64,000 bases of DNA. It comes from Acidobacteria bacterium AB60 (GTDB lineage Bacteria > Acidobacteriota > Terriglobia > Terriglobales > Acidobacteriaceae). The notes beneath the pieces were generated by a model. That model was not told the origin of the DNA. It made no database searches and was given only the letters and a program-made list of their open reading frames with translations. Position 1 is the first letter of the stretch. Every line of letters starts with the position of its first letter. Location of the stretch: contig VANK01000002.1 in assembly GCA_008682415.1 (NCBI GenBank), forward strand, positions 1 through 64,000. The letters run 5' to 3'. Below are positions 1 through 64,000 of this stretch, in pieces. Made by a program: the position numbers and the translations under genes.

Positions 1-2
1 TC

Positions 3-287
3 GGCATTTCCAAGAAGATGGGGTGGCATACGTTCCGCCATACCTGCGCAACTCTATTACGGGCAAGCGGCGCGGACATCAAAGTCGCCCAGGAGTTGCT
101 CCGGCATGCTTCCTGTCGCGTCACTCTCGATACCTACACGCAGGCCGTCACCGAACAGAAGCGGGCAGCGCAAAGCAGAGTCGCGAGCCTGGTACACGGT
201 GTGAATCCAGAATTTACCTGGCGACCTCACAGAAGCACAGCGCAGGCAAAGACCCCGACACGATTGGGTCGAGAATTGGGACGGTGA
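3..287 (+). CDS. Tyrosine recombinase (phage-type integrase), C-terminal part only
   Basis: This is the end of a gene that begins left of the window; the frame is open back to base 3. The visible 94 residues hold the C-terminal catalytic box of tyrosine recombinases: HTFRH with the Arg of the HxxR motif, LLRHAS, and DTYTQA with the nucleophilic Tyr. The family catalyses site-specific integration and excision of mobile elements. The gene stops 85 bp before a tRNA-Glu 3' fragment, the usual position for an integrase next to its attachment site. The family is clear from the motifs; the element it served is not visible, because most of the gene and whatever lies left are outside the window. Confidence 0.85.
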   Translation, partial: GISKKMGWHTFRHTCATLLRASGADIKVAQELLRHASCRVTLDTYTQAVTEQKRAAQSRVASLVHGVNPEFTWRPHRSTAQAKTPTRLGRELGR

Positions 288-371
288 AAGAGGTGAAAGC
301 CTGGTAAAAGTTGTGCCTTTTTGTGCCTACGAAGTTTCGGCGAAACCAATCGTATGTAGCTGATTCTTTAT

Positions 372-416
372 TGGCGTCCCCGACGGGATTTGAACCCGTG
401 TTATCGCCGTGAAAGC
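372..416 (-). other. tRNA-Glu 3'-half fragment, putative attachment site
   Basis: Read on the minus strand, this stretch holds the anticodon loop (TTTCAC, anticodon TTC), a T-arm with the GGGTTCAAATCCC core, the acceptor strand CGGGGAC, a discriminator G and an encoded CCA. The D-arm and 5' acceptor strand are missing: the sequence beyond 420 is unrelated. About 40 of 45 positions match the intact tRNA-Glu at 44525-44602, but the T-stem differs by a compensated pair, so it may derive from another tRNA-Glu copy. Fragments running from the anticodon loop to CCA are typical duplications left by tyrosine integrases. That it is an att site is an inference supported by the adjacent integrase. Confidence 0.7.
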
Positions 417-569
417 CGGGACAACTTTAAGGCACTGCTGAGAACCAGAATGCATCGGAACGAATTCTAAGGAACAGCAGCGAACAACTTAAATGCTCCC
501 CAACTGCTCCGCGACTCAGTTCGCGCAACTGGCGCTCAGCCGAAATCATTCTACTCCCCGGAGTGGCCC

Positions 570-1016
570 ATGTCAGCTTCCTTACGTGACCTCGAACATG
601 CAGCTCAGCTTCAGTTCGTCCGCGCTCAAAAGGCCGAACAGAAGGCAGAGGACATCCAGCACGCTCTGAATCTGATGCTCAACCTAGGATTTGAACGATT
701 CCACATGGCTCTGACTATGGACGGCGCTGTTCACGAGTTTGAACTGGGAACCGTCCGGAATCTCCCCATGCCCGACCCGAGTGATTGGTCGGCGACCCCG
801 AAAAGAACAACACGCAACCGGCGAATCGTGCTCTGGAGAACCATGTTCCCTGGAAGACACCAGTATGCATCGGCCTTCCACGATGCCGAGTTCAGGTCTC
901 TGCCAAAGCACCTCGAGACCGGGAGTGAGTTGAGAAATCTCCTCGAAGCAGCGATCGAGAAGATCCCGATTGACCGGCCATTGCTGGTCAAAGGCGGCCC
1001 TGCTCAGAATCGATAA
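570..1016 (+). CDS. Small protein of unknown function, first gene of the duplicated cassette (copy A)
   Basis: A 148-residue protein that I do not recognise. The N-terminal 55 residues are Ala/Gln/Glu-rich and look alpha-helical (LRDLEHAAQLQ, AQKAEQKAEDIQ), followed by LNLGFERFHMALTMDG and a basic, less conserved middle. The start is supported by a GGAG 8-9 bases upstream that is conserved in copy B at 28603. The first 57 residues are almost identical in the two copies and the C-terminal half diverges with shared blocks (RRIVLWRT, YASAFH, EFRSLP, GSELRNLL), which shows selection on the protein. It lies 76 bp before the DUF1016 nuclease, so the two are probably cotranscribed. A partner or regulator role for the nuclease is only a guess. 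Confidence 0.75.
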   Translation: MSASLRDLEHAAQLQFVRAQKAEQKAEDIQHALNLMLNLGFERFHMALTMDGAVHEFELGTVRNLPMPDPSDWSATPKRTTRNRRIVLWRTMFPGRHQYASAFHDAEFRSLPKHLETGSELRNLLEAAIEKIPIDRPLLVKGGPAQNR

Positions 1017-1092
1017 TGGTCAGGCTACTGTTGGATTGCTGGGCAGATCGCCGACAATTTTACATCTCTACCAAAATGGAAAATCTGAGCGC

Positions 1093-2121
1093 ATGAGCGA
1101 ACTAATTGACCTTCGGCAGCAAGGACCCGAAGAAGCCGGATTTGCTGAAATCGTTCGTTTGATCGGCGTCTCCCGGCGGAGGGCGATGCTGGCGGTGAAT
1201 ACCGCTCTGATCGATCTTTACTGGCAGATCGGTGAAATCATCAGCCGCCGCGTGGCCGCTGCTCAGTGGGGCGACGGCGCAGTGGAGCACTTGGCCAGCT
1301 ATATTGCCCGATGGGAACCGGGCGTCCGCGGCTTTGGCAAGAGGAACCTCTTCAGAATGAGGCAGTTCTACGAGACTTACCGGGAGAACGAAATTGTGTC
1401 GGCGCTGCTGACACAATTGCCGTGGACCCACCACCTCATCATCTTGGGGCAGAGCAAGAGGCCCGAGGAGCGCGAGTTCTACCTGCGCATGGCGGCACAG
1501 GAGAAGTGGTCGAGCCGCCAGTTGGAGCGGCAGATTCGAGCGGCGCTCTTTGAAAGAACCGTCCTGAGCCCGCCAAAAGTGTCAGCAGCGATGACACAAA
1601 TCCATCCCGAAGCGCTCTCCGTCTTCCGCGAAACCTACACGTTGGAGTTCCTCGGACTCCCCCAGCCACACACGGAGGAGGATCTGCACTGCGGTCTCCT
1701 CAACAGCCTGCGCGAGTTCCTCATCGAGCTGGGCCGTGACTTCTGCTTCATCGGTTCCGAAGTTCCGCTGCAGGTGGGTAATCAGGACTTTGCCCTGGAT
1801 CTGCTCTTCTTTCATCGCGGGCTCAACTGCCTTGTGGCGATTGAGCTAAAGGTAGGCCGCTTCGAGCCCGAGTACCTCGGCAAGCTGAACTTCTACCTGG
1901 AGGCACTGGACCGCGACGTGCGCAAACCGCACGAGCGCCCCACACTGGGCCTCCTGCTCTGCGCTTCGAAGGACGATGAGGTAGTTGAGTACGCGCTCAG
2001 CCGCAGCCTCAGCCCGGCGATGATCGCCGAGTACCAGACCCAGCTACCGGACAAGCGGATGCTGGCCGCCCGTCTCCGCGAGTTCTACCTGCAACAGGCC
2101 GGCGAGGGAGATGAACCATGA
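1093..2121 (+). CDS. DUF1016 (YhcG-type) PDDEXK nuclease family protein, copy A
   Basis: A 342-residue protein of the YhcG/DUF1016 family. The N-terminal DUF1016_N part (about 1-180) has LIDLYWQIGEIISRR and the LPWTHHLIIL block. The C-terminal PD-(D/E)xK part has DFALDLLFF followed by AIELK, giving the Asp and the ExK of the nuclease core. The open frame extends upstream to 970, inside the preceding gene, but I chose ATG 1093 because it aligns exactly with the start of copy B at 29119 and begins with the conserved MSxxID. The family is often found near restriction systems and mobile elements; its biological role is poorly defined. No restriction genes are nearby here. Confidence 0.88.
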   Translation: MSELIDLRQQGPEEAGFAEIVRLIGVSRRRAMLAVNTALIDLYWQIGEIISRRVAAAQWGDGAVEHLASYIARWEPGVRGFGKRNLFRMRQFYETYRENEIVSALLTQLPWTHHLIILGQSKRPEEREFYLRMAAQEKWSSRQLERQIRAALFERTVLSPPKVSAAMTQIHPEALSVFRETYTLEFLGLPQPHTEEDLHCGLLNSLREFLIELGRDFCFIGSEVPLQVGNQDFALDLLFFHRGLNCLVAIELKVGRFEPEYLGKLNFYLEALDRDVRKPHERPTLGLLLCASKDDEVVEYALSRSLSPAMIAEYQTQLPDKRMLAARLREFYLQQAGEGDEP

Positions 2122-2219
2122 GTTTCCCGGGACCGTAGTGTCAATTCACCGCTCGGAACTCCGGGCGAGATGCCCGCTTGCCGAGAGCTATCGTGCATTA
2201 CGCGGATTCATCCCTCGAA

Positions 2220-2607
2220 TGAGCGGTTTGGCCTGGATGCGTCAATTGAGTCCGTCTGACCGGATCGGCTCCGTCCCTAACGCCGAAGGAACCAAGATTG
2301 AGCTCGACTGGCTCGATTGGCAGTTGAACCACGACCCGATCGCCGCGCAGACTTTCACGGGTCTCCACTGCGAACCTCTGCCGTGACTTCCGATGGCAGG
2401 TCCACCGCAAAGCCATTCCCTAGAGCAAGTCGACCAGCCGGACGCCCCGCATCTCCGCAAGCCGGCTCGACAAAACTGTTCAATAAGCGCATTGCCCTGA
2501 ATGCGACAGCTAACAGCTGGGTTTCACCGAGTTTGATGTCACCAGGGCTCAAATCATTCGATCGCGCGGTTCCTATCGGCTACACCGTGTTACCCCTATG
2601 GGAGAGT
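2220..2607. other. Gene-free stretch after cassette A
   Basis: Short open frames occur on both strands (for example 2317-2655 plus), but none has a recognisable domain, a good ribosome binding site or a conserved counterpart after cassette B. I see no RNA gene or repeat here. It probably contains the downstream region of the convergent DUF4260 gene. Confidence 0.4.
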
Positions 2608-2964
2608 CTAGAGATGCTGAAGATGAGTATCTTTGAAGAACGTTGGGTACTTTAGCCCGTACCCCAGCACGCGATCGAATTCAATATGAGCAATCCAGAT
2701 CAGCGAAATGTGCTGGAGAACACGATCTGACACAACGAATCCAACTGCCAGGAGAGTGCAGGGCGTGAGGAGCGTGTGGGCGAAATTGTAAAGGGCCGCG
2801 CCCGCGCGAACGTTGGCTAAATAGCCCAGCATGAAAAGGTCTGGGGCAAGGAATAGCACCGCAAACAGGAGCCAACTCCCGTGGGTCGTTTGGTAGAGCA
2901 AGATAGTTGCTACAAGAACCCCAAGGGCTTCGAAACGCAAGAGCAACGCAGGCGTCGTTATCAT
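2608..2964 (-). CDS. DUF4260 family integral membrane protein
   Basis: A 118-residue hydrophobic protein with about four predicted membrane segments. The family signatures are visible: LLRFEALGVLVA near the start, LLFAVLFLAPDLFMLGYL in the middle, ALYNFAHT, and the C-terminal LIWIAHIEFDRVLGYGLKYP. The length matches DUF4260 members. It lies downstream of paoC on the same strand with an 81-bp gap that faces its own start, so it may be read from the paoABC transcript's far side or be independent. The molecular role of DUF4260 is not known. Confidence 0.88.
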   Translation of the reverse strand: MITTPALLLRFEALGVLVATILLYQTTHGSWLLFAVLFLAPDLFMLGYLANVRAGAALYNFAHTLLTPCTLLAVGFVVSDRVLQHISLIWIAHIEFDRVLGYGLKYPTFFKDTHLQHL

Positions 2965-3045
2965 AAGACCGTCCTCGAGGAATCGTTTTCTGGAAGATGT
3001 ATGGGCTGACGAACCGTAAACACAGGGGAACGTGACCGGACTCGG

Positions 3046-5256
3046 CTATGCCTTCATCCTGCCTGCGAGCTTATCTATTGTGATTGGAAGGTCTCGTACA
3101 CGAATTCCCGTTGCGTGAAACACGGCGTTGGCAACTGCGGCGCACGCACCAGTAATCCCCATCTCACCAACCCCTCGAGCTCCCAGCGGATTGAACTTGA
3201 AGTCCGGGACATCGAGTACGCTGATGTCCATCTCGCCGATGTCTGCATTCGTGGGCAGGTGATATTCCGCAAGATCCATGTTTACGCTTCTGCCGTAACG
3301 CGGATCCATCATTGCCTCTTCGAACAGAGCCATACTGATGCCCCACACTGCTCCTCCGGCGAGTTGATTGATCCCCGTTTTTTGGCTGATAAGGCGGCCG
3401 ACGTCGTACACGCCGACAAATCGACGAACTCGAACGGTGAACATTTCAGGATCGACAGCAACTTCAGCGAATGCAGCGCCGAAAGAATGCGTAGAGTAGG
3501 GATCGATGTCCTTCCCCGGTTTTGATTCCGTTGTTACCTCCACGCTCTTCCGGCCATTTCGCCGCAGAATCGCGGAGTAGCTATCTCGGGCATTCTTATC
3601 GGCGATGAGGAGCTCGCCCTCGGCCATCGTGATCTGACCTGGTGCCGCGTGGTACAGCGGAGATGCCGGATCGTTGATGGCCATCTCAATCACCGTCTGC
3701 CTGACCTGTCCTGCAGCGGCATGAACCGCTGAGCCTACCGTGGCAACAGTGAGAGATCCTCCGGAATAGATAGCTGGAGGAAGATCGGTATCTCCGGTCT
3801 TTACCTGGATATGGTCAATGGGAATACCGAGCGCCGCTGAGGCAATCTGCGCGAGCACTGTGTACGTTCCAGTTCCGATCTCATGAGTCGCAGAACCGAC
3901 GAAGACGCTGCCATCTGAAAGGATGCGAACCATGGCGGAGGAAGCGGCACGATACGCGGGATATGTGGCGGTGGCCATTCCCCAACCGAGAAGCAGATTT
4001 TCGTCTCGCATGGACGATGGTGTGGGCGTCCTTCGCGACCAGCCGAACCGCTCAGCAGCTTGCGCATAGCAGTCACGCAGCAGCTTTTGTGAATACGGCT
4101 TCCCGTTTGTTACGTCCGTCTCTGCATAGTTCCGAAGGCGGAGATCGATAGGATCGATGTTCAGCTTGTAGGCAAGTTCGTCCATTGCCGACTCCAGGGC
4201 AAAGCTGCCGGTGGCTTCACCAGGTGCTCGCATGACCCATGTTGGACTCGTGTCGAGAACCGCAACGCGATGACTCGTGGAGTTGGCCTCGGTCTTGTAG
4301 AGGTAATGAGAGACGGTGCCTGAATCCTCAATGAGTTCGATTTGCGGTGAAGCGTGGAGCACGACGTCATTTTGGATGGCCATCAGATCCCCTGATTTCC
4401 GGGCCGCAATTTGAATCTTCTGCCGTGTTCTGGGCCGACTGGCGGTGACCGTGTACATTTGCCGTCGATCAAGCGCGATCTTGACCGGGCGATTGAGCAT
4501 TTTTGCCGCCATCACGGCCAGCGGTGAGTGGGACCACAGAGCGCCCTTGCCGCCGAAACCTCCCCCGACATAAGGACCGAGAACGCGAATATTGGCTTCC
4601 GAGACTCCAAACCACACTGAGATGCAGGTCCGCACGAACACAATCCATTGCGATGGCTCGTAGAGTGTCAGGCGATCGCCTTGCCAGTGTGCAATCGTCG
4701 CATGTGGCTCCATTGGGTTGTGGTGCTGCACCGGCGTTGAGTACGTCTCTTGCAGGTGAACCTCGGCGCTCTCGAATTGTTCTGCAACTTTTCCCCGATC
4801 GTACTTGGCGGCGTCTCCGCCATTTTTAGGCGCAACGGCTAAATCTGCCTGGCTTTCAAAATCACAGAGGTGAGGCTGGACCTCGTACTCAACCTTCACG
4901 AGCGAGGCTGCGTACTGAGCCGCTTCAAGCGAATCCGCCACTGCAAGTCCGATCGCTTTCCCGTTGTAATCCACCAGTTCGTCTTGAAGCATCGCAATCT
5001 GCGGAGCGTCTTTCAGCTCGGGATGAACGCCTTTGTTCGGAAGAGCGAGAGCATTGGATGGAGTGATGATTTCTAAGACGCCGCGGACCCGCTTCGCATC
5101 TCGAACATCCATGCTCCGAATGCGCCCTTTAGCGACTGTGCTCAGAATGGAAACGCCGAACGCAAGACGTTCCAACGGGAAATCTGCGCCGAATTGCGCC
5201 GTGCCCGTCACCTTCGCTACACCGTCCACTCGCCACTGTGGTTGTGCATTGCTCAT
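3046..5256 (-). CDS. paoC: Aldehyde oxidoreductase, molybdopterin-binding large subunit (xanthine dehydrogenase family)
   Basis: A 736-residue large subunit close to the length of E. coli PaoC. The family oxidises aldehydes at a Mo-cytosine-dinucleotide centre. The cofactor-binding GGGFGGKG motif sits near residue 235, and GARGVGEMG near 692-700 supplies the catalytic Glu (about 698). Its start overlaps the stop of the FAD subunit by 4 nt, so it is the third gene of a tightly coupled A-B-C operon. There is no export signal of its own; the complex is expected to reach the periplasm by riding with the Tat signal of the small subunit. A xanthine dehydrogenase is less likely because the three-subunit order, sizes and Tat signal match PaoABC/YagTSR. 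Confidence 0.9.
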   Translation of the reverse strand: MSNAQPQWRVDGVAKVTGTAQFGADFPLERLAFGVSILSTVAKGRIRSMDVRDAKRVRGVLEIITPSNALALPNKGVHPELKDAPQIAMLQDELVDYNGKAIGLAVADSLEAAQYAASLVKVEYEVQPHLCDFESQADLAVAPKNGGDAAKYDRGKVAEQFESAEVHLQETYSTPVQHHNPMEPHATIAHWQGDRLTLYEPSQWIVFVRTCISVWFGVSEANIRVLGPYVGGGFGGKGALWSHSPLAVMAAKMLNRPVKIALDRRQMYTVTASRPRTRQKIQIAARKSGDLMAIQNDVVLHASPQIELIEDSGTVSHYLYKTEANSTSHRVAVLDTSPTWVMRAPGEATGSFALESAMDELAYKLNIDPIDLRLRNYAETDVTNGKPYSQKLLRDCYAQAAERFGWSRRTPTPSSMRDENLLLGWGMATATYPAYRAASSAMVRILSDGSVFVGSATHEIGTGTYTVLAQIASAALGIPIDHIQVKTGDTDLPPAIYSGGSLTVATVGSAVHAAAGQVRQTVIEMAINDPASPLYHAAPGQITMAEGELLIADKNARDSYSAILRRNGRKSVEVTTESKPGKDIDPYSTHSFGAAFAEVAVDPEMFTVRVRRFVGVYDVGRLISQKTGINQLAGGAVWGISMALFEEAMMDPRYGRSVNMDLAEYHLPTNADIGEMDISVLDVPDFKFNPLGARGVGEMGITGACAAVANAVFHATGIRVRDLPITIDKLAGRMKA

Positions 5257-6242
5257 GCCATCCCTCCAGCGGACATCAACGAGCGTTTGGCTATGTTCTT
5301 CATCAAGGCGAGCTTGAACCTGTTTCCCGGACGGGGCTTGGCTCCCTCCACGACCAAGTCACTTGCGCGCTCGATCAGGTCGATGTTCAGAGGTTTACCG
5401 ACGAGAAGTTGCTCCGCTGCGAAAGAACGCCACGGCTTATGGGCCACTCCCCCGAAAGCGAGACGCGCAGCTCTCACAATCTTTCCGTCGAGATCGAGCG
5501 CGGCAGCGCATGAGACTAGCGCAAACGCGAAGCTATGGCGATCTCGCAGTTTCACGTATTCGACCCGCCGCGCCCACCGGGATCGAGGCAGATCGATTGA
5601 GGTAATGATTTCATCCGGCGCCAAGTTCGTTTCGATGTGAGGGGTGTCTCCCGGCAATCTGTGAAAGTCATTGATCGGAATTGCACGACTTTCCTTTGGG
5701 CCTCGCACCTGGATGACGGCGTCAAGCGCTGCGAGCGCGACGCACATGTCCGAGGGGTGGACAGCAATGCATGAGTTGCTTGCGCCGAAGATTGCATGGA
5801 TGCGATTGACGCCTTCAAGCGCAGCGCATCCACTGCCGGGGTTGCGCTTGTTGCAGGCGGGAAACGCCGTATCCATGAAGTAGTAACAGCGCGTTCGTTG
5901 CATGAGATTGCCGCCCGCGGTCGCCATATTTCGCAACTGCGGAGAAGCTCCGGACAGCAGAGCTTTGGAGAGAAGTGGGTACCTTTCTCGAATCAGCGGA
6001 TGATTCGCCATCTCTGTGTTCGAAATCGCGGCTCCGATACGAACTCCACCATCCGGCATCGACTCAATTTGCGCGAGAGGAAGAGCGTGAATTTGAACCA
6101 GACGATTTGGTTGCTCGATGCCGAGTCGCATCAGGTCAACCAGATTGGTGCCTCCGCCGAGGAGCCGAGCGTTGGGAGAATCCTGAAGGGCCGCCATTGC
6201 CGCCGGAATATTGGCCGGTCGCATGAAATGGAAAGGCTTCAT
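5253..6242 (-). CDS. paoB: Aldehyde oxidoreductase, FAD-binding subunit
   Basis: A 329-residue CO-dehydrogenase/xanthine-dehydrogenase type FAD subunit. The FAD-binding LLGGGTNLVDLM is near residue 33, and ATAGGNLMQR near 108 is the second flavin contact. The Cys-rich stretch TRCYYFMDT...CNKRNPGSGC is the signature of the extra [4Fe-4S] cluster seen in E. coli PaoB-type proteins, which distinguishes this from plain xanthine dehydrogenase medium subunits. It overlaps paoA and paoC by 4 nt on either side (ATGA type). It passes electrons from the Mo and FeS centres to FAD. Confidence 0.9.
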   Translation of the reverse strand: MKPFHFMRPANIPAAMAALQDSPNARLLGGGTNLVDLMRLGIEQPNRLVQIHALPLAQIESMPDGGVRIGAAISNTEMANHPLIRERYPLLSKALLSGASPQLRNMATAGGNLMQRTRCYYFMDTAFPACNKRNPGSGCAALEGVNRIHAIFGASNSCIAVHPSDMCVALAALDAVIQVRGPKESRAIPINDFHRLPGDTPHIETNLAPDEIITSIDLPRSRWARRVEYVKLRDRHSFAFALVSCAAALDLDGKIVRAARLAFGGVAHKPWRSFAAEQLLVGKPLNIDLIERASDLVVEGAKPRPGNRFKLALMKNIAKRSLMSAGGMA

Positions 6243-6922
6243 GCGCTACGCTCCGAACGATGTGCGGCCTCAACAGCTGCGACGATGTTTGCATAAGCGC
6301 TGCAGCGGCAGAGATTGCCGCTCATACGCTCGCGGATCTCGTCGCGGCTCAACTCCGCGGCCGCATTCGGCGTGAAAGCGAGTGCACTGCCTTCACCAGC
6401 TTTCCATTCCTTGAGCAATGCGACCGCCGAGCAGATCTGTCCCGGCGTGCAGTAGCCGCACTGAAAGCCATCGTGGTCGAGAAAAGCCAATTGCACTGGG
6501 TGAAGCTGCTCTTCAGTGCCGAGGCCTTCAATGGTTGTCACCTGGTCCCCATCGTGGCAAGCCGCCAACGACAGGCAACTGACAATTCGCTGCCCATTGA
6601 CGAGGACGGTGCACGCGCCGCATTGCCCACGATCGCACCCCTTCTTCGTGCCGTATAGCCCGAGAGCCTCCCTTAGAAGATCGAGCAGGCTTGTGCGTGA
6701 GTCGATGCTAACTTCATGCTGTTTTCCGTTGACGGTCAGCGACAAAGCAACATATTCAGGTTCCGATACAGAGGGCTCGTTTATTCCGGGTTGCTGGGCT
6801 ATTGCCGGAATTCCGAGAGCGATTGACCCTGCGATCGCAGCAGAGGCCTGTACAAAATCTCGACGAGAGATCTCTGTTGGAGACGAGGCGGACTCCCTAG
6901 ACTTTGTTGGATGATTGTCCAT
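6239..6922 (-). CDS. paoA: Aldehyde oxidoreductase, 2Fe-2S subunit with Tat signal
   Basis: A 227-residue iron-sulfur subunit. The N-terminus carries a twin-arginine signal (SRRDFVQASAAIAGS, about residues 19-33, followed by GIPAIAQQ). The plant-type [2Fe-2S] motif is GCDRGQCGACTVLVNG with a later Cys (about 98-120). The second [2Fe-2S] domain has CGYCTPGQICSA and GNLCRCSAY (about 155-215). This matches PaoA/YagT and implies a periplasmic complex. It is the first of the three oxidoreductase genes and lies 40 bp downstream of a secreted two-repeat protein gene on the same strand, probably within one transcript. Confidence 0.9.
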   Translation of the reverse strand: MDNHPTKSRESASSPTEISRRDFVQASAAIAGSIALGIPAIAQQPGINEPSVSEPEYVALSLTVNGKQHEVSIDSRTSLLDLLREALGLYGTKKGCDRGQCGACTVLVNGQRIVSCLSLAACHDGDQVTTIEGLGTEEQLHPVQLAFLDHDGFQCGYCTPGQICSAVALLKEWKAGEGSALAFTPNAAAELSRDEIRERMSGNLCRCSAYANIVAAVEAAHRSERSA

Positions 6923-6962
6923 AGTTGATAACCCATCAATGCGAATTGAAAAAGGGACAAGG

Positions 6963-8072
6963 CTATCGGCTGAAGGTCATAGTCCAATTCGGCTCCCAAG
7001 TTCTCCCTGCATCATCGGAGAAGGCTTGTTCAAACCGGCTTGAAGTTGGCGTTATCGCGGAAAAGCCGTTGCGGATCATGATGATTCTTCCCTGGAACTC
7101 TTCCTGATCGTAAAACTCTCCTGAACCGTGGTTAAACTTGCCGATCATTGGCGTGGTCATGACACCATCCGCACTACTTGCCCAGTTGAGGCTCCACTGG
7201 TGCGAATGCGGGTTGAAAAGCCTCAATCCGACCCCTTCGATATGGCCGGCCGGGCCATCCGCGCGGAGTTCAAAGAGGCTCGCACGCCCTCCCCAGACTT
7301 TGCTAACGGACGAAGTTCCGTCGTAGTCCGTCCAACTGTGCGCACCGGTGAGGGGCTTTTGCAATCGCCGGATATGCGTTTTCCATTCGCCAAATTGAAA
7401 ATCGAAATCTCGCGCACCCCCAAGGGACCGGGAGCTTCGGTCTGAGGGCGCCTGATCAGGCGCCTGATCAGGCGATGTCTGATCGCGAGTGAGCGTCGCA
7501 ACAAAATTTGGTTCCCAGCTCTTTCCGCCGTCATCTGAAAATGCCTGTTCAACCTGATGGGATTCGGGAGCTATATCCGACCAGACAAACCTTACCAAAA
7601 TGGTCCGCCCATTGAAGGATTCCTGATCGAAAAACTCCCCGCGTCCATCTTTGAACTCACCGATGGATGGGCGTTCGAGAACACCTTCCGTACTGTTGGC
7701 GAAGTACTGACCCCACTGATGCGCTTGCGGATTGTAGAGAAACAGCGTGAGGCCTTCAAAATGTCCGGCCGAACCGTCGGCTTCGATCTCCTCCAATTGC
7801 GCACGACCATCCCACACCTTGCGAGCAGTTACGGTTCCATCCATGTCCGCCCAATCGTTAGAGCCGGTTAGAGGATGCAAGAGACGGCGAATATGGGTCT
7901 TCCATTTCCCCAAATTGAAATCGAAGTCATGCTGACCATCGTGGGGAGTGCCCGGTATTGATTTTGCCTGGCCGTAGCATGCTGGGTTCCATCCAAGCGC
8001 GAATAAGCAAAGAGCGACGGATAAGCATCGAATCGTCCTCAATTGTCGGCTCACAATGCAGCTACAAGTCAC
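6963..8072 (-). CDS. Secreted protein made of two tandem copies of one ~150-residue domain
   Basis: A 369-residue protein with a signal peptide (about 1-35, ending CYGQA). Two homologous domains follow, about residues 48-196 and 221-368. Both start DFDFxxGxWKTHIRRL, share PLTG, VWxGRA, DGxAGHxEG, HQW, FxDGxGEF(F/Y)DQE, GR and end in QAFSDDxGxxWEPN. The linker is DQAP-rich and is encoded by a 12-bp tandem palindrome. I do not recognise a named function; the fold may be a lipocalin-like or DUF1579-like beta barrel, which is a guess. It lies 40 bp upstream of paoABC on the same strand and may belong to that operon. Confidence 0.8.
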   Translation of the reverse strand: MTCSCIVSRQLRTIRCLSVALCLFALGWNPACYGQAKSIPGTPHDGQHDFDFNLGKWKTHIRRLLHPLTGSNDWADMDGTVTARKVWDGRAQLEEIEADGSAGHFEGLTLFLYNPQAHQWGQYFANSTEGVLERPSIGEFKDGRGEFFDQESFNGRTILVRFVWSDIAPESHQVEQAFSDDGGKSWEPNFVATLTRDQTSPDQAPDQAPSDRSSRSLGGARDFDFQFGEWKTHIRRLQKPLTGAHSWTDYDGTSSVSKVWGGRASLFELRADGPAGHIEGVGLRLFNPHSHQWSLNWASSADGVMTTPMIGKFNHGSGEFYDQEEFQGRIIMIRNGFSAITPTSSRFEQAFSDDAGRTWEPNWTMTFSR

Positions 8073-8411
8073 AGTGATCCCTCCCCAATCGATTCACCAC
8101 GTGACCAACTTAACTGATCTTTTGAGATTTAATAGGCCGCGTCAAGAAGGCTCCGAGGAGAGTCTAGGATCCGATTGGATTCCGCCTTCTTCGAAGATCC
8201 CGTGGCCTTCGAACGCTTCTCTCCAAAAACTGGACAATGAGGAAATCGTCGGAGGTGAGCCTTTATCGATCACAGTAAAAACATTCGCGGCACTGGTGCT
8301 CTATGGGAGTCTGCGGAATCCAGGAGAGGTCCAAACTATTCCAGAATCGCCGAACTCCTGCGAGCGAACCGAGTTGACTGTCTAAGCTCTTCTGTCGTGC
8401 GGCGCGACAGC
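8073..8411. other. Intergenic region upstream of the secreted two-repeat gene
   Basis: No supported gene. The stretch separates the end of the LysR gene from the 8072 start, both on the minus strand, and must contain the promoter for the 6963-8072 gene and probably paoABC. I could not pick a convincing -35/-10 pair or LysR T-N11-A box by eye. Confidence 0.4.
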
Positions 8412-9305
8412 TCAAGACAGGTTCTTGAAGTGCCGCAGAATCGCTCCTCGAAGCGTCTCGAGCGCTCCCCCGACATCGTTCTTGCGCCAGACCATACAGA
8501 GAGGGACTCTGGGCAGATCGGGGGTCACCCGTCGCCAGATTACGTTAGCTTGGTAGCGCTTGATGTGCGCGGGAAGGATCGCTACGCCGACTCCTGCAGC
8601 AACCAGGTCTAGAATGCTTTGCGCCCGTTCCGCCTGCTTGGCCACGTACGGTTCAACTCCAAAGGAGCGGCAGACGCTGAGAAACAATGCATGCGTCGCC
8701 GGCGCAGCCGACCGCGTTACCGTGATGAATGGTTCTCCAGCGAGCTTTGAAAATGGGACTCTGCGCAATTTAGCGAGTCGATGATCGGGCGGAAGCGCGA
8801 GGCGCAATTCCACATCCATCACGGTTTCGAAGGCAAATTCGCTTCTGCCTTCAACCTCCACGTTGGCCACGAATGCAAGGTCTACTTCGTGATCTAACAG
8901 CGCTTCGAGTTGCCTCCGCGGAACCATTTCAACGAGGTCAACCTCAACCATAGGAAACTTTCGCCGGAATGCGCGTATGGCCTGCGGTAAAAACAGCCCG
9001 CCCAGTGGACTGAGAAATGCAATGCGTATCTGCCCCGCCTGACCCATCGCAGTAGCTTTGGCTATTTTTGCCGCGCGGTCTGACTGCGAGACAATTGTCT
9101 TCGCTTCTTCGAGGAAGTATTTTCCGGCGAGCGTGAGGCGCAACTTCTTCTGACTGCGATCGAACAATGCCGCACCGACCTCTTCTTCCAGGTCGCGAAT
9201 TTGCCGACTAAGCGGGGGTTGAGAAACTCTTAAGCGCGCGGCCGCCTTAGTAATATTCAATTCTTCCGCTGCCGCAATAAAGTACCGCAAGTGACGAAGT
9301 TCCAT
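8412..9305 (-). CDS. LysR family transcriptional regulator
   Basis: A 297-residue regulator. The N-terminal winged helix (about 1-60) has the standard LysR pattern: LRHLRYFIAAAEELNITKAA, then LRVSQPPLSRQIRDLE and LFDR. The rest is a periplasmic-binding-protein-like effector domain (about 90-290). The gene is divergent from the small Cys protein/DUF899 pair starting at 9493, with a 187-bp shared promoter region, which makes that pair its likely target. The paoABC operon on its other side is a second candidate. The effector cannot be read from the sequence. Confidence 0.92.
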   Translation of the reverse strand: MELRHLRYFIAAAEELNITKAAARLRVSQPPLSRQIRDLEEEVGAALFDRSQKKLRLTLAGKYFLEEAKTIVSQSDRAAKIAKATAMGQAGQIRIAFLSPLGGLFLPQAIRAFRRKFPMVEVDLVEMVPRRQLEALLDHEVDLAFVANVEVEGRSEFAFETVMDVELRLALPPDHRLAKLRRVPFSKLAGEPFITVTRSAAPATHALFLSVCRSFGVEPYVAKQAERAQSILDLVAAGVGVAILPAHIKRYQANVIWRRVTPDLPRVPLCMVWRKNDVGGALETLRGAILRHFKNLS

Positions 9306-9492
9306 ACCCGATCAGTTTACCCCAGGTGCATACCTAAAAAGCATGGAGCCGCCATCAAAAGAGTATTTGCGGTCCGAGACTTGTCGTCTTACGGTTGCTT
9401 TGAAGAACGCGGTGACCGTCTCGTCCCCAACCTTTGATGTTCGAGAAGCACTGCGGCTTTGGTGGAACGATCCGCCCTTAATTGGAGGGACG

Positions 9493-9651
9493 ATGTGTCC
9501 AGTATGCATTGCGACCGCTGCAGCAGTTGTAGCAGGAGCCGGCTCAACCGGAGGAATTCTCGCCATATGTCTCAGCCGGTTCAAGAAGCTCTTCAGATCG
9601 GATCGTCCCAAATCTCTATCTGAAACCAAGGGAGAAACACGATGCCAATAG
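9493..9651 (+). CDS. Small CxxC membrane-anchored-like protein (52 aa)
   Basis: A 52-residue protein starting MCPVCIATAA, with a CPxC motif directly at the N-terminus, a hydrophobic Ala/Gly-rich segment (about 6-30) that could be one membrane helix, and a basic tail. The start is fixed by GGAGGG spaced 3-4 bases before ATG. Its stop overlaps the DUF899 start by 10 nt, so translation is probably coupled. I recall similar short MCPVC proteins annotated only as hypothetical. The longer frame from 9343 has no ribosome binding site and is not favoured. Confidence 0.7.
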   Translation: MCPVCIATAAAVVAGAGSTGGILAICLSRFKKLFRSDRPKSLSETKGETRCQ

Positions 9652-10430
9652 TCAACATTCAAAATGCGGAGCTCGCCTTCAACACTCCTCCCGTCGTATC
9701 GCTGCTCGAATGGAAGGAAGCACACAAGGAACTCCTGGCGAAAGAAAAGGCGCTCACCCGCTCCCGTGATGCGCTTGCGGCGGAGCGGCGCAGAAAGCCG
9801 TGGATGTTAGTGGAGAAGAGATACGAGTTCGATGGGCTCAATGGCAGGGCCAGCCTGCTGGATCTGTTTGAGGGACGCCGGCAATTGATCATTTATCGAG
9901 CATTCTTCGAGCCGGGAGTCTTTGGTTGGCCCGATCATGCATGTCGAGGTTGCTCCCTTGGCGCGGATCAAGTCGCCCATCTTTCCCACCTCAACGCTCG
10001 CGACACAACCCTTGCTTATGCCTCTCGCGCGCCTCAGGAAGCGATCGTGCGCCTGAAAGATCGAATGGGCTGGAAGATGCCGTGGTACACCATCACCGAC
10101 GAGTTTGATGTCGATTTCGATGTTGACCAATGGCATGGACATAATGTGTTCATTCATGACGGCGACAGGATCTTTCGGACCTACTTCATCAACAACCGCG
10201 GCGACGAAGCGATGGGGACCACGTGGAGCTACCTCGATCTGACGCCGCTCGGACGTCAGGAAACTTGGGAAGACTCACCAGAGGGTTATCCCCAAACCGC
10301 TCCGTACAAGTGGTGGAATTGGCACGACAACTACAACTCTCAGGCAAGCCAGGATCCGAAGTGGATTGACATCATCGACGATCCATTGGAGGCGGCCCGA
10401 AAACGCAACGAACAGGCTCAAGCAGGCTAA
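9642..10430 (+). CDS. DUF899 family thioredoxin-like protein
   Basis: A 262-residue protein with features of the DUF899 family: the N-terminal EWKEAHKELLAKEKALTRSRDALAAERR helix, the EFDG/LLDLFEGRRQLIIYRAFF strand-loop, a CRGCS motif at about residue 104, and a C-terminal WWNWHDNY. DUF899 proteins have a thioredoxin-like fold, and the CxxC-type motif suggests redox activity, but the substrate is unknown. It follows GGGAGAAA 6 bases before the ATG and overlaps the 52-residue CPVC protein gene, so the two CxxC proteins are likely coexpressed, perhaps under the divergent LysR regulator. Confidence 0.88.
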   Translation: MPIVNIQNAELAFNTPPVVSLLEWKEAHKELLAKEKALTRSRDALAAERRRKPWMLVEKRYEFDGLNGRASLLDLFEGRRQLIIYRAFFEPGVFGWPDHACRGCSLGADQVAHLSHLNARDTTLAYASRAPQEAIVRLKDRMGWKMPWYTITDEFDVDFDVDQWHGHNVFIHDGDRIFRTYFINNRGDEAMGTTWSYLDLTPLGRQETWEDSPEGYPQTAPYKWWNWHDNYNSQASQDPKWIDIIDDPLEAARKRNEQAQAG

Positions 10431-10502
10431 CGCGCTCCGCCGGGCCAAGATCTAGGCAACATCGGTTTCGCTGCTGCTCTTCACACAGGTTAGGAGACGA
10501 GA

Positions 10503-10925
10503 TTGTTTCCAATGCGCAATCGGCCCACAAAGAGTCGGACTCGCGATGTCTATCGAGTCGACTTTGAATGCGCAGAGCGAACTGCCCGCGTTCTTGCGCT
10601 ATTAAAGGGAGCCTGGACCTTACACGTCCTCTGTGCGACGAAAGGACGTCCCGTTCGCCTCAGCGAATTGAAGCGAATGATGCCCTTCGCGTCGAAGAAG
10701 GCTCTCACCGCGAGTCTTCGGTCGTTGGAGGCCATGCAGGTCATTGTTCGCCGCGATCTTAGCAGCGTAAGTCTACATGTCGAATATGAAATCGCTGAGT
10801 CCATGCGAGACGCGATCGACGCATTGCTCGACTTCCTTTCCGGCTGGGCATCCTTCCTGCCACACGTGGAATCGCCCGGTACCACGATCAACAAAGCTCA
10901 ATCCTTCAAATCACGCTCGCCGTGA
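10503..10925 (+). CDS. HxlR-type winged-helix regulator
   Basis: A 140-residue protein with a MarR/HxlR-like winged helix: ALLKGAWTLHVLCA, PVRLSELKRMMPFASKKALTASLRSLEAMQVIVRRD and YEIAES correspond to the HxlR core. The usual N-terminal Cys of many HxlR sensors appears only as CAERTARV, so redox sensing is uncertain. I chose TTG at 10503 because AGGAG lies 6 bases upstream; ATG 10512 would be too far from it. It is followed 128 bp later by an SDR gene on the same strand, a common pairing in which the regulator controls the reductase. Confidence 0.8.
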   Translation: MFPMRNRPTKSRTRDVYRVDFECAERTARVLALLKGAWTLHVLCATKGRPVRLSELKRMMPFASKKALTASLRSLEAMQVIVRRDLSSVSLHVEYEIAESMRDAIDALLDFLSGWASFLPHVESPGTTINKAQSFKSRSP

Positions 10926-11053
10926 AACCTTCGAAGCCAATTTGAGAGTTCCCGAAGGAATCACGACTTATTTGTCACTCCCGGTGGCCGGGAGTTCTGA
11001 ATCAATCTTGTTAACAAGCGGGTGAGCTAATCGCTGCCCCAAAGGAGAACAGT

Positions 11054-11779
11054 ATGGATATCGCAAATAAGACAATCTTGATCACGGGCGCCAACCGCGG
11101 CATCGGTCGCGCACTCCTTCAGGAAGCCCTCCGGCGTGGAGCAAGCAGAGTCTATGCAGGCACGCGTGGTCCTCTCGAAGTGCCGGACCAGCGCGTGGTC
11201 CCCGTTGTTATGGATCTAACCGTTGAGGGACAGATTGAAGCCGCGGTCAGGCAGGTCGGCAAACTCGATGTGCTCATCAACAATTCCGGGATCGCACCCT
11301 ACGACGATCTCAGCGATTCCGATGTTATTCGCCAGGCTCTCGCGGTCAACTTTTTCGGTACGTACAACGTATCGCGCGCATTTCTGCCACTTCTCAAGAA
11401 ATCCAAGGGCGCCATCGTCAACAATTTATCGCTTGTGGCACTTGCCCCTCTGCCGGTTATACCCAGCTATTCGATCTCGAAGGCCGCGGCTTTGAGCATG
11501 ACGCAGTCTTTGCGAGCATTGCTGGCGACGCAGGGTGTTTCCGTTCACGCCGTCTTCCTCGGCCCGGTCGATACCGACATGAATCGCGGCTTCGATATTC
11601 CTAAGGCGTCGCCCGAGTCTGCCGCAGAGGGTATCTTCGACGGTCTCGAAGCCAATGAAGAAGATATCTTTCCCGATCCCATGTCCCGGATGATGGCGGA
11701 AGGCTGGCGCAATGGTGTAGCCAAGGAATTCGAGCGTCAGAACGCCGGCTTTGTTCCGGCCGCTGTGGTCGCAGATTAG
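11054..11779 (+). CDS. SDR family NAD(P)-dependent oxidoreductase
   Basis: A 241-residue classical short-chain dehydrogenase. The nucleotide-binding TGANRGIG is at about residues 11-18, the NNSG motif at about 76, the active Ser in NNLSLV and the catalytic YSISK (about 137-141). AAAGGAGAA precedes the ATG by 6 bases. All catalytic residues are present, unlike the SDR at 15029. The substrate is not predictable from the sequence. It lies downstream of the HxlR-type regulator. Confidence 0.92.
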   Translation: MDIANKTILITGANRGIGRALLQEALRRGASRVYAGTRGPLEVPDQRVVPVVMDLTVEGQIEAAVRQVGKLDVLINNSGIAPYDDLSDSDVIRQALAVNFFGTYNVSRAFLPLLKKSKGAIVNNLSLVALAPLPVIPSYSISKAAALSMTQSLRALLATQGVSVHAVFLGPVDTDMNRGFDIPKASPESAAEGIFDGLEANEEDIFPDPMSRMMAEGWRNGVAKEFERQNAGFVPAAVVAD

Positions 11780-11987
11780 CGAGTAGGGCTGGAAGCCAAA
11801 TCCAAGCGCGACGCTCGCTTCCACATCGCCAGTGACGATCATGGGCGCATTTCTCGCTGAGGGTTCCACTGACTGCCGGAACACCTGCCGCGTCATTCCT
11901 GATTGCAGCATCTGCTCCCCAAAACAAGAGGGCTGCATCGCCGGTATCCGCGCAGCCCTGAGTTGATGGACAAGTTGCTATTGCCCA

Positions 11988-12485
11988 CTATTTTCCCGCT
12001 TCGGTGTGCTTTGAATAGAAAGCGCGCCAACGTCCGTCGCGATACAAGAAGATGTCGCAAGACATCACAGGTTTGGGATCGGTCCCCTTTTGCAGTACAG
12101 CTGTCAAGATCGCAACATCTCCGTCTATTTCAACAGAGGGCAGGTTAGGATGAGCGGTTCGCCATTTGTCAGCTTTGGCCGTCTGCTCCTCAGTTTTTGC
12201 GCTCTTAACGGCATGGGCGATGATGGTCGCTCGATCATGCGTGCTTCCATCGGAACTGATGGAGCGGTATTCCGGCAGTAATAGAGCGTCAAGGAACTTG
12301 ATATCTCCGGCTTCTTCGGCTGTTGACCACCGCTGGTCGGCCTCAATCACAGCAGCGGCAGTGTGAGGCTCGGAAGCCTGTTCCGCTCGAGCGCCGGTTG
12401 AAACGACAATTCCAATTGCTGCAAACAGAAAGGTGACAGAGGATCCAGTTCCGAATCTTGGCAAGATGAGATATCGTGTGTTCAT
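11988..12485 (-). CDS. Secreted DUF4440/SnoaL-like protein
   Basis: A 165-residue protein with a signal peptide (about 1-35, ending GARAEQ) and a DUF4440/NTF2-like cone fold: VIEADQRWSTAEEAGDIKFLDALLLPEYRSIS at the start, then THDRATIIAHA, and a C-terminal DIFLYRDGRWRAFYSKH. The family often folds as small ligand-binding or orphan enzymes, so no reaction can be assigned. It is convergent with the SDR at 11054. Confidence 0.82.
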   Translation of the reverse strand: MNTRYLILPRFGTGSSVTFLFAAIGIVVSTGARAEQASEPHTAAAVIEADQRWSTAEEAGDIKFLDALLLPEYRSISSDGSTHDRATIIAHAVKSAKTEEQTAKADKWRTAHPNLPSVEIDGDVAILTAVLQKGTDPKPVMSCDIFLYRDGRWRAFYSKHTEAGK

Positions 12486-12925
12486 GAAATGACGTTATCC
12501 GCTGACCTTCGATCTGATGTGCAGAATGCGCCTAGTGTGGCGATCGTTGAATTGAACTGGCCTGCTTTAGATATTCTGTGGATCAGCCGAGTCGCATACG
12601 GTTTGACGACATCCTCATCTATCAGTACCTATGCTCGAAATCGCGCGGAATCTAGTGTGGATGAGCGAATCACCCATTCAATCTACTTGTACTGGGTGGG
12701 AAATCCTTTCCGCTTTCCGAGTTCTCGATACTCAACCGGTTGCAGTGCACCCGGCGAGATTCAGATTGCGTCAACGGTTCTCTCTCGATGTACTACCCCA
12801 ATCCGCCCTACTCCTCTCTCGAGGCTTCTCAGCGCTCGATCCCGAATGCAATTCTGTAGTTCGCTCGTTCGCAGAGTGGCCAGGAACAAGAACACGCCCG
12901 TACAGTACCAAGTCATCCTGCTGAA
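12486..12925. other. Gene-poor stretch
   Basis: A 206-codon frame exists on the plus strand (12489-13109), but it runs across the real minus-strand gene at 12926, is Ser/Arg-rich and shows no domain. I regard the stretch as non-coding or decayed sequence. No RNA gene or clear repeat was found. Confidence 0.4.
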
Positions 12926-13225
12926 CTACCGGGCAGATGCCACACGGCTCAAGAAGGTGACTTCTGGCTTGGTATCGCAATGCTCACGTAGGAATTGGGA
13001 AAACTTCAGGAAGAACGGTGCTGCCTGGAAGCTATCCACTACCTCTTCTACGAGTTCGCCGACATGTACAAAACGCCTGGGTTCGGACGCGTTCTGGAAG
13101 GATGTATAACGATGATCTGGATGATGAGAAGCAATTCCGGCAACGAACTCGGTGATTGCATCCTTGACTACTCCGAGATCGACATCGGGCTTGATTGCGT
13201 AGTCGATTCGAACATATCGAGTCAT
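12926..13225 (-). CDS. Small antibiotic-biosynthesis-monooxygenase-like (dimeric alpha+beta barrel) protein
   Basis: A 99-residue protein that looks like a dimeric alpha/beta-barrel (ABM) member: an N-terminal strand RYVRIDYAIKPD, a helix VVKDAITEFVAGI, then HPDHRYTSFQ, FVHVGELV and a C-terminal helix AAPFFLKFSQFLREHC. GGAGGATCC precedes the ATG. Members include quinol monooxygenases, but the reaction is not assignable here. The secreted protein gene at 13280 lies 54 bp upstream on the same strand, suggesting cotranscription. Confidence 0.7.
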   Translation of the reverse strand: MTRYVRIDYAIKPDVDLGVVKDAITEFVAGIASHHPDHRYTSFQNASEPRRFVHVGELVEEVVDSFQAAPFFLKFSQFLREHCDTKPEVTFLSRVASAR

Positions 13226-13279
13226 TTTGGATCCTCCTTCTGTCCAGGCAGAAATGCGCCGCGTGATCGGACAATGATC

Positions 13280-13981
13280 TTATTTTGCCTCTGTCTTCAC
13301 GAATAGGTTGTGATCGACCGGAATCACGACGACCGCAAACGGAGTTCCCGCATCGTCAGACAATTGGGGAAGCGGCGCACCGAAAGCGTTCCCGCCCACC
13401 ATCGAATTGTCGTAGTACGGTGCGAAAACCATGACGTGAGGATGCCAGTGGCCGACTCCTGGTATTAGGTTCTGGTCCGCCGACCACATGTACGCGAAGC
13501 TCACTCCCTCTCTCTTGGGCAGCTCACCCCTCGCGTAAGCGGCCTCGACACCCCTGGCAATTTCATCTGGCCCCTTCCCCTGCATGGCGAGGGTGGTTCG
13601 GAGTTCGTAATACGGGATCACTTCTTTCGCCGCCTTAGGATCGAAGCAGATTGGTGATCGAACAGATGACTCATAGACGAGATCTCGGAATTGTGCGGGC
13701 GTATATGTCGGCGCCGAGAAGCCACGCAATACCATGCAGACAAAACCGTTGTCGCCTTGATCAACGACCTTGTAACCGGAGGTCGTGAGCACCTTGATGG
13801 TCGCCCGGCCGGAAATATTGGCCGGAGCAGCACTCTTTGCCAAGGCAATTTCCGGGGCTTGCGGCATGAGATAGTTCTCGATTGGAGGATATTTATCCGG
13901 CTGCTGTTTAGTGGTCTGCGCGCCCGCAGGCATGATGAAAAGCCCAGCGAGCAAGATCAGGGCGAAAGCGCCGTTTTTCAT
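13280..13981 (-). CDS. Secreted protein of unknown function
   Basis: A 233-residue protein with a clear signal peptide (about 1-21, ending AGAQT). The mature part has repeated Pro-rich turns, GDNGFVCMVLRGF, a second Cys in SPICFDP, AYMWSADQNLIPGVGHWHPHVM and a C-terminal LSDDAGTPFAVVVIPVDHN. I do not recognise the family. A decayed piece of a related gene lies at 21319-21426, so the family is probably multi-copy in this genome. It is upstream of the ABM-like gene. Confidence 0.78.
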   Translation of the reverse strand: MKNGAFALILLAGLFIMPAGAQTTKQQPDKYPPIENYLMPQAPEIALAKSAAPANISGRATIKVLTTSGYKVVDQGDNGFVCMVLRGFSAPTYTPAQFRDLVYESSVRSPICFDPKAAKEVIPYYELRTTLAMQGKGPDEIARGVEAAYARGELPKREGVSFAYMWSADQNLIPGVGHWHPHVMVFAPYYDNSMVGGNAFGAPLPQLSDDAGTPFAVVVIPVDHNLFVKTEAK

Positions 13982-14064
13982 AATGAAATCCTTTTCTGCA
14001 AATGCCTCTGCATGTTGCTACTACGGTCATGACAAGCGCTGGGATACGCTGCCCCGAGAATCTC

Positions 14065-14979
14065 TCAAGAGACGTTCTTCGCGACTACGTGTTCAGCGAG
14101 TTGTGCCACCCACGGACAATGTGAGTAGTCAACAATGCGTTCTACTCGGTGCGCGCTTACCTCGAGGCGCACAAAGGAATAGGGAACCCAGGCGTCGCCG
14201 CTGAGTCGCAGAGAGACAATTACGGGTTCACCGTCTACCTGACCGACTGTTAGCCTCCACGGAACCGACAGACGCGCATAGTTGCCAAAATAAGGCGCTT
14301 CCGCCATAGGTCCCGCAAATGCGTCACACACACGCAGCTGAGCATCGGCGCTGATCAGTTCCCGCAGGCCGTCCCAGTCCCGGCGATTGAAACGTTCGAC
14401 GTAGAGTTCAAGAACACGCTGCAACTCTGGATCGGCCTTTCGTTGAGGCTCCTGTACTCGAGGGCTCAGTGACGCAAGCTTCGTGCGTCCACGGTTAAGG
14501 GCTGCCTTGACACCACCTACCGTAGAGTCCACGAGGTGTGCGATTTCTTCGAGCGAATAATCGAAAACGTCCTTCAGCAGAATGGACGCCCGTTCCTTCG
14601 GAGGAAGTGCGGACACGAGCTGTTCCACCGCGCGTCCAACTCCAAGTGCCTGTGGCGCGGCCGGCTCGAACGTTTCCGAAACAGCCGCTTGAGTTTCGGC
14701 TTCGATTCGCACACCTCGCTTCCTGAGAAAGTCGATACAGCGGTTATGGGCAATGCGAAACAGCCACGGCTTCAAAGGACGGCTCTCATCAAATTGGTCG
14801 AGCTTTCGATACGCCTCAAATAGGGCCTCCTGCACGACGTCTTCGCCATCCATTACCGAACCGGTCATGCGTGCGCAGTAGCGGTGTAAGCTGGGCCGAA
14901 GTTGATTGATCGTTTCGAGAAACGAAAGGTATTTTGCCCCGAAAGGGCCGGAATGCTCAAGATAATCGGTGTTGACCAT
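14065..14979 (-). CDS. ECF RNA polymerase sigma factor with SnoaL-like C-terminal extension
   Basis: A 304-residue sigma-70 family protein. Region 2 (about 30-90) holds GEDVVQEALFEAYRKL and PWLFRIAHNRCIDFLRKRG. Region 4 (about 125-175) holds LPPKERASILLKDVFDYSLEEIA and VKAALNRGRTKL. The last 110 residues form an NTF2/SnoaL-like domain, as in several ECF groups that lack an anti-sigma factor and are regulated by the tail. ATG 14979 is preferred over an upstream TTG because GAGGGACAGG precedes it at proper spacing. The gene lies 49 bp after an atypical SDR on the same strand, so the two are likely one operon. Confidence 0.88.
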   Translation of the reverse strand: MVNTDYLEHSGPFGAKYLSFLETINQLRPSLHRYCARMTGSVMDGEDVVQEALFEAYRKLDQFDESRPLKPWLFRIAHNRCIDFLRKRGVRIEAETQAAVSETFEPAAPQALGVGRAVEQLVSALPPKERASILLKDVFDYSLEEIAHLVDSTVGGVKAALNRGRTKLASLSPRVQEPQRKADPELQRVLELYVERFNRRDWDGLRELISADAQLRVCDAFAGPMAEAPYFGNYARLSVPWRLTVGQVDGEPVIVSLRLSGDAWVPYSFVRLEVSAHRVERIVDYSHCPWVAQLAEHVVAKNVS

Positions 14980-15028
14980 CGTCCTGTCCCTCAATGAGAA
15001 TCGCTGTTCGTTTCACACGTGACGCTTC

Positions 15029-15823
15029 TCAGTCGGTGATTAGCCCGCCTGTCAGATTGAGGACCGTGCCGGTGATTGCACTTGCTTTGTCTGAGGCCAG
15101 CCACACCGCAGCGTCCGCAACCTCGGCGACTTTGGTCGACCTCTTGGTGTGCGTTAGGCTTTCAACAAAGCCCTGAAACTGCTCGCGCGTGATTCCCATC
15201 GCTTCAGCGTGCAGACCGAACACCACATCAATGGTGTGAGTTTCGGGAAGTCCCGTGGACCGGATGCAAACCGAGCGGACACCGCGAGGACCAAACTCGG
15301 CGGACAAATTGCGATTGAATCCTTCCATTGCCGCCCAAGCCGGACCCATCCCGCCCACAAGTGCTGCACCCAAGCGAGCTGGCTCAGGTGTATGCATCAG
15401 AATGACTCCTGCCCCCTTCTCGACCATACGCCGTGCCGCAGCACGCGCCGTCAAAAAGTGTGAGCGCAAATACGCGGTGATGGGGGCGGTGAAGCTGTTC
15501 ACCGGCAGCTTCGCAATCGGGACGCCCTGCACTCCGGGCTGTGGCACAGGCGTAATGGCGTTGAATGAAATATCGATTCTGCCTGCCGACTTGGCCACGG
15601 AAGAAAGATGTTCCTCAATCTGTTCCTCCTCCAATGCGTCAACTTTCGCTGCTTCAGCCTTGCCGCCTGCCGTCACGATTTCTTCGGTGAGAGCGTCGAC
15701 TTTGCCCAGATTGCGGCCTGTTAGGAATACTCTTGCGCCTTCACGCGCAAAGGCCTTGGCGACGGTGCCTCCAATTGCACCACCAGCTCCGTAGATCACG
15801 GCAACTTTGTTTTCCAGTAGCAT
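15029..15823 (-). CDS. SDR-fold protein with altered catalytic residues
   Basis: A 264-residue protein with the SDR Rossmann start YGAGGAIGGTVAKAF and the full family length, ending ITGTVLNLTGGLITD. The catalytic YxxxK is not present: the aligned position reads PAWAAMEGF, with Trp for Tyr and Glu for Lys, and the NAG motif reads NAI. Cofactor binding may persist, but normal SDR chemistry is doubtful. GAGGAAATC precedes the ATG. It is the first gene of a probable two-gene operon with the ECF sigma factor, so a regulatory or sensory role is possible; that is inference. Confidence 0.85.
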   Translation of the reverse strand: MLLENKVAVIYGAGGAIGGTVAKAFAREGARVFLTGRNLGKVDALTEEIVTAGGKAEAAKVDALEEEQIEEHLSSVAKSAGRIDISFNAITPVPQPGVQGVPIAKLPVNSFTAPITAYLRSHFLTARAAARRMVEKGAGVILMHTPEPARLGAALVGGMGPAWAAMEGFNRNLSAEFGPRGVRSVCIRSTGLPETHTIDVVFGLHAEAMGITREQFQGFVESLTHTKRSTKVAEVADAAVWLASDKASAITGTVLNLTGGLITD

Positions 15824-15993
15824 GATTTCCTCTCGTTTCGCGTCAACTCGAATCTGCTCTACGTGCTGCTAATACGGTCCCCACATGCTAGGGGATACGG
15901 AGCACACCTTGTTCCGGAACCCAGCCGAATAGGGGACGTTAGTGGGGATTCTTGGCAGATCCCCGCAAAACCACTCGGACGCGGTCCGAACGC

Positions 15994-16464
15994 TCACTTC
16001 CCGTACTTATGAAGACTGAAAGAGATCGGCAAGCCGACGATGACCATGTGCCCGAGAATGCCTTGAAGTAGTCCCCGGAGTTGATAAGGGCCCGCCAGGT
16101 GCAATGCGCTGAGCGGCAATACAACGAGATTCATCACCAGGAACACAGCCATTCCATAGAACAGTCCGCACACCAGCCAATGGTCGGCAAGGAACTTTAG
16201 TTTGCGGCTGGCCAGGCAATAGATGGCCGCTGCCGAGAAGGCGATCAAGAAATGCAGCAGCATTCCCAGTATCCAAGTAGCGGCTCCCCCCTGAAATGCG
16301 GTTGAGCGTCCGACTAGACCCGCGGCAATACCCTGCGCAGACTTCAGTCCAAATGAGATAAAACCCCAGATTTTGTCGAGTGTCCCGGCTATCAAGCCTC
16401 CGGCTAGAATCGGCCGCAGCAGCGTGACTTGTGATCGAGACACAGGATGCGCGGTTGCGCTCAC
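15994..16464 (-). CDS. Small integral membrane protein, tandem paralog 2
   Basis: A 156-residue protein with about four membrane segments: LLRPILAGGLIAGTLDKIW, WILGMLLHFLIAFSAAAIYCLA, CGLFYGMAVFLVMNLVVLPLSA and LLQGILGHMVIVGLPISFSL. It is paralogous to the upstream gene over its full length. It starts at GTG within a 4-nt overlap with that gene's stop, so the two are translationally coupled. The family is unnamed to me; a transport or heterodimeric membrane role is possible. Confidence 0.8.
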   Translation of the reverse strand: MSATAHPVSRSQVTLLRPILAGGLIAGTLDKIWGFISFGLKSAQGIAAGLVGRSTAFQGGAATWILGMLLHFLIAFSAAAIYCLASRKLKFLADHWLVCGLFYGMAVFLVMNLVVLPLSALHLAGPYQLRGLLQGILGHMVIVGLPISFSLHKYGK

Positions 16465-16955
16465 GTGGTTGACTCCTTCGAAGGCAGTGTCGGAAATCTG
16501 TGCAGACTGAACGAGATCGGCAATCCAATCTCGACCATATTCCCGAGAATTCCATCAACGAGAGATCGAAGTTGATAGGGACCAGCCATGTGCAAGGCGC
16601 TCAGAGGCAGGAGCACGAGGTTCATGAAGAGGAACACCGCCGTTCCGTAGAACAAGCCACACACAAACCAGTGGTCTACGAGGAAATTCATCTTTCGTCC
16701 GGCGAAGCAATAGATCGTAGCCGCCATGAGCGCAATAAAGAAGTGCAGCTGCATCCCGAGTACCCATGTAAGGACGCCACCTTGAAATGCCGCTGAGGGA
16801 CCAATCAGGCCCGCTGCAACGCCCTGCGGAGCTTTCACTCCAAACGAGGCGAACGCAGGGATCATGTCGAGCACGCCCACCATCGCACCTCCGACCGCAA
16901 TTGGGCGTAGTAGGTTCGTGCCGCGTTCCAGAGCGACATCAGTGGTTGTGTCCAA
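16461..16955 (-). CDS. Small integral membrane protein, tandem paralog 1
   Basis: A 164-residue paralog of the gene at 15994, with the same four hydrophobic segments and shared blocks (AQGxAAGLxG, AFQGG, DHWxVCGLFYG, LPLSALHxAGPYQLR). The start is TTG with AAGGAG upstream. It is divergent from the MocR regulator at 17132, with a 176-bp shared promoter region, so regulation by MocR is plausible. A tandem duplication produced the pair. Confidence 0.8.
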   Translation of the reverse strand: MDTTTDVALERGTNLLRPIAVGGAMVGVLDMIPAFASFGVKAPQGVAAGLIGPSAAFQGGVLTWVLGMQLHFFIALMAATIYCFAGRKMNFLVDHWFVCGLFYGTAVFLFMNLVLLPLSALHMAGPYQLRSLVDGILGNMVEIGLPISFSLHRFPTLPSKESTT

Positions 16956-17131
16956 TGCAGTAGCTCCTTACGGCGCTCGAATTCACTCGGCCTGCTTGCG
17001 ACCACCGCAAAGTGACCTCGAAGCTTCCCTTCTGTATGGCCAATCTGCGAACTCCTGTTGATCGTACGTTCTGGATTGGTATGCTTGGTAGGGCCATTTT
17101 GAGTAGATAGTTTTGGACCACCGGAGGTCCG

Positions 17132-18598
17132 ATGGGTAAGGTTGTCAGCTCTTTTGAACTCTCACTTAAGCACCGGCCTCTCGGCCAGACTTTGGCGAAA
17201 TGGCTTTATGCAGAATTGAAGTCGGCCATTCTTGACGGGCGTCTGAAACCGGGACTCCAGGTTCCGGCTTCGAGAGATTTTGCCAGGCGTTACGGCATTT
17301 CGCGCGGAACCGTCGTTAGCGCATTTGAGCGATTGCAGGACGAAGGATACTTAACGTCGCAAGTTGGGATCGGTACAAAGGTGAGCGCCAAGGTCCCTCC
17401 CGGTGCGACGAATCGTCGATCAAGCCACGAGTTAACTGCGCACCTTCAGCGCGTCGTTTCGAATTATCGGCGCCCCAAGCAGTTCGTGAACTGGGTGATG
17501 CTCCCTGGAGTCCGGCCCTTTAGTATGCGGAATCCTGCTCTCAGCGAATTTCCGGCCGAACTCTGGGGACGGATTGCCGCAAAGCGTGCCCGCACATTTC
17601 GCTCGTGGATTCAACAAGAGGACGACGGCAGTGGATATCGGCCGTTGCGCGAAGCAGTGGCACACTATCTAGGCTCGTCCCGCGGCGTTACCTGCGATGC
17701 GCGACAGGTGGTCATTGTTTCTGGTACGCAGCAGGCGCTCGATCTTTTAGCGCGTTTTCTGCTCAAGCCGGGTGATCCGGTTTGGATGGAGGACCCAGGG
17801 TACTTCGGGGCATCAATTGCGTTTGACAGAGTGGGCGCAAGAATTATTCCGGTACCCGTGGATGATGAAGGGCTGTCCGTTTCCGCCGGAATCAAAGCGT
17901 GCCGTAATGCCAAGGGTGTATTCCTAACCCCAGCGCACCAGTATCCATTGGGGATGGTGATGTCGCTGAGGCGCAGGATAGAAGTCTTGGAATGGGCTGC
18001 GCTGGCCGGTTCGTTCATCATCGAAGACGACTATGACAGCGAATATCAATTCCGTGGTCAGCCCGTCCCGTCGCTTCAGGGGCTCGACCGGAACTCGAGT
18101 GTGATTTTTGTCGGTACATTTAAGAAACTCCTGTTCCCTTTATTGCGGCTTGGCTATATTGTGCTGCCGCCCTCCCTCGTTGAGGCCTTCGTTTCATTCC
18201 GCAGCGGCTCCGAATTTCATAGCTGCGGAATCGAGCAATCAATTCTGTCCGATTTTATCGTCGATGGACATTTTGGTCGCCACCTTCGCAAGATGCGAGA
18301 TCTTTATGCCGAGCGCCTTGAAGCCCTGCTTCACTACGGCGATCGATATTTGGGTGGACTGCTAAAGCTCTCAGATTCCAAAGCTGGCCTCTACATCGCC
18401 GGGTTCTTACAAAACGGAATGACATCCCCCGAGGCGGAGGCGATCTCTGCAAAACGAGGCATCGAGACGAGATCACTTGCACGATTTACGCTAAAACGGC
18501 ACGATCCCGGAGGCCTTTTGCTCGGTTTCGCCGCTTTCGACGAGAAGTCTATTCGTGCCGGAACGATTCAGCTCGCAGGAGCGCTTGGTGGCCGCTGA
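17132..18598 (+). CDS. MocR/PdxR-type regulator (GntR winged helix fused to class I aminotransferase)
   Basis: A 488-residue two-domain regulator. The N-terminal GntR winged helix (about 15-85) has LYAELKSAILDGRLKPGLQVPASRDFA and GISRGTVVSAFERLQDEGYL. The PLP domain (about 120-485) has VIVSGTQQALDLLARFL, EDPGYFG, EDDYDSEYQF and the Schiff-base region VGTFKKLLFPLLRLGY, where the second Lys takes the place of the usual SK Lys. MocR proteins act as PLP- or amine-responsive DNA-binding dimers. The divergent tandem membrane-protein pair is the most likely target. Confidence 0.92.
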   Translation: MGKVVSSFELSLKHRPLGQTLAKWLYAELKSAILDGRLKPGLQVPASRDFARRYGISRGTVVSAFERLQDEGYLTSQVGIGTKVSAKVPPGATNRRSSHELTAHLQRVVSNYRRPKQFVNWVMLPGVRPFSMRNPALSEFPAELWGRIAAKRARTFRSWIQQEDDGSGYRPLREAVAHYLGSSRGVTCDARQVVIVSGTQQALDLLARFLLKPGDPVWMEDPGYFGASIAFDRVGARIIPVPVDDEGLSVSAGIKACRNAKGVFLTPAHQYPLGMVMSLRRRIEVLEWAALAGSFIIEDDYDSEYQFRGQPVPSLQGLDRNSSVIFVGTFKKLLFPLLRLGYIVLPPSLVEAFVSFRSGSEFHSCGIEQSILSDFIVDGHFGRHLRKMRDLYAERLEALLHYGDRYLGGLLKLSDSKAGLYIAGFLQNGMTSPEAEAISAKRGIETRSLARFTLKRHDPGGLLLGFAAFDEKSIRAGTIQLAGALGGR

Positions 18599-18730
18599 AT
18601 TGAAACACTCCGTGCCGTGAGTACGACGCGGGGCGCGACGGGTGAACAGTGGAATGAACTCGTCATGGTTAACTTTCCGCAGACCGGATGTCATCCTAGT
18701 TGATGAAAAGAGTCGTCGGAGACCTCTGCT

Positions 18731-19636
18731 TTGTCGTTGAAAATGCATCAGGACGAAATTGAAATCAGCGGTGCAATGGTTCGCCAACTCCTCGCGGCAC
18801 AGTTCCCGCAGTGGGCGAGCCTTTCAGTCGAACCGGTGCTCCCTCTGGGCACAGACAATGTGCTTTATCGGCTGGGCAACGAGATGGTCGTGCGTTTGCC
18901 ACGTCGGCAGCGCACCGTCGAGACACTGTTAAAGGAGCGGCTTTGGCTACCGACACTGGCTCGTGAGCTACCTGTTCCTGTGCCCACTCCGATAGTGGAA
19001 GGAGAGCCTGGCGAAGGATATCCTTTTCCATGGTCTGTTTATTCCTGGCTCAGAGGTGAGAACGCGACCATCAACGGCATACACAATCTGAATCAATTCG
19101 CGAATGATCTTGCGGACTTCATAACGGCATTGCAGAAAGTCGATTCTTCCGCTGGTCCCGCGCCCGGTGAACATAATTTCTTTCGCGGTGCGCCGCTCAA
19201 AAGCCGCGACGAAATGACACGCGCCGCCATCGAAAGATTGGGCGACCAGATCGACAGAGCTGCCGTCAGTGCAGTATGGGAAACAGCTCTCGCAGTGGGA
19301 GAGAATGAACACTCACCAGTCTGGATTCACGGCGACTTGGACTTTCGCAATCTCTTGGTCGAGCTAGGCCGGCTGAGCGCGGTGATTGATTTCGGCTGTC
19401 TCGCTGTGGGCGACCCAGCTTGTGATTTCATGGTCGCATGGAAGCTATTTCGGTCCGATTCAAGGGATCCCTTTCGAACTCGACTCGCCATCGATGATCG
19501 GACTTGGTCAAGAAGCCGAGGTTGGGTTCTCTCTCAGGCACTGATGATCTTGTCCTACTACGATCTCGAAAACAATCCAACTCTCGTCCTTGAAGCCGAG
19601 CAATGGCTCAAAGAGGCACTCACCGACACTTTGTAG
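18731..19636 (+). CDS. Aminoglycoside phosphotransferase (APH) family protein
   Basis: A 301-residue kinase-like protein. The catalytic loop WIHGDLDFRNLLV (about 198-210) and the metal-binding VIDFGCLAVGDPACDF (about 218-233) are intact, as are the N-lobe PLGTDNVLYRLG and VVRLPRR. The family phosphorylates small hydroxylated substrates, including but not limited to antibiotics, so resistance should not be assumed. TTG at 18731 has GGAGA 8 bases upstream; ATG 18743 is the alternative. It stands alone between MocR and a DoxX-like gene. Confidence 0.88.
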   Translation: MSLKMHQDEIEISGAMVRQLLAAQFPQWASLSVEPVLPLGTDNVLYRLGNEMVVRLPRRQRTVETLLKERLWLPTLARELPVPVPTPIVEGEPGEGYPFPWSVYSWLRGENATINGIHNLNQFANDLADFITALQKVDSSAGPAPGEHNFFRGAPLKSRDEMTRAAIERLGDQIDRAAVSAVWETALAVGENEHSPVWIHGDLDFRNLLVELGRLSAVIDFGCLAVGDPACDFMVAWKLFRSDSRDPFRTRLAIDDRTWSRSRGWVLSQALMILSYYDLENNPTLVLEAEQWLKEALTDTL

Positions 19637-19909
19637 TTTGAAGACGGTGAGCCTCTCCCAACATAAAGATTTTCTCCCTCTTTCAATCTTCCAATGGCCG
19701 CATTCAGGCTGCAAATTCCATGGAGCGGAGGCGATTTCCGCAAGGCACGATGACGTGTGGGCGACAACTGCAGATGAGAATGGCGCGCATTGTTACGTGA
19801 TCGATTGTCTGCCGCGAATTCTGGATGGTCCAACGAAAATAGAACAAAATGGCTCTACTAACCGTACCAACCGACAGCGTACGATCAGCTCTGTTTTCGA
19901 CTGCTCGCC

Positions 19910-20782
19910 ATGCATCTGTTCCGAGAGGTCCCAGATCAACAAATGAGACGAATTGCGAGGCTAGGTGAATGGCTTTTTGCCACGTTGATGTTGTATTCGG
20001 GAGTGATGCACTTCAAGTTCGCTCAATTCGTCGCCGGCATCGTTCCTTCTTGGTTGCCCTGGCATCTGTTTTGGGCGTATTTCACCGGAGCAATGCTGTT
20101 TGCCGGAGGCATTAGCATCATTATCGATAAGCTCACACGGGTCGCTGCGACGCTGCTTGGGATACTTCTATCGTCGTTTTTCCTGTTCATCCATGCTCCC
20201 AGCATGATTCACAGTGTCATAAGCGCACCTCACGACGCCAGCGTTCTTTGGTCATTCAACGGCACCGGCGGGGTCAATAACGCGCTGAAAGACCTTGCCC
20301 TGACGCTATCTGCACTAATGATTGCAGTATTTGGGCGCGAATCGCAAAATCGACGATCGGTCGGCTGGATCCTCACGAGCACATTCGCGATCGTGATGGT
20401 GTTGTTCGGTGTGGAGCACTTCTTCTTTACCCAATTCACACCGGGCATCCCGTCGTGGAGCTTTGTCACTTTCTGGATTCCATTGCGGATGGTTTCCGGC
20501 TATGTAACGGGGCTGGGATTGCTGGTTGGTGGCAGCATGATTCTGCTGAGGAGGAAAGTTACATTGTCAGCAACTTGTCTTGGCTTGATGATCGTTGTCG
20601 TTGCTGCGCTGACGTATGCATTCAGGATGGTGGCTCATTTGGGAAGCTATGGCGAGTTGACCAACTCGATCAAAGATCTCGCCGTTGGAGGCGGTACCTT
20701 GATAATCGCCGGATCGATGCAAGCCAAGGGCCCTCTAGTCGCCAGAACGGAGGTCGCTGGCGAGTCGCTGCAGACTATATAG
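19910..20782 (+). CDS. DoxX-like membrane protein with two internal repeats
   Basis: A 290-residue membrane protein with about eight segments in two related halves. Each half has the DoxX-like pattern: LFATLMLYSGVMHFKFAQFVAGIVPSW in the first and VMVLFGVEHFFFTQFTPGIPSW in the second, followed by an aromatic helix, GxxLLxGG and a loop ending NALKDLALT or NSIKDLAVG. The ATG at 19910 is taken; ATG 19943 is possible. The role of DoxX-like proteins is unclear, with links to redox and lipid metabolism. The 273 bp before it show no gene. Confidence 0.75.
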   Translation: MHLFREVPDQQMRRIARLGEWLFATLMLYSGVMHFKFAQFVAGIVPSWLPWHLFWAYFTGAMLFAGGISIIIDKLTRVAATLLGILLSSFFLFIHAPSMIHSVISAPHDASVLWSFNGTGGVNNALKDLALTLSALMIAVFGRESQNRRSVGWILTSTFAIVMVLFGVEHFFFTQFTPGIPSWSFVTFWIPLRMVSGYVTGLGLLVGGSMILLRRKVTLSATCLGLMIVVVAALTYAFRMVAHLGSYGELTNSIKDLAVGGGTLIIAGSMQAKGPLVARTEVAGESLQTI

Positions 20783-20901
20783 CAGTTTGCCATTCTCAAT
20801 GAGACAGTATGCCACCCATCAATTCCTTCACCGATCGGGATTGGGTGCTCTTCATTAGTCCATACACGTCTTGGTTGATTGAGAGCGTTGCCGGTCTCGC
20901 C

Positions 20902-21189
20902 TTATTGAATCCAGAGGCGTTTGTATCTCTCCACCCAATCGAGCACAGGCTTTAGCTTTAGCGCGTTTATCCGATAGAGCCGATTCGAGCCGCGCCGCCT
21001 CACTAACAACAATCCCACCTTTCGGAGGACGGCGAGGTGTTTAGAAATGGATGGCTGCGAGGCTGAAAGGCACGATACGAATTCGAGAACGGAATGCTCT
21101 TCACCGTCTAAGACCAAGTCAAGGATCCGTCGTCTGCGTGCTTCCGCGATTGCATTGAATGCATCGGTGGTTGTGGCAGAGCGCGCCAT
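20902..21189 (-). CDS. ArsR family winged-helix regulator
   Basis: A 95-residue regulator with the ArsR fold: DAFNAIAEARRRRILDLVLDGEEHSV, then LSASQPSISKHLAVLRKVGLLLVRRRGSNRLYRIN as recognition helix and wing, and VERYKRLW at the C-terminus. There are no Cys metal ligands of the ArsR type, so this belongs to the non-metal group that usually sits beside a SRPBCC gene. No SRPBCC gene follows here; the sequence upstream (21190-21699) is decayed. Confidence 0.9.
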   Translation of the reverse strand: MARSATTTDAFNAIAEARRRRILDLVLDGEEHSVLEFVSCLSASQPSISKHLAVLRKVGLLLVRRRGSNRLYRINALKLKPVLDWVERYKRLWIQ

Positions 21190-21318
21190 TTCTATCAGGG
21201 ACTCATTATTGAAGATTGCGGTTTTCCAATTTGTCGCTTGCTTCCTGGGAGCGGCAGTGAGGAACCGAAACAGTGCTTCGGATCCCCTGTTTGAGCGAGT
21301 GATAAGAACAGGTGTTGG

Positions 21319-21426
21319 TCATCGCTGAAACTTGATCGCCATTTTGTTTCGAACCGGAATGACGATGATTGAAAGGGAGTTCCGGCGTCATCGCTGACTG
21401 TCGGAAGATGAACGCCGATCGCCTCG
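21319..21426 (-). pseudogene. Decayed 3' end of a paralog of the secreted protein at 13280
   Basis: On the minus strand the sequence reads EAIGVHLPTVSDDAGTPF, then after a one-base frame change IIVIPVRNKMAIKFQR and a stop. This aligns with the last 33 residues of the 13280 protein (FGAPLPQLSDDAGTPF followed by VVVIPVDHNLFVK). No start or upstream part of such a gene can be found up to 21699, though the frame at 21444-21629 may hold another decayed segment. It is a frameshifted gene remnant. Confidence 0.6.
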
Positions 21427-21699
21427 CTTCCGAATCATTGAATTCACGTTTCCCTCGACCAAACCTCGGTCAGGTGGCAAAATAATCGATTCTCTCCGTA
21501 TCCTCGCACACCATCCGCCCCGTAATAGGAATAGAAACTCTCCCGCGTGTGGTGTTGGCGTACTTCTTGACCATAGGGCCTCATGTAGAACACGTGTAGA
21601 GCCATATTGTTCTGACCGCTGTGTACCATTGAAGAGAGCTGGGCCGATTATGGTATGGATTGTGAGTTCATTGTTGTGCGTCCTGTCCGGGAGTGATTC

Positions 21700-23664
21700 A
21701 TGCACGTCCGCCCGCTAGGTCTTTTCCTCGGAATGATCCTGATGGCACAGGATGTGTTCGGATGGACTGTCGATCTTGAAAGATCTCGTGTCCCGATCAC
21801 TGAACTTGCCGGGCCTTGGCGCTTCCAAACCGGGGACGACTCCGCCTGGTCAAACCCTAACTTTGACGACTCACCCTGGGCACTCATCCGTACCGATAAA
21901 GGCTGGAGCGATCAAGGCTACAGTGCCTACCACGGCACCGCTTGGTACCGCCTAGAAATCCAGCTCCCGGCCCAGCATGGTCACCTGAGCCTCTACATAC
22001 CGAATGTCGATGTGAGCTGCCAAGTCTATGCGAATGGCAGATTGATCGGACAGAAGGGAGACCTGCCCCCGCGCCCACGCTGGGTCACGCAAACTCGATT
22101 GATCTTCCAAATTCCCGAAGACATCGCTAATTCCGGACGTTTATTGCTTGCTATCCGCGTCTGGAACGATTCTGCTGTTGACGATGTCGTCGCCCTGCAC
22201 ACTTTTCCACGAGGCCTGAACGCAGTTCCTCTCCTCGGCGATACACGTGCGATTGCGCAATTGCGGAACCTGGAGAGCCACGATCTCTATTGGCGCAGCT
22301 CGTCCACGGTGATCGAGCTTTTCGCAAACCTCTTCAGTGGGCTGGCGAGCCTCGGCATTTTCGCGTTACGCCGCAAGGAGCGCGAGTATCTCTGGTTCGG
22401 CATATATATCTTGGCTTGGGCTGCATACGAATCTCTGGAACTCTACTCGTCAATTCTCTCGGCCCCCTATTATGCCATCCAAATCGTCGAATGGTTCCTG
22501 TTTGGGGTTGGGCTCTGCACGTTTATTGAATTCCTAACGACGTTGTTCGAACTGGGCAGACGGCGAGCTTATGCTGGAGGACTGTTCTTCGGTGCGCTGG
22601 CTGTATGCATGGCTGCAGCAGACACACTCCAGCCGGGATACGGATGGCGCATCGGATTTGGATTGGGTCTGCCGGGGTGGCACATATGCCAAATCCTGTT
22701 GCTGTATCGCGCAAGGAAGGCTGGGCGCAAGGAAGCGAACGTGCTCCTCGCAGCAGTAGCTGTGAGCTTGGCCCAGGACGCAATCTATTTCCTAAACAAC
22801 ATTCCCTTCTTTTCCCGGCTCGCGTGGGAGCAGTGGCTGCTCAATTTTCTTGCGCGAGGCATTCAATGGCCGTTCCCCTACTTCGTTCCCAATCTCACGG
22901 GCGATCTCACAAACTTGGCGGTTCTTGTGGTGCTCATTCGCCGCTACGCCCGTATCCGTCAGGAAGAGGAGCGGATTGAGAGTGAACTTGAGGCTGCGCG
23001 AACTGTACAGAAGATCCTGATCCCAGACGAGATTCCCGCTCTCCCCGGCTTCAATGTCGAGGCAGTCTACAAGCCAGCCAGTCAGGTCGGAGGCGACTTC
23101 TTCCAGATCGTTCCTGCTAGATCGGGCGGAGCAATGATTGCGATCGGCGACGTCAGCGGCAAAGGCATGCCGGCGGCCATGACCGTTTCACTTCTCGTTG
23201 GCACTTTCCGGACGCTGGCCCACTACACGCAAAATCCGGGAGAAATTCTATGCGCAATGAACCGACTTATGCTTTCGCGCACGGGAGGAGGCTTTACCAC
23301 GTGCCTCGTGCTGCGCGCCGAACCCGACGGAAGACTGGTCGCCGCCAATGCAGGGCATCTCGCGCCTTACATAAACGGCGAGGAAGTTGCAGTCGATAGC
23401 GGGCTCCCGCTCGGCTTGGCTCCTGAGTCGAGATATCCTGAGACTCAGATCAAGCTCAGCGCCCAGGGCCATCTCACCTTAATCACGGATGGCGTACCCG
23501 AGGCTCGCGACACTCACGGCGAGCTCTTTGGCTTTGACCGAACCGCTTCAGTAGTGCGCGGAACCGCCGATACTGTAGCAGCCGCGGCGCAAAAGTTCGG
23601 TCAAAGCGATGACATCACCGTGGTGAGGCTATCGCTCGCCCCAGACCACACGTGCTTCCGTTGA
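21700..23664 (+). CDS. Membrane-bound SpoIIE-type PP2C phosphatase with extracytoplasmic sensor domain
   Basis: A 654-residue signalling protein. It has a signal peptide (about 1-22), then an extracytoplasmic beta-sandwich (about 25-190) resembling a glycosidase sugar-binding domain: GPWRFQTGDDSAWS, DDSPW and HGTAWYRLEIQLP. About seven membrane segments (190-415) give a 7TMR-DISM-like arrangement, followed by a coiled linker (EEERIESELEAARTVQ) and a SpoIIE phosphatase domain (430-650) with GGDFFQI, GDVSGKGMPAAM, NAGHLAPY, LITDGVPEA and SDDITVVRL. All metal-binding Asp positions appear intact. It probably dephosphorylates an anti-anti-sigma factor; no such partner is encoded nearby. Confidence 0.88.
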   Translation: MHVRPLGLFLGMILMAQDVFGWTVDLERSRVPITELAGPWRFQTGDDSAWSNPNFDDSPWALIRTDKGWSDQGYSAYHGTAWYRLEIQLPAQHGHLSLYIPNVDVSCQVYANGRLIGQKGDLPPRPRWVTQTRLIFQIPEDIANSGRLLLAIRVWNDSAVDDVVALHTFPRGLNAVPLLGDTRAIAQLRNLESHDLYWRSSSTVIELFANLFSGLASLGIFALRRKEREYLWFGIYILAWAAYESLELYSSILSAPYYAIQIVEWFLFGVGLCTFIEFLTTLFELGRRRAYAGGLFFGALAVCMAAADTLQPGYGWRIGFGLGLPGWHICQILLLYRARKAGRKEANVLLAAVAVSLAQDAIYFLNNIPFFSRLAWEQWLLNFLARGIQWPFPYFVPNLTGDLTNLAVLVVLIRRYARIRQEEERIESELEAARTVQKILIPDEIPALPGFNVEAVYKPASQVGGDFFQIVPARSGGAMIAIGDVSGKGMPAAMTVSLLVGTFRTLAHYTQNPGEILCAMNRLMLSRTGGGFTTCLVLRAEPDGRLVAANAGHLAPYINGEEVAVDSGLPLGLAPESRYPETQIKLSAQGHLTLITDGVPEARDTHGELFGFDRTASVVRGTADTVAAAAQKFGQSDDITVVRLSLAPDHTCFR

Positions 23665-23759
23665 CATGAACACAAAATAGCGCTTTCAGCACAGAGTTGA
23701 ATTCTCTAGATCGGTTCATCCACGAAGCAACAAGCAGGCAAAGGAAAGAGGGAGTGAGT

Positions 23760-24449
23760 ATGAGTGAGCAAGGGTGGCGTGATTTCCTCACCGCTAAAGG
23801 TGTTGAGGACTGGGTCGTACTGCACGGCGGTGCGACTGCAGTGTTTCGTGTCGGGTCGCTTCGCGAGGCGGCACGGCTCGCTCAGGCAGTTTCAGACGCC
23901 CCAGGTATCGAGGATTCTGGAGTAATGCTTACTTTGGGAAATAATAGCTTGAGTGTTCGACTGAGTCGCGATCTCTGGCAGCTCGAGTCGCGACACGTCG
24001 AACTCGCCCGGGGAATTTCTCGAGTTGCTCGATCTCGAGGCGCCGTATGTGATCGTGGATCGGTTCACGAAGTTCAGGTTGCAATCGCGGCTAAGCCGGA
24101 TGCAATCGATATCGGGTTCTGGCGCGCTGTGCTCGGATACTTGCCCGTGGCTGATGATAATGCGATTGACCCTCTAGGCCACGGGTCAACGGTGTGGATG
24201 CAGGAACTCGAGGATACTAAGCCGTTACGCCACGCAATGCACATCGATGTCTCGGTCGGACGTGAGTACGTCAAGGCGCGGCTTGAAGCGGCACTTGCCT
24301 CTGGTGGACGAATTGTCGACGACTCGCACGCGCCGTCGCACTGGACTCTCGCCGACCAGGCAGGCAATCGCGTCTGCATTTGCGCCTGGCCAGACGGTTC
24401 CGCACAGCAGGAAGTGATAACGCAAGCAGAGACAAACGCGAGAGACTAA
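23760..24449 (+). CDS. Pterin-dehydratase-like / VOC (glyoxalase-like) fusion protein
   Basis: A 229-residue protein. The N-terminal 100 residues resemble 4a-hydroxytetrahydrobiopterin dehydratase (WVVLHGGATAVFRVGSLREAARLAQAV, then a VMLTLGNNSLSVRL strand), but the catalytic His cluster is not evident. The C-terminal 115 residues look like a glyoxalase-like VOC domain (GFWRAVLGYLPVADD, HAMHIDVSV, DQAGNRVCICAWPD). ATG 23760 is chosen because GAGGGAG lies just upstream; the frame extends back to 23697. The role is unknown. Confidence 0.78.
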   Translation: MSEQGWRDFLTAKGVEDWVVLHGGATAVFRVGSLREAARLAQAVSDAPGIEDSGVMLTLGNNSLSVRLSRDLWQLESRHVELARGISRVARSRGAVCDRGSVHEVQVAIAAKPDAIDIGFWRAVLGYLPVADDNAIDPLGHGSTVWMQELEDTKPLRHAMHIDVSVGREYVKARLEAALASGGRIVDDSHAPSHWTLADQAGNRVCICAWPDGSAQQEVITQAETNARD

Positions 24450-24869
24450 TGTCAAAACGTCGGGTAGAGTTGTCCCGACCGCCGCTCCCACCTGTTTGAG
24501 TGCCTTGGCTATTTACCCAATCCAATGGATTCGCGAGGTCACATCGCCCCGGGAGGAGCCTGAAATATTCGTCTAAAGGATGCAAACGGTACCGATCTCA
24601 TCGTCGCACGTGATCGGGCGCGTGCCTTAAAACGCAAATCCAATAGCTGTTGAGCTACCCGGGCGAGCAGGTGCCTTCGGGCCCCTACCACCCGATTCAG
24701 GTCATCGCGAGTAAAGGAACGAGTCGCCCACGACTCGTCCACAGATAGGCTATGGAAGTATCGGCGACAACTCGGGAACTTGCGCACGTATGGAACGATT
24801 ACCGTTGTTGGAATCCTATCCAGCGAACCGAGGCAGATTGGCGCTGGATGAGGATGGTTGATTCGCAAT
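24450..24869. other. Gene-free stretch between convergent genes
   Basis: A minus-strand frame (24539-24943) runs into the end of the beta-propeller gene and has an Arg-rich C-terminus, but no start signal or domain that I recognise. It may be a decayed gene. No RNA gene or repeat is visible. Confidence 0.35.
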
Positions 24870-25913
24870 CTATTGAAGCTTGATGACCGAAACGCTTGGA
24901 GGCGGAGGCGGTGTGTTGTAGTTTTCGCTCGTGTTGCCGACATAGAGAAGCTCGTTACCGGAATCGACAGCAGTGTTAACCGGTGTGTTGCCTACCGGAA
25001 TGGTGACCTGCGTTACGATGTTGGTTTTCTCGTCCACGACGGCGACGTTGTTGTTCTGCTGAATTGCCACATAGACTTTCTGGTTCGCAGAGTTTACCGA
25101 GACGCCATTTGGCTGGCCATTCAGGCCTGAGTTGGTGGAGATGAGCGTATTTGTCGAGCCATCGATCTTCGAGATGTCGCCAAACCAGCCCGCAACGAAG
25201 ATGAGGTTACGTCTGGTGTCAACATCACCGCCGTAAGCCAAAGGGGCCAGCCCTTTGATCGTGGTGACCGAAGCGTTGGCGCTGCCGTCCACTACCCAAA
25301 GTGCGCCGGGGTACCGGTTAACCACGCTATACACCATGTTGGTCGTCGGATTCACGAACACCGCAACCTGCGGATCGCCAAATGGGGTATAAGTGGGTTC
25401 TGGGTCATCTATCGTGGCGATCAGATTCAGCGTGCTGCCATCGAAAACGATCATGGCTTCATTGCCGTTGCTGGCATCAGGACCCTGCACGTAAACACGG
25501 TGGGTGGCGGGATTGACAGCAATGCCATTGCAGTTGCTGTAGGGGTAGTTGGCTGCAATCGTGTTGGTGTTGAGATCGAGGGAGAAAATGCCTTGAGCGT
25601 AATCAACCACGTATGCACGGCGGAGAATGGGATCGACTGCTATGCCCTGCAACTGTCCGCTCCCCACATCAATCGTCGTAATGATCTCGTTACTCTTCTG
25701 GTCAACCACTTCCACGTTGCTACCGGCGATGTAGACGCGACTCGTGAGCGGATTGATGGCAATACTCATGGGATTGCCCTGCGTGCCGTCGGATGCAGGA
25801 ATTGTTGCATGCACTGACTGCGCTGAGGCGAGACTGCCCAGCAGCGGAAGAGTTAAGGCGGCTTGCAGGTAGACATAGGCTCTCGCTGCACTCGTGAGAG
25901 GCATCATGGACAC
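24870..25913 (-). CDS. Secreted YVTN/YncE-type beta-propeller protein
   Basis: A 347-residue protein with a signal peptide (about 1-32, ending ASAQS) and about seven repeated blades of the form INPLTSRVYIAG, VVDQKSNEIITTIDVG, IAVDPILRRAYVVD, IAVNPATHRVYVQG, VFVNPTTNMVYSVV, SVNSANQKVYVA and TAVDSGNELLYVG. This is the YVTN-repeat pattern. Such proteins are surface or periplasmic scaffolds or ligand binders, and no catalytic role is implied. The C-terminus has a Pro-rich tail (NTPPPPPSVSV). Confidence 0.88.
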   Translation of the reverse strand: MSMMPLTSAARAYVYLQAALTLPLLGSLASAQSVHATIPASDGTQGNPMSIAINPLTSRVYIAGSNVEVVDQKSNEIITTIDVGSGQLQGIAVDPILRRAYVVDYAQGIFSLDLNTNTIAANYPYSNCNGIAVNPATHRVYVQGPDASNGNEAMIVFDGSTLNLIATIDDPEPTYTPFGDPQVAVFVNPTTNMVYSVVNRYPGALWVVDGSANASVTTIKGLAPLAYGGDVDTRRNLIFVAGWFGDISKIDGSTNTLISTNSGLNGQPNGVSVNSANQKVYVAIQQNNNVAVVDEKTNIVTQVTIPVGNTPVNTAVDSGNELLYVGNTSENYNTPPPPPSVSVIKLQ

Positions 25914-26278
25914 TCCTTATGTTTCTATGGAACCTCGATCTCGCCGCGCGGCTGACTTTCTATTTTTGCAACTGATGCTTAGAAAGAGGATCAGAGTAGC
26001 AGGTTGCTTTCAGCGTCCGTCGCACGCGAAACCAAGAGTTCAGGGGCCGGTGGGGCAAAATGAACCTCAGCACCCGGATGAGTTGTGAGGTCCCGCATAC
26101 CCCCACTCGTCACTTTGACGATCCTTCGCCTGCGGGCCGGGTTACACCCTTGCCTCTAGCGGTACCAGGTGGTAGAAATGACGCCACCCGGTTTCGGCGC
26201 AGTGGCAGCGCTCTGACTGTGACACCGATGTATTTTTCTTACGCGAACGCGCGACTCCAAAACTAAGGAGGAAAGTCT
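25914..26278. other. Divergent promoter region
   Basis: 365 bp between the start of the beta-propeller gene (minus) and the methyltransferase gene (plus). No supported gene. It must carry both promoters; I could not assign boxes with confidence. The only clear element is the AAGGAGGAAAG ribosome binding site immediately before 26279. Confidence 0.4.
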
Positions 26279-27358
26279 ATGGCTACTCAAACCCAAGCAC
26301 GTCCTCTCGACATGGACAAACTCAATGCCCTGCTCGGCCAAGCCGTGGGCGACATGGGTGCAGCCCTTCACGCTGCTCTAATCGTTATCGGCGACAAGCT
26401 CGACCTCTATCGCGCCATGGGGGCTGGAGATAAATTCACTCCAGCCGAACTCGCACGCCGCACAGGGACCGCCGAACGTTACGTCCGCGAGTGGCTTAAC
26501 GCCAGCGCAGCATCGAAGTATGTCGAATATGACCCCGCTACAGAAACGTACTACATGACCCCTGAGCAATCCTTCGCGCTCGCGCAAGACGACAGTGCCG
26601 TACACTTGCCCGGGTTCTATCACATGGTCGCGTCATGCATGAAAGACGAAGAAAAACTGACGGAGACGTTCCGCACCGGCAGAGGTTTCGGCTGGCATGA
26701 GCACGAGAAGGGCCTGTTTAACGGGTGTGAACGCTTCTTCCGCCCGGGCTACCTCGCCAACCTGACGACTAGCTGGATCCCGGCTCTTGATGGCGTCGAG
26801 GCGAGACTGAAGAATGGTTGTCGCGTAGCCGACGTCGGCTGCGGGCACGGAGCATCGACGTTACTGATGGCTCAGACCTACCCCAAGTCAGAGTTCTTTG
26901 GCTTCGATTATCACGACGCTTCGATCGCTACCGCGCGCGAAAAGGCGAAAAAGGCCGGCGTTGAAGAACGCGTGCACTTCGACATTGCCCCAGCCAAGTC
27001 CTTCCCCGGCAAAGGCTACGATTTCGTCGCCTGCTTCGATTGTCTGCATGACATGGGCGACCCGGCCGGAGCCGCCGGCCACGTTTATGAAGCATTGGCA
27101 TCGGACGGCACATGGATGATCGTAGAGCCGATCGCCGGCGATGAGGTCGAGGCCAATCTGAACCCAGTGGGTCGCATCTATTACTCTGCGTCAACAGTGA
27201 TCTGTGTTCCAGCCTCGCTTTCCCAAGAGGTCGGCGCAGGATTAGGCGCACAGGCCGGTGAGAAAAGAATAGGCCAAGCTGTAACCGCGGGAGGATTCAC
27301 GCACTTCCGTCGTGCGACTGAAACGCCTTTCAACATGGTCTTTGAGGCGAGGCGCTAG
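26279..27358 (+). CDS. Class I SAM-dependent methyltransferase with N-terminal winged helix
   Basis: A 359-residue protein. The N-terminal helix-turn-helix dimerisation part (about 20-95) has DLYRAMGAGDKFTPAELARRTGTAERYVREWLNASA. The methyltransferase domain (about 165-330) has the SAM-binding VADVGCGHGASTLLMA (motif I), FFGFDYHDASI and CFDCLHDMGDP. The layout matches the Rv2258c-like / Methyltransf_25 family. An AAGGAGGAA site lies 8 bases before the ATG. The substrate is unknown. It is convergent with the cupin gene, with a hairpin between them. Confidence 0.9.
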   Translation: MATQTQARPLDMDKLNALLGQAVGDMGAALHAALIVIGDKLDLYRAMGAGDKFTPAELARRTGTAERYVREWLNASAASKYVEYDPATETYYMTPEQSFALAQDDSAVHLPGFYHMVASCMKDEEKLTETFRTGRGFGWHEHEKGLFNGCERFFRPGYLANLTTSWIPALDGVEARLKNGCRVADVGCGHGASTLLMAQTYPKSEFFGFDYHDASIATAREKAKKAGVEERVHFDIAPAKSFPGKGYDFVACFDCLHDMGDPAGAAGHVYEALASDGTWMIVEPIAGDEVEANLNPVGRIYYSASTVICVPASLSQEVGAGLGAQAGEKRIGQAVTAGGFTHFRRATETPFNMVFEARR

Positions 27359-27540
27359 GCATCGCTCACTGAGGAAACGGCCGAACTTCATCACTCACCC
27401 CGTAGATGCAGTTCCGGACACACAGGTATCACAGACCTAGGTCTTCGCCGCGTTCAGGTCGCCTCGGTCAGAAGTGTGCCTTTTTCAGCCCCCCACCCGG
27501 TAACCGGGTCCACGGAAGGCGAAAGAACGGAAAAGGAAGA

Positions 27541-27560
27541 ATGGGCGACAATCCGCCCAT
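27541..27560. terminator. Bidirectional hairpin between convergent genes
   Basis: ATGGGCG, a 6-base loop and CGCCCAT form a 7-bp GC-rich stem, followed on the plus strand by GGCTTTT. The right end is 6 bp from the 3' end of the cupin gene and 180 bp after the methyltransferase stop, a fitting position for a shared terminator. Confidence 0.55.
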
Positions 27561-27565
27561 GGCTT

Positions 27566-28126
27566 TTACTGAGCGGGAAATTTGAGCGGTCCCGTGCGAA
27601 TGATCCCGAACTTCTCTCGTAGAGCAGCCGTTCTGGATTGAAACGCAGCAAGATCAACTCGAGGCTTTTCTTCTCGTGTCTTTAGGGGGATTGCGACCGA
27701 AAGAAAATACCTCTCAATTCCGGAGGGAGCGAACACATTCAGGATTCGTCCTCGTGACGTTCCCATATTTGTCCATCTATGGGGCACATCCCGTGGACCA
27801 TAGAAATAGGTCCCTGGACCACCGGTTATCGTCTTGTCGCCAACTGTGATTTCGTAAAGCCCATCGATGACGTAGAACGATTCGTCTTCGTTGAGGTGCT
27901 TGTGGAATGGCACGCCTTCCCGAGGTGAGTTCTCATTCAGCATCCACGTGCAGGTATGTCCGGTGTCGTCGCCGACAGCCTTAATTGTCAGCAGATGTCC
28001 CGGGTACCAATACCATTTCTCATCGTCCTCCTTCGATCCACCTGGCTGCAGAGCAAACGAGACGACCGGAACCATGCTGGGGAAAGCAAACACGCCTGTT
28101 CCCAACAATGTTCTGCGATCGAGCAT
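27566..28126 (-). CDS. Exported cupin-domain protein
   Basis: A 186-residue protein. The start is set at ATG 28126, where GGAGG lies 5 bases upstream; the frame runs open to 28243 without a better site. The N-terminus MLDRRTLLGTGVFAFPSM resembles a twin-arginine signal. The cupin barrel is visible as VPFHKHLNEDESFYVIDGLYEITVGD (motif 1, with both His and the Glu) and GPRDVPHRWTNMG (motif 2, with its His). Metal binding is therefore likely. The substrate is unknown. Confidence 0.85.
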   Translation of the reverse strand: MLDRRTLLGTGVFAFPSMVPVVSFALQPGGSKEDDEKWYWYPGHLLTIKAVGDDTGHTCTWMLNENSPREGVPFHKHLNEDESFYVIDGLYEITVGDKTITGGPGTYFYGPRDVPHRWTNMGTSRGRILNVFAPSGIERYFLSVAIPLKTREEKPRVDLAAFQSRTAALREKFGIIRTGPLKFPAQ

Positions 28127-28368
28127 GGTGCCTCCAAAAAAGCAAACTGTGCTTTGGATATTACACGCCACGATCTTGCCTTGCAGAAGGGCGAACTTTC
28201 CATTCCGGGCAGATTGCCGTTGACCGGCTCCTGATTTCGCCATCAGGCAAGCCTCAGGCGGTCCGTTGGTCTATTGTTCGGGGCGGTTAACCGGCGATTC
28301 CGTCGAAAATCATCTCTGAGAAACGGATTCATGTGAGTGATGTGTTCGTAGCGGTCAGGCGCAGGTCA

Positions 28369-28518
28369 TTAGCCGAACTTCTTCAGTTGTCTGGCCAGAT
28401 ATCGGGCGCGATGCATTAGGACTTGTGGTTCGAAGCCGTTACCCTGTTCGATACAAGAAATGGCTTCGTGCAAGATCTTCCAGACCAGGCGGCAGAGGTG
28501 TTGAGCGATGGCCCAGAC
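28369..28518 (-). pseudogene. IS110-family transposase, C-terminal remnant
   Basis: The minus strand reads VWAIAQHLCRLVWKILHEAI, then SCIEQGN, MHRARYLARQLKKFG and a stop. This is the conserved C-terminal end of IS110-type transposases (AIAHRLCRLIWKILHDG, YIEQG, LRKLG). The remaining 5' part is absent: homology stops 9 bp before the left edge of repeat B at 28528. It is a truncated insertion element. Confidence 0.7.
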
Positions 28519-28602
28519 TGCAGGTCACTCCCCAACTGCACCGCGACTCAGTTCGTGCAACTGACGCTCAGCGGAAATCATTCTACTCCCCGGAGTGGCC
28601 CG

Positions 28603-29064
28603 ATGGCAGCTTCTTTACGTGACCTCGAACACGCAGCTCAGCTTCAGTTCGTCCGCGCTCAAAAGGCCGAGCAGAAGGCAGAGGATATCCAGCACGCTCT
28701 GAATCTGATGCTCAACCTAGGATTTGAACGATTCCACACGGCGCTGACCATGGACGGTGCAGTTCACGAGTTCGACCTTGGAGTCGTCAGGAATTTTTCC
28801 GCACCCGATGGGTTCGACATGCCACCCGTTCCAAAGAGCACACGCACTCGACGAATTGTTCTCTGGAGGACGGCGTTCCCTCAAGGCCATCTCTACGCGT
28901 CAGCATTCCACGAACCCGAATTCCGGTCGCTGCCGAGACATTTGGAACTGGGAAGTGAACTTCGAAATCTTCTAGAGGAAGCTGCAAAAAAGCTTCCAGC
29001 CGGAAGGCCGTTCCTGATCAAGAGTGATCCTGCTCAGAAGCCATCACAGTTAAATGAGTCCTGA
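28603..29064 (+). CDS. Small protein of unknown function, first gene of the duplicated cassette (copy B)
   Basis: A 153-residue homolog of the protein at 570. The first 57 residues differ at only a few positions; the rest keeps the blocks RRIVLWRT, YASAFH, EFRSLP and GSELRNLLEE while the intervening segments differ. The frame continues upstream to 28423, but ATG 28603 aligns with copy A and shares the GGAG site, so the upstream part (which runs antisense to the IS110 remnant) is not used. A 54-bp gap separates it from the nuclease gene. Confidence 0.75.
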   Translation: MAASLRDLEHAAQLQFVRAQKAEQKAEDIQHALNLMLNLGFERFHTALTMDGAVHEFDLGVVRNFSAPDGFDMPPVPKSTRTRRIVLWRTAFPQGHLYASAFHEPEFRSLPRHLELGSELRNLLEEAAKKLPAGRPFLIKSDPAQKPSQLNES

Positions 29065-29118
29065 TCAACGCTACAATTCGCCAGACTTGAAGAACTTCGA
29101 ATCGGAGATCTGAACAAC

Positions 29119-30147
29119 TTGAGCAAAATCATCGATCCCCTGCTACAGGAACCAGAAGAAGCGGGTTTCTCCGAAATTGTGCGAATGATCGGCACTACCC
29201 GGCAGCGGGCAATGCAGGCTGTCAATACCACCCTTATCGATCTCTACTGGAAGATCGGGGAGATGATCAGTCGCCGGGTAGCCTCTGCTGAGTGGGGTGA
29301 AGGCGCGGTCGACCGCCTGGCCCGCTACATCGCACTGCAGGAGCCGGGTATCCGCGGCTTCTCGCGCCCTAACCTCTTTCGCATGAAGCTCTTCTATGAG
29401 ACCTATCAGGAAAACGAAATTGTCTCGGCACTGCTGAGACAGTTGCCATGGACGCATCACGTCATCATCTTGGGCCAGACCAAGAGACCCGAGGATCGCG
29501 AATTCTATCTACGAATGGCGACCCAGGAGAGCTGGTCCAGCCGGCAGTTGGAGCGCCAGATTCGGGCTGCTCTGTTCGAGCGGACCGTGCTCGCGCCCCC
29601 AAAAGTCTCGGCAGTGATGAGACAAACTCATCCGGAAGCGCTGTCCATCTTCCGCGACAGTTACGCGCTAGAGTTCCTCGAACTGTGCCAGACCCACACG
29701 GAAGAGGATTTGCATCGCGGCCTCCTCAAGAGCCTGCGAGAGTTTCTTATCGAGCTAGGCCGCGATTTCTGCTTCATTGGCTCAGAGGTTCCCCTGCAGG
29801 TGGGAAATCGGGATTTCGCGCTGGATCTGCTCTTCTTCCATCGCGGGCTCAACTGCTTGGTGGCCATCGAACTGAAAGTGGGTCGCTTCGAGCCCGAATA
29901 CCTGGGTAAGCTGAACTTCTACCTGGAGACATTGGACCGTGACGTGCGCAAGCCGCACGAGCGCCCCACACTGGGCCTGCTGCTTTGCGCCTCGAAAGAT
30001 GATGAGGTGGTCGAGTATGCTCTCAGCCGCAGCCTCAGCCCCGCTATGATCGCCGAATACCAGACGCAGCTCCCAGATAAACGGATGCTGGCTGCCCGAC
30101 TTCGCGAGTTCTACATGCAGCAAGCCGGAGAGGCAGAAACACCGTGA
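29119..30147 (+). CDS. DUF1016 (YhcG-type) PDDEXK nuclease family protein, copy B
   Basis: A 342-residue protein, the same length as copy A. It starts at TTG with GGAG 12 bases upstream. The two proteins are about 85 percent alike by eye in the N-terminal domain and nearly identical from LREFLIELGRDFCFIG to the end. The PD-(D/E)xK core DFALDLLFF...AIELK is intact. Both copies therefore look functional. The general family comments given for copy A apply to its role. Confidence 0.88.
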   Translation: MSKIIDPLLQEPEEAGFSEIVRMIGTTRQRAMQAVNTTLIDLYWKIGEMISRRVASAEWGEGAVDRLARYIALQEPGIRGFSRPNLFRMKLFYETYQENEIVSALLRQLPWTHHVIILGQTKRPEDREFYLRMATQESWSSRQLERQIRAALFERTVLAPPKVSAVMRQTHPEALSIFRDSYALEFLELCQTHTEEDLHRGLLKSLREFLIELGRDFCFIGSEVPLQVGNRDFALDLLFFHRGLNCLVAIELKVGRFEPEYLGKLNFYLETLDRDVRKPHERPTLGLLLCASKDDEVVEYALSRSLSPAMIAEYQTQLPDKRMLAARLREFYMQQAGEAETP

Positions 30148-30297
30148 CTCTTGCAGGGCCGCAAGTCAATTCACTGCTCGAAACTCCGGGCGAGATGCCC
30201 GCTTCCTAGCGTGCATCAGGCGGAATTCATCCCTCGATGGATAGCTCGGACCACCGGTTCCTGGGCAGGAACATCTAGAGAGAAAGGAGATCACATC

Positions 30298-30624
30298 ATG
30301 CCGAAATTCATTACGATCGGATACGGCGACCGGGCCGGGTATGATCGCACTTCCTCGCCTATAAGAGACGCCGCTCATGCACAGGACGCGAAATTGCGCT
30401 CAGAAGGGGCATTGATAGGGGTTGCCGGCACACCGGTACAGGTTAGTAATCCGGATGGGATTCGTGTTGAGACCCGTAACGGTCCCTTTATGTCTTCCGC
30501 CTTGCCAATCGCCGGCTTCGCAGTAATCGAAGCTGCCGACTTGGCCGACGCCATCGAAAAGGTCTCGCGCGTCCCATGCGCCGTGGCGCATGGCGTCGTC
30601 GAAGTTTGGCCACTGAAGTCCTGA
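30298..30624 (+). CDS. YCII-related small protein
   Basis: A 108-residue protein starting MPKFITIGYGDRAGYDRT, with AAGGAGATC before the ATG. The ferredoxin-like YCII pattern is visible: an N-terminal strand, HAQDAKLRSEGALIGVAGTPVQV, then SALPIAGFAVIEAADLADAIEKVSRVPCAVAHGVVEVWPL. YCII proteins of this type are often encoded near ECF sigma or AraC regulators; here an AraC gene follows 211 bp later. The function is unknown. Confidence 0.82.
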   Translation: MPKFITIGYGDRAGYDRTSSPIRDAAHAQDAKLRSEGALIGVAGTPVQVSNPDGIRVETRNGPFMSSALPIAGFAVIEAADLADAIEKVSRVPCAVAHGVVEVWPLKS

Positions 30625-30835
30625 TAGCTGACCCTACTCAACGATCTCCAGGTGAAGGCCCGTAGAGCCAAAAGAACCTATCATCTTGGGAAATTCCGGC
30701 TATTGCACCACCGGGGACATCTGAATCTTGCCCTTCGCGCAACAGACTGGACACCACGCTGACCATTGATTGCTGTAGAAGGCTTGGAACTCGTTGGCGT
30801 ACTTTAGAGAATGGAACGGCGATGAGGAGCGTGCC

Positions 30836-31759
30836 ATGGAAGTCAGTTCCCGGGACATGGAGAAATATCTCGCAAATCCCTCGCTCCGCATCAGCGCGGG
30901 ACCTGATTGGGAACACCTGGCTGTTCGAACCCGCCTGGAACCAGCGAACTGCCGCTACCTGCGGATTCCAGCGACCCCAGACCCATGGCTTGTACTCACA
31001 ACCGGCGGCGGACCGCGGAAGACTGAGGTCCGGAATAGAAGGGGCTGGAGCAGCGCCTTCAGCGGCCCGGGAAATCTCGCATTGACTTCGCCGGGGAAGT
31101 CTACCGAAATCCGGTGGGATCGCGGAGACGGAAGCGGAATTGAAACCATTCATGTCTGCATTGACGCGGCTCTCTTTCACCGCTTCGCAGCCGAGAACTT
31201 CGAATGCGATCCGGCCCGGATAGAGATCATCGACGGCTTCGCTCAACATGACCATCTGATCTCTTCCATCGTGAATTCTCTTGGAGATCAACTGAGAAAT
31301 CCTGAGAGGGCAGGAAGGCTCTTCGTAGATTCTGCCGCTCAAATGCTTGTCGCCCAGATCCTGCGAAAGTATTGTGCGTTTCCGCTCGGCCTTCCGAACC
31401 GGCAGGCCGGGTTAAGTGCTCGGAAGCTCCGATTTGTTAGAGACTTTGTCGACGCAGGACTGGCGGGCAAACTCACGCTGGAGGACCTTGCTGCGAGCAT
31501 TCATATGAGTGCGTATCATTTTGCGCGAACATTCAAAGCGACAACAGGCGAAACACCCCACGCCTATGTGACTCGCCTCCGTGTCGAGCGTGCTCAGGAA
31601 CTCCTTCGAACATCCTCCTCGTCTATGCCAGCCATCGCGCGACGCGTGGGTTTTTCCAGCAAGAGCCATTTTGCAGCGGTATTTCTCCGATTGACCGGAC
31701 TATCGCCTCATCGGTTTCGAGGGGCAACACGGTGTGATGAGAACGACACAGAGATGTAG
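30836..31759 (+). CDS. AraC family transcriptional regulator
   Basis: A 307-residue regulator. The N-terminal 190 residues are a divergent sensor domain. The C-terminal AraC domain (about 200-300) has two helix-turn-helix units: LTLEDLAASIHMSAYHFARTFKATTGETPHAYV and MPAIARRVGFSSKSHFAAVFLRLTGLSPHRFR. ATG 30836 with GAGGAG 7 bases upstream is preferred to the longer frame from 30794. The flanking YCII gene and the SnoaL-like gene at 32121 are possible targets. Confidence 0.9.
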   Translation: MEVSSRDMEKYLANPSLRISAGPDWEHLAVRTRLEPANCRYLRIPATPDPWLVLTTGGGPRKTEVRNRRGWSSAFSGPGNLALTSPGKSTEIRWDRGDGSGIETIHVCIDAALFHRFAAENFECDPARIEIIDGFAQHDHLISSIVNSLGDQLRNPERAGRLFVDSAAQMLVAQILRKYCAFPLGLPNRQAGLSARKLRFVRDFVDAGLAGKLTLEDLAASIHMSAYHFARTFKATTGETPHAYVTRLRVERAQELLRTSSSSMPAIARRVGFSSKSHFAAVFLRLTGLSPHRFRGATRCDENDTEM

Positions 31760-32120
31760 TCCGCAAGTCTGAGCGGAGTGATTCAAACGGGAATCGTTCC
31801 GCATCTCAGAGTTACAGCTTCGCTCCAAATCCTCTGTCTAAAGAACGCATCCTCCTCGAGCAGGCGGCCCTGCATCGGACGATGATCCATGTTCGTCCGG
31901 CTTACCACTGCTAGGCTGCCACTCTTCTTCACAAAAAAGATAAGAAGCAAGAATCCGGCCGGAGCAGCAAGTAAATGCTCCGGCAATAGCCGTATTGTCA
32001 CATCGACGCCGTGTCTGACGTGGCGCAAATGATTCTCCCTCCACCGGCGTTCGTTTGGATCCGCGCGCAGGACCGCGCCAGGTTGGGTGTCAACTCAAGA
32101 GAGGAAGATGAATAAAGCGC
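31760..32120. other. Intergenic region before the SnoaL-like gene
   Basis: 361 bp without a supported gene. A nine-codon frame starts at 32108 behind GAGGAAG and ends inside the next gene; it may be incidental. The region presumably holds the promoter for 32121. Confidence 0.35.
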
Positions 32121-32567
32121 ATGGCTCTCACACCTGAGCAGATTTCAGACCGAATCGAAATTGAGGACGTTCTTACGGGCTATTGCTATGCCGTGGACGA
32201 TCGTGAATGGGATCTATATCGAGGTTTATTTACCCATGATGCCGTCATTGACGATCGCATTACCGGAGGGATTCAGAGTGGTGTGGAGGAACACATCCAG
32301 TATCTGAGTAGGGCACTCTCCAAAGTCGTTTTGTCGCAACATGCGATTTCGACGGTTCGTATCGACTTGAGCGCCGATACAGCGCAGGTTCGCGCCCAGT
32401 GCTCTTGCCCAATGGTGGTGAAGCTCGGAGAAGCGACAAAGCATGTGTTCTTTCAGGGATTGTGGTATCGCAATTCGCTCGTCCGAACGCATGAGGGTTG
32501 GAAGATTTCCCGGCTAGTCGAAGAGGGGTATTGGACCTATAACATGCCGCCCGATTTCGCGTTCTGA
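32121..32567 (+). CDS. SnoaL-like (NTF2 fold) protein
   Basis: A 148-residue cytoplasmic protein of the SnoaL_4 type: IEDVLTGYCYAVDDREWDLYRGLFTHDAVID with the Tyr and Asp typical of the family active-site pocket, then SQHAISTVRIDLSADTAQVRAQC and EGWKISRLVEEGYW. Members act as dehydratases, isomerases or ring-hydroxylase-like subunits, so the reaction stays open. It lies 54 bp before the porin-like gene on the same strand and may be cotranscribed. Confidence 0.88.
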   Translation: MALTPEQISDRIEIEDVLTGYCYAVDDREWDLYRGLFTHDAVIDDRITGGIQSGVEEHIQYLSRALSKVVLSQHAISTVRIDLSADTAQVRAQCSCPMVVKLGEATKHVFFQGLWYRNSLVRTHEGWKISRLVEEGYWTYNMPPDFAF

Positions 32568-32621
32568 CGATCGAGATTTCCCAGTTTTGCTGATCTTCAT
32601 GTTGGATTTTGACATTAGGCG

Positions 32622-33947
32622 ATGAACACTCGATGCAAACGGATCAGAATGGCACTCGCGATCGTTGTGATCGCAGCGGGATGTACTTGCAGTACCGCCC
32701 AGGAACAAAGAAGTCCCGAAGGCACGCCGAATCCAGCCGCATCGATCGAGAGCCTGAATATCCCGGGCGGAGATGCGGCGCTTCCTCCGCTCTCGGATAG
32801 CGTCATCGATGTGAAATCCCCATTTCGTGAGATCCTGTGGCATCACGGGATTGCACTTCGAATGATCAACACCATGCGCTATGCACAGAACACGTTTCAC
32901 GCCCCTGTGCCGGAGGATGAGCAGGTCTACGTTGGTCAACATCCTTTCGAGGGTGAGATGATCAACCCAATTCTCACTTGGGATCTCCGGCAACTCGGTC
33001 TCAAGCACGCGCAGCTTGATTTGAGCGGCGTATGGCAGTGGGTGAGTTGGGAACCCGCAGGACCGAAGGCGTTCGGCCTGTGGACACTTTATATTTACAA
33101 GGAATTCGGCCGCGACCGTGTCGAAGTCAAGATTGGGTACGATTCGAACGACATTGAATTCGTGGGCATGCAGGTTGGTGGCTCAACGGCAAGCGGCGTA
33201 CAGGGAGTCTATGCCGTTTTGCCTTACGAGGTGGGAATGGCCTTCTTCCCATTGCCAGCGCCTCAATTCAACCTGAAGCTCAACACTTCTCGCCGCACCT
33301 ACTTGAAGTTCGGTCTGCAACGCAGCCTCGATGCGGCAGGAGGGCCGGCAACCGAGGCTCGCAATCACACAGGATTGCGCTTCGATCCAAAAGGTGACAA
33401 GCTGCTCACCATTGGAGAAGCTGGTTTGAGGCGTCCATCCAGCGTCTCAGAACGTGCAATATGGTTCCGTGCTGGCTACATGCACAACACCACGCGATTT
33501 CTGAATTTTGCCAGCGGCAGGTATGAGCCTGGGAATCACGGCGCATTCGCGCTGATCGATGGCCAGCTTACCAAATCTAATTTTGAGCATCTTGAGCGTG
33601 GACTCTATATTGGTGCTTCGGCAATGACAGCAGCATCTCACTTCAATGCTTACGATCGTTACTATGAGGCGAGACTGTACAAATTGGCGCCCTTCACATC
33701 CCGTCCTCTAGACGTCGCTTCCTTGGTCTCGACCTATACCGGATTCAGCAAGAGTCTCACCGATTCGCTCGTTGCGAGCGGCGCAAGCGTCTGGCGAAAG
33801 AGCGCGTCAGTCACCGGGAGCTACAACTTCCATCTCGCTCCGGGGAACTATTTGAGCTTGGGGCTCAGCTACGTTCACGGGCCGGCGATAAAGCCGCGAG
33901 TTCCAGACGCATTCACGTTCGCGGCGGTATACACCGTTTTCTTCTAA
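32622..33947 (+). CDS. OprB-like outer-membrane porin (probable)
   Basis: A 441-residue protein with an N-terminal export signal containing AAGCTCSTAQ (a possible lipobox at AAGC). The mature part alternates beta strands rich in Tyr, Trp and Gly (LDLSGVWQWVSW, LTIGEAGLRRPS, IWFRAGYMHNTTRFLNF, YLSLGLSYVHG) and ends with the terminal aromatic signature TFAAVYTVFF of outer-membrane barrels. The layout resembles OprB carbohydrate porins, also by the phrase HTGLRFDPKGDKLLTIGE. I am fairly sure of the barrel, less of the substrate. Confidence 0.7.
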   Translation: MNTRCKRIRMALAIVVIAAGCTCSTAQEQRSPEGTPNPAASIESLNIPGGDAALPPLSDSVIDVKSPFREILWHHGIALRMINTMRYAQNTFHAPVPEDEQVYVGQHPFEGEMINPILTWDLRQLGLKHAQLDLSGVWQWVSWEPAGPKAFGLWTLYIYKEFGRDRVEVKIGYDSNDIEFVGMQVGGSTASGVQGVYAVLPYEVGMAFFPLPAPQFNLKLNTSRRTYLKFGLQRSLDAAGGPATEARNHTGLRFDPKGDKLLTIGEAGLRRPSSVSERAIWFRAGYMHNTTRFLNFASGRYEPGNHGAFALIDGQLTKSNFEHLERGLYIGASAMTAASHFNAYDRYYEARLYKLAPFTSRPLDVASLVSTYTGFSKSLTDSLVASGASVWRKSASVTGSYNFHLAPGNYLSLGLSYVHGPAIKPRVPDAFTFAAVYTVFF

Positions 33948-34241
33948 GGCGTTGGCCAAATGGGTGAGACCCGTCATTTCCACGCTCTAAGCTTTTCTGG
34001 CGCTGTGCACAGAATGGCGTTGCCCTGAATCGGGCGGTTGTTCTCAGATTTCGTCTTTACCTTGAGTCCCTCGGACTGGCCGCAGAAACGATCAATCAGC
34101 GGCTCGCAGCAGTGAGGCGACTCGCGTACCCGAGGCGATCATTGCCGTCCGGCTCGGGAGGTCGTAAATGAACGTTCCCGAGATTGGGGTAAACTTCTGT
34201 CCTCCAGACAACTTAACGGATGCTCGTTAGCATCATTCAAA

Positions 34242-34472
34242 ATGGGCGTTTCCCCTACCCCATTCCCCAAATGGTGTCAAATCCAGGTGTCCAAAATCCA
34301 ACAGGTTCTCATCAAATCGTTGCTTCAGATGGCTGACCGTCGAGACATGACGCACGCCGAAATCGACCGGCTATACCGTCGCGTACTGCGCTTGATTGCG
34401 GAGTTCAGTGTCAGCAAATCAGACGACGAAAATGTCGTCAGCAAATCGGACGATGAGAACGTTGCGGCATAG
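34242..34472 (+). CDS. Small hypothetical protein with C-terminal acidic duplication
   Basis: A 76-codon frame; ATG 34329 (MADRRDMTHAEIDRLYRRVLRLIAEF) is a likelier start and gives 47 residues. The C-terminus is a tandem duplication of VSKSDDEN, matched by a near-exact 27-bp DNA repeat. A hairpin follows 7 bp after the stop. There is no strong ribosome binding site. I do not recognise it and call it only tentatively. Confidence 0.35.
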   Translation: MGVSPTPFPKWCQIQVSKIQQVLIKSLLQMADRRDMTHAEIDRLYRRVLRLIAEFSVSKSDDENVVSKSDDENVAA

Positions 34473-34479
34473 AAAAATC

Positions 34480-34510
34480 CCCCTTGCAATCGCCATTCAA
34501 TCGCAAGGGG
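34480..34510 (+). terminator. Rho-independent-like hairpin
   Basis: CCCCTTGC, a 15-base spacer and GCAAGGGG form an 8-bp stem followed by TTGG. The T-tract is weak. It lies directly after the small frame ending at 34472. Confidence 0.5.
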
Positions 34511-34661
34511 TTGGAAAGGGAAACCGCCTGATGTGGGAGCCGAACCTTCCGAGTTGCATCACGGGTTGACCCTATTCTCCTTTCAGTTACAAAAGCTGGC
34601 TGTGATCCTAATCACAAGTGAAATACGGCTTTGAAGGCACCATCTGAGGATGGGAGTCCGT

Positions 34662-35126
34662 ATGATCGATCAACCCTCCACGACCTCCTACCTGTCCGAA
34701 CATAAAACCACTGCCGAACTGATGTCCGAGTTCAGCAAAAAGGCCACGAAGTTCCTCTACCCGAAGCCGCATGTCCTGTTCAATTGGGGCGAGCCTGCGA
34801 AGAGCGTGTATTTGGTACGCTCTGGCGAAGTGGTGCTCACAATGCCCATATCGGGCAAACAGGCAATGAGCTTGCATGCGGGAGAGAATTCGCTCGTAGG
34901 GCTACCAGCGACATTCAGCAATGAGCCGTATTCAATGACTGCCACTGCTCAAAGGAATACCGAGGTTGAGCGTATGGACCGCGAGCAGTTCCGGCTAATG
35001 CTCGTTATGAAGCCGGCCCTGTCACTGCACATTCTCAGAATTCTTGCTGAGGAAACCCGATCAGCGCGAATCGGCATTGTGGAAGCAGGAGCGAAACGCA
35101 GGCATGTACTGAAGCGCAAAGCCTGA
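34662..35126 (+). CDS. Cyclic-nucleotide-binding-domain protein without DNA-binding domain
   Basis: A 154-residue protein of the Crp/Fnr superfamily. The beta-roll is visible: LFNWGEPAKSVYLVRSGEVVLTM, LHAGENSLVGLPATFSNEPYSMTATAQ and TEVERMDREQFRLMLVMKP, followed by the dimer helix LSLHILRILAEETRSARI. The chain ends before a winged helix would start, and no helix-turn-helix is present. The phosphate-binding RxSA/T cassette of cAMP binders is not evident. ATG 34662 with GGGAG upstream is preferred to ATG 34650. Confidence 0.82.
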   Translation: MIDQPSTTSYLSEHKTTAELMSEFSKKATKFLYPKPHVLFNWGEPAKSVYLVRSGEVVLTMPISGKQAMSLHAGENSLVGLPATFSNEPYSMTATAQRNTEVERMDREQFRLMLVMKPALSLHILRILAEETRSARIGIVEAGAKRRHVLKRKA

Positions 35127-35287
35127 CGCACTACAAGCCTTCAGGTGTATCAGTGTGAGGAGCTACTCGCCGGTGCCCAATAGCCGGTTCTGAGCGAGTT
35201 GTCGCCGTCTCTAATCCTTTTCTCCCCTCCGCAGCACAGGCCGCCATGACGCGGTCACTCGCCAGCAATGCCGGGTCTGATGGCTAG

Positions 35288-36247
35288 TTACGGCTTGCTG
35301 GCCATTTTCTTCAGCCATGCATCATGCTGCGCCTCCAGTTTTCGGTTGATGGACATGGCGGCAGCATCCCCGGGATCATCCGCGTAAACGTCACCATATC
35401 TGGCGAGCTTTCGGTAATCCTTTCCATCCAGGATTCGGTTCATCAGTTCCGTCGCACGCTGCACCCACTGGTCGTACATTTTCCAACCGAGTTCCGACGA
35501 CGCGAGAGCAGGAGCGCCAAAATAGCCAGGCCAGTCCTTTTGTGAGGCAATCTGCTCCAACTCGTCAATGGATTTTCCGGAGTGCGGAAGAGCCGATTTG
35601 TAGTCTGGCGCAACCGCGCGTGGCTTCAGGGCAAGTATCCAACTCGTTTCGGCCATCGTTGCGTGCTCAGGAAGACCGTCTTCCCGTTGCTCCTCGGCGC
35701 TGCGAAAATCCTTAAGGTCCATTGCCCATAGATAACCGAACAGGTTCACCATCTCTCCGCCATAGGTGTCGTGGAAGTAGTCACCAGCTTGGTCGAGCAT
35801 GCGGTTATGTGCCGGGTCGCCATGTCCGTGTACGACGACGATCCAGCGAAATCCTAGCTGTCCCAGTTGGTCAGCGATGTCCATGAAGATTGAGCGCAGG
35901 GTGTTCGGTGTAACAGTACAACTGCCCGGGAACCAATACTTTCTGCCCAGCTCATTTGCCGCGCCCGCCCCTAATGGAATCTGCGGCATCAAAAGGGCTG
36001 TCCAGCCGGGACGGGAGGCCACAGCCTTGGCGAGGTCATCTGCGAGTCTGGCGTTGAATATGCCGTCGGTTCCGGAAGGCAGATAGGGACCGTGCTCTTC
36101 GAGAATCCCGCCGGGGACGATCACCACAACCTTATCTTTGCTTAGCTTCAAAAAATCGCGCGTGTTCAGATCGGCAAATTGAAGGACCTGGGCAGTCAAC
36201 GGCGCTGTGATTGCGAAGAATCCAATGAATGAAGCGAGCTTTCGCAT
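35288..36247 (-). CDS. Exported creatininase family amidohydrolase
   Basis: A 319-residue protein with a signal peptide (about 1-20, ending APLTAQ). The creatininase fold is marked by VPGGILEEHGPYLPSGTDG (metal-binding Glu and His, with Asp), WFPGSC, and VVVHGHGDPAHNRMLDQ. The length is longer than a typical creatininase by about 50 residues at the C-terminus. Family members open cyclic amides; this substrate is unknown. It stands alone, convergent with the cyclic-nucleotide-binding gene. Confidence 0.88.
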   Translation of the reverse strand: MRKLASFIGFFAITAPLTAQVLQFADLNTRDFLKLSKDKVVVIVPGGILEEHGPYLPSGTDGIFNARLADDLAKAVASRPGWTALLMPQIPLGAGAANELGRKYWFPGSCTVTPNTLRSIFMDIADQLGQLGFRWIVVVHGHGDPAHNRMLDQAGDYFHDTYGGEMVNLFGYLWAMDLKDFRSAEEQREDGLPEHATMAETSWILALKPRAVAPDYKSALPHSGKSIDELEQIASQKDWPGYFGAPALASSELGWKMYDQWVQRATELMNRILDGKDYRKLARYGDVYADDPGDAAAMSINRKLEAQHDAWLKKMASKP

Positions 36248-36696
36248 GGGGAATTATGGTTCAGCGCAGGTACTGATGGAAATGAATTAATTTCGTAGCT
36301 CGCGGATTACGGCCATCCTTTATTTTGACGGTTCTTCGCGCCTCCCTGCTCCGCCGGGAAAGAGTCGGAGGTGACCCGGCCTAGAGCACACAGCTGGCGG
36401 CGGTGGTCACTTCGCAGATCGCCGGAGCCTGGCTGGATATGTGTTGCGTAAGGGTTGGCCTCTACTCACTCGTGTCGCTTAAGGTGAATCAGTGGACCGT
36501 GCACCCGAGAGTCCCTCAGTTGCCTGAAAGCAGTTGAATCGAACGCTTCGCATTGAAAAGCCCTACACAACCCTCGCTTATCTGGAGCCCGGCCTGGAAG
36601 TGCAGCAGTTGGGCGGTGAACTGCACCAATTGGTTTTTTCGCCAGACAGTTTAGGATTGGCGGTTTTACGGCCTTGATGTATATTGATGATCAATT
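36248..36696. other. Divergent intergenic region
   Basis: 449 bp between the creatininase-family start (minus) and the His/Cys-rich small protein start (plus). No supported gene, RNA or clear palindrome was found. It should hold promoters for both directions. Confidence 0.4.
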
Positions 36697-37011
36697 ATGA
36701 TGTTGGGCGCCAGAATGCCGGCTTCGAATAGTCGAGCGCGTATTTTGTCCGCAGCCCTCCTCGTAATCTTGCTTCTGTTTGCCAGAACAGTTGAGCTCAC
36801 GCACATCCATTCGGATGGCGCCGGGCATACGGATTGCGCGCTGTGCCAAGGCGCCCACAATTTCGCACAGCCCTTAGCAGTCCCTCAAATCAATCCCGTC
36901 TCCTTTGCCGCGATCCGCATTGTCTTGTCTGAAAGACGCGAATACCGTGAGCATCTTTTTTCTTATTCGCATTGGAACAAACCTCCGCCTGACCAGACCC
37001 CCGTTGCCTAG
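36697..37011 (+). CDS. Small exported or membrane-anchored His/Cys protein (DUF2946-like)
   Basis: A 104-residue protein with an N-terminal hydrophobic segment (LSAALLVILLLFARTVEL, about 17-34) followed by THIHSDGAGHTDCALCQGAHN, a cluster of His and two Cys in CxxC spacing that looks metal-binding. I recall similar short proteins upstream of TonB receptors in heavy-metal or copper clusters and in Acidobacteriota. It precedes the TonB receptor at 37153 by 141 bp on the same strand, suggesting a shared metal-related role, which is inference. Confidence 0.65.
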   Translation: MMLGARMPASNSRARILSAALLVILLLFARTVELTHIHSDGAGHTDCALCQGAHNFAQPLAVPQINPVSFAAIRIVLSERREYREHLFSYSHWNKPPPDQTPVA

Positions 37012-37152
37012 AACTGTCTCTGAACCCACGTAGCGCAGCCAGGGGCTGCTGCACGCGTCTTTCCCTCTTGGAAGTGGCGGCGCAATTCTCACCGGTTCGG
37101 AAGACTCGCGACAGGTCCACTCAAAAAAGGTGATTCACCAGGAGGTCAGCCC

Positions 37153-39897
37153 ATGCGCCTTTCCATGCGTATTATCTTTTGGCTATTTGTGCTTTCAGTT
37201 TCCAAGGAGTTTTCGTTGTTGCACGCCCAAAGCGGCAACGCCGGTACCATCAGCGGAACAGTCAGCGACCCCAGCGGCGCTCTCGTCCTCAATGCAGGAG
37301 TTGAAATCCTCAACCCTATCAGCCAGTACTCCCGCACCGTCATTACGGACAAAACGGGCAAATTCACCTTTCCCAATGTCCCCTTCAACTCGTACCACCT
37401 CACCGTGAACGCGCCGGGCTTCGCGCCTTTGGTCGAGGACGTAGACGTCCGCTCTTCCGTGCCAGTAAACCTCACTCTCGGGCTCAAGGTCACCGCGAGC
37501 CAGACCGTCACTGTCGAATCCAACGCCGGCGACCTTGTCGAGAGCGACCCCACCTTTCACGTCGACGTCGATCGCGACCTCTTCATCAAAGTTCCTCTCG
37601 AAAGCGTTTCCTCCACACTGAGCGCCCTCGTCACCCAGACCACCCCGGGCGTCGCTGCCGACTCTAACGGCCTGTTTCATGGCATCGGCGACCACGCCTC
37701 CAACTCTTTCTCCGTTGATGGTCAGTCCATCACCGACCAGCAAAGCAAGATATTCTCCAACCAGCTTCCCTCCAACGCCGTGCAGTCCATTGAGGTCATT
37801 GATGGCGCGCCGCCGGCCGAGTTTGGCGGCAAAACCAGCCTCGTCATCATCGCCACCACCCGATCGGGACAGGGCATGACCCACCCCACCGGAAGCATCA
37901 CCGGCTCGTACGGCACGTTCGGGTCCGCTACAGGATCTTTCGACCTCGGCTACGGCGGCAAGAACTGGGGCAACTTCCTCGAAGTCGACGGCCTAAACAC
38001 CGGCCGCTTCCTCGATCCCCCCGAGTTCAGCGTCTTCCACGACAAAGGCAACGAGGAGAACTTCTTCGACCGCATCGACTACTCCCTATCCCCGTCCGAC
38101 TCTGTCCACCTGAACCTGAACTACAGCCGCTCCTGGTTTCAGAACCCCAACACCTACGACAACCTCGACGTCCGGAACGTTGTCAGCGGCGGCACCAGCG
38201 CCAGCCCGGTATTCGACAACGTCGGCAATGCCGACCAGCGCTCCCAGATCCAGACCTTCAATATCACGCCCACCTGGACTCACATCGTCAGCGACGAAGC
38301 GGTCACCAACGTGATCCTCTGGGCCCGCAAAGACTTCTATCACTACTACCCCAGCGGCAATCCGCTCGCCGACCTCGGTCCCATCCAGACCGCATCCATC
38401 TCCCAGTACCGCACCCTCTTCGACGTCGGCGGCACCGCCAATCTCACCTGGACCCACGGCCACCACAACGTCAAGGCGGGCGTCGAGTACGACACCACCT
38501 TCCTCCGCGAGCACGACAACCTCGGCGTCGTCTCTTCCACCTACTCCTTCACCGCGCCCTGTGCGGATGCCAACGGCAACCCGGTTCCCGGCTACTCCGA
38601 TCCCTCCCAGTGCACTGGCGATCTCATGCCCAACTCGGGTTACGACCCTGACATCGCAGCCCACGACCTCACCCGCGGCGGCTCCTTCTACCATTTCACC
38701 GGCCACGCCGACATCAAGGGGACCGGCCTTTACGTCCAGGACCAGATGAAGTTCGGAAACTGGACCGCCAACGTGGGCATGCGCGGCGATCTTTACAACG
38801 GACTCGTTGTGACCCGCCAGCCTGAACCGCGCGCCGGTATCGCCTACAACATCAAACCTTCAGCCACCGTCCTCAGCCTCTCCTATGCCCGTACCCTCGA
38901 AACTCCCTTCAACGAGAACCTGATCGTCTCCAGTCAGGGCTGCAGCGACGCTGTCCTCAATCCGCTCCTCAATTGCACTCCGGGCGTACAGGGCACTGTC
39001 CAGCCCGGCTTCCGCAACGAGTTCCACGCTTCCCTCCAGCAGGCCTTCGGCAAGCACCTCGTCTTCGGGGGCGAATACATCTGGAAGTACACCCGCAATG
39101 CCTTCGACTTCTCCATCCTTGGCAACACCCCCATCTTCTTCCCCATCGACTGGCATAACGGCAAGATCCCCGGCTATGCCCTCCACGTCGAAGTCCCCGA
39201 GTTCCGCCACTTCAGCGCATACACGGTCATGTCCTCGGTCCAGGCTCGTTTCTTTAACCCGCAAGTAGCTGGCGCTGGAGCCACTGTTGCCACCCCAGGC
39301 GCGGTCGACGTGCCCTTCCGCATCGACCACGACGAAAAATTCAACCAGACCACCCACTTCCAGTACACCGTCGCCCACGCCAAATACATCAACGGCATCT
39401 GGAGCGGCTTCAATTGGCGCTACGACTCCGGCCTCGTCGCCGGGGCCATGCCCTGCTACAACGTCATAGGCGACAACACCCGCTGCGGCGGCACCTCCAT
39501 CACCCTGCCCAACGGCCAGCCCGGCGTCGACTTGAGCGGCCTCTCCCCCGATCAGCAGTTCGAAGCCGGCATCGTCTGCGACGGCGTCGCCGCCACCCCC
39601 ACCACGGGCTTCGCCAATTGCGACAACACTGGCTACAAATCCAGCCTCGTCTCCATTCCCGCGCCCAACACCGAGGACGACGACAAGCGGCCCCCGCGTA
39701 TCGCCCCACGCAGCCTCTTCGATGTCACCGTGGGCAAGACCAACATCTTCCACACCGACCACTACAAGACCGACCTCGACTTCACCGCCATCAACGTCAC
39801 CAACAAATACGCACTTTATAACTTCCTGTCTACGTTTAGCGGAACCCACTACGTGACTCCGCGGGCTCTGACTGCGAAGGTAACGCTGAACTTTTAG
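37153..39897 (+). CDS. TonB-dependent receptor with carboxypeptidase-regulatory-like domain
   Basis: A 914-residue outer-membrane receptor. It has a signal peptide (about 1-25, ending LHAQ), a CarboxypepD_reg-like domain (about 30-115, GTISGTVSDPSGALV and VPFNSYHLTVNAPGF), a plug (about 125-245, SFSVDGQSITDQQS and IEVIDGAPPAEFGG) and a barrel ending in the aromatic ALTAKVTLNF. It imports an unknown ligand with TonB energy. Its codons are strongly C-ending, unlike the gene at 40395 and most genes left of it but like the his region. A His/Cys-rich small protein gene precedes it. Confidence 0.9.
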   Translation: MRLSMRIIFWLFVLSVSKEFSLLHAQSGNAGTISGTVSDPSGALVLNAGVEILNPISQYSRTVITDKTGKFTFPNVPFNSYHLTVNAPGFAPLVEDVDVRSSVPVNLTLGLKVTASQTVTVESNAGDLVESDPTFHVDVDRDLFIKVPLESVSSTLSALVTQTTPGVAADSNGLFHGIGDHASNSFSVDGQSITDQQSKIFSNQLPSNAVQSIEVIDGAPPAEFGGKTSLVIIATTRSGQGMTHPTGSITGSYGTFGSATGSFDLGYGGKNWGNFLEVDGLNTGRFLDPPEFSVFHDKGNEENFFDRIDYSLSPSDSVHLNLNYSRSWFQNPNTYDNLDVRNVVSGGTSASPVFDNVGNADQRSQIQTFNITPTWTHIVSDEAVTNVILWARKDFYHYYPSGNPLADLGPIQTASISQYRTLFDVGGTANLTWTHGHHNVKAGVEYDTTFLREHDNLGVVSSTYSFTAPCADANGNPVPGYSDPSQCTGDLMPNSGYDPDIAAHDLTRGGSFYHFTGHADIKGTGLYVQDQMKFGNWTANVGMRGDLYNGLVVTRQPEPRAGIAYNIKPSATVLSLSYARTLETPFNENLIVSSQGCSDAVLNPLLNCTPGVQGTVQPGFRNEFHASLQQAFGKHLVFGGEYIWKYTRNAFDFSILGNTPIFFPIDWHNGKIPGYALHVEVPEFRHFSAYTVMSSVQARFFNPQVAGAGATVATPGAVDVPFRIDHDEKFNQTTHFQYTVAHAKYINGIWSGFNWRYDSGLVAGAMPCYNVIGDNTRCGGTSITLPNGQPGVDLSGLSPDQQFEAGIVCDGVAATPTTGFANCDNTGYKSSLVSIPAPNTEDDDKRPPRIAPRSLFDVTVGKTNIFHTDHYKTDLDFTAINVTNKYALYNFLSTFSGTHYVTPRALTAKVTLNF

Positions 39898-39919
39898 CCT
39901 GATCTGTTTCGCTTCAGTC

Positions 39920-39942
39920 GGGCCAGCGACGTTTGCTGGCCC
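39920..39942 (+). terminator. Strong stem-loop after the first TonB receptor
   Basis: GGGCCAGC, a 7-base loop and GCTGGCCC form a perfect 8-bp stem 22 bp after the receptor stop. There is no T-tract, so it may act as a transcript-end stabiliser rather than an intrinsic terminator. Confidence 0.5.
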
Positions 39943-39968
39943 AAGTTCACGATTGAGGGGAGGCTGTC

Positions 39969-40178
39969 ATGCCGAAAATGATCACCTTCGACAAAGGCAG
40001 TAAGCGGCGATTGAAGGAGATCCGATGGAGGTTATCAGAAGTTATCAGTTTGGCCTTGCTTTCTCTGTTGACGATTGCGGTGTGTGCCTTGGCCGTACTC
40101 TGGGAGATGGATCGCGAACGCTATTCTGAGCCGACTAAAGAGCATCAGATCAGGGAGGCAGAGCCCATTGAGCGTTAG
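39969..40178 (+). CDS. Small single-pass membrane protein
   Basis: A 69-residue protein: a basic N-terminus (KGSKRRLKEIRWR), one membrane helix (ISLALLSLLTIAVCALAVLW) and a charged tail (EMDRERYSEPTKEHQI). GAGGGGAGG lies 5-6 bases before the ATG, which supports translation. It sits between the two TonB receptor genes on the same strand. I do not recognise the family. Confidence 0.65.
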   Translation: MPKMITFDKGSKRRLKEIRWRLSEVISLALLSLLTIAVCALAVLWEMDRERYSEPTKEHQIREAEPIER

Positions 40179-40394
40179 AAGGTAAAGGGGAGAACGCTAC
40201 GCTGGCCTAGCTACTCCGGTCAGTCAAGATGGATCAGCCACTCGGTCGCACTGATACTTCCCGAATCGCCAGGCTGCCTTCGCGCGAGGACACGAAGCAC
40301 GATTGCTAGAATAGTGAGAAGGCGACCGAGACTTCGGCGCCCGTTCTGCCACCAGATCTCGCCATCGGAACGGCAGAGACGGCTTCGGGGGCGC

Positions 40395-43300
40395 ATGTTG
40401 TCCGGTCTGATTTCACCTCATCCGTCCTTCAAGCTCCGAAGAGTGCGCTACATTTGGGCGTCCCTTTTTGGAGCGCTCCTCCTGCTCGGAGGCCGTTTGC
40501 ATGCCGCAACGGGGGGAAGCATCTTCGGAATTGTGCGGGACCCAAGTGGTGCCGTAATTCCTGGAGCTGAACTTCTTCTCGTCAATACACGTCAGCAAAC
40601 GGAATATCGCACGCAGTCCGACAAATTGGGCTCGTATTCGTTCCCCAACTTGCCAGTCGGCGAATACGACCTCACCATCTCCGCGCCGGGATTCTCAACA
40701 CGAAATGAAACCAACCTGACTGTTGACGCGGATTCCGCCGTCAAAGCTGACGCGACGCTCGTGATCGGTAAGAAAGCCGATACGATAACCGTGACAAGCA
40801 CCACTCCCTCCGTGCAGGTCGAGACGATCGCCACCCATCTTGGCGAGGTTGTTTCCAGCCAGCAGATCACCGCCCTACCTCTGAATGGGAGAAGCTACAC
40901 GGACCTGTTAGCAATCCAGCCAGGTGTTGCCCCCGTTTCGACACTGCTGCCAAGCTCGGTGGTCATGGCCGGAGCAACAGGAAGCCTTGAACCGTCGGGC
41001 GACCTGAATCCCGGCAACCTGTCGATCAATGGCCAGAGGGAATCCTCAAACGGATTTTTGGTTGACGGAATCGATGTTCAGGAACACATGAACGGCGGAA
41101 CCTCGATTATCCCCAACCTCGATTCCATCGATGAGTTCCGCGTCTTGACGAACAATTTTGACCCTGAGTACGGGAACTATAACGGTGGCATCGTGACCGT
41201 TGTCACTAAGGGTGGAACGACTGATTGGCATGGTGAAGCGTTTGAGTTCTTTCGCAACACAGTGCTCGATGCGCGCGGATACTTCGATCCCTCCCGCTCC
41301 AGTTTCAAGCAGAATCAGTTTGGCGGGACGATGGGTGGACCGATCTGGCGTGACAAAGGCTTTATCTTCGCGGACTATCAGGGCACGCGGACAACTCAGG
41401 GAGTTTCTACCGGGGACATAACCGTACCTACTCTCGCGCAAAGGAGCGGTGACTTCAGCGACTTGACCGGCTCAGTGAGCGGTCCGTATTTGGCTTCGTT
41501 GCTTTCGCAGGAGTTGGGATATACGGTAAGCTCTGGCGAGCCATACTCGAGCGTGTTTCCTGGCGGCGTCATCCCACAGCGCGCATGGTCCGCGCCCGGC
41601 AAAGCTTTGCTTGGTTATGTACCCGCTCCAAACGTGAGTGCAAGCCAGTTCTCCACCTCGGCTTATTCGCAGACGGTGCGCGACGACAAAGGCTCCATCC
41701 GAGTCGACGGAAATACACGCGCTGGTCAGATCTCTGCTTACTACTTCATCGACGACTATCGTCTCGATAATCCATATCCCGGTTCTGTGGCTGGAGCCAG
41801 CATTCCAGGGTTCGATGCGCTTTTTACAGGTCGGGCGCAGCTGGTCTCGTTGGGCGATAACAAACTCGTGGGAGCTAAGTCTGTCAACGAATTCCACTTC
41901 GGGTATTTGCGGAATGCAAATGTCATCGGACAACCGAAGGGGGGTCTCGGCGTCAGCCTGTCGTCACAGGGGTTTGTGACGGGGCCAGGCACACCAGGGA
42001 TCGACGTTCAGGCTCCCCAGTTCGAGGGCGTCGAGAACATCACGTTCCCGACTTTCGTGATGGGAGTGCCCATCACCAACGAAGTTCAGACCAATAACAC
42101 TTTCTACGTGAGCGATGGATTTTCACAGGTTTTCCACAAGCATACCCTGAAGTTTGGCTCCCAGTTCCACCTCGACCAGGTGAACGAGCACCCGAATGCG
42201 ACTTTCAATGGAACCTTCAACATCGACGGCACAGAGACCGGCGACCCTTACGCAGACTTTCTCATTGGTGTGGCCAGCAATTTCACCCAATCGTCCGGCA
42301 CACCATTTTATCCGCGCAATCGCTATTTCGGAGCGTATGCACAGGATAGCTGGCGCGCACGTGACAACCTCACCATCAATATGGGTATGAGGTGGGATGT
42401 AATCATGCCCTTTTGGGAAAAATATGGGCAGACCCAAACCTGGGTGCCCGGCGCGCAATCTACCCTCTTTCCAGGGGCCTTGCCCGGTCTTCTGGTTGCG
42501 GGCGATCCAGGTGTACCAAAAACTCTGGCGCCTGCCCAATACGACAATCTCGCGCCCCGAATCGGTATCGCTTGGGCGCCGCGTTTCACTCACGGTATCC
42601 TCAATGCAATTTTGGGAGACCGTGGTGCAAGCAGCATACGTGCCAGCTTCGGGCTCTTTTACACTGAGTTTCCGGGCCTACTGGCCGGAATCATGTATTC
42701 GGTTCCGCCATTCGGGTACAACTACCTCAGCCCAGCTCCGCCGCTCATGATGACGCCGTTCATTTCAGCTGCGACTGGTGTCGACAATGGGCAAAGATTT
42801 CCATTCTCGTTTCCGCCCCACAAAATCTCAGCGTCTCATCCCGACGCCTCTATTAATTGGGCAAACTTTGCTCCGCTTTCCGCTGGCCCCTTCTTTAGCA
42901 TTCACAACCGGGCACCATACGTTGATGACATTATCTTTTCGGTACAGCGCCAAATCCGTCAGCGCGCAGTGTTGACCGTCAGTTATGTCGGTAATCAGGG
43001 CCATCGGATCCCTGCAATGATTTCTCTTAACACTGGGGACCCCAATCTTTGTGTCGATCTAGTCGGCTGTGGCCCCTTCGGTGAGGACAATACCTACACC
43101 ACAGTTGGCGGTGAAACCGTCTATGGAACACGCATCGGGCAAAGCGGCGGACCTCGAGTTGGACCGGTGGAAAACTACGGTGAGAACACCATCGACTCCA
43201 CCATCGCGAATTCCAGCTATAACGCTCTGGAAGCAACAGTGCGCTATCAGGGTGGCGGCTCACAATTCCTACTGAGCTACGCGTTTTCCAAGTCGATAGA

Positions 43301-43928
43301 CCAGGCTTCGAATATTGGCGAGCAGTTGGATCCGCTGAATCTGCGTCAGAGCCGCGCGATTTCTGCGTGGGACCAGAAGCATTCCTTTGTTGCCAGCTAC
43401 AGCGTTGCACTGGCTATCGAGCGAGTCGTGCAAAGGGCCAATCGTCTGACGTCGCAATGGAGTTTGTCGGGAACAACGCGCTTCGCGAGTGGGTTCCCCG
43501 TTACACTTTATGACAACTCAGACAACTCGCTTCTCGGAACGCTTGGGAACGGGGTGAACAACTACCTTCTGGACACGCCTCAGCAGTTACCAGGACCCCT
43601 TGAAATTAACACCAGGTACCGCAGCGACAAGCCGGAATTCAATACAGCGCTTTTTCCGGAGGAGAGTCTTGGACAGCTGGGCAACGCGAAGCGCCGGGTA
43701 TTCTATGGTCCCGGCATTGAAAACTTCGATCTGACCCTGCAAAAGGGCATTTCATTCAGCGAAGCAAGAAGATTGGAGCTCCGAATGGAAGCGTTCAACG
43801 CATTTAATCACGCGCAGTTTTACGGCCCAGCATCGGTCAACGGGCAGGTAGAGGACCCCAACTTCGGCCGTATCGTTAGCGCCGCATCGCCACGTCTGAT
43901 GCAGGTGGTTGCAAGATTCACTTTCTGA
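40395..43928 (+). CDS. Large TonB-dependent receptor with carboxypeptidase-regulatory-like domain (Oar-like)
   Basis: A 1177-residue receptor of the large Acidobacteriota type. ATG 40395 starts a plausible signal peptide (FKLRRVRYIWASLFGALLLLGG, ending LHAAT); the frame extends to 40314. The CarboxypepD_reg domain is at about 38-125 (GSIFGIVRDPSGAVIPGAEL, NLPVGEYDLTISAPGF), the plug follows with ALPLNGRSYTDLLAIQPG and GFLVDGIDVQEHMNGG, and the barrel ends MQVVARFTF. Codon use is less GC-biased than in the receptor at 37153. A PadR regulator lies downstream in the opposite direction. Confidence 0.92.
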   Translation: MLSGLISPHPSFKLRRVRYIWASLFGALLLLGGRLHAATGGSIFGIVRDPSGAVIPGAELLLVNTRQQTEYRTQSDKLGSYSFPNLPVGEYDLTISAPGFSTRNETNLTVDADSAVKADATLVIGKKADTITVTSTTPSVQVETIATHLGEVVSSQQITALPLNGRSYTDLLAIQPGVAPVSTLLPSSVVMAGATGSLEPSGDLNPGNLSINGQRESSNGFLVDGIDVQEHMNGGTSIIPNLDSIDEFRVLTNNFDPEYGNYNGGIVTVVTKGGTTDWHGEAFEFFRNTVLDARGYFDPSRSSFKQNQFGGTMGGPIWRDKGFIFADYQGTRTTQGVSTGDITVPTLAQRSGDFSDLTGSVSGPYLASLLSQELGYTVSSGEPYSSVFPGGVIPQRAWSAPGKALLGYVPAPNVSASQFSTSAYSQTVRDDKGSIRVDGNTRAGQISAYYFIDDYRLDNPYPGSVAGASIPGFDALFTGRAQLVSLGDNKLVGAKSVNEFHFGYLRNANVIGQPKGGLGVSLSSQGFVTGPGTPGIDVQAPQFEGVENITFPTFVMGVPITNEVQTNNTFYVSDGFSQVFHKHTLKFGSQFHLDQVNEHPNATFNGTFNIDGTETGDPYADFLIGVASNFTQSSGTPFYPRNRYFGAYAQDSWRARDNLTINMGMRWDVIMPFWEKYGQTQTWVPGAQSTLFPGALPGLLVAGDPGVPKTLAPAQYDNLAPRIGIAWAPRFTHGILNAILGDRGASSIRASFGLFYTEFPGLLAGIMYSVPPFGYNYLSPAPPLMMTPFISAATGVDNGQRFPFSFPPHKISASHPDASINWANFAPLSAGPFFSIHNRAPYVDDIIFSVQRQIRQRAVLTVSYVGNQGHRIPAMISLNTGDPNLCVDLVGCGPFGEDNTYTTVGGETVYGTRIGQSGGPRVGPVENYGENTIDSTIANSSYNALEATVRYQGGGSQFLLSYAFSKSIDQASNIGEQLDPLNLRQSRAISAWDQKHSFVASYSVALAIERVVQRANRLTSQWSLSGTTRFASGFPVTLYDNSDNSLLGTLGNGVNNYLLDTPQQLPGPLEINTRYRSDKPEFNTALFPEESLGQLGNAKRRVFYGPGIENFDLTLQKGISFSEARRLELRMEAFNAFNHAQFYGPASVNGQVEDPNFGRIVSAASPRLMQVVARFTF

Positions 43929-43994
43929 AGAGAATCTGAAAATAGGTCTGTGGATCAGCATGATTCGGGGCGAAGGTTACGCCGGTTAGCCGAT

Positions 43995-44324
43995 CTAGGC
44001 ATCCAAATCTTGTTCGAACATCTCTTCGAAGAGCTCGCGAACCCGCTCACGGCCAACCTGCAAAGCTGCCTTGCCTACCCGTGTCGCATAGTATGAAATT
44101 CTTCGGCGACCGTTAACGACGTCGACCTTGGCCTTCAACCATCCGCGACGCTCCATGCTGCGAAGCAACGGGTACATTGTGCCAGGACCGAGACGATATC
44201 CGTGCCTGCCAAGTTCCTCAATCATGCCCATGCCAAATATCGGCTCGATTGAAGCGTGGTGCAGAACGTGGAGTCGAACCAGTCCCACATGCAACTCTTG
44301 ATATTCCGCCTTTACGTGCGACAA
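43995..44324 (-). CDS. PadR family transcriptional regulator
   Basis: A 109-residue regulator with the PadR winged helix: LVRLHVLHHASIEPIFGMGMIEELGRHGYRLGPGTMYPLLRSMERRGWLKAKVD, followed by RRRISYYATRVGKAAL and a C-terminal helix. The start is TTG with no better alternative. PadR genes beside large TonB receptors are common in Acidobacteriota. It is convergent with the receptor at 40395, with its own promoter on the tRNA side. Confidence 0.92.
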   Translation of the reverse strand: MSHVKAEYQELHVGLVRLHVLHHASIEPIFGMGMIEELGRHGYRLGPGTMYPLLRSMERRGWLKAKVDVVNGRRRISYYATRVGKAALQVGRERVRELFEEMFEQDLDA

Positions 44325-44524
44325 AGCCCGCTCCGGTGAAGGTTCGAGATTCGTTGAATCTGGCTGATTTTACCGTACGTTGTATCAGCCTCAGCGCGGA
44401 GAGTCGCAGAGACAAAGCAGAATTCGTTAACGAGGTATCTGGCTCCCCTAGATCTTCTAGGTTCTTTTTCGCGCCGCCGGTGAAATTCAACTAATCAGAT
44501 CTGCTTCTAAGTTATTGATTTATA

Positions 44525-44602
44525 TGGCGTCCCCGGCGGGATTTGAACCCGCGTCTGCGCCGTGAAAGGGCGGTGTCCTAGGCCGGGCTAGACGACGGGG
44601 AC
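44525..44602 (-). tRNA. tRNA-Glu (anticodon TTC)
   Basis: A 78-nt cloverleaf including encoded CCA. The acceptor stem GTCCCCG/CGGGGAC is perfect, the D-arm is GTCT...GGAC, the anticodon loop is CTTTCAC with anticodon TTC, and the T-arm is GCGGGTTCAAATCCCGC. The anticodon stem CCGCC/GGCGC has one C-C mismatch at 27-43. The 3' half resembles the fragment at 372-416. The gene marks the change from accessory-like to compact GC-rich sequence. Confidence 0.95.
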
Positions 44603-45035
44603 GGATGGAGCTTGGGCTAAAATTGTCTCCGGCCTCGGGGCCGGAACATCGCAGTCCGTAGCCGCGCGCAGGCACGCTTGGCCGAACTCGCCCTTTTGAA
44701 GGCTACCAACTCGAGCAGGGGATGTCAAAATCTGCCCTCCTTCGGGAATCTGCCCTCGGTCGGGACCAAATGCAAGCGCCCGGCCGCAGCAATCTGTCAG
44801 GCTGAACTTCCCTATCCGCATGTCGTGTGCTCTGGAACACACGGGAAAACACTTCCGGGGCGACTCCCATCCGTCCTGCCTGCACTCCCGAACAACCCAC
44901 CAGCATCGCAGCCGCGCGGGAGAGCGAAATTTTTGCGACAATTGAGCCGGCCGGCGAATCTGCTTTGCAAGTGCGATCCAACTGTTTCTGAACCGATCCT
45001 GCGCCCGCGGGATCACCACAAGCGAGGGTAAATCT
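44603..45035. other. Intergenic region between tRNA-Glu and the RND operon
   Basis: 433 bp carrying promoters for the tRNA (minus) and the efflux operon (plus). No supported gene; frames on either strand lack start signals. GAGGG lies before the TTG start at 45036. Confidence 0.4.
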
Positions 45036-46172
45036 TTGAAAAGCAATCTTGTACTGATCGGTTATGTCCTTGTGGGGTTGTCCATGGTGGGATGCCAGAA
45101 ACAGGCGGCGCCCCCGCCGGGTGGGGCCGGAGCAGGCATGCAGGCCATGCCGGTTCAAACCGCCGTCGTGTCATTGAGCCCTGTCCCCCAGAGCACGGAG
45201 TATGTGGCTACCATCAAATCCCGGCGATCCGCCACCCTCCAGCCTCAGGTCGACGGACGCCTCACCGGCATCACCGTGAAGTCGGGCGATCACGTCAAGG
45301 CCGGTCAGGCCATGATGAGCATCGACCCGCTCCATCAGCAGGCGGCCGTCGATGCTCAGAACGCTACCGAGCGCCAGAAAAAAGCCGTTCTCGACTACGA
45401 CACCCTCCAGTATGGCCGTCAGAAAAAGCTCTTTGAGGAGGGCATCGTGAGCCGCGACGTGTTTGAACAGGCGCAGCAGGCTTATGAGAACTCGAAAGCT
45501 GACTACGAATCGGCCGTGGCGTCGCGCAAGACTCAGGAGGAGCAGTTGGCCTACTACACCATCCGCGCGCCCTTCGACGGTGTGGTCGGCGACGTCCCCG
45601 TGCACGTAGGCGACTACGTCTCGGCATCCACCATGCTCACCACGCTCGATGAGAACAAGGACCTGGAAGCCTACATTTATGTGCCCACCGAGCGCGAAGG
45701 CCAGCTCAAGCCCGGTCTGGAAGTCGATTTGATGGACACGGCTGACAAATTGCTGGAAAAGACCAGGATCGATTTTCTATCGCCGCAGGTCGATAACTCC
45801 CTCCAGGGCATTCTCGTTAAAGCGCCGGTCCACCTCAGTCTCGACATCGTCCGCAATGCGCAGTTAGTCAAAGCCAAGATCGTCTGGAACACTGCTCCGA
45901 AGGCAGTGGTACCGGTCCTGGCCGTTTCCCGGCTAGGCGGCCAAACCTTTGTCTACGTCGCCGAGAACGAGGGCGGCAAGTATCTCGCCAAGCAGCGGTC
46001 CATCACCGTGGGTGACACGGTGGGGAATGACTATGCCGTGGAGAGCGGCCTCAAGCCCGGAGACAAAGTGATCGTCTCCGGCACGCAATTCCTGGTCGAT
46101 GGAATTCCGGTGATGCCGCTGCCGGCCGCTCCCGCGGGTCAGGCTGCCCAGGGCGGCACTCCCGGGCAGTAG
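45036..46172 (+). CDS. RND efflux periplasmic adaptor (membrane fusion) lipoprotein
   Basis: A 378-residue HlyD/AcrA-type adaptor. The N-terminus has a lipobox LSMVGC (Cys about 21), so it is a lipoprotein anchored in the inner membrane. The barrel-sandwich halves ATLQPQVDGRLTGITVKSGDHVKAGQ and YYTIRAPFDGVVGDVPVHVGDYV flank the coiled-coil hairpin (about 100-165). The start is TTG with GAGGG upstream. It is 59 bp upstream of the RND pump, and no outer-membrane factor gene is present here. Confidence 0.92.
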   Translation: MKSNLVLIGYVLVGLSMVGCQKQAAPPPGGAGAGMQAMPVQTAVVSLSPVPQSTEYVATIKSRRSATLQPQVDGRLTGITVKSGDHVKAGQAMMSIDPLHQQAAVDAQNATERQKKAVLDYDTLQYGRQKKLFEEGIVSRDVFEQAQQAYENSKADYESAVASRKTQEEQLAYYTIRAPFDGVVGDVPVHVGDYVSASTMLTTLDENKDLEAYIYVPTEREGQLKPGLEVDLMDTADKLLEKTRIDFLSPQVDNSLQGILVKAPVHLSLDIVRNAQLVKAKIVWNTAPKAVVPVLAVSRLGGQTFVYVAENEGGKYLAKQRSITVGDTVGNDYAVESGLKPGDKVIVSGTQFLVDGIPVMPLPAAPAGQAAQGGTPGQ

Positions 46173-46231
46173 GCCTCTTCGCAGAACTTCAGATTCGTGA
46201 TAACCGGTGATAACCCAATTGCGAGGGCATC

Positions 46232-49200
46232 GTGGTTGACTTTTTTATTCATAGGCCGGTATTCGCTACCGTCTGCGCGCTCCTGATCATCCTGGCCGGG
46301 GCTGTTTGTATCCCCACGCTGCCCATCTCCCTGTACCCGCAGCTCGCTCCCCCACAGGTCACGGTCACCAGCAACTATGTGGGCGCGAACTCGCGCGTGG
46401 TCGAATCCGCGGTGACGATCCCTCTGGAAGAAGAGATCAACGGCGTAGAAGGCCTGCGCTATCTCTCATCGGCCAGCTCGAACGACGGCACCAGCCAGAT
46501 CACCGCCACCTTCCGCACCGGATATGACCTGAACATCGCGGCCGTCGACGTGCAGAACCGCGTGGCCTCGGCCCAAGGCCGCCTGCCTCAGGCCGTGAAA
46601 AACACCGGCGTCACCATCACGAAGGCGAACTCCAATTATGTGTTCGCCGCCGCTTTTCTCTCTCCCGGCGGCCAGTACTCCGATCTGTTTGTCAGCAACT
46701 ACGTCGACGTGTACGTTAAGGACGCGCTCAAGCGCATCCCGGGCGTCGGCGATGTCATAATCTTCGGCGAACGCAAATACGCCATGCGCATCTGGCTCGA
46801 CCCCGATCGACTGACGGCGCGTGGCCTCACCGCAGCCGACGTCGTCAACGCCCTCTCCGAGCAGAACGTCGAAATCCCCGCAGGACAGGTGGGACAGCCT
46901 CCGTCCGACCCCACGCAGCGTTACCAAATCACCGTCAATGTCGTCGGCCGTCTCTCTGACCCGCGGCAGTTTGACGATATCGTCGTCAAGAATTCCCCGT
47001 CTGGAATTGTCCAGGTAAAAGATGTAGGCCACGCTGAAATCGGCGCCGAGACCTACTCCACTGACCTGCGCTACAACGGACAGGACGCCATCGGCGTCGG
47101 TGTACAGCAGTTGAGCAACGCCAACGCACTGCAGGTCGACCGCGACGCCAAGGCCGCTCTCGACAAGCTGGCCCAATCCTTCCCGCCCGGCCTCAAGTAC
47201 GAGATCCCATTCGATACCACCACCGTCGTAGGCGACTCCATCAGCGAAGTCGTGACCACGCTCGGCGAAGCCGTCCTCATCGTCATCGTCGTCATCTTCC
47301 TGTTCCTGCTCGACTGGCGCGCCACCATCATCCCGGCCATCACAATCCCCGTCTCGCTGGTGGGCACCTTCGCCTTCATCAAGATCTTCGGGTTCTCCAT
47401 CAACTCCCTCACCATGTTCGGCATCACCCTGGCCACCGGCCTTGTCGTCGATGACGCCATCGTGGTCATTGAAAACGTGCAGCGGCACATCGCCACCGAG
47501 CACTGCGACTCGCGACGAGCTACCTCAGTCGCCATGGCGGAAGTTACCAGCGCCGTGATCGCCACCTCCCTGGTGCTCATCTCGGTGTTTATCCCGGTGT
47601 CATTCTTCCCCGGAACAACCGGCATCCTTTACCGCCAGTTCGCCATGACGATCGCCTTCTCCATCGCCATCTCGGCGTTCAACGCGCTTACGCTGTCGCC
47701 AGCCCTGGCCGCTTTGATCCTTCGCCCCGAGACCGAGAAGCGCGGCCTGTTTGGTTTCATCGACCGCACCATCCACAAAACCACGCAGATCTACGGCCGC
47801 ATCTCCCATCAGGTGCTGCGGGTCCGCTACCTCATGCTGCTGCTCTTCTTTGCCGGGCTTGCCGCAACGGTGTACATGTACCAAAAGGTGCCCACCGCGT
47901 TCGTCCCTTCTGAAGACCAGAACTACCTCATCTGCATCGTGCAGACGCCTCCCGGTGCCTCGCTCACCTACACCAGCGACGTCGCCAGCCGGGCCACCGC
48001 GCTCATCCGTCAGGACCCTGACGTGTTCGGCACCTTCGCAGTCATGGGCTTCAGCTTCAGCGGCAGCGCCTCCAACTTCGGCCTGATCTTCGTTCCATTG
48101 AAGTCCCAGGACGAGCGCAAGAAGGAAGGGCCGGGGCACACTGCTGCCGACATCCAACACATGCTCGCTCCCAAGCTATTCGCCGTTCCCGGAGGTCTCG
48201 TAGTCATCCAGGAGCCGCCCGCCATCCAGGGCCTCGGCACCTACGGCGGCTTCACCTTCGAGCTGCAGGACCTGGGCCGCAATACGCTCGGCGATCTCGA
48301 CCGCGTCGCGCACATGATCATGGGCGCGGGCCGGCAGTCGGATAAGGTCACAAACCTGTTCACCACGTTCACCTCAAACGATCCGCAGCTGCTGGTATCC
48401 ATCGACCGCGAGAAGGCGAAGATGCTCAACGTGCCTCTCGATCAGGTCAGCTCCACACTCGGCGTCTTCATGGGTTCGGCCTACGTCAACGACTTCGACT
48501 TCAACAACCGCTCCTATCGCGTCTACGTGCAGGCCGACCAGAAAAATCGCATGCACCCCAGCGATCTGCGCCGCTTCTATGTGCGCTCCGGATCAGGACA
48601 GATGATCCCGCTCGATAATCTGGTCTCCATTCAGGAATCTTCGGGACCGCAGGTCATCACGCACTACAACCTCTTCCGCTCCGCGGAAATCACCGGCCAG
48701 CCCGGCCCGGGAGTAAGCTCCGGCGACGCGCTCAGTGCCATGGAACAGCTATCCAAGAAGATGATGATCCAGGGCATGAGCTATGAGTGGACCGGCCTCT
48801 CCCTCGAAGAGATCGAGTCCGCCGGCAAGGCCATCCTGGTCTTTGGACTCGGCATCATCGTCGTCTACCTCACCCTGTCGGCGCAGTACGAGAGCTTTGT
48901 GCTGCCCTTCATCATCATGTTGTCGGTGCCCATGGCCGTCCTCGGCGCGCTGGGATTTGTCGCGCTGCGCGGATACGCTGACGACGTCTACTGCCAGATC
49001 GGCCTCGTCATGCTCATCGGCCTCGCCGCCAAGAACGCCATCCTCATCGTGGAATTCGCCGAGCAGATTCGCGAACAGGGCAAGTCCATTCTCGAAGCCG
49101 CGATTGAAGCGGCAGAGCTGCGCCTTCGCCCCATCCTTATGACCTCCTTCGCCTTCATCCTTGGCGTGCTCCCGCTGGTCTTTGCCACCGGCGCCGGCGC

Positions 49201-49399
49201 CCTGGGACGCCGCTCCGTGGGAACCACCATCGTCGGCGGCATGCTCGTCTCCACCATCCTTAACCTGGTCTTCATCCCGGTGCTCTACGTCATCGTCAAG
49301 ACCCTGCTCGAGCGCTTCTCGCCAAAGCCTCGCGTTCCCGGCGAGGGTTGCGAGGAAGAGGTCTCAACGCTTACTGCTTCGGCTGGCGGTGTGCGATAA
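46232..49399 (+). CDS. RND multidrug-type efflux permease (HAE1/AcrB-like)
   Basis: A 1055-residue inner-membrane pump starting at GTG with GAGGG upstream. The family landmarks are the N-terminal FFIHRPVFATVCALLIILAG, the porter domains, and the transmembrane proton relay TGLVVDDAIVVIENVQRH (two Asp in helix 4, about residues 407-410). The second half ends with GLAAKNAILIVEFAEQ and RPILMTSFAFILGVLPL. It forms a tripartite pump with the adaptor upstream, driven by proton motive force. Its 3' end overlaps the convergent HhH gene by 29 bp. Confidence 0.95.
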   Translation: MVDFFIHRPVFATVCALLIILAGAVCIPTLPISLYPQLAPPQVTVTSNYVGANSRVVESAVTIPLEEEINGVEGLRYLSSASSNDGTSQITATFRTGYDLNIAAVDVQNRVASAQGRLPQAVKNTGVTITKANSNYVFAAAFLSPGGQYSDLFVSNYVDVYVKDALKRIPGVGDVIIFGERKYAMRIWLDPDRLTARGLTAADVVNALSEQNVEIPAGQVGQPPSDPTQRYQITVNVVGRLSDPRQFDDIVVKNSPSGIVQVKDVGHAEIGAETYSTDLRYNGQDAIGVGVQQLSNANALQVDRDAKAALDKLAQSFPPGLKYEIPFDTTTVVGDSISEVVTTLGEAVLIVIVVIFLFLLDWRATIIPAITIPVSLVGTFAFIKIFGFSINSLTMFGITLATGLVVDDAIVVIENVQRHIATEHCDSRRATSVAMAEVTSAVIATSLVLISVFIPVSFFPGTTGILYRQFAMTIAFSIAISAFNALTLSPALAALILRPETEKRGLFGFIDRTIHKTTQIYGRISHQVLRVRYLMLLLFFAGLAATVYMYQKVPTAFVPSEDQNYLICIVQTPPGASLTYTSDVASRATALIRQDPDVFGTFAVMGFSFSGSASNFGLIFVPLKSQDERKKEGPGHTAADIQHMLAPKLFAVPGGLVVIQEPPAIQGLGTYGGFTFELQDLGRNTLGDLDRVAHMIMGAGRQSDKVTNLFTTFTSNDPQLLVSIDREKAKMLNVPLDQVSSTLGVFMGSAYVNDFDFNNRSYRVYVQADQKNRMHPSDLRRFYVRSGSGQMIPLDNLVSIQESSGPQVITHYNLFRSAEITGQPGPGVSSGDALSAMEQLSKKMMIQGMSYEWTGLSLEEIESAGKAILVFGLGIIVVYLTLSAQYESFVLPFIIMLSVPMAVLGALGFVALRGYADDVYCQIGLVMLIGLAAKNAILIVEFAEQIREQGKSILEAAIEAAELRLRPILMTSFAFILGVLPLVFATGAGALGRRSVGTTIVGGMLVSTILNLVFIPVLYVIVKTLLERFSPKPRVPGEGCEEEVSTLTASAGGVR

Positions 49400-49691
49400 G
49401 GTAGTCCCGGATGCGGTTATACACCGCGCCCGGGACTATACCCTCATCCAGCAGATCCTGCTTGCTCCGGTAAGGCCGGAAACGTAAGATCCGCTGCGCC
49501 CATGTGCGCGTCATTCCTGGAACCTTCAGCAAGTCCTCTAGAGTCGCGCGATTGATATCAACCCGCTGCTCGACGGGCACTCGATCGCTGGACGGCGGTC
49601 CCGAGTAATCGTGGTCCGATTGAGACCAACTCATCGCCGGCGCCGCTATCACCAGAAGCCCCAGAATTGAAATCCGTACCATTCGGTGCAC
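49371..49691 (-). CDS. Exported helix-hairpin-helix (ComEA-like) protein
   Basis: A 106-residue protein with a signal peptide (about 1-24, ending SWSQ) and a C-terminal double HhH domain: VDINRATLEDLLKVPGMTRTWAQRILRFRPYRSKQDLLDEGIVPGAVYNRIRDYL. This is the ComEA/ SLBB-type DNA-binding fold, in a small periplasmic protein. It is convergent with the RND permease gene (29-bp overlap) and divergent from the MscS-like gene. A role in DNA uptake is possible but not shown. Confidence 0.85.
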   Translation of the reverse strand: MHRMVRISILGLLVIAAPAMSWSQSDHDYSGPPSSDRVPVEQRVDINRATLEDLLKVPGMTRTWAQRILRFRPYRSKQDLLDEGIVPGAVYNRIRDYLIAHRQPKQ

Positions 49692-49811
49692 CGGCTATTC
49701 TCCCGCCGAAAAGAAACGATTGCAAGCTGCCCCACCAGGGACGTCCGGAGACCCTATTTTCATCTCAGTTTCTCCAACTCCCCTGCCCCGTCTCCTGTGA
49801 CAATAAGACTT

Positions 49812-51668
49812 ATGGAGAATCCCCCCCTCTCGACCCGCACGAAGGCGGAGGAGCCGCGCTCCAGCCGCTTCGCCTGGTTCACCGTCGCCGGTCTCGCGGT
49901 TCTGCTGATCTTGTGTCTGGTCTTCGCGTGGACGACGCAGGATGCCATGCAGCACCTCCCCACGGGCGTGCGTGGCAGGAATGGACGCACGGCCTCCCGC
50001 ATCACATTGGTCGACCAGACTCCATGGCAGACCGCCCAGGCCCTCGCCGCACTCGCGGTCACCGCCGAGGAAAACGAGTTTGCCCGCGAAGCCGAACGGC
50101 TCGCCGACCACGAAGTCGATCAGGCCTTCGCCGCAGCGCTGCGCGAGGCAACCTTGCGCGCCCAGCATCGCTCCCTGACCGGCGACGCGCTCGCCCTGTC
50201 GCAGCGCATCACCCAGCTCGAACAGGTGGTCGCGCAGGATCAGGCCACCGTGCAACAACTCTCCCGCAACGCCCCCAAGGATGCGGATCAGCCCGACCCC
50301 GGCTCCGACCTCGAGATCGCCAAGGCCCAGCTGCAACTCGACTCCGATGAGCTCGCCGATGCCAATGAGGATCTGGATCGCGCCACCGGCGACGAGCGCT
50401 CGCAGATCCAGAGCGAGCTGACCACCCGCGAAGCAGCCATGAAGAAGTTCGACAGCGGCCAGGGTTCCGAAGGCCAGCTTGCCGTCATCTCCGTCTCCCG
50501 CTACGGCACGCTCGCTGGCCGCATCGCCGCATGGAAGCGTCAGCGCGCCCGCCTCGTCCTGATTCAACAGGCACAGCAGCAGGCCCTGGCCGATGCCCAG
50601 GCCTTCACCCAGAAACACAATGCCCTCGAAGCGCAGGCTAACGCCAACACACCGGCCCCCGGCAACGGATCCGACCGCAACACCCGCCTCGCCAGCCTGC
50701 GCGATCGAACCACCGAGCGGCAGCTTCTCAGCATCTACGACGACCGCATCAACACCGAGCAGCGGCTTGCAACCGTCTATCAGAAATGGGCGGCGCAGGT
50801 AGAGCTGCAGCATCGCATCGTACTCCACCTCCTGCTGCAATCGGTCGCCTGGATCCTGCTGATCCTCATCGGCATGGTGCTCGGGGATGTTGTCATCAGC
50901 AAACTCATCAAATACCCCGTGCTCGATCGCCGCCAGCGCCACACGCTGCGCACCGTGCTGGTGCTCGCCGTCCAAGTCCTCGGCGCTCTGCTCATCCTCT
51001 TCATCATCTTTGGAACCCCGCACCAGACATCCACCATACTCGGCCTGGCAACCGCCGCCCTCACCATCGCTCTGCAGGATTTCGTCATCGCCTTCTTCGG
51101 ATGGTTCGTGCTGATGGGCAGCAAGGGCATGCGCGTCGGCGATACCGTCGAGATCAATGGTGTCGGGGGCGAAGTCACCGAGATCGGCCTCATGTCCACC
51201 ACTCTTCTCGAAACTGGCCCCCTCGCCACCCGCGGCTATCCCACCGGCCGCCGCATCACCTTTATGAACAGCTTCGCCATCCGCGGCCAGTACTTCAACT
51301 TCTCCACCACCGGCCAATGGATGCTCGATCAATTCGAGGTCACCATCCCTGCCTCGGACGAAACACACGTGCTCGTCGAGCAGATACTCAAGGCCGTCGA
51401 AGAAGAAACCTCCGGAAGCGTGCAACTCGCCGAGCAGGAGTGGAAGCGCGCCATTCGCGGCGATCGGCTGCGCGAAATGCGTGCCTCTCCCTCTGTCAAT
51501 CTGCGCCCCTCCGGACCCAGCAACTTCAGCGTCGAGGTGCGTTACGTGACCCGCGCCACGGAACGCGAGGAGACCCGGAATCGCCTCTATCGGCGGGTTA
51601 TCGACGTGCTGCGCAGCTCCAACGTCGCTACCCCGGCCGGCGATAGCGCCTCCGCCCCGCGTGCTTGA
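49812..51668 (+). CDS. MscS-like mechanosensitive channel with long N-terminal periplasmic coiled-coil region
   Basis: A 618-residue protein. It has one N-terminal membrane segment (WFTVAGLAVLLILCLVFAW, about 21-39), then a long helical, Gln/Asp/Ala-rich extracytoplasmic part (about 55-330, ITQLEQVVAQDQATVQQLS and similar). Three or four further segments follow, with the MscS core ALTIALQDFVIAFFGWFVLMGSKGMRVGDTVEINGVGGEVTEIGLMSTTLLE (about 410-475) and a cytoplasmic domain. ATG 49812 is chosen over the longer frame from 49686. The his promoter follows within 30 bp of its stop. Confidence 0.85.
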   Translation: MENPPLSTRTKAEEPRSSRFAWFTVAGLAVLLILCLVFAWTTQDAMQHLPTGVRGRNGRTASRITLVDQTPWQTAQALAALAVTAEENEFAREAERLADHEVDQAFAAALREATLRAQHRSLTGDALALSQRITQLEQVVAQDQATVQQLSRNAPKDADQPDPGSDLEIAKAQLQLDSDELADANEDLDRATGDERSQIQSELTTREAAMKKFDSGQGSEGQLAVISVSRYGTLAGRIAAWKRQRARLVLIQQAQQQALADAQAFTQKHNALEAQANANTPAPGNGSDRNTRLASLRDRTTERQLLSIYDDRINTEQRLATVYQKWAAQVELQHRIVLHLLLQSVAWILLILIGMVLGDVVISKLIKYPVLDRRQRHTLRTVLVLAVQVLGALLILFIIFGTPHQTSTILGLATAALTIALQDFVIAFFGWFVLMGSKGMRVGDTVEINGVGGEVTEIGLMSTTLLETGPLATRGYPTGRRITFMNSFAIRGQYFNFSTTGQWMLDQFEVTIPASDETHVLVEQILKAVEEETSGSVQLAEQEWKRAIRGDRLREMRASPSVNLRPSGPSNFSVEVRYVTRATEREETRNRLYRRVIDVLRSSNVATPAGDSASAPRA

Positions 51669-51694
51669 CCGTAACCTGCCGGCGAAGGAAGTAT

Positions 51695-51724
51695 TTGACA
51701 CGGCTTGGGGTTCGCCGGTAGTTT
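51695..51724 (+). promoter_or_regulatory. Putative his operon promoter
   Basis: TTGACA at 51695-51700 is a perfect -35 box; TAGTTT at 51719-51724 is a weak -10 at 18-bp spacing. Transcription would start near 51731, two bases before the hisL ATG. There is only a 64-bp gap between the MscS gene stop and hisL, so the operon promoter must lie here or in the preceding gene. Confidence 0.45.
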
Positions 51725-51732
51725 GAAAACAG

Positions 51733-51810
51733 ATGCAGACCCGCCGCCATCACGGTCACCACCACCATCATGGAACCTCCATGCCGGCGGACTGCCATGG
51801 CCTGAACTAA
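51733..51810 (+). CDS. hisL: His operon leader peptide
   Basis: A 25-residue leader: MQTRRHHGHHHHHGTSMPAD then CHGLN and stop TAA. Seven of the eight codons from 51748 to 51771 are His, plus one more near the end. There is no Shine-Dalgarno sequence before the ATG, consistent with a nearly leaderless transcript from the predicted promoter. The run of His codons in a short frame followed by a terminator 27 nt after the stop is the hallmark of ribosome-mediated attenuation: stalling for lack of His-tRNA would favour read-through into hisI. It is too short for usual gene finders. Confidence 0.9.
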   Translation: MQTRRHHGHHHHHGTSMPADCHGLN

Positions 51811-51848
51811 ACGGCCCGACAGATCAGAAAGCACCCAGCCCGCCGGCA
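51741..51848 (+). promoter_or_regulatory. His attenuator: alternative pairing segments 1, 2 and 3
   Basis: Segment 1 (51741-51750, CCGCCGCCAT, overlapping the first His codon) can pair with segment 2 (51781-51790, ATGCCGGCGG) with one mismatch in ten. Segment 2 (51782-51790) can instead pair with segment 3 (51840-51848, CCGCCGGCA) over 9 bp. Segment 3 is also the 5' arm of the terminator. A ribosome stalled on the His codons would cover segment 1, free segment 2 and favour 2:3, which prevents termination. With ample His-tRNA the 3:4 terminator forms. The pairings are read directly; the mechanism is inferred by analogy with enterobacterial his leaders. Confidence 0.8.
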
Positions 51849-51868
51849 ACCAAGCCGGCGGGCTTTTT
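51837..51868 (+). terminator. His attenuator terminator (3:4 hairpin)
   Basis: AGCCCGCCGG and CCGGCGGGCT form a perfect 10-bp stem with an 8-base loop (CAACCAAG), followed by TTTT. It is one of the strongest intrinsic terminator structures in the window and lies between the hisL stop and hisI. Confidence 0.9.
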
Positions 51869-51900
51869 CGTTGCTATCAATCCAAGCGAGAGAAGAATCA

Positions 51901-52254
51901 ATGATCGATTTCGACAAGATGGACGGACTGGCCCCTGGCATCGTGCAGGATGCCCGCACCGGCGAGGTTCTGATGCTGGGATTTCTCAACCCCATAAGCT
52001 ACGCCAAAACGCTGGAAACCGGCTTCGTCACCTTCTGGAGCCGGACCCGGCAGAAGCTGTGGATGAAAGGGGAAACCAGCGGCAATCGCCTGCGCGTCAT
52101 CTCCGCCTCCACCGACTGTGACAACGACACACTCCTCTTCCGCGTCGAGGTCGAAGGCGACGGACTCGTCTGTCACGAAGGAACCGTCAGCTGCTTCACT
52201 CGCCCCATCGACCTCAACTCCGAGCGCGCGCCGTCGGAGGCCTCCAATGCCTAA
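51901..52254 (+). CDS. hisI: Phosphoribosyl-AMP cyclohydrolase
   Basis: A 117-residue monofunctional HisI; the HisE domain is absent. It opens the ring of phosphoribosyl-AMP in histidine synthesis. The conserved core is visible: [40 protein letters not shown], and the metal-binding [12 protein letters not shown] (Asp residues) with the Cys pair in [12 protein letters not shown] 51901 lies behind GAGAGAAG. It is the first structural gene after the attenuator, an unusual place, as hisI is often last. The stop overlaps hisG by 8 nt. Confidence 0.95.
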
Positions 52255-53119
52255 GCTCCGTCTCGGCATTCCCAAAGGCAGCCTGCAAGACGCCACCATC
52301 GCCCTCTTCAAGCGCGCAGGCTGGAACATCTACGCCGACGGTCGTTCCTACTTCCCCTCCATTGACGACGCCGAGATCGAGTGCATGCTCATCCGCGCCC
52401 AGGAGATGGCCCGCTACGTCGATCACGGCGTCCTCGACGCCGGACTCACCGGCATCGATTGGGTCGTCGAAAGCGGTCTCGATGTCCCCAGCGTCACCAC
52501 CCTCACCTACGCCAAGCAAAGCCGTCGCAAAGTCCGCTGGGTCCTGGCCGTCCCCGAGTCCAGCGGCTTCGAAAAAGCCGAAGACCTCGAAGGCAAGATC
52601 ATCGCCACCGAACTGGTCGAAGTCAGCAGGCGCTACTTTGCCGATCGCGGGGTCAACGTAAAGGTCGAATTCAGCTGGGGCGCCACTGAGGTCAAGCCGC
52701 CCATGCTCGCCGACGCGATCGTTGAAGTCACTGAGACCGGCAGCTCTCTCAAGGCTAACCATCTCAAGATCATCGACACGGTGATGGAAAGCGAAACCCA
52801 CTTCATCGCCGGCAACGCCGCTCTCGCCGATCCCTGGAAGCGCCAAAAGATCGAGTCCATCGCGCTCATGCTGCGCGGCGCCATCGACGCCCAATCCCAG
52901 GTCGGTCTCATGCTCAACGTGAAGCGCGCGAACCTCGACGCCGTGCTCGCCGTCCTCCCCGCGCTCAACTCGCCCACCGTCTCGCAGCTCAGCGATCCCG
53001 AATGGGTCGCCGTCAACACCATCCTGGAAGAACGCTACGCGCGCGACGTCATTCCCCGCCTCAAGGCCGCCAACGCTACCGGCATCGTCGAATATCCGCT
53101 CAACAAGGTTGTCCTCTAG
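52247..53119 (+). CDS. hisG: ATP phosphoribosyltransferase, long form
   Basis: A 290-residue HisG. It catalyses the first committed step, ATP plus PRPP to phosphoribosyl-ATP. The length and the C-terminal extension (about 215-290, [34 protein letters not shown]) mark the long form with its ACT-like histidine-feedback domain, so no HisZ is needed. [17 protein letters not shown] and the PRPP loop [13 protein letters not shown] are typical. ATG 52247 overlaps hisI by 8 nt; the frame runs farther upstream but inside hisI. Confidence 0.95.
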
Positions 53120-53132
53120 TCCGGAGAAAGCC

Positions 53133-54422
53133 ATGAAGATCATTCGGACAAACGGACGCAGCGCCAAAAAAGCGGCACAGGCCATCGCAGCTCTGGAACA
53201 GCGTGGGAGCGCGGCCCTCGACGCCGTGCTCCCGGCCGTCAAGCGCATCATCTCTGACGTGCGCTCCGGCGGCGATCGCGCCCTCTTGCGCTATGCCAAA
53301 AAATTCGACGGACTCCCCGGTGCCGACCTCCTTCGTGTCACCCGCGAAGAGATGGCCGCAGCCTGGGACGCTATCGATCCCCAACTGCAAACCGCGCTTA
53401 CCACCGCAGCTCGCCAGATCCGCGCATTCGCCCAGCGTCAGATGCCGCAATCCTGGTCCGACTCGCCGCTCCCCGGCCTCACCACCGGCCAGATCGTTCG
53501 TCCTCTTGCTTCGGTCGGTTGTTACGTCCCCAGCGGCCGCCATCCCCTTCCCTCCACTCTCTTGATGACTGCCATTCCCGCGCAGGCAGCGGGCGTCGTG
53601 CGCATCGTCGTCGTCTCTCCCAAGCCGGCCAAGGAAACCCTCGCCGCCGCGTCGCTGCTCGGTATTGAGGAGTTCTACCGCGTCGGCGGCGCGCATGCCA
53701 TCGCCGCTCTAGCCTACGGAACCGCCGTCATTTCCCGAGTAGACAAGATTGTCGGCCCCGGCAATCTCTATGTCACCGCCGCCAAGCGTACGGTCGCCTT
53801 CGACTGCTCCATCGACATGCTCGCCGGCCCCACAGAGATCGTAGTCACTAGCGATCGCGGCCGCCCTGACGACATCGCCTCCGATCTCGTTGCACAGGCT
53901 GAGCACGACCCCAAGGCCCTCGCCATCTTCATCACCACCAGCGACAAGCTCGCTGCCGAAGTTCTTGCCTCATCCCGCGAACGTTGCCGCAACAATCCCG
54001 TCGCCCGTCAAGCCCTTCGTCGCAACGGCATCATTTTCATCGCCGCAAATCCGAGCGAAGCACGCGACCTCACCAACCGCCTCGCCCCGGAACACCTCAC
54101 CGTGGACTCCGCCTCGGACCTCGATTGGGTCACCAACGCGGGCTCCGTTTTCGTCGGCCGCTGGTCTGCGCAGCCCATGGGAGACTACATCTCCGGACCC
54201 AACCACACCCTGCCCACCGGCGGCATGGCGCGCGTGCGCGGCGGCCTGAGCGTCAACGACTTCGTCAAGCTCATCACCGTGCAGGAGTACGCACCGGAAG
54301 CCATGCAGGCCCTCGGTCCCCCGGCCGCGCTCCTCGCTGAAGCCGAAGGCCTCACCGGCCACGCCCAAGCCATTCGCACCCGCCTCAACACTCCATCGCG
54401 CAAGAGGAAATCGAATGCCTGA
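53133..54422 (+). CDS. hisD: Histidinol dehydrogenase
   Basis: A 429-residue enzyme performing the two final NAD-dependent oxidations of histidinol. The signature CYVPSGRHPLPSTLLMTAIPAQAAGV, the zinc-ligand AQAEHDPKALAI (Gln and His) and LAPEHLTVDS, together with PTEIVVTSD, are all intact. ATG 53133 with GGAGA 7 bases upstream is preferred over TTG 53109. It lies 13 nt after hisG, and its stop overlaps hisC by 8 nt. Confidence 0.95.
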   Translation: MKIIRTNGRSAKKAAQAIAALEQRGSAALDAVLPAVKRIISDVRSGGDRALLRYAKKFDGLPGADLLRVTREEMAAAWDAIDPQLQTALTTAARQIRAFAQRQMPQSWSDSPLPGLTTGQIVRPLASVGCYVPSGRHPLPSTLLMTAIPAQAAGVVRIVVVSPKPAKETLAAASLLGIEEFYRVGGAHAIAALAYGTAVISRVDKIVGPGNLYVTAAKRTVAFDCSIDMLAGPTEIVVTSDRGRPDDIASDLVAQAEHDPKALAIFITTSDKLAAEVLASSRERCRNNPVARQALRRNGIIFIAANPSEARDLTNRLAPEHLTVDSASDLDWVTNAGSVFVGRWSAQPMGDYISGPNHTLPTGGMARVRGGLSVNDFVKLITVQEYAPEAMQALGPPAALLAEAEGLTGHAQAIRTRLNTPSRKRKSNA

Positions 54423-55506
54423 CACCCAGACCATTCCTGAACCGCGCGCCCGCGTCCGCTCCATGAAGGAGTACCACCCTCCCCTCGGATGCCGCGACGC
54501 CCTCCGCCTCGACTTCAACGAGAACACCGTCGCCTGCTCGCCCGCCGTGCGCAACGTCCTCTCCCGCATCGCCGCCGGCGACCTCACGCGCTACCCCGAG
54601 CGCGCTCCCGTCGAAGCCAAAGTAGCGCGGCATCTCGGCCTCGTTCCCGAACAAATCGCCCTCACCAACGGCGTCGATGAAGCCATTCACGTGCTCTTCG
54701 AAGCCTTCCTCGAAGCTGGCGACGAGCTTCTCCTGCCCGTCCCCACCTACACCATGTACGAGGTCTACGCCTCGGCCACCGACGCCTCCGTCGTCGCTGT
54801 CCAGGCCGGCGATGACCTGCAGTTTCCCTTCGAGCGCCTGCTCGCCGCCATCACCCCGCGCACCAAGATCATCGCCATCGCCAACCCCAACAGCCCCGCT
54901 GGCAGCGTCGCCTCCCGCGAACAGATCCTCGCCATCGCCCGCCGCGCTCCCCACGCCGTAATACTCGTCGATGAAGCCTACTTCCACTTCCACGGGGAGA
55001 CCGTCATCGATCTCATCGGCATCCAGCCCAACCTCGTCGTCGCACGCACCTTCTCCAAGGCCTACGGCCTCGCCGGCCTTCGCGTCGGCGTCCTCGCCGC
55101 GCCCGTCGATCTCATGCAGTGGATCCGCCGGGTTCTCTCTCCCTACAGCGTCAACTCCGTCGCGCTCGCCTGTCTTCCCGCGGCCCTAGACGACGACGCC
55201 TATATCACCAGCTACGCAACCGAGGTGAGGGCCGCGCGCACTCAGTTTGAAGCCACGCTCGACCAGGCCAACATCCGCTGGTGGCCCAGCGCCGCCAACT
55301 TCGTCCTCGTCGACATCGGGCCCCGTCACGCGGACTTCGTCCGCCGCATGCACGCAGCCGGCGTCCTCGTGCGCGACCGCTCCAATGACCCCGGCTGCGA
55401 TGGCCGCGTTCGCATCACCATCGGGACCCGCGAACAGATGCGCCACGCCGCATCCGCGCTCCACCAGGCCATCGCAGCCATCCGCGCCGAAGGAGACAAG
55501 CCATGA
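54415..55506 (+). CDS. hisC: Histidinol-phosphate aminotransferase
   Basis: A 363-residue PLP enzyme of fold type I that makes histidinol phosphate. The PLP-lysine motif [16 protein letters not shown], the upstream [10 protein letters not shown] and DEAYFHF, and the terminal Arg in RVRITIG are present. It overlaps hisD by 8 nt and hisB by 4 nt (ATGA). Its place between hisD and hisB supports the assignment over other class II aminotransferases. Confidence 0.93.
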
Positions 55507-56120
55507 GCCAGGAAACTCTCGCCTCCCCCGCACAACGGTCCGCAAGCTTCGAGCGCAACACCACCGAAACGCGTATCGCCATTCGCCTCACCATCGAAGG
55601 CCAGGGCAAGTACCAGGTCAAAACCGGCATCCGCTTCTTCGACCACATGCTCGAGCTCTTCACCCGCCATGGCGCATTCGACCTCGACCTCGCCTGCGAC
55701 GGCGACCTTGACGTCGACCAGCACCACACCGTCGAAGACGTCGGCATCGCGCTCGGCGAAGCCTTCGACCGTGCACTCGGCGATAAGCGTGGCATCCTCC
55801 GCGCCGGCTACTTCCTCATGCCCATGGACGAAACCCTCGCCATCGCCGCCGTCGATCTCAGCGGCCGCGCCGCCTACGCGGTTGACACCCAGGTCCGCAC
55901 CCGTCTTGTAGGTGACCTGCAAACCGAACTGGTCACCGATTTCTTCGAAGGCTTCGCACGAGGCGCCCGCGCCAACGTCCATGTCAAGACCATGTACGGC
56001 CGCTCCAACCACCACAAGATCGAGGCCATCTTCAAAGCCTTCGCCCGCGCACTGCGCGTCGCCTGCAGCCGCGACAAGCAACTCGGCGAGATGCTTCCCT
56101 CCACCAAAGGCTTGCTATGA
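55503..56120 (+). CDS. hisB: Imidazoleglycerol-phosphate dehydratase
   Basis: A 205-residue monofunctional HisB without the N-terminal phosphatase of enterobacteria, so histidinol-phosphatase must be supplied by another gene. The paired metal-binding motifs [16 protein letters not shown] and [18 protein letters not shown] are intact, as is FFDHMLELF. It starts in a 4-nt overlap with hisC. Its stop is embedded in ATGA, where a 16-codon mini-frame starts. Confidence 0.95.
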
Positions 56121-56167
56121 CTAACTCCGCCAGCACCGCTAACTCCGCTCCATTGCTAACTTGCTAA
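56117..56167 (+). other. 16-codon mini-frame bridging hisB and hisH
   Basis: An ATG overlapping the hisB stop (ATGA) opens a frame of [16 protein letters not shown] that ends 12 nt before the hisH ATG. The stretch contains four copies of CTAAC and a direct repeat of CTAACTCCGC. It may let ribosomes keep translating across the only long gap in the operon. Expression is not shown; the composition may be coincidental. Confidence 0.35.
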
Positions 56168-56178
56168 CAGAGGCTTTC

Positions 56179-56790
56179 ATGCGCGTCACCGTCATCGACT
56201 ACAAAGCCGGCAACCTGACTTCCGTCCTCAAAGCGCTGCGCCATCTCGGCCCGGAGATCGAAGTCACCGACGCGGACACCGCTCCCATCGAGCGCGCCCA
56301 ACGCATCGTCCTTCCCGGCGTCGGACACTTCGCCGCAACCAGGCGCCTCGACGACACCGGCCTCACCCCCGCCATCCGCGCCGCAATCGCCCGCGGCATT
56401 CCCTTCCTCGGCATCTGCGTCGGCATGCAGTGGCTCTACGCCGGCTCAACCGAAGCCCCCAGCCACGCAGGTCTCAGCCACTTCCACCAATCCTGCTCTC
56501 GCTTTCCCGATTGCGATCAAAAGGTTCCCCATGTCGGCTGGAACTCTCTTCAGCCCCGCGACAGCTCGCGCCTCCTCAGCGGCGTCTTCCCCGGCGAATT
56601 CGTCTACTTCACGCACTCCTACAAAGCGCCCGTCACTGCCGACACCGCCGCGGAAGCCTTCTACATCGAGTCCTTTGCCGCTGCCGTCGAGCGCGGCAAC
56701 GTCTTCGGCGTACAGTTCCATCCCGAAAAATCCGGCGAAACCGGCCTGAAGATCCTGCGCAACTTTCTCACCTGTGAGGCAGCATGCTGA
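56179..56790 (+). CDS. hisH: Imidazole glycerol phosphate synthase, glutaminase subunit
   Basis: A 203-residue class I glutamine amidotransferase. The nucleophile Cys lies in [10 protein letters not shown] (about residue 80), and the catalytic His/Glu in [12 protein letters not shown]-terminal [18 protein letters not shown] is typical of HisH. It provides ammonia to HisF. ATG 56179 follows AGAGG at 6-7 bases. Its 3' end overlaps hisF by 7 nt. Confidence 0.95.
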
Positions 56791-57563
56791 CCAAACGCAT
56801 CATCGCCTGTCTCGACGTCCACGACGGCCGCGTCGTCAAAGGCGTGCAATTCGTCGATCTCATTGACGCCGGCGATCCCGCCACCCAGGCCGCGCGCCAC
56901 GCCCGCGAAGGTGCCGACGAAATCGTGCTCCTCGACATCACCGCCACCCACGAAGGCCGCAAGACCTTGCTCGAAACCGTCCGCAACACCGCCCGCGCCC
57001 TCTTCGTCCCCTTCACCGTCGGCGGCGGCATCCGCACCGCGCACGACGCCGAACAGGTATTCGAAGCCGGCGCCGACAAAGTCAGCGTCAACTCCGCCGC
57101 CCTGGCTGACCCCACCCTCATCGACGCCATCGGCCGCACCTTCGGTGCCCAGGCCGTCGTCGTCGCCATCGATGCCCGCCGCGATCCCGCCGCCGCCGAT
57201 CCCGTTCGTGACGCGCAGGTCTTCGTGCAAGGCGGACGCAAGCCCACCGGCCGCCGCGTCGTCGAGTGGGCCCGCGAAGCCGAACAGCGAGGTGCCGGCG
57301 AAATCCTCCTCACCTCCATGGACTCCGACGGAACCCGCGCCGGATTCGACTGCGAGCTCACTGCCGCCGTCAGTCAGGCCGTCCGCATCCCCGTCATCGC
57401 CTCCGGTGGCGCCGGCACAGTCTCCCACTTCACCGACGTCTTCGCGCGCGGGAAAGCCGATGCCGCCCTCGCCGCCAGCATCTTCCACTTTGGCGTCTCC
57501 AGCGCGCGCTCCCTCAAACAATCGCTCGCCGCCGCCGGCGTCCCCGTGAGGCTCCCATGCTGA
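56784..57563 (+). CDS. hisF: Imidazole glycerol phosphate synthase, cyclase subunit
   Basis: A 259-residue beta/alpha barrel. The first catalytic Asp is in [15 protein letters not shown], the second in [10 protein letters not shown], and the phosphate-binding loops VGGGIRT and ASGGAGT are present. It forms the heterodimer with HisH and produces IGP and AICAR. It overlaps hisH and hisA by 7 nt each. The operon order H-F-A differs from the H-A-F of enterobacteria. Confidence 0.95.
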
Positions 57564-58243
57564 TCCCCTCCATCGACCTCCTCGGCGGACGGATCGTCCA
57601 GCTCGTGCGCGGCGAAAAACTCCGCCTCGCCTTTGATGACTTCAACTACTGGATCGAGAAGTTTTCACGCTATCCACTCGTCCAGCTCATCGATCTCGAC
57701 GCCGCCATGCGCCAGGGCGACAACTCCGCGCTCGTCGCGCAGATCTGCAAACGCCTCCCATGCCAGGTCGGCGGCGGCTTCCGCTCCACCGAACGCGCAC
57801 AACAAGTTCTCGATCAAGGAGCCCAGCGCGTCATCATCGGCTCCGCGCTCTTCAGTGCCGAACAAGACTCGCCGACCGTCAACACTGCGTTTGCCGCAGA
57901 ACTCGCCGCGACCGTCGGAGCGGAAAAGCTCGTCGCCGGCATCGACACCAAAAACGGACGCATCGCTGTGAAAGGCTGGAAGGCCAGCGTCGCACTCACT
58001 CCCGACCAGGCCATCCCTGAACTCGACCCGTTCGTCTCCGCCTTTCTTTACACGCATGTCGACGGCGAAGGCATGATGCAGGGCTTTCCCCTCGACATCG
58101 CCGCGCGCCTCCGCCGGCTCACCCAGCGCCAACTCATCGTCGCCGGCGGCATCCGCAGCCAGCAGGAGATCGATGACCTCCACGCCCTGGGCGCAGACGC
58201 CGTCGTCGGCATGGCGATTTACACCGACGCTATCGCCGTGTGA
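57557..58243 (+). CDS. hisA: ProFAR isomerase (phosphoribosylformimino-AICAR-P isomerase)
   Basis: A 228-residue barrel that isomerises Pro[22 protein letters not shown] carries the first catalytic Asp, [16 protein letters not shown] the second, and VGGGFRS and VAGGIRS are the phosphate loops. The longer frame upstream lies within hisF; ATG 57557 is chosen, 7 nt before the hisF stop. It is the last of the eight-gene run. Confidence 0.95.
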
Positions 58244-58314
58244 CCGCCGCAACCTTGGCAGAAACCAAACTTCGGCTATCCTGAGGGAGAAGTCCCACCA
58301 TCGACAGGAGGCGC

Positions 58315-59490
58315 ATGAGAGCGACCAGGCTGAGCGGAATCCGCGTAGCGCGGCGAATGGATGAAGTAGGCTTCTCTGACATCGTGCAGATCCGCAACAA
58401 GGTGATGGCGATGCGTAACGAGGGTAAAAAGGTCTACTCCCTGCACGGGGGCGAACCCTACTTCGAGACCCCCGACGACATCAAGTTCGCCGCCGTGCGT
58501 GCCCTGGTCGAGAACCAGACGCACTACGCGCCCTCCTCTGGCCTCTCGCCCCTGCGCGAAGCGCTGGTCAAAAAACTCGCGGCCAAGAACCATATCCAGG
58601 CCACCACCGACCAGGTCATCGCCACCGTCGGAGGCTCGCAGGGCCTGTATGCCGCGTTCCAGGTTGTGCTCGACCCCGGCGATGACGCGCTCGTCTTCTC
58701 CCCTTATTGGACGCCCATCAGCGACCTGATCACCGGAACACAGGCGCGTCCCCTGCTCGTCCCCACCATCACCGCGCGGCGCAACGGCATCCGCAAAACC
58801 CTCGAACAGTTCGCCACGCCCAAGACGCGCGCCATCTACTACAACACGCCGCAAAACCCCAGCGGCCTCGTCTTCACCCGCGCGGAAGCCCTCGAAGTGG
58901 CCGCCTTCGCTCTCGAACGTGACCTCATCGTCATCGCCGACGAGGCCTACGAAGACCTCGTCTACGACGGCGAGCACGTCTCCATCGCCTCCCTCCCGGG
59001 AATGGCCGAGCGCACTATCACCTGCTTCACCTTCTCCAAGACCTATGGCATGACCGGCTGGCGCGCGGGATACGCCGTTGCCCACGAACCCTTCATGACG
59101 GCCATTCGCAAGGTCGTCCTCTACTCCACCAACGGCGTCACCACCTTCGTGCAGCACGCAATGTTGCAGGCGCTCGCCACTCCCGAGTCCCAGATCGCCG
59201 CTATCCGCGATGAGTACCGCCTGCGCCGCGACCTGCTCGTGAAAGGCCTCAACGAAGTGGGGCTCGAGTGCGATCCTCCCGCAGGCGCCTTCTACGCCTT
59301 TCCCAACGTGGAGAAGATTCACAAGACCAGTCGCACCGCGGCCCAGATCCTTCTCGACAAGGCGCACATCGCCACCATCCCCGGCTCCGTCTTCGGCGCG
59401 CAGGGAGAAGGCCATCTGCGCTTCGGCTACGCCATCCCCCGCCAGGAGATCGAAGACTGCGTTGACTCCCTCCGCAAGTTCTTCGTCTAG
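58315..59490 (+). CDS. Class I PLP-dependent aminotransferase (aspartate-aminotransferase-like)
   Basis: A 391-residue aminotransferase. The PLP-lysine sits in TFSKTYGMTGWRAGYAVA (about residues 240-257), with NTPQNPSGLVF and ADEAYEDLVYDG upstream and the C-terminal RFGYA carrying the substrate Arg. ACAGGAGGCGC gives a strong ribosome binding site before the ATG. It follows hisA by 71 bp on the same strand and may be read from the his promoter. The exact amino donor is not defined. Confidence 0.9.
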   Translation: MRATRLSGIRVARRMDEVGFSDIVQIRNKVMAMRNEGKKVYSLHGGEPYFETPDDIKFAAVRALVENQTHYAPSSGLSPLREALVKKLAAKNHIQATTDQVIATVGGSQGLYAAFQVVLDPGDDALVFSPYWTPISDLITGTQARPLLVPTITARRNGIRKTLEQFATPKTRAIYYNTPQNPSGLVFTRAEALEVAAFALERDLIVIADEAYEDLVYDGEHVSIASLPGMAERTITCFTFSKTYGMTGWRAGYAVAHEPFMTAIRKVVLYSTNGVTTFVQHAMLQALATPESQIAAIRDEYRLRRDLLVKGLNEVGLECDPPAGAFYAFPNVEKIHKTSRTAAQILLDKAHIATIPGSVFGAQGEGHLRFGYAIPRQEIEDCVDSLRKFFV

Positions 59491-59519
59491 CAGTTTCGGT
59501 TTCCGCCGATCTGTGGTGC

Positions 59520-59543
59520 CCCGTCCTAACCCGTTAGGGCGGG
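59520..59543. repeat. Extragenic palindrome between aminotransferase and threonine synthase
   Basis: CCCGTCCTAA, a 4-base loop and TTAGGGCGGG form a 10-bp stem with one G-U wobble. A second GC-rich inverted region (GGGTGACCCGG, GGGGACCCGGG, GGCCCGGG) follows to about 59622. This looks like a repetitive extragenic palindromic element or a termination/processing structure; no other copy is seen in the window. Confidence 0.45.
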
Positions 59544-59646
59544 AGGGACGTCCGTTGTCCCACGAACCCGGGTGACCCGGTCCCTCGCACTTGGGGACCC
59601 GGGCTACCAATGCTGGCCCGGGACCTCCGCCCTCTACACTAGCCTC

Positions 59647-60828
59647 ATGCCTCGCATCGCGTTCCTCGAGTGCTCCCGCTGCCACCAGCACCACGACGCC
59701 GCTACGCCTCAGACCGTATGCACCGCCTGCGCCGGCGCGCTCTACGTCCGCTATGATCTGACCCCTGCCAAGGGCCTCGCGCAACGCAACCTCATCGGCA
59801 CCGCCGCTGCCGACAGGCGCTGGTCAGGAATGCGTCGTTACGCCTCCGTTCTCCCCGATGTGGAGCCCGTCACCCTCGGCGAGGGCTGGACCCCCATGCT
59901 GCGCAGCAATCGTTATCCGAATGTGTGGCTCAAAGAAGAAGGCGCCAATCCCACCGGCACCTTCAAAGCCCGCGGCCTCGCCCTCGCCGTCACCATGGCC
60001 CGCCACTACGGCTTCACCAAACTCGCTGCGCCCACCGCCGGCAACGCGGGAGGCGCGCTCGCCGCCTATGCCGCCGCAGCCGGCATCGAGGCCCACATCT
60101 TCATGCCCCGCGACACCCCCCTGGCCAACCAGGTCGAGTGCCTCGCCTACGGTGCCCACCTCAACCTTGTCGACGGCCTCATCTCCGACTGCGGCCGCAT
60201 CGTCGCGGAACGCAAAGCCGCCGAAGGCTGGTTCGACGTCTCCACCCTGAAAGAACCCTACCGCGTCGAAGGCAAAAAGACCATGGGCTATGAACTCGTC
60301 GAACAGCTCGGCTGGGAGTATCCCGACGCCGTCTTCTACCCCACCGGCGGCGGCGTCGGTCTGATCGGGATGTGGAAGGCGTTCGGCGAGATGGAAGAAC
60401 TCGGCTGGGTCACCGGCAAGCGTCCCAAGATGATCGCCATCCAGGCCGCCGGCTGCGCTCCCGTCGTCCGCGCCTTCGAACAAGCCGAGCCTGCCAGCAC
60501 CATCTGGCAGGACGCCCACACCGCCGCCTCCGGCCTCCGCGTCCCCAAGCCTTATGGCGACTACATCATCCTCGACATCGTGCGCAGATCCGCCGGCACC
60601 GCCGTCGCCGTCAGTGACGACGCCATCTTTGCCTCACTCAAGGACTGGGCCAGCCACGAGGGCCTGCTGCTCTCGCCCGAAGGCGCCGCCGCCACCGCCG
60701 CCTACGACTACCTTCTCTCCACCGGGTTCCTTACCCCCGACGACCGCGTGGTCCTCTTCAACACCGGCTCCGGCAACAAGTACACCGACGTCATCGGCGC
60801 CCGCTTCCGCCCCCAGCACGCCGCCTGA
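59647..60828 (+). CDS. thrC: Threonine synthase
   Basis: A 393-residue PLP enzyme converting phosphohomoserine to threonine. The start at ATG 59647 gives an N-terminal zinc-ribbon-like segment (CSRCHQHHDA and CTACAG, four Cys), typical of one threonine synthase subfamily. The PLP-lysine motif GANPTGTFKARGLALAV and the phosphate-binding APTAGNAGGAL, with PTGGGVGLIGM, are intact. The N-terminal frame from 59572 has no support. It stands alone behind a palindromic spacer. Confidence 0.88.
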   Translation: MPRIAFLECSRCHQHHDAATPQTVCTACAGALYVRYDLTPAKGLAQRNLIGTAAADRRWSGMRRYASVLPDVEPVTLGEGWTPMLRSNRYPNVWLKEEGANPTGTFKARGLALAVTMARHYGFTKLAAPTAGNAGGALAAYAAAAGIEAHIFMPRDTPLANQVECLAYGAHLNLVDGLISDCGRIVAERKAAEGWFDVSTLKEPYRVEGKKTMGYELVEQLGWEYPDAVFYPTGGGVGLIGMWKAFGEMEELGWVTGKRPKMIAIQAAGCAPVVRAFEQAEPASTIWQDAHTAASGLRVPKPYGDYIILDIVRRSAGTAVAVSDDAIFASLKDWASHEGLLLSPEGAAATAAYDYLLSTGFLTPDDRVVLFNTGSGNKYTDVIGARFRPQHAA

Positions 60829-60946
60829 TCGGCAAATCGCGCCGTCAGCCACACGTAAAACATCTCAAGCCTGAAACGGAGGGAGCAGGGGCCTTCAGGC
60901 CCTGAATCCCGGCATATCTCCACCAGCGGCCTCAGCCGCGGCCGCC

Positions 60947-61282
60947 TCAACCCGTACTGCCCGACGAACTCGACGGTGTCGATTTCGGAGCCGCAGACTC
61001 CGTACTCGCCGGCTTCGACTCCGCAGCCGCAGGCTTGGCCTCGCTCGTCTTCGCCTCCGATGCACCCGCGGGCTTCTCACCGGAACTCGACCCGCTCGCC
61101 GCCTTCGGCGCGTAATCGTTGATATACCAGCCCGCACCCTTGAACTGCAGGGCGGGCGCAGTCAAAGGACGCTCCACCTTGCCTCCGCACTTCGGGCACA
61201 CCCTGTCCGGCTCGGCGCTGAACGTTTGAATCTTTTCGTAACGATTGCCGCACTGCGTGCAGCGATATTCATAGAGAGGCAA
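60947..61282 (-). CDS. FmdB-type zinc-ribbon protein with long Ala/Ser/Lys-rich tail
   Basis: A 111-residue protein. The start is taken at TTG 61282, giving the usual family start (M)PLYEYRCTQCGNRYE; two CxxC pairs (CTQC, CPKC) bind one zinc. The conserved FKGAGWYINDYA follows at about residue 48, after which a low-complexity Ala/Ser/Lys/Glu tail (about 60-111) ends in SSSSGSTG. The frame starting at 61312 has no ribosome binding site. The function of this family is poorly understood; a regulatory role is often suggested. Confidence 0.88.
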   Translation of the reverse strand: MPLYEYRCTQCGNRYEKIQTFSAEPDRVCPKCGGKVERPLTAPALQFKGAGWYINDYAPKAASGSSSGEKPAGASEAKTSEAKPAAAESKPASTESAAPKSTPSSSSGSTG

Positions 61283-61420
61283 CTTACCTTCACCCCAGGG
61301 AAGCAAAATCAATCAATTTCTATTTTATCGTGATCCCTGTCCCAACTACTTGCGGCTCGAGCCGGATCCCCATGAAACCCGAATGAGCTCCATGGGGATT
61401 CTCCGCCCATACTCCCCGAA

Positions 61421-61960
61421 TTACTTGGCCGCTACCGAGCCTTCCTTGTTCTCCCACGCCAGCGAGATCTTCCCGTCCCCGATCTTCCAGGTCAGATTCT
61501 CCACCATCGACGCCGGCTTCGACATCGTCATCTTCACCTTGCCCAGATCCTGCGACGCATCATGAGATAGACCCCACTCTCCGGTCTTCTTGTTCACAAT
61601 CAGCGTCCAATTGTCAGGATCCGAGAGATCCACGAACAGCGTGTACGTCCCCGCCGGAACCGTCAGATCCCCCAGCGTGATATCGCCGTCCGTCATCAGC
61701 GTGGTGGCCTTGTTGGCGCCCGCGCGCCAGATCGGATACTGCGACCCGCCGGCCGTCGCAATCAGCCCATCCGTCCCCCAAACCTTCCCCTCGCGTCCCT
61801 TCACGCGCGGCGACGAGTACGTGATCGTCACGCTCTTGCCACCCACCTTTCCCGCCACCGTCTCCGGCGGACTGGCGGGGGCCTTCCCCTGCCCTCCACC
61901 CTGCGCAAATACCGTTCCCGCAGCCGCCAAAAGTGCAGTACAGACCAATAAACGCCTCAT
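61421..61960 (-). CDS. Exported DUF2911 protein
   Basis: A 179-residue protein; ATG 61960 follows AAGGAGGATTGC. A signal peptide (about 1-19, ending TVFAQ) precedes a DUF2911 domain: [53 protein letters not shown] and [17 protein letters not shown]. The domain is common in Acidobacteriota and Bacteroidota and has no assigned function. It is convergent with FmdB on the same strand side and divergent from prpB. Confidence 0.92.
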
Positions 61961-62112
61961 GCAATCCTCCTTGGATTCTGGGAAATCAAAGCCTCGTTGC
62001 CGGCATTGATTGTCGCACCGCCCCCTTCCGGGTGGAAACACCACTCGTCCCTTTCCCCGCCCGCTCCTCGCGGGCCGCCTGGACCTTGCTACCATTCAGT
62101 CGAGAGTTCAAC

Positions 62113-63018
62113 ATGTCGAACGTCGACAGCCCGCATTCACCCGGCGCCCGCTTCCGCGCCGCCCTCCAGCTCGAAAGGCCCCTCCAGGTCGCCGGCGCCA
62201 TCAACGCCTACACCGCTCGCATGGCTGAAGCCACCGGCTTTCGCGCCCTCTACCTCTCCGGCGGAGGCGTCGCCGCCAACTCCCTTGGCCTCCCCGACCT
62301 CGGCATCAGCACCATGGAAGATGTCCTCACCGACGTCCGCCGCATCACCGACGCTTCCTCTCTCCCCCTCCTCGTCGACATCGACACCGGCTGGGGATCC
62401 GCCTTCAACATCGCCCGCACCATTCGCTCCATGATCAAGGCCGGCGCCGCCGCCGCGCACATCGAAGATCAGGTCGGCGCCAAGCGCTGCGGCCATCGCC
62501 CCGGCACAGAGCTCGTCCCCGCCGCCGAGATGGTCGACCGCATCAAGGCCGCCGTCGACGCCCGCACCGACCCCCACTTCGTCCTCATGGCTCGCACCGA
62601 CGCCCTCGCCAATGAAGGCCTTGCCGCCGCCATCGATCGCGCCCAGGCCTACGTCGCCGCCGGCGCCGACATGATCTTCGCGGAGGCCGTCACCACCCTC
62701 GCCCAGTACACCCAGTTCCGCCAGGCCCTCGGCGTCCCCATCCTCGCCAACATCACCGAGTTCGGACAGACCCCCCTCTTCACCCGCGACGAACTCGCCG
62801 CCGCCGGCGTCGACATCGTCCTCTACTGCTGCGGAGCCTATCGAGCCATGAACGCCGCAGCCCTCAAGGTCTACCAGGCCATTCGCGCCGAGGGCACCCA
62901 GCGCTCCGTGGTCGACCTCATGCAGTCGCGCGCCGACCTCTACCGCTACCTCGACTACCACGCCTACGAAGCCAAGCTCGACGAGCTCTTCGCCCAGAAC
63001 AGGAAGCCTGCCGAATGA
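62113..63018 (+). CDS. prpB: Methylisocitrate lyase
   Basis: A 301-residue PEP-mutase/isocitrate-lyase superfamily enzyme. The signature [23 protein letters not shown] carries the catalytic Cys; DIDTGWGS is the metal-binding region, and [12 protein letters not shown] follows. It cleaves 2-methylisocitrate to succinate and pyruvate in propionate catabolism. ATG 62113 is taken rather than the upstream frame. It overlaps the next gene by 4 nt and shares its operon with prpC. Confidence 0.93.
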
Positions 63019-63380
63019 GCACCGATCCCTTCATCAGCCACAAAATCCACTTCCTCGGCGAGCTGGAGGGCCCACCCGTGCAGGAGTTCAAACACCAGCT
63101 CTCCGCTTATCTCAGCTGCGAACACCAGATCCGCAAGGCCTTCCTCGTCCGCATCAACCGCGAGGAATCTCCCAAGCCCCGCCTCGCCCTCTGCCTTGTC
63201 GGCGAGCGCACCAACGCCATCGAGCTCGCCCGCACCGTCGGCGCCATCTTCAAAGAACTCTTCCCCGGAGCGGACAACATGGAGGTCGTCTTCCTCAACG
63301 ACCCGCAGATCCGCGAGGTCACCCTCCTCGCCCAGCCTTTTTATGTGTCCGACGGCTCCGATCAATGCCGTCCAAATTGA
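63015..63380 (+). CDS. SseB C-terminal-domain-like protein in the methylcitrate cluster
   Basis: A 121-residue protein resembling the C-terminal domain of enhanced serine sensitivity protein Sse[49 protein letters not shown] and [20 protein letters not shown]. It starts in an ATGA overlap with prpB and lies 70 bp before prpC, so it is part of the methylcitrate operon. The function is unknown; a role in the propionate pathway is inferred from position only. Confidence 0.75.
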
Positions 63381-63450
63381 TATCCCACCTTCGTTGCTGG
63401 ACACTCTTTCGCCGCATCCATTACGTTGATCCTCGCTGGAGCCCGCACGC

Positions 63451-64000
63451 ATGAGCCAGACCGAGCCCGCCGCCTTCAAACCCAAGAAATCCGTCGCCCT
63501 CTCTGGAACCCCCGCCGGTAACACCGCCCTCTGCACCGTCGGGCACAGCGGCAACGACCTCCACTATCGCGGCTACGACATCCACGACCTCGCCCGTCAC
63601 TGCGAGTTCGAAGAGGTCGCCTGGCTGCTCATCCACGGCAAGCTTCCCAACACTGTCGAGCTCACCGCCTACAAGACCTCGCTCGCCCAGGTCCGCAGCC
63701 TCCCCGCCGCCGTCAAGCAGGCTCTCGAACTCCTTCCGCCCACAGCCCATCCCATGGACGTCCTCCGCACCGGCGTCTCCGTCCTCGGCTGCGTGCGCCC
63801 GGAGGCCCTCGATCACAACGAGGAAGACGCGCGCGCCATCGCCGACTGCCTCCTCGCCTCCCTCGGCTCCATGCTCCTCTACTGGCACCACTACGCGCGC
63901 AACGGCCGCCGCATCGAGGTCGAAGCCGGCGAAAACTCCATCGCCGCCCACTTCCTCCACCTCCTCCATGGCCAGCCGCCCTCCGCCGAGTGGGTCGCCG
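63451..64000 (+). CDS. prpC: 2-methylcitrate synthase, N-terminal part (cut by window edge)
   Basis: The first 183 codons of a citrate-synthase-family gene that runs past the window. FKPKKSVALSGTPAGNTALCTVGHSGNDLHYRGYDIHDLA and CEFEEVAWLLIHGKLP are typical of methylcitrate synthases, and HPMDVLRTGVSVLG supplies the early active-site region with its His. The neighbouring prpB makes PrpC more likely than a housekeeping citrate synthase. No ribosome binding site is strong, but the start MSQTEPAAFKPKKS fits the family. Confidence 0.88.
   Translation, partial: MSQTEPAAFKPKKSVALSGTPAGNTALCTVGHSGNDLHYRGYDIHDLARHCEFEEVAWLLIHGKLPNTVELTAYKTSLAQVRSLPAAVKQALELLPPTAHPMDVLRTGVSVLGCVRPEALDHNEEDARAIADCLLASLGSMLLYWHHYARNGRRIEVEAGENSIAAHFLHLLHGQPPSAEWVA

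Follow-up and report, generated by a model that had tools for sequence, protein, structure and literature searches.

A predicted histidine attenuator on a probably leaderless mRNA in Acidobacteriota, and a His/Trp form of it before merged operons

The window analysed here, a 64,000-nt stretch of DNA from Acidobacteria bacterium AB60, carries the histidine genes hisIGDCBHFA, preceded by a short leader ORF and a set of alternative RNA stems (Table 1). The original prediction, made from the same sequence, had placed an attenuator ahead of this run, and its gene names are borne out by NCBIfam matches, with that of hisA falling below the family cut-off (156.1 versus 228.95 bits). The 25-codon leader peptide with seven His codons within eight was seen just where it had been placed, as were all three mutually exclusive pairings; the terminator stem is indeed present and followed by a T-tract, but it is 11 bp long, one pair longer than the 10 bp claimed. 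In the core of the antiterminator, 51782-51790 pairs with 51840-51848 at nine positions out of nine, and after one mismatch three further pairs follow. The first His codon of the run is shared with strand 1, strand 2 starts about 10 nt past the last one, and the leader stop codon lies 3′ of strand 2; this geometry is consistent with the attenuation mechanism proposed below. The fold of 51695-51870 has a z-score of -2.87, with none of 200 shuffles as good, and in the minimum-energy fold of a longer stretch strand 2 is paired with bases 5′ of the predicted transcription start.

Table 1. Features of the his leader region and the genes that follow it, in window coordinates
Feature	Position	Strand	Remarks
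-35 element TTGACA	51695-51700	+	38 nt 5′ of the leader ATG
-10 element TAGTTT (TANNNT)	51719-51724	+	18 nt from -35; predicted transcription start about 51730-51733
Leader ORF, 25 codons and TAA (51808-51810)	51733-51810	+	Peptide MQTRRHHGHHHHHGTSMPADCHGLN; without a recognisable Shine-Dalgarno motif
Strand 1 (protector)	51741-51750	+	Pairs with 51781-51790, 9 of 10; 85.9% of cells paired
His-codon run	51748-51771	+	Seven of eight codons His; read in the sequence, kept in relatives
Strand 2 (antiterminator 5′ strand)	51781-51794	+	Sequence and alignment
Strand 3 (antiterminator 3′ strand)	51836-51848	+	Overlaps terminator 5′ arm 51837-51847; 90.9% of cells paired
Intrinsic terminator	51837-51868	+	11-bp stem 51837-51847/51854-51864, loop of 6, then TTTT
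hisI, first structural gene	51901-52254	+	NCBIfam match PRK00051, 127.6 bits, cut-off 126
hisG, hisD, hisC, hisB, hisH, hisF, hisA	52247-58243	+	NCBIfam matches; hisA begins near 57560

Conservation of the His-codon frame among related Terriglobia, which we take to be the class of the window genome and its close relatives, was something the original prediction had looked to, and the frame proved to be kept there and in other classes as well. In 109 of 110 Acidobacteriaceae loci (L001-L110) there is a leader ORF that has five or more His codons within ten, a figure that counts loci and not species, since some genomes appear twice (L002 and L044, for example). The sole miss, L079, is cut by a contig end and has 173 bases upstream; Terracidiphilus, Edaphobacter, Granulicella and Silvibacterium are among the named relatives. 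Sixty further regions from the class (9 from Acidobacteriaceae, 51 from other families) gave 56 in which a leader immediately 5′ of hisI holds four or more His codons within eight, these regions and 30 of the loci forming a sample out of 183 class genomes with a HisI match. Two others (L129 and L168) have an ORF in the same place with three His codons only, and two members of family f12 (L121 and L122) have no His leader before hisI, which likely reflects loss or another mode of control. For the remaining classes of the phylum, 40 regions were taken from 68 non-Acidobacteriaceae genomes with a match (81 less 13), so that the count of at least 17 regions with a leader is a lower bound. Eight of these leaders stand before hisI (L171-L178), three before hisG (L184, L185 and L198, the hisG of the latter two being identified from first residues only), three before hisZ (L196, L197 and L200), one before hisD (L205) and two before the aroDE genes discussed below (L201 and L204). 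No leader was accepted in five regions of family f34 (L179, L180, L182, L183 and L187). Separately, His-rich matches in L183 and L191, and a second one in L175, lie inside coding stretches and were set aside. Thus the first gene after the leader varies across the phylum, being hisI, hisG, hisZ, hisD or the head of an aroDE-his-trp run, and the variation among the first four of these is a departure from the his gene order of E. coli. In the relatives, other families included, the His codons are kept while the neighbouring sequence changes. Removal of identical leaders reduced the set from 182 to 172, and the counts of distinct leaders given below refer to these.

The stems were assessed in an alignment (A1) of the window with 79 of the 80 named loci, L079 being left out, which gives 80 leaders of which 79 are distinct. 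The antiterminator is paired in 90.9% of cells (slid controls, 22.8-54.5%), the terminator in 90.8% (25.2-52.0%) and the protector stem between strands 1 and 2 in 85.9% (21.6-48.7%), the last made up of an outer helix at 73.4% and an inner one at 95.7%. For the antiterminator, the percentage paired was reached by none of 500 shuffles and the covariation score by one. The original prediction had proposed covariation of the three stems among relatives as a check, and this can be upheld in part: the stems are kept and several pairs have changed on both sides (five in the antiterminator, three in the terminator and three in the protector), but the count of such pairs taken alone is not clearly above that in shuffles, which reach it in 49, 444 and 35 cases out of 500, respectively. 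Cells changed on both sides number 28, 23 and 9 in the same order, and none of the 500 shuffles, which keep relatedness, reached these numbers; the pair types of the terminator were reached by all 500. Individual pairs do fail. The protector pair 51743:51788 is lost in 61 of 78 rows and is not conserved, the terminator pair 51844:51857 fails in 29 of 79 rows and the outermost antiterminator pair 51794:51836 in 50 of 79.

Over the full set of 172 distinct leaders, a terminator scoring at least 30 follows 134, compared with one of 516 shuffled spacers, and a terminator at any score follows 163, compared with 46 of 516. By a finder that allows loops longer than 11, as a limit of 11 fails for the Granulicella/Edaphobacter type, 8 of the 172 leaders have no terminator, L171, L184 and L198 among them. 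The strand-2 region does better than 95% or more of its own shuffles in 58 of 105 leaders from Acidobacteriaceae, 21 of 45 from other families of the class and 5 of 14 from other classes. When terminator arms were swapped, a leader's own arm beat at least 80% of other-group arms in 34 of 45 leaders from other families of the class and in 9 of 14 from other classes; among Acidobacteriaceae leaders this comparison is weak, with 27 of 105. Moreover, 2 of the 80 aligned leaders (L066 and L081) have a frameshift ahead of strand 2 and yet keep the strand-2 bases, so that past the His codons it is the RNA rather than the peptide that is conserved. Two more leaders (L048 and L061) have lost one base in the outer part of strand 2 and keep all nine core pairs.

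The position of the promoter-like elements deserves separate consideration. In the window itself the -10 element is weak (three of six matches to TATAAT), and an automatic promoter scan of the window called no promoter at the leader. Across the relatives, the 108 distinct leaders of Acidobacteriaceae show 96 occurrences of TTGAC at 37-39 nt 5′ of the ATG, the overall peak being at 37-40 nt, and a TANNNT hexamer starts 13-18 nt 5′ of the ATG in 102 of the 108, equal windows further up holding it in 1-8. Outside Acidobacteriaceae the hexamer occupies the same position in 41 of 47 leaders of the class, compared with 0-5 in windows further up, and in 10 of 17 from other classes, compared with 0-2. 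When such a hexamer begins 14-16 nt 5′ of the ATG, its end falls 8-10 nt short of that codon, and transcription would then start at about the ATG. Motifs resembling a Shine-Dalgarno sequence precede the leader in 2 of 108 Acidobacteriaceae, 3 of 47 leaders from other families of the class and 1 of 17 from other classes, but they are scarce in front of the first structural gene too (11 of 108 in Acidobacteriaceae; 21 of 47 in the other families), so that their absence says little and only the promoter position carries weight. From that position, 102 of 108 with TANNNT at 13-18 nt, the mRNA of the leader is probably leaderless, translated from its first base. Leaderless genes as such are predicted at 13.3% on average for three Acidobacteria in the part of a genome survey consulted here (PMC3160421).

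A variant of the leader came from the two other-class regions in which a His leader with a Trp codon stands before a 3-dehydroquinate dehydratase/shikimate dehydrogenase-like gene (aroDE). In L201, his and trpE genes lie 3′ of aroDE, and L204 was mapped as far as aroDE. A search of the taxonomic order to which these regions belong covered 19 genomes, 17 of them with an aroDE match, and these fall into two groups: family f45 (14 genomes, 13 with a match; loci L218-L230 and L235-L241) and families f72 and f73 (5 genomes, 4 with a match; loci L231-L234 and L242-L245). All 13 leaders of f45 carry both Trp (one to three) and His (three to four) codons, interleaved, as in MFLTSWHWHWHHG, whereas all four of f72/f73 carry Trp (one to three) without His; since these ORFs were chosen for His and Trp content, finding some Trp or His in them is in part an effect of that choice, but the contrast between the groups is not. 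The single-Trp leader of L233 is a weak case. The leader of L234, from the same group, also has Tyr codons. Operon content, settled by tblastn, differs along the same line: in seven of seven f45 regions there is a 17-gene run, aroDE-hisZ-hisG-hisD-hisC-hisB-hisH-hisA-hisF-hisIE-trpE-trpG-trpD-trpC-trpF-trpB-trpA, and in four of four f72/f73 regions aroDE-trpE-trpG-trpD-trpC-trpF-trpB-trpA, without his genes. The codons of the leader thus seem to track the content of the operon, which adds support to a role for these ORFs in sensing the amino acids of the operons that they precede. In a comparison with 100 shuffles, the antiterminator surpasses at least 95% in 10 of 13 f45 leaders and 2 of 4 from f72/f73, and 7 of the 13 dual leaders make up a second alignment (A2). 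TTGAC is found 36-40 nt before the start codon in 13 of 13 f45 leaders and TANNNT at 13-18 nt in 1 of 13, which makes the leaderless claim weaker for f45. In E. coli, the leaders of ilvGMEDA and thrABC each mix codons of two or more amino acids; those of f45 differ in combining His and Trp, the products of two pathways joined in one aroDE-his-trp run. We consider it likely that an old leaderless attenuator shared by Acidobacteriota was retuned as operons merged, such that the f45 leader would be a single dual-input His/Trp sensor for 17 genes and the sister families, with aroDE-trp, would keep a Trp leader without His.

Taken as a whole, the region is very probably a histidine attenuator in which a translating ribosome governs transcription and the leader mRNA is leaderless, a reading drawn from sequence comparison. 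We infer that transcription starts at the leader ATG or no more than about 3 nt from it, and a ribosome would load once the 5′ end leaves RNA polymerase. With ample His-tRNA, this ribosome would reach the stop codon and so pass over strand 2; the 1:2 stem would reform behind it, strand 3 would be free for the 3:4 terminator, and transcription would stop before hisI. With scarce His-tRNA, the ribosome would be expected to stall in the His run, covering strand 1, whereupon strand 2 would pair with strand 3, no terminator would form and hisIGDCBHFA would be transcribed. The predicted effect on expression is therefore induction of the whole run upon shortage of His-tRNA.

Should transcription begin further upstream, the same attenuator would sit behind an ordinary 5′ leader and its ATG would be reached without help from a Shine-Dalgarno motif. 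Such an arrangement would account for the promoter scan that calls nothing at the leader and for the best single-sequence fold, which uses bases 5′ of the predicted start, and it loses nothing from the rarity of Shine-Dalgarno-like motifs, because with 11 of 108 before the first gene their absence is no mark of a leaderless message. It is nevertheless improbable given the TANNNT hexamers at 13-18 nt in 102/108, 41/47 and 10/17 leaders, against 0-8 further up, and given the peak of TTGAC at 37-40 nt before the ATG.

The other two explanations fare worse than a displaced start. Since attenuator hairpins alone leave the sensor unnamed, histidine could be sensed by the RNA directly, by way of uncharged tRNA (a T-box) or by a protein, with the leader ORF incidental; his genes in Firmicutes are in fact controlled by T-boxes and the HisR repressor, according to the portion of PMC9413887 used here. 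We regard this as very unlikely here, since neither a T-box nor any other regulatory Rfam family was found at gathering threshold in the window and 11 relatives, the His codons are kept amid changing sequence, and operons that also contain trp genes have Trp codons in the leader alongside those for His. Most doubtful of all is that the ORF encodes a functional small His-rich protein, for instance a metal-binding one, ahead of an ordinary terminator. One subgroup has well-conserved distal residues, MPADCHGL, as such a protein would lead one to expect, but a frameshift precedes this very part in L066 and L081 with the RNA kept, the residues beside the His codons differ in other families, and a strong terminator that separates hisI from its promoter points to a need for read-through control.

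The attenuator, in its proposed working and by its anatomy, belongs with the leader-peptide attenuators: an amino acid-rich leader ORF stands before the operon, an intrinsic terminator follows, and an antiterminator excludes it. It is outside Rfam RF00514 (His_leader) as that model stands. The original prediction had pointed to a search with this model, and it gave no match at the gathering score of 49 bits in the window, in the genome to which it belongs or in 19 relatives; in a control search the model matched 2 of 14 genomes, 1 of them over the cut-off, and the negative shows only that the model does not reach the version in Acidobacteriota. Matches below threshold to anti-hemB and sR32 in relatives were attributed to chance. 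In the window's own genome, the 600 nt 5′ of the trpE, ilvB and leuA matches hold no leader ORF with two Trp codons in eight or five Ile/Val/Leu codons in eight. There, trpE may start, without a leader peptide, at a GTG shortly 3′ of a -10-like TACACT (L211, about 1385-1405, reverse-complemented) and is possibly leaderless itself.

With the his attenuator of E. coli and Salmonella (RF00514) the system shares a leader peptide of His codons, alternative stems and a terminator before the first his gene; the peptide there has 18 residues with seven consecutive His, as described in the consulted part of PMC3896937. It differs in the absence of an Rfam match, in its leaderless promoter geometry and in the reach of its leader, which has 25 codons and extends beyond strand 2. 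His attenuators are also recorded in the Bacillus cereus group, five Eubacteriales and six Erysipelotrichales (excerpts of PMC9413887). Those of Firmicutes likewise have a short ORF with tandem His codons and then terminator/antiterminator hairpins, but with three to five consecutive His codons, against up to seven of eight codons here in another phylum, and the sections consulted make no mention of leaderless geometry (PMC9413887, PMC2965389). Leader-peptide systems are known in Proteobacteria and Actinobacteria, with hisS and hisZ leaders added in bacilli, and attenuators have been predicted in phyla such as Acidobacteria, almost none of them with an assigned function, at least in the parts of that comparative work drawn on here (PMC2965389). 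A parallel is offered by trpL of Sinorhizobium meliloti, an attenuator RNA whose first bases are the ATG of its leader ORF; it concerns tryptophan in an alphaproteobacterium and has a known 5′ end, in contrast to the histidine system and predicted start described here (partial source, PMC7298713).

According to the original prediction, his attenuation was not known to have been described for Acidobacteriota, and a literature search agrees: among the matches listed, and outside most subscription journals, no histidine leader in Acidobacteriota and no His/Trp leader is reported. Comparative attenuation surveys, reportedly by Vitreschak, Gelfand, Lyubetsky and others, could mention Acidobacteria. 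That earlier prediction did not include the promoter geometry of a leaderless mRNA, the occurrence in further classes or the His/Trp version. Because Rfam misses the his leader of Acidobacteriota, regulation of histidine synthesis is left unannotated by that route. With the present findings, the range of predicted leader-peptide control over histidine synthesis takes in a major phylum of soil bacteria. The likely translation from the first base would suit attenuation, as the ribosome needs no landing site, and the His/Trp leaders offer a natural experiment in how a sensor adapts when two pathways come under one operon.
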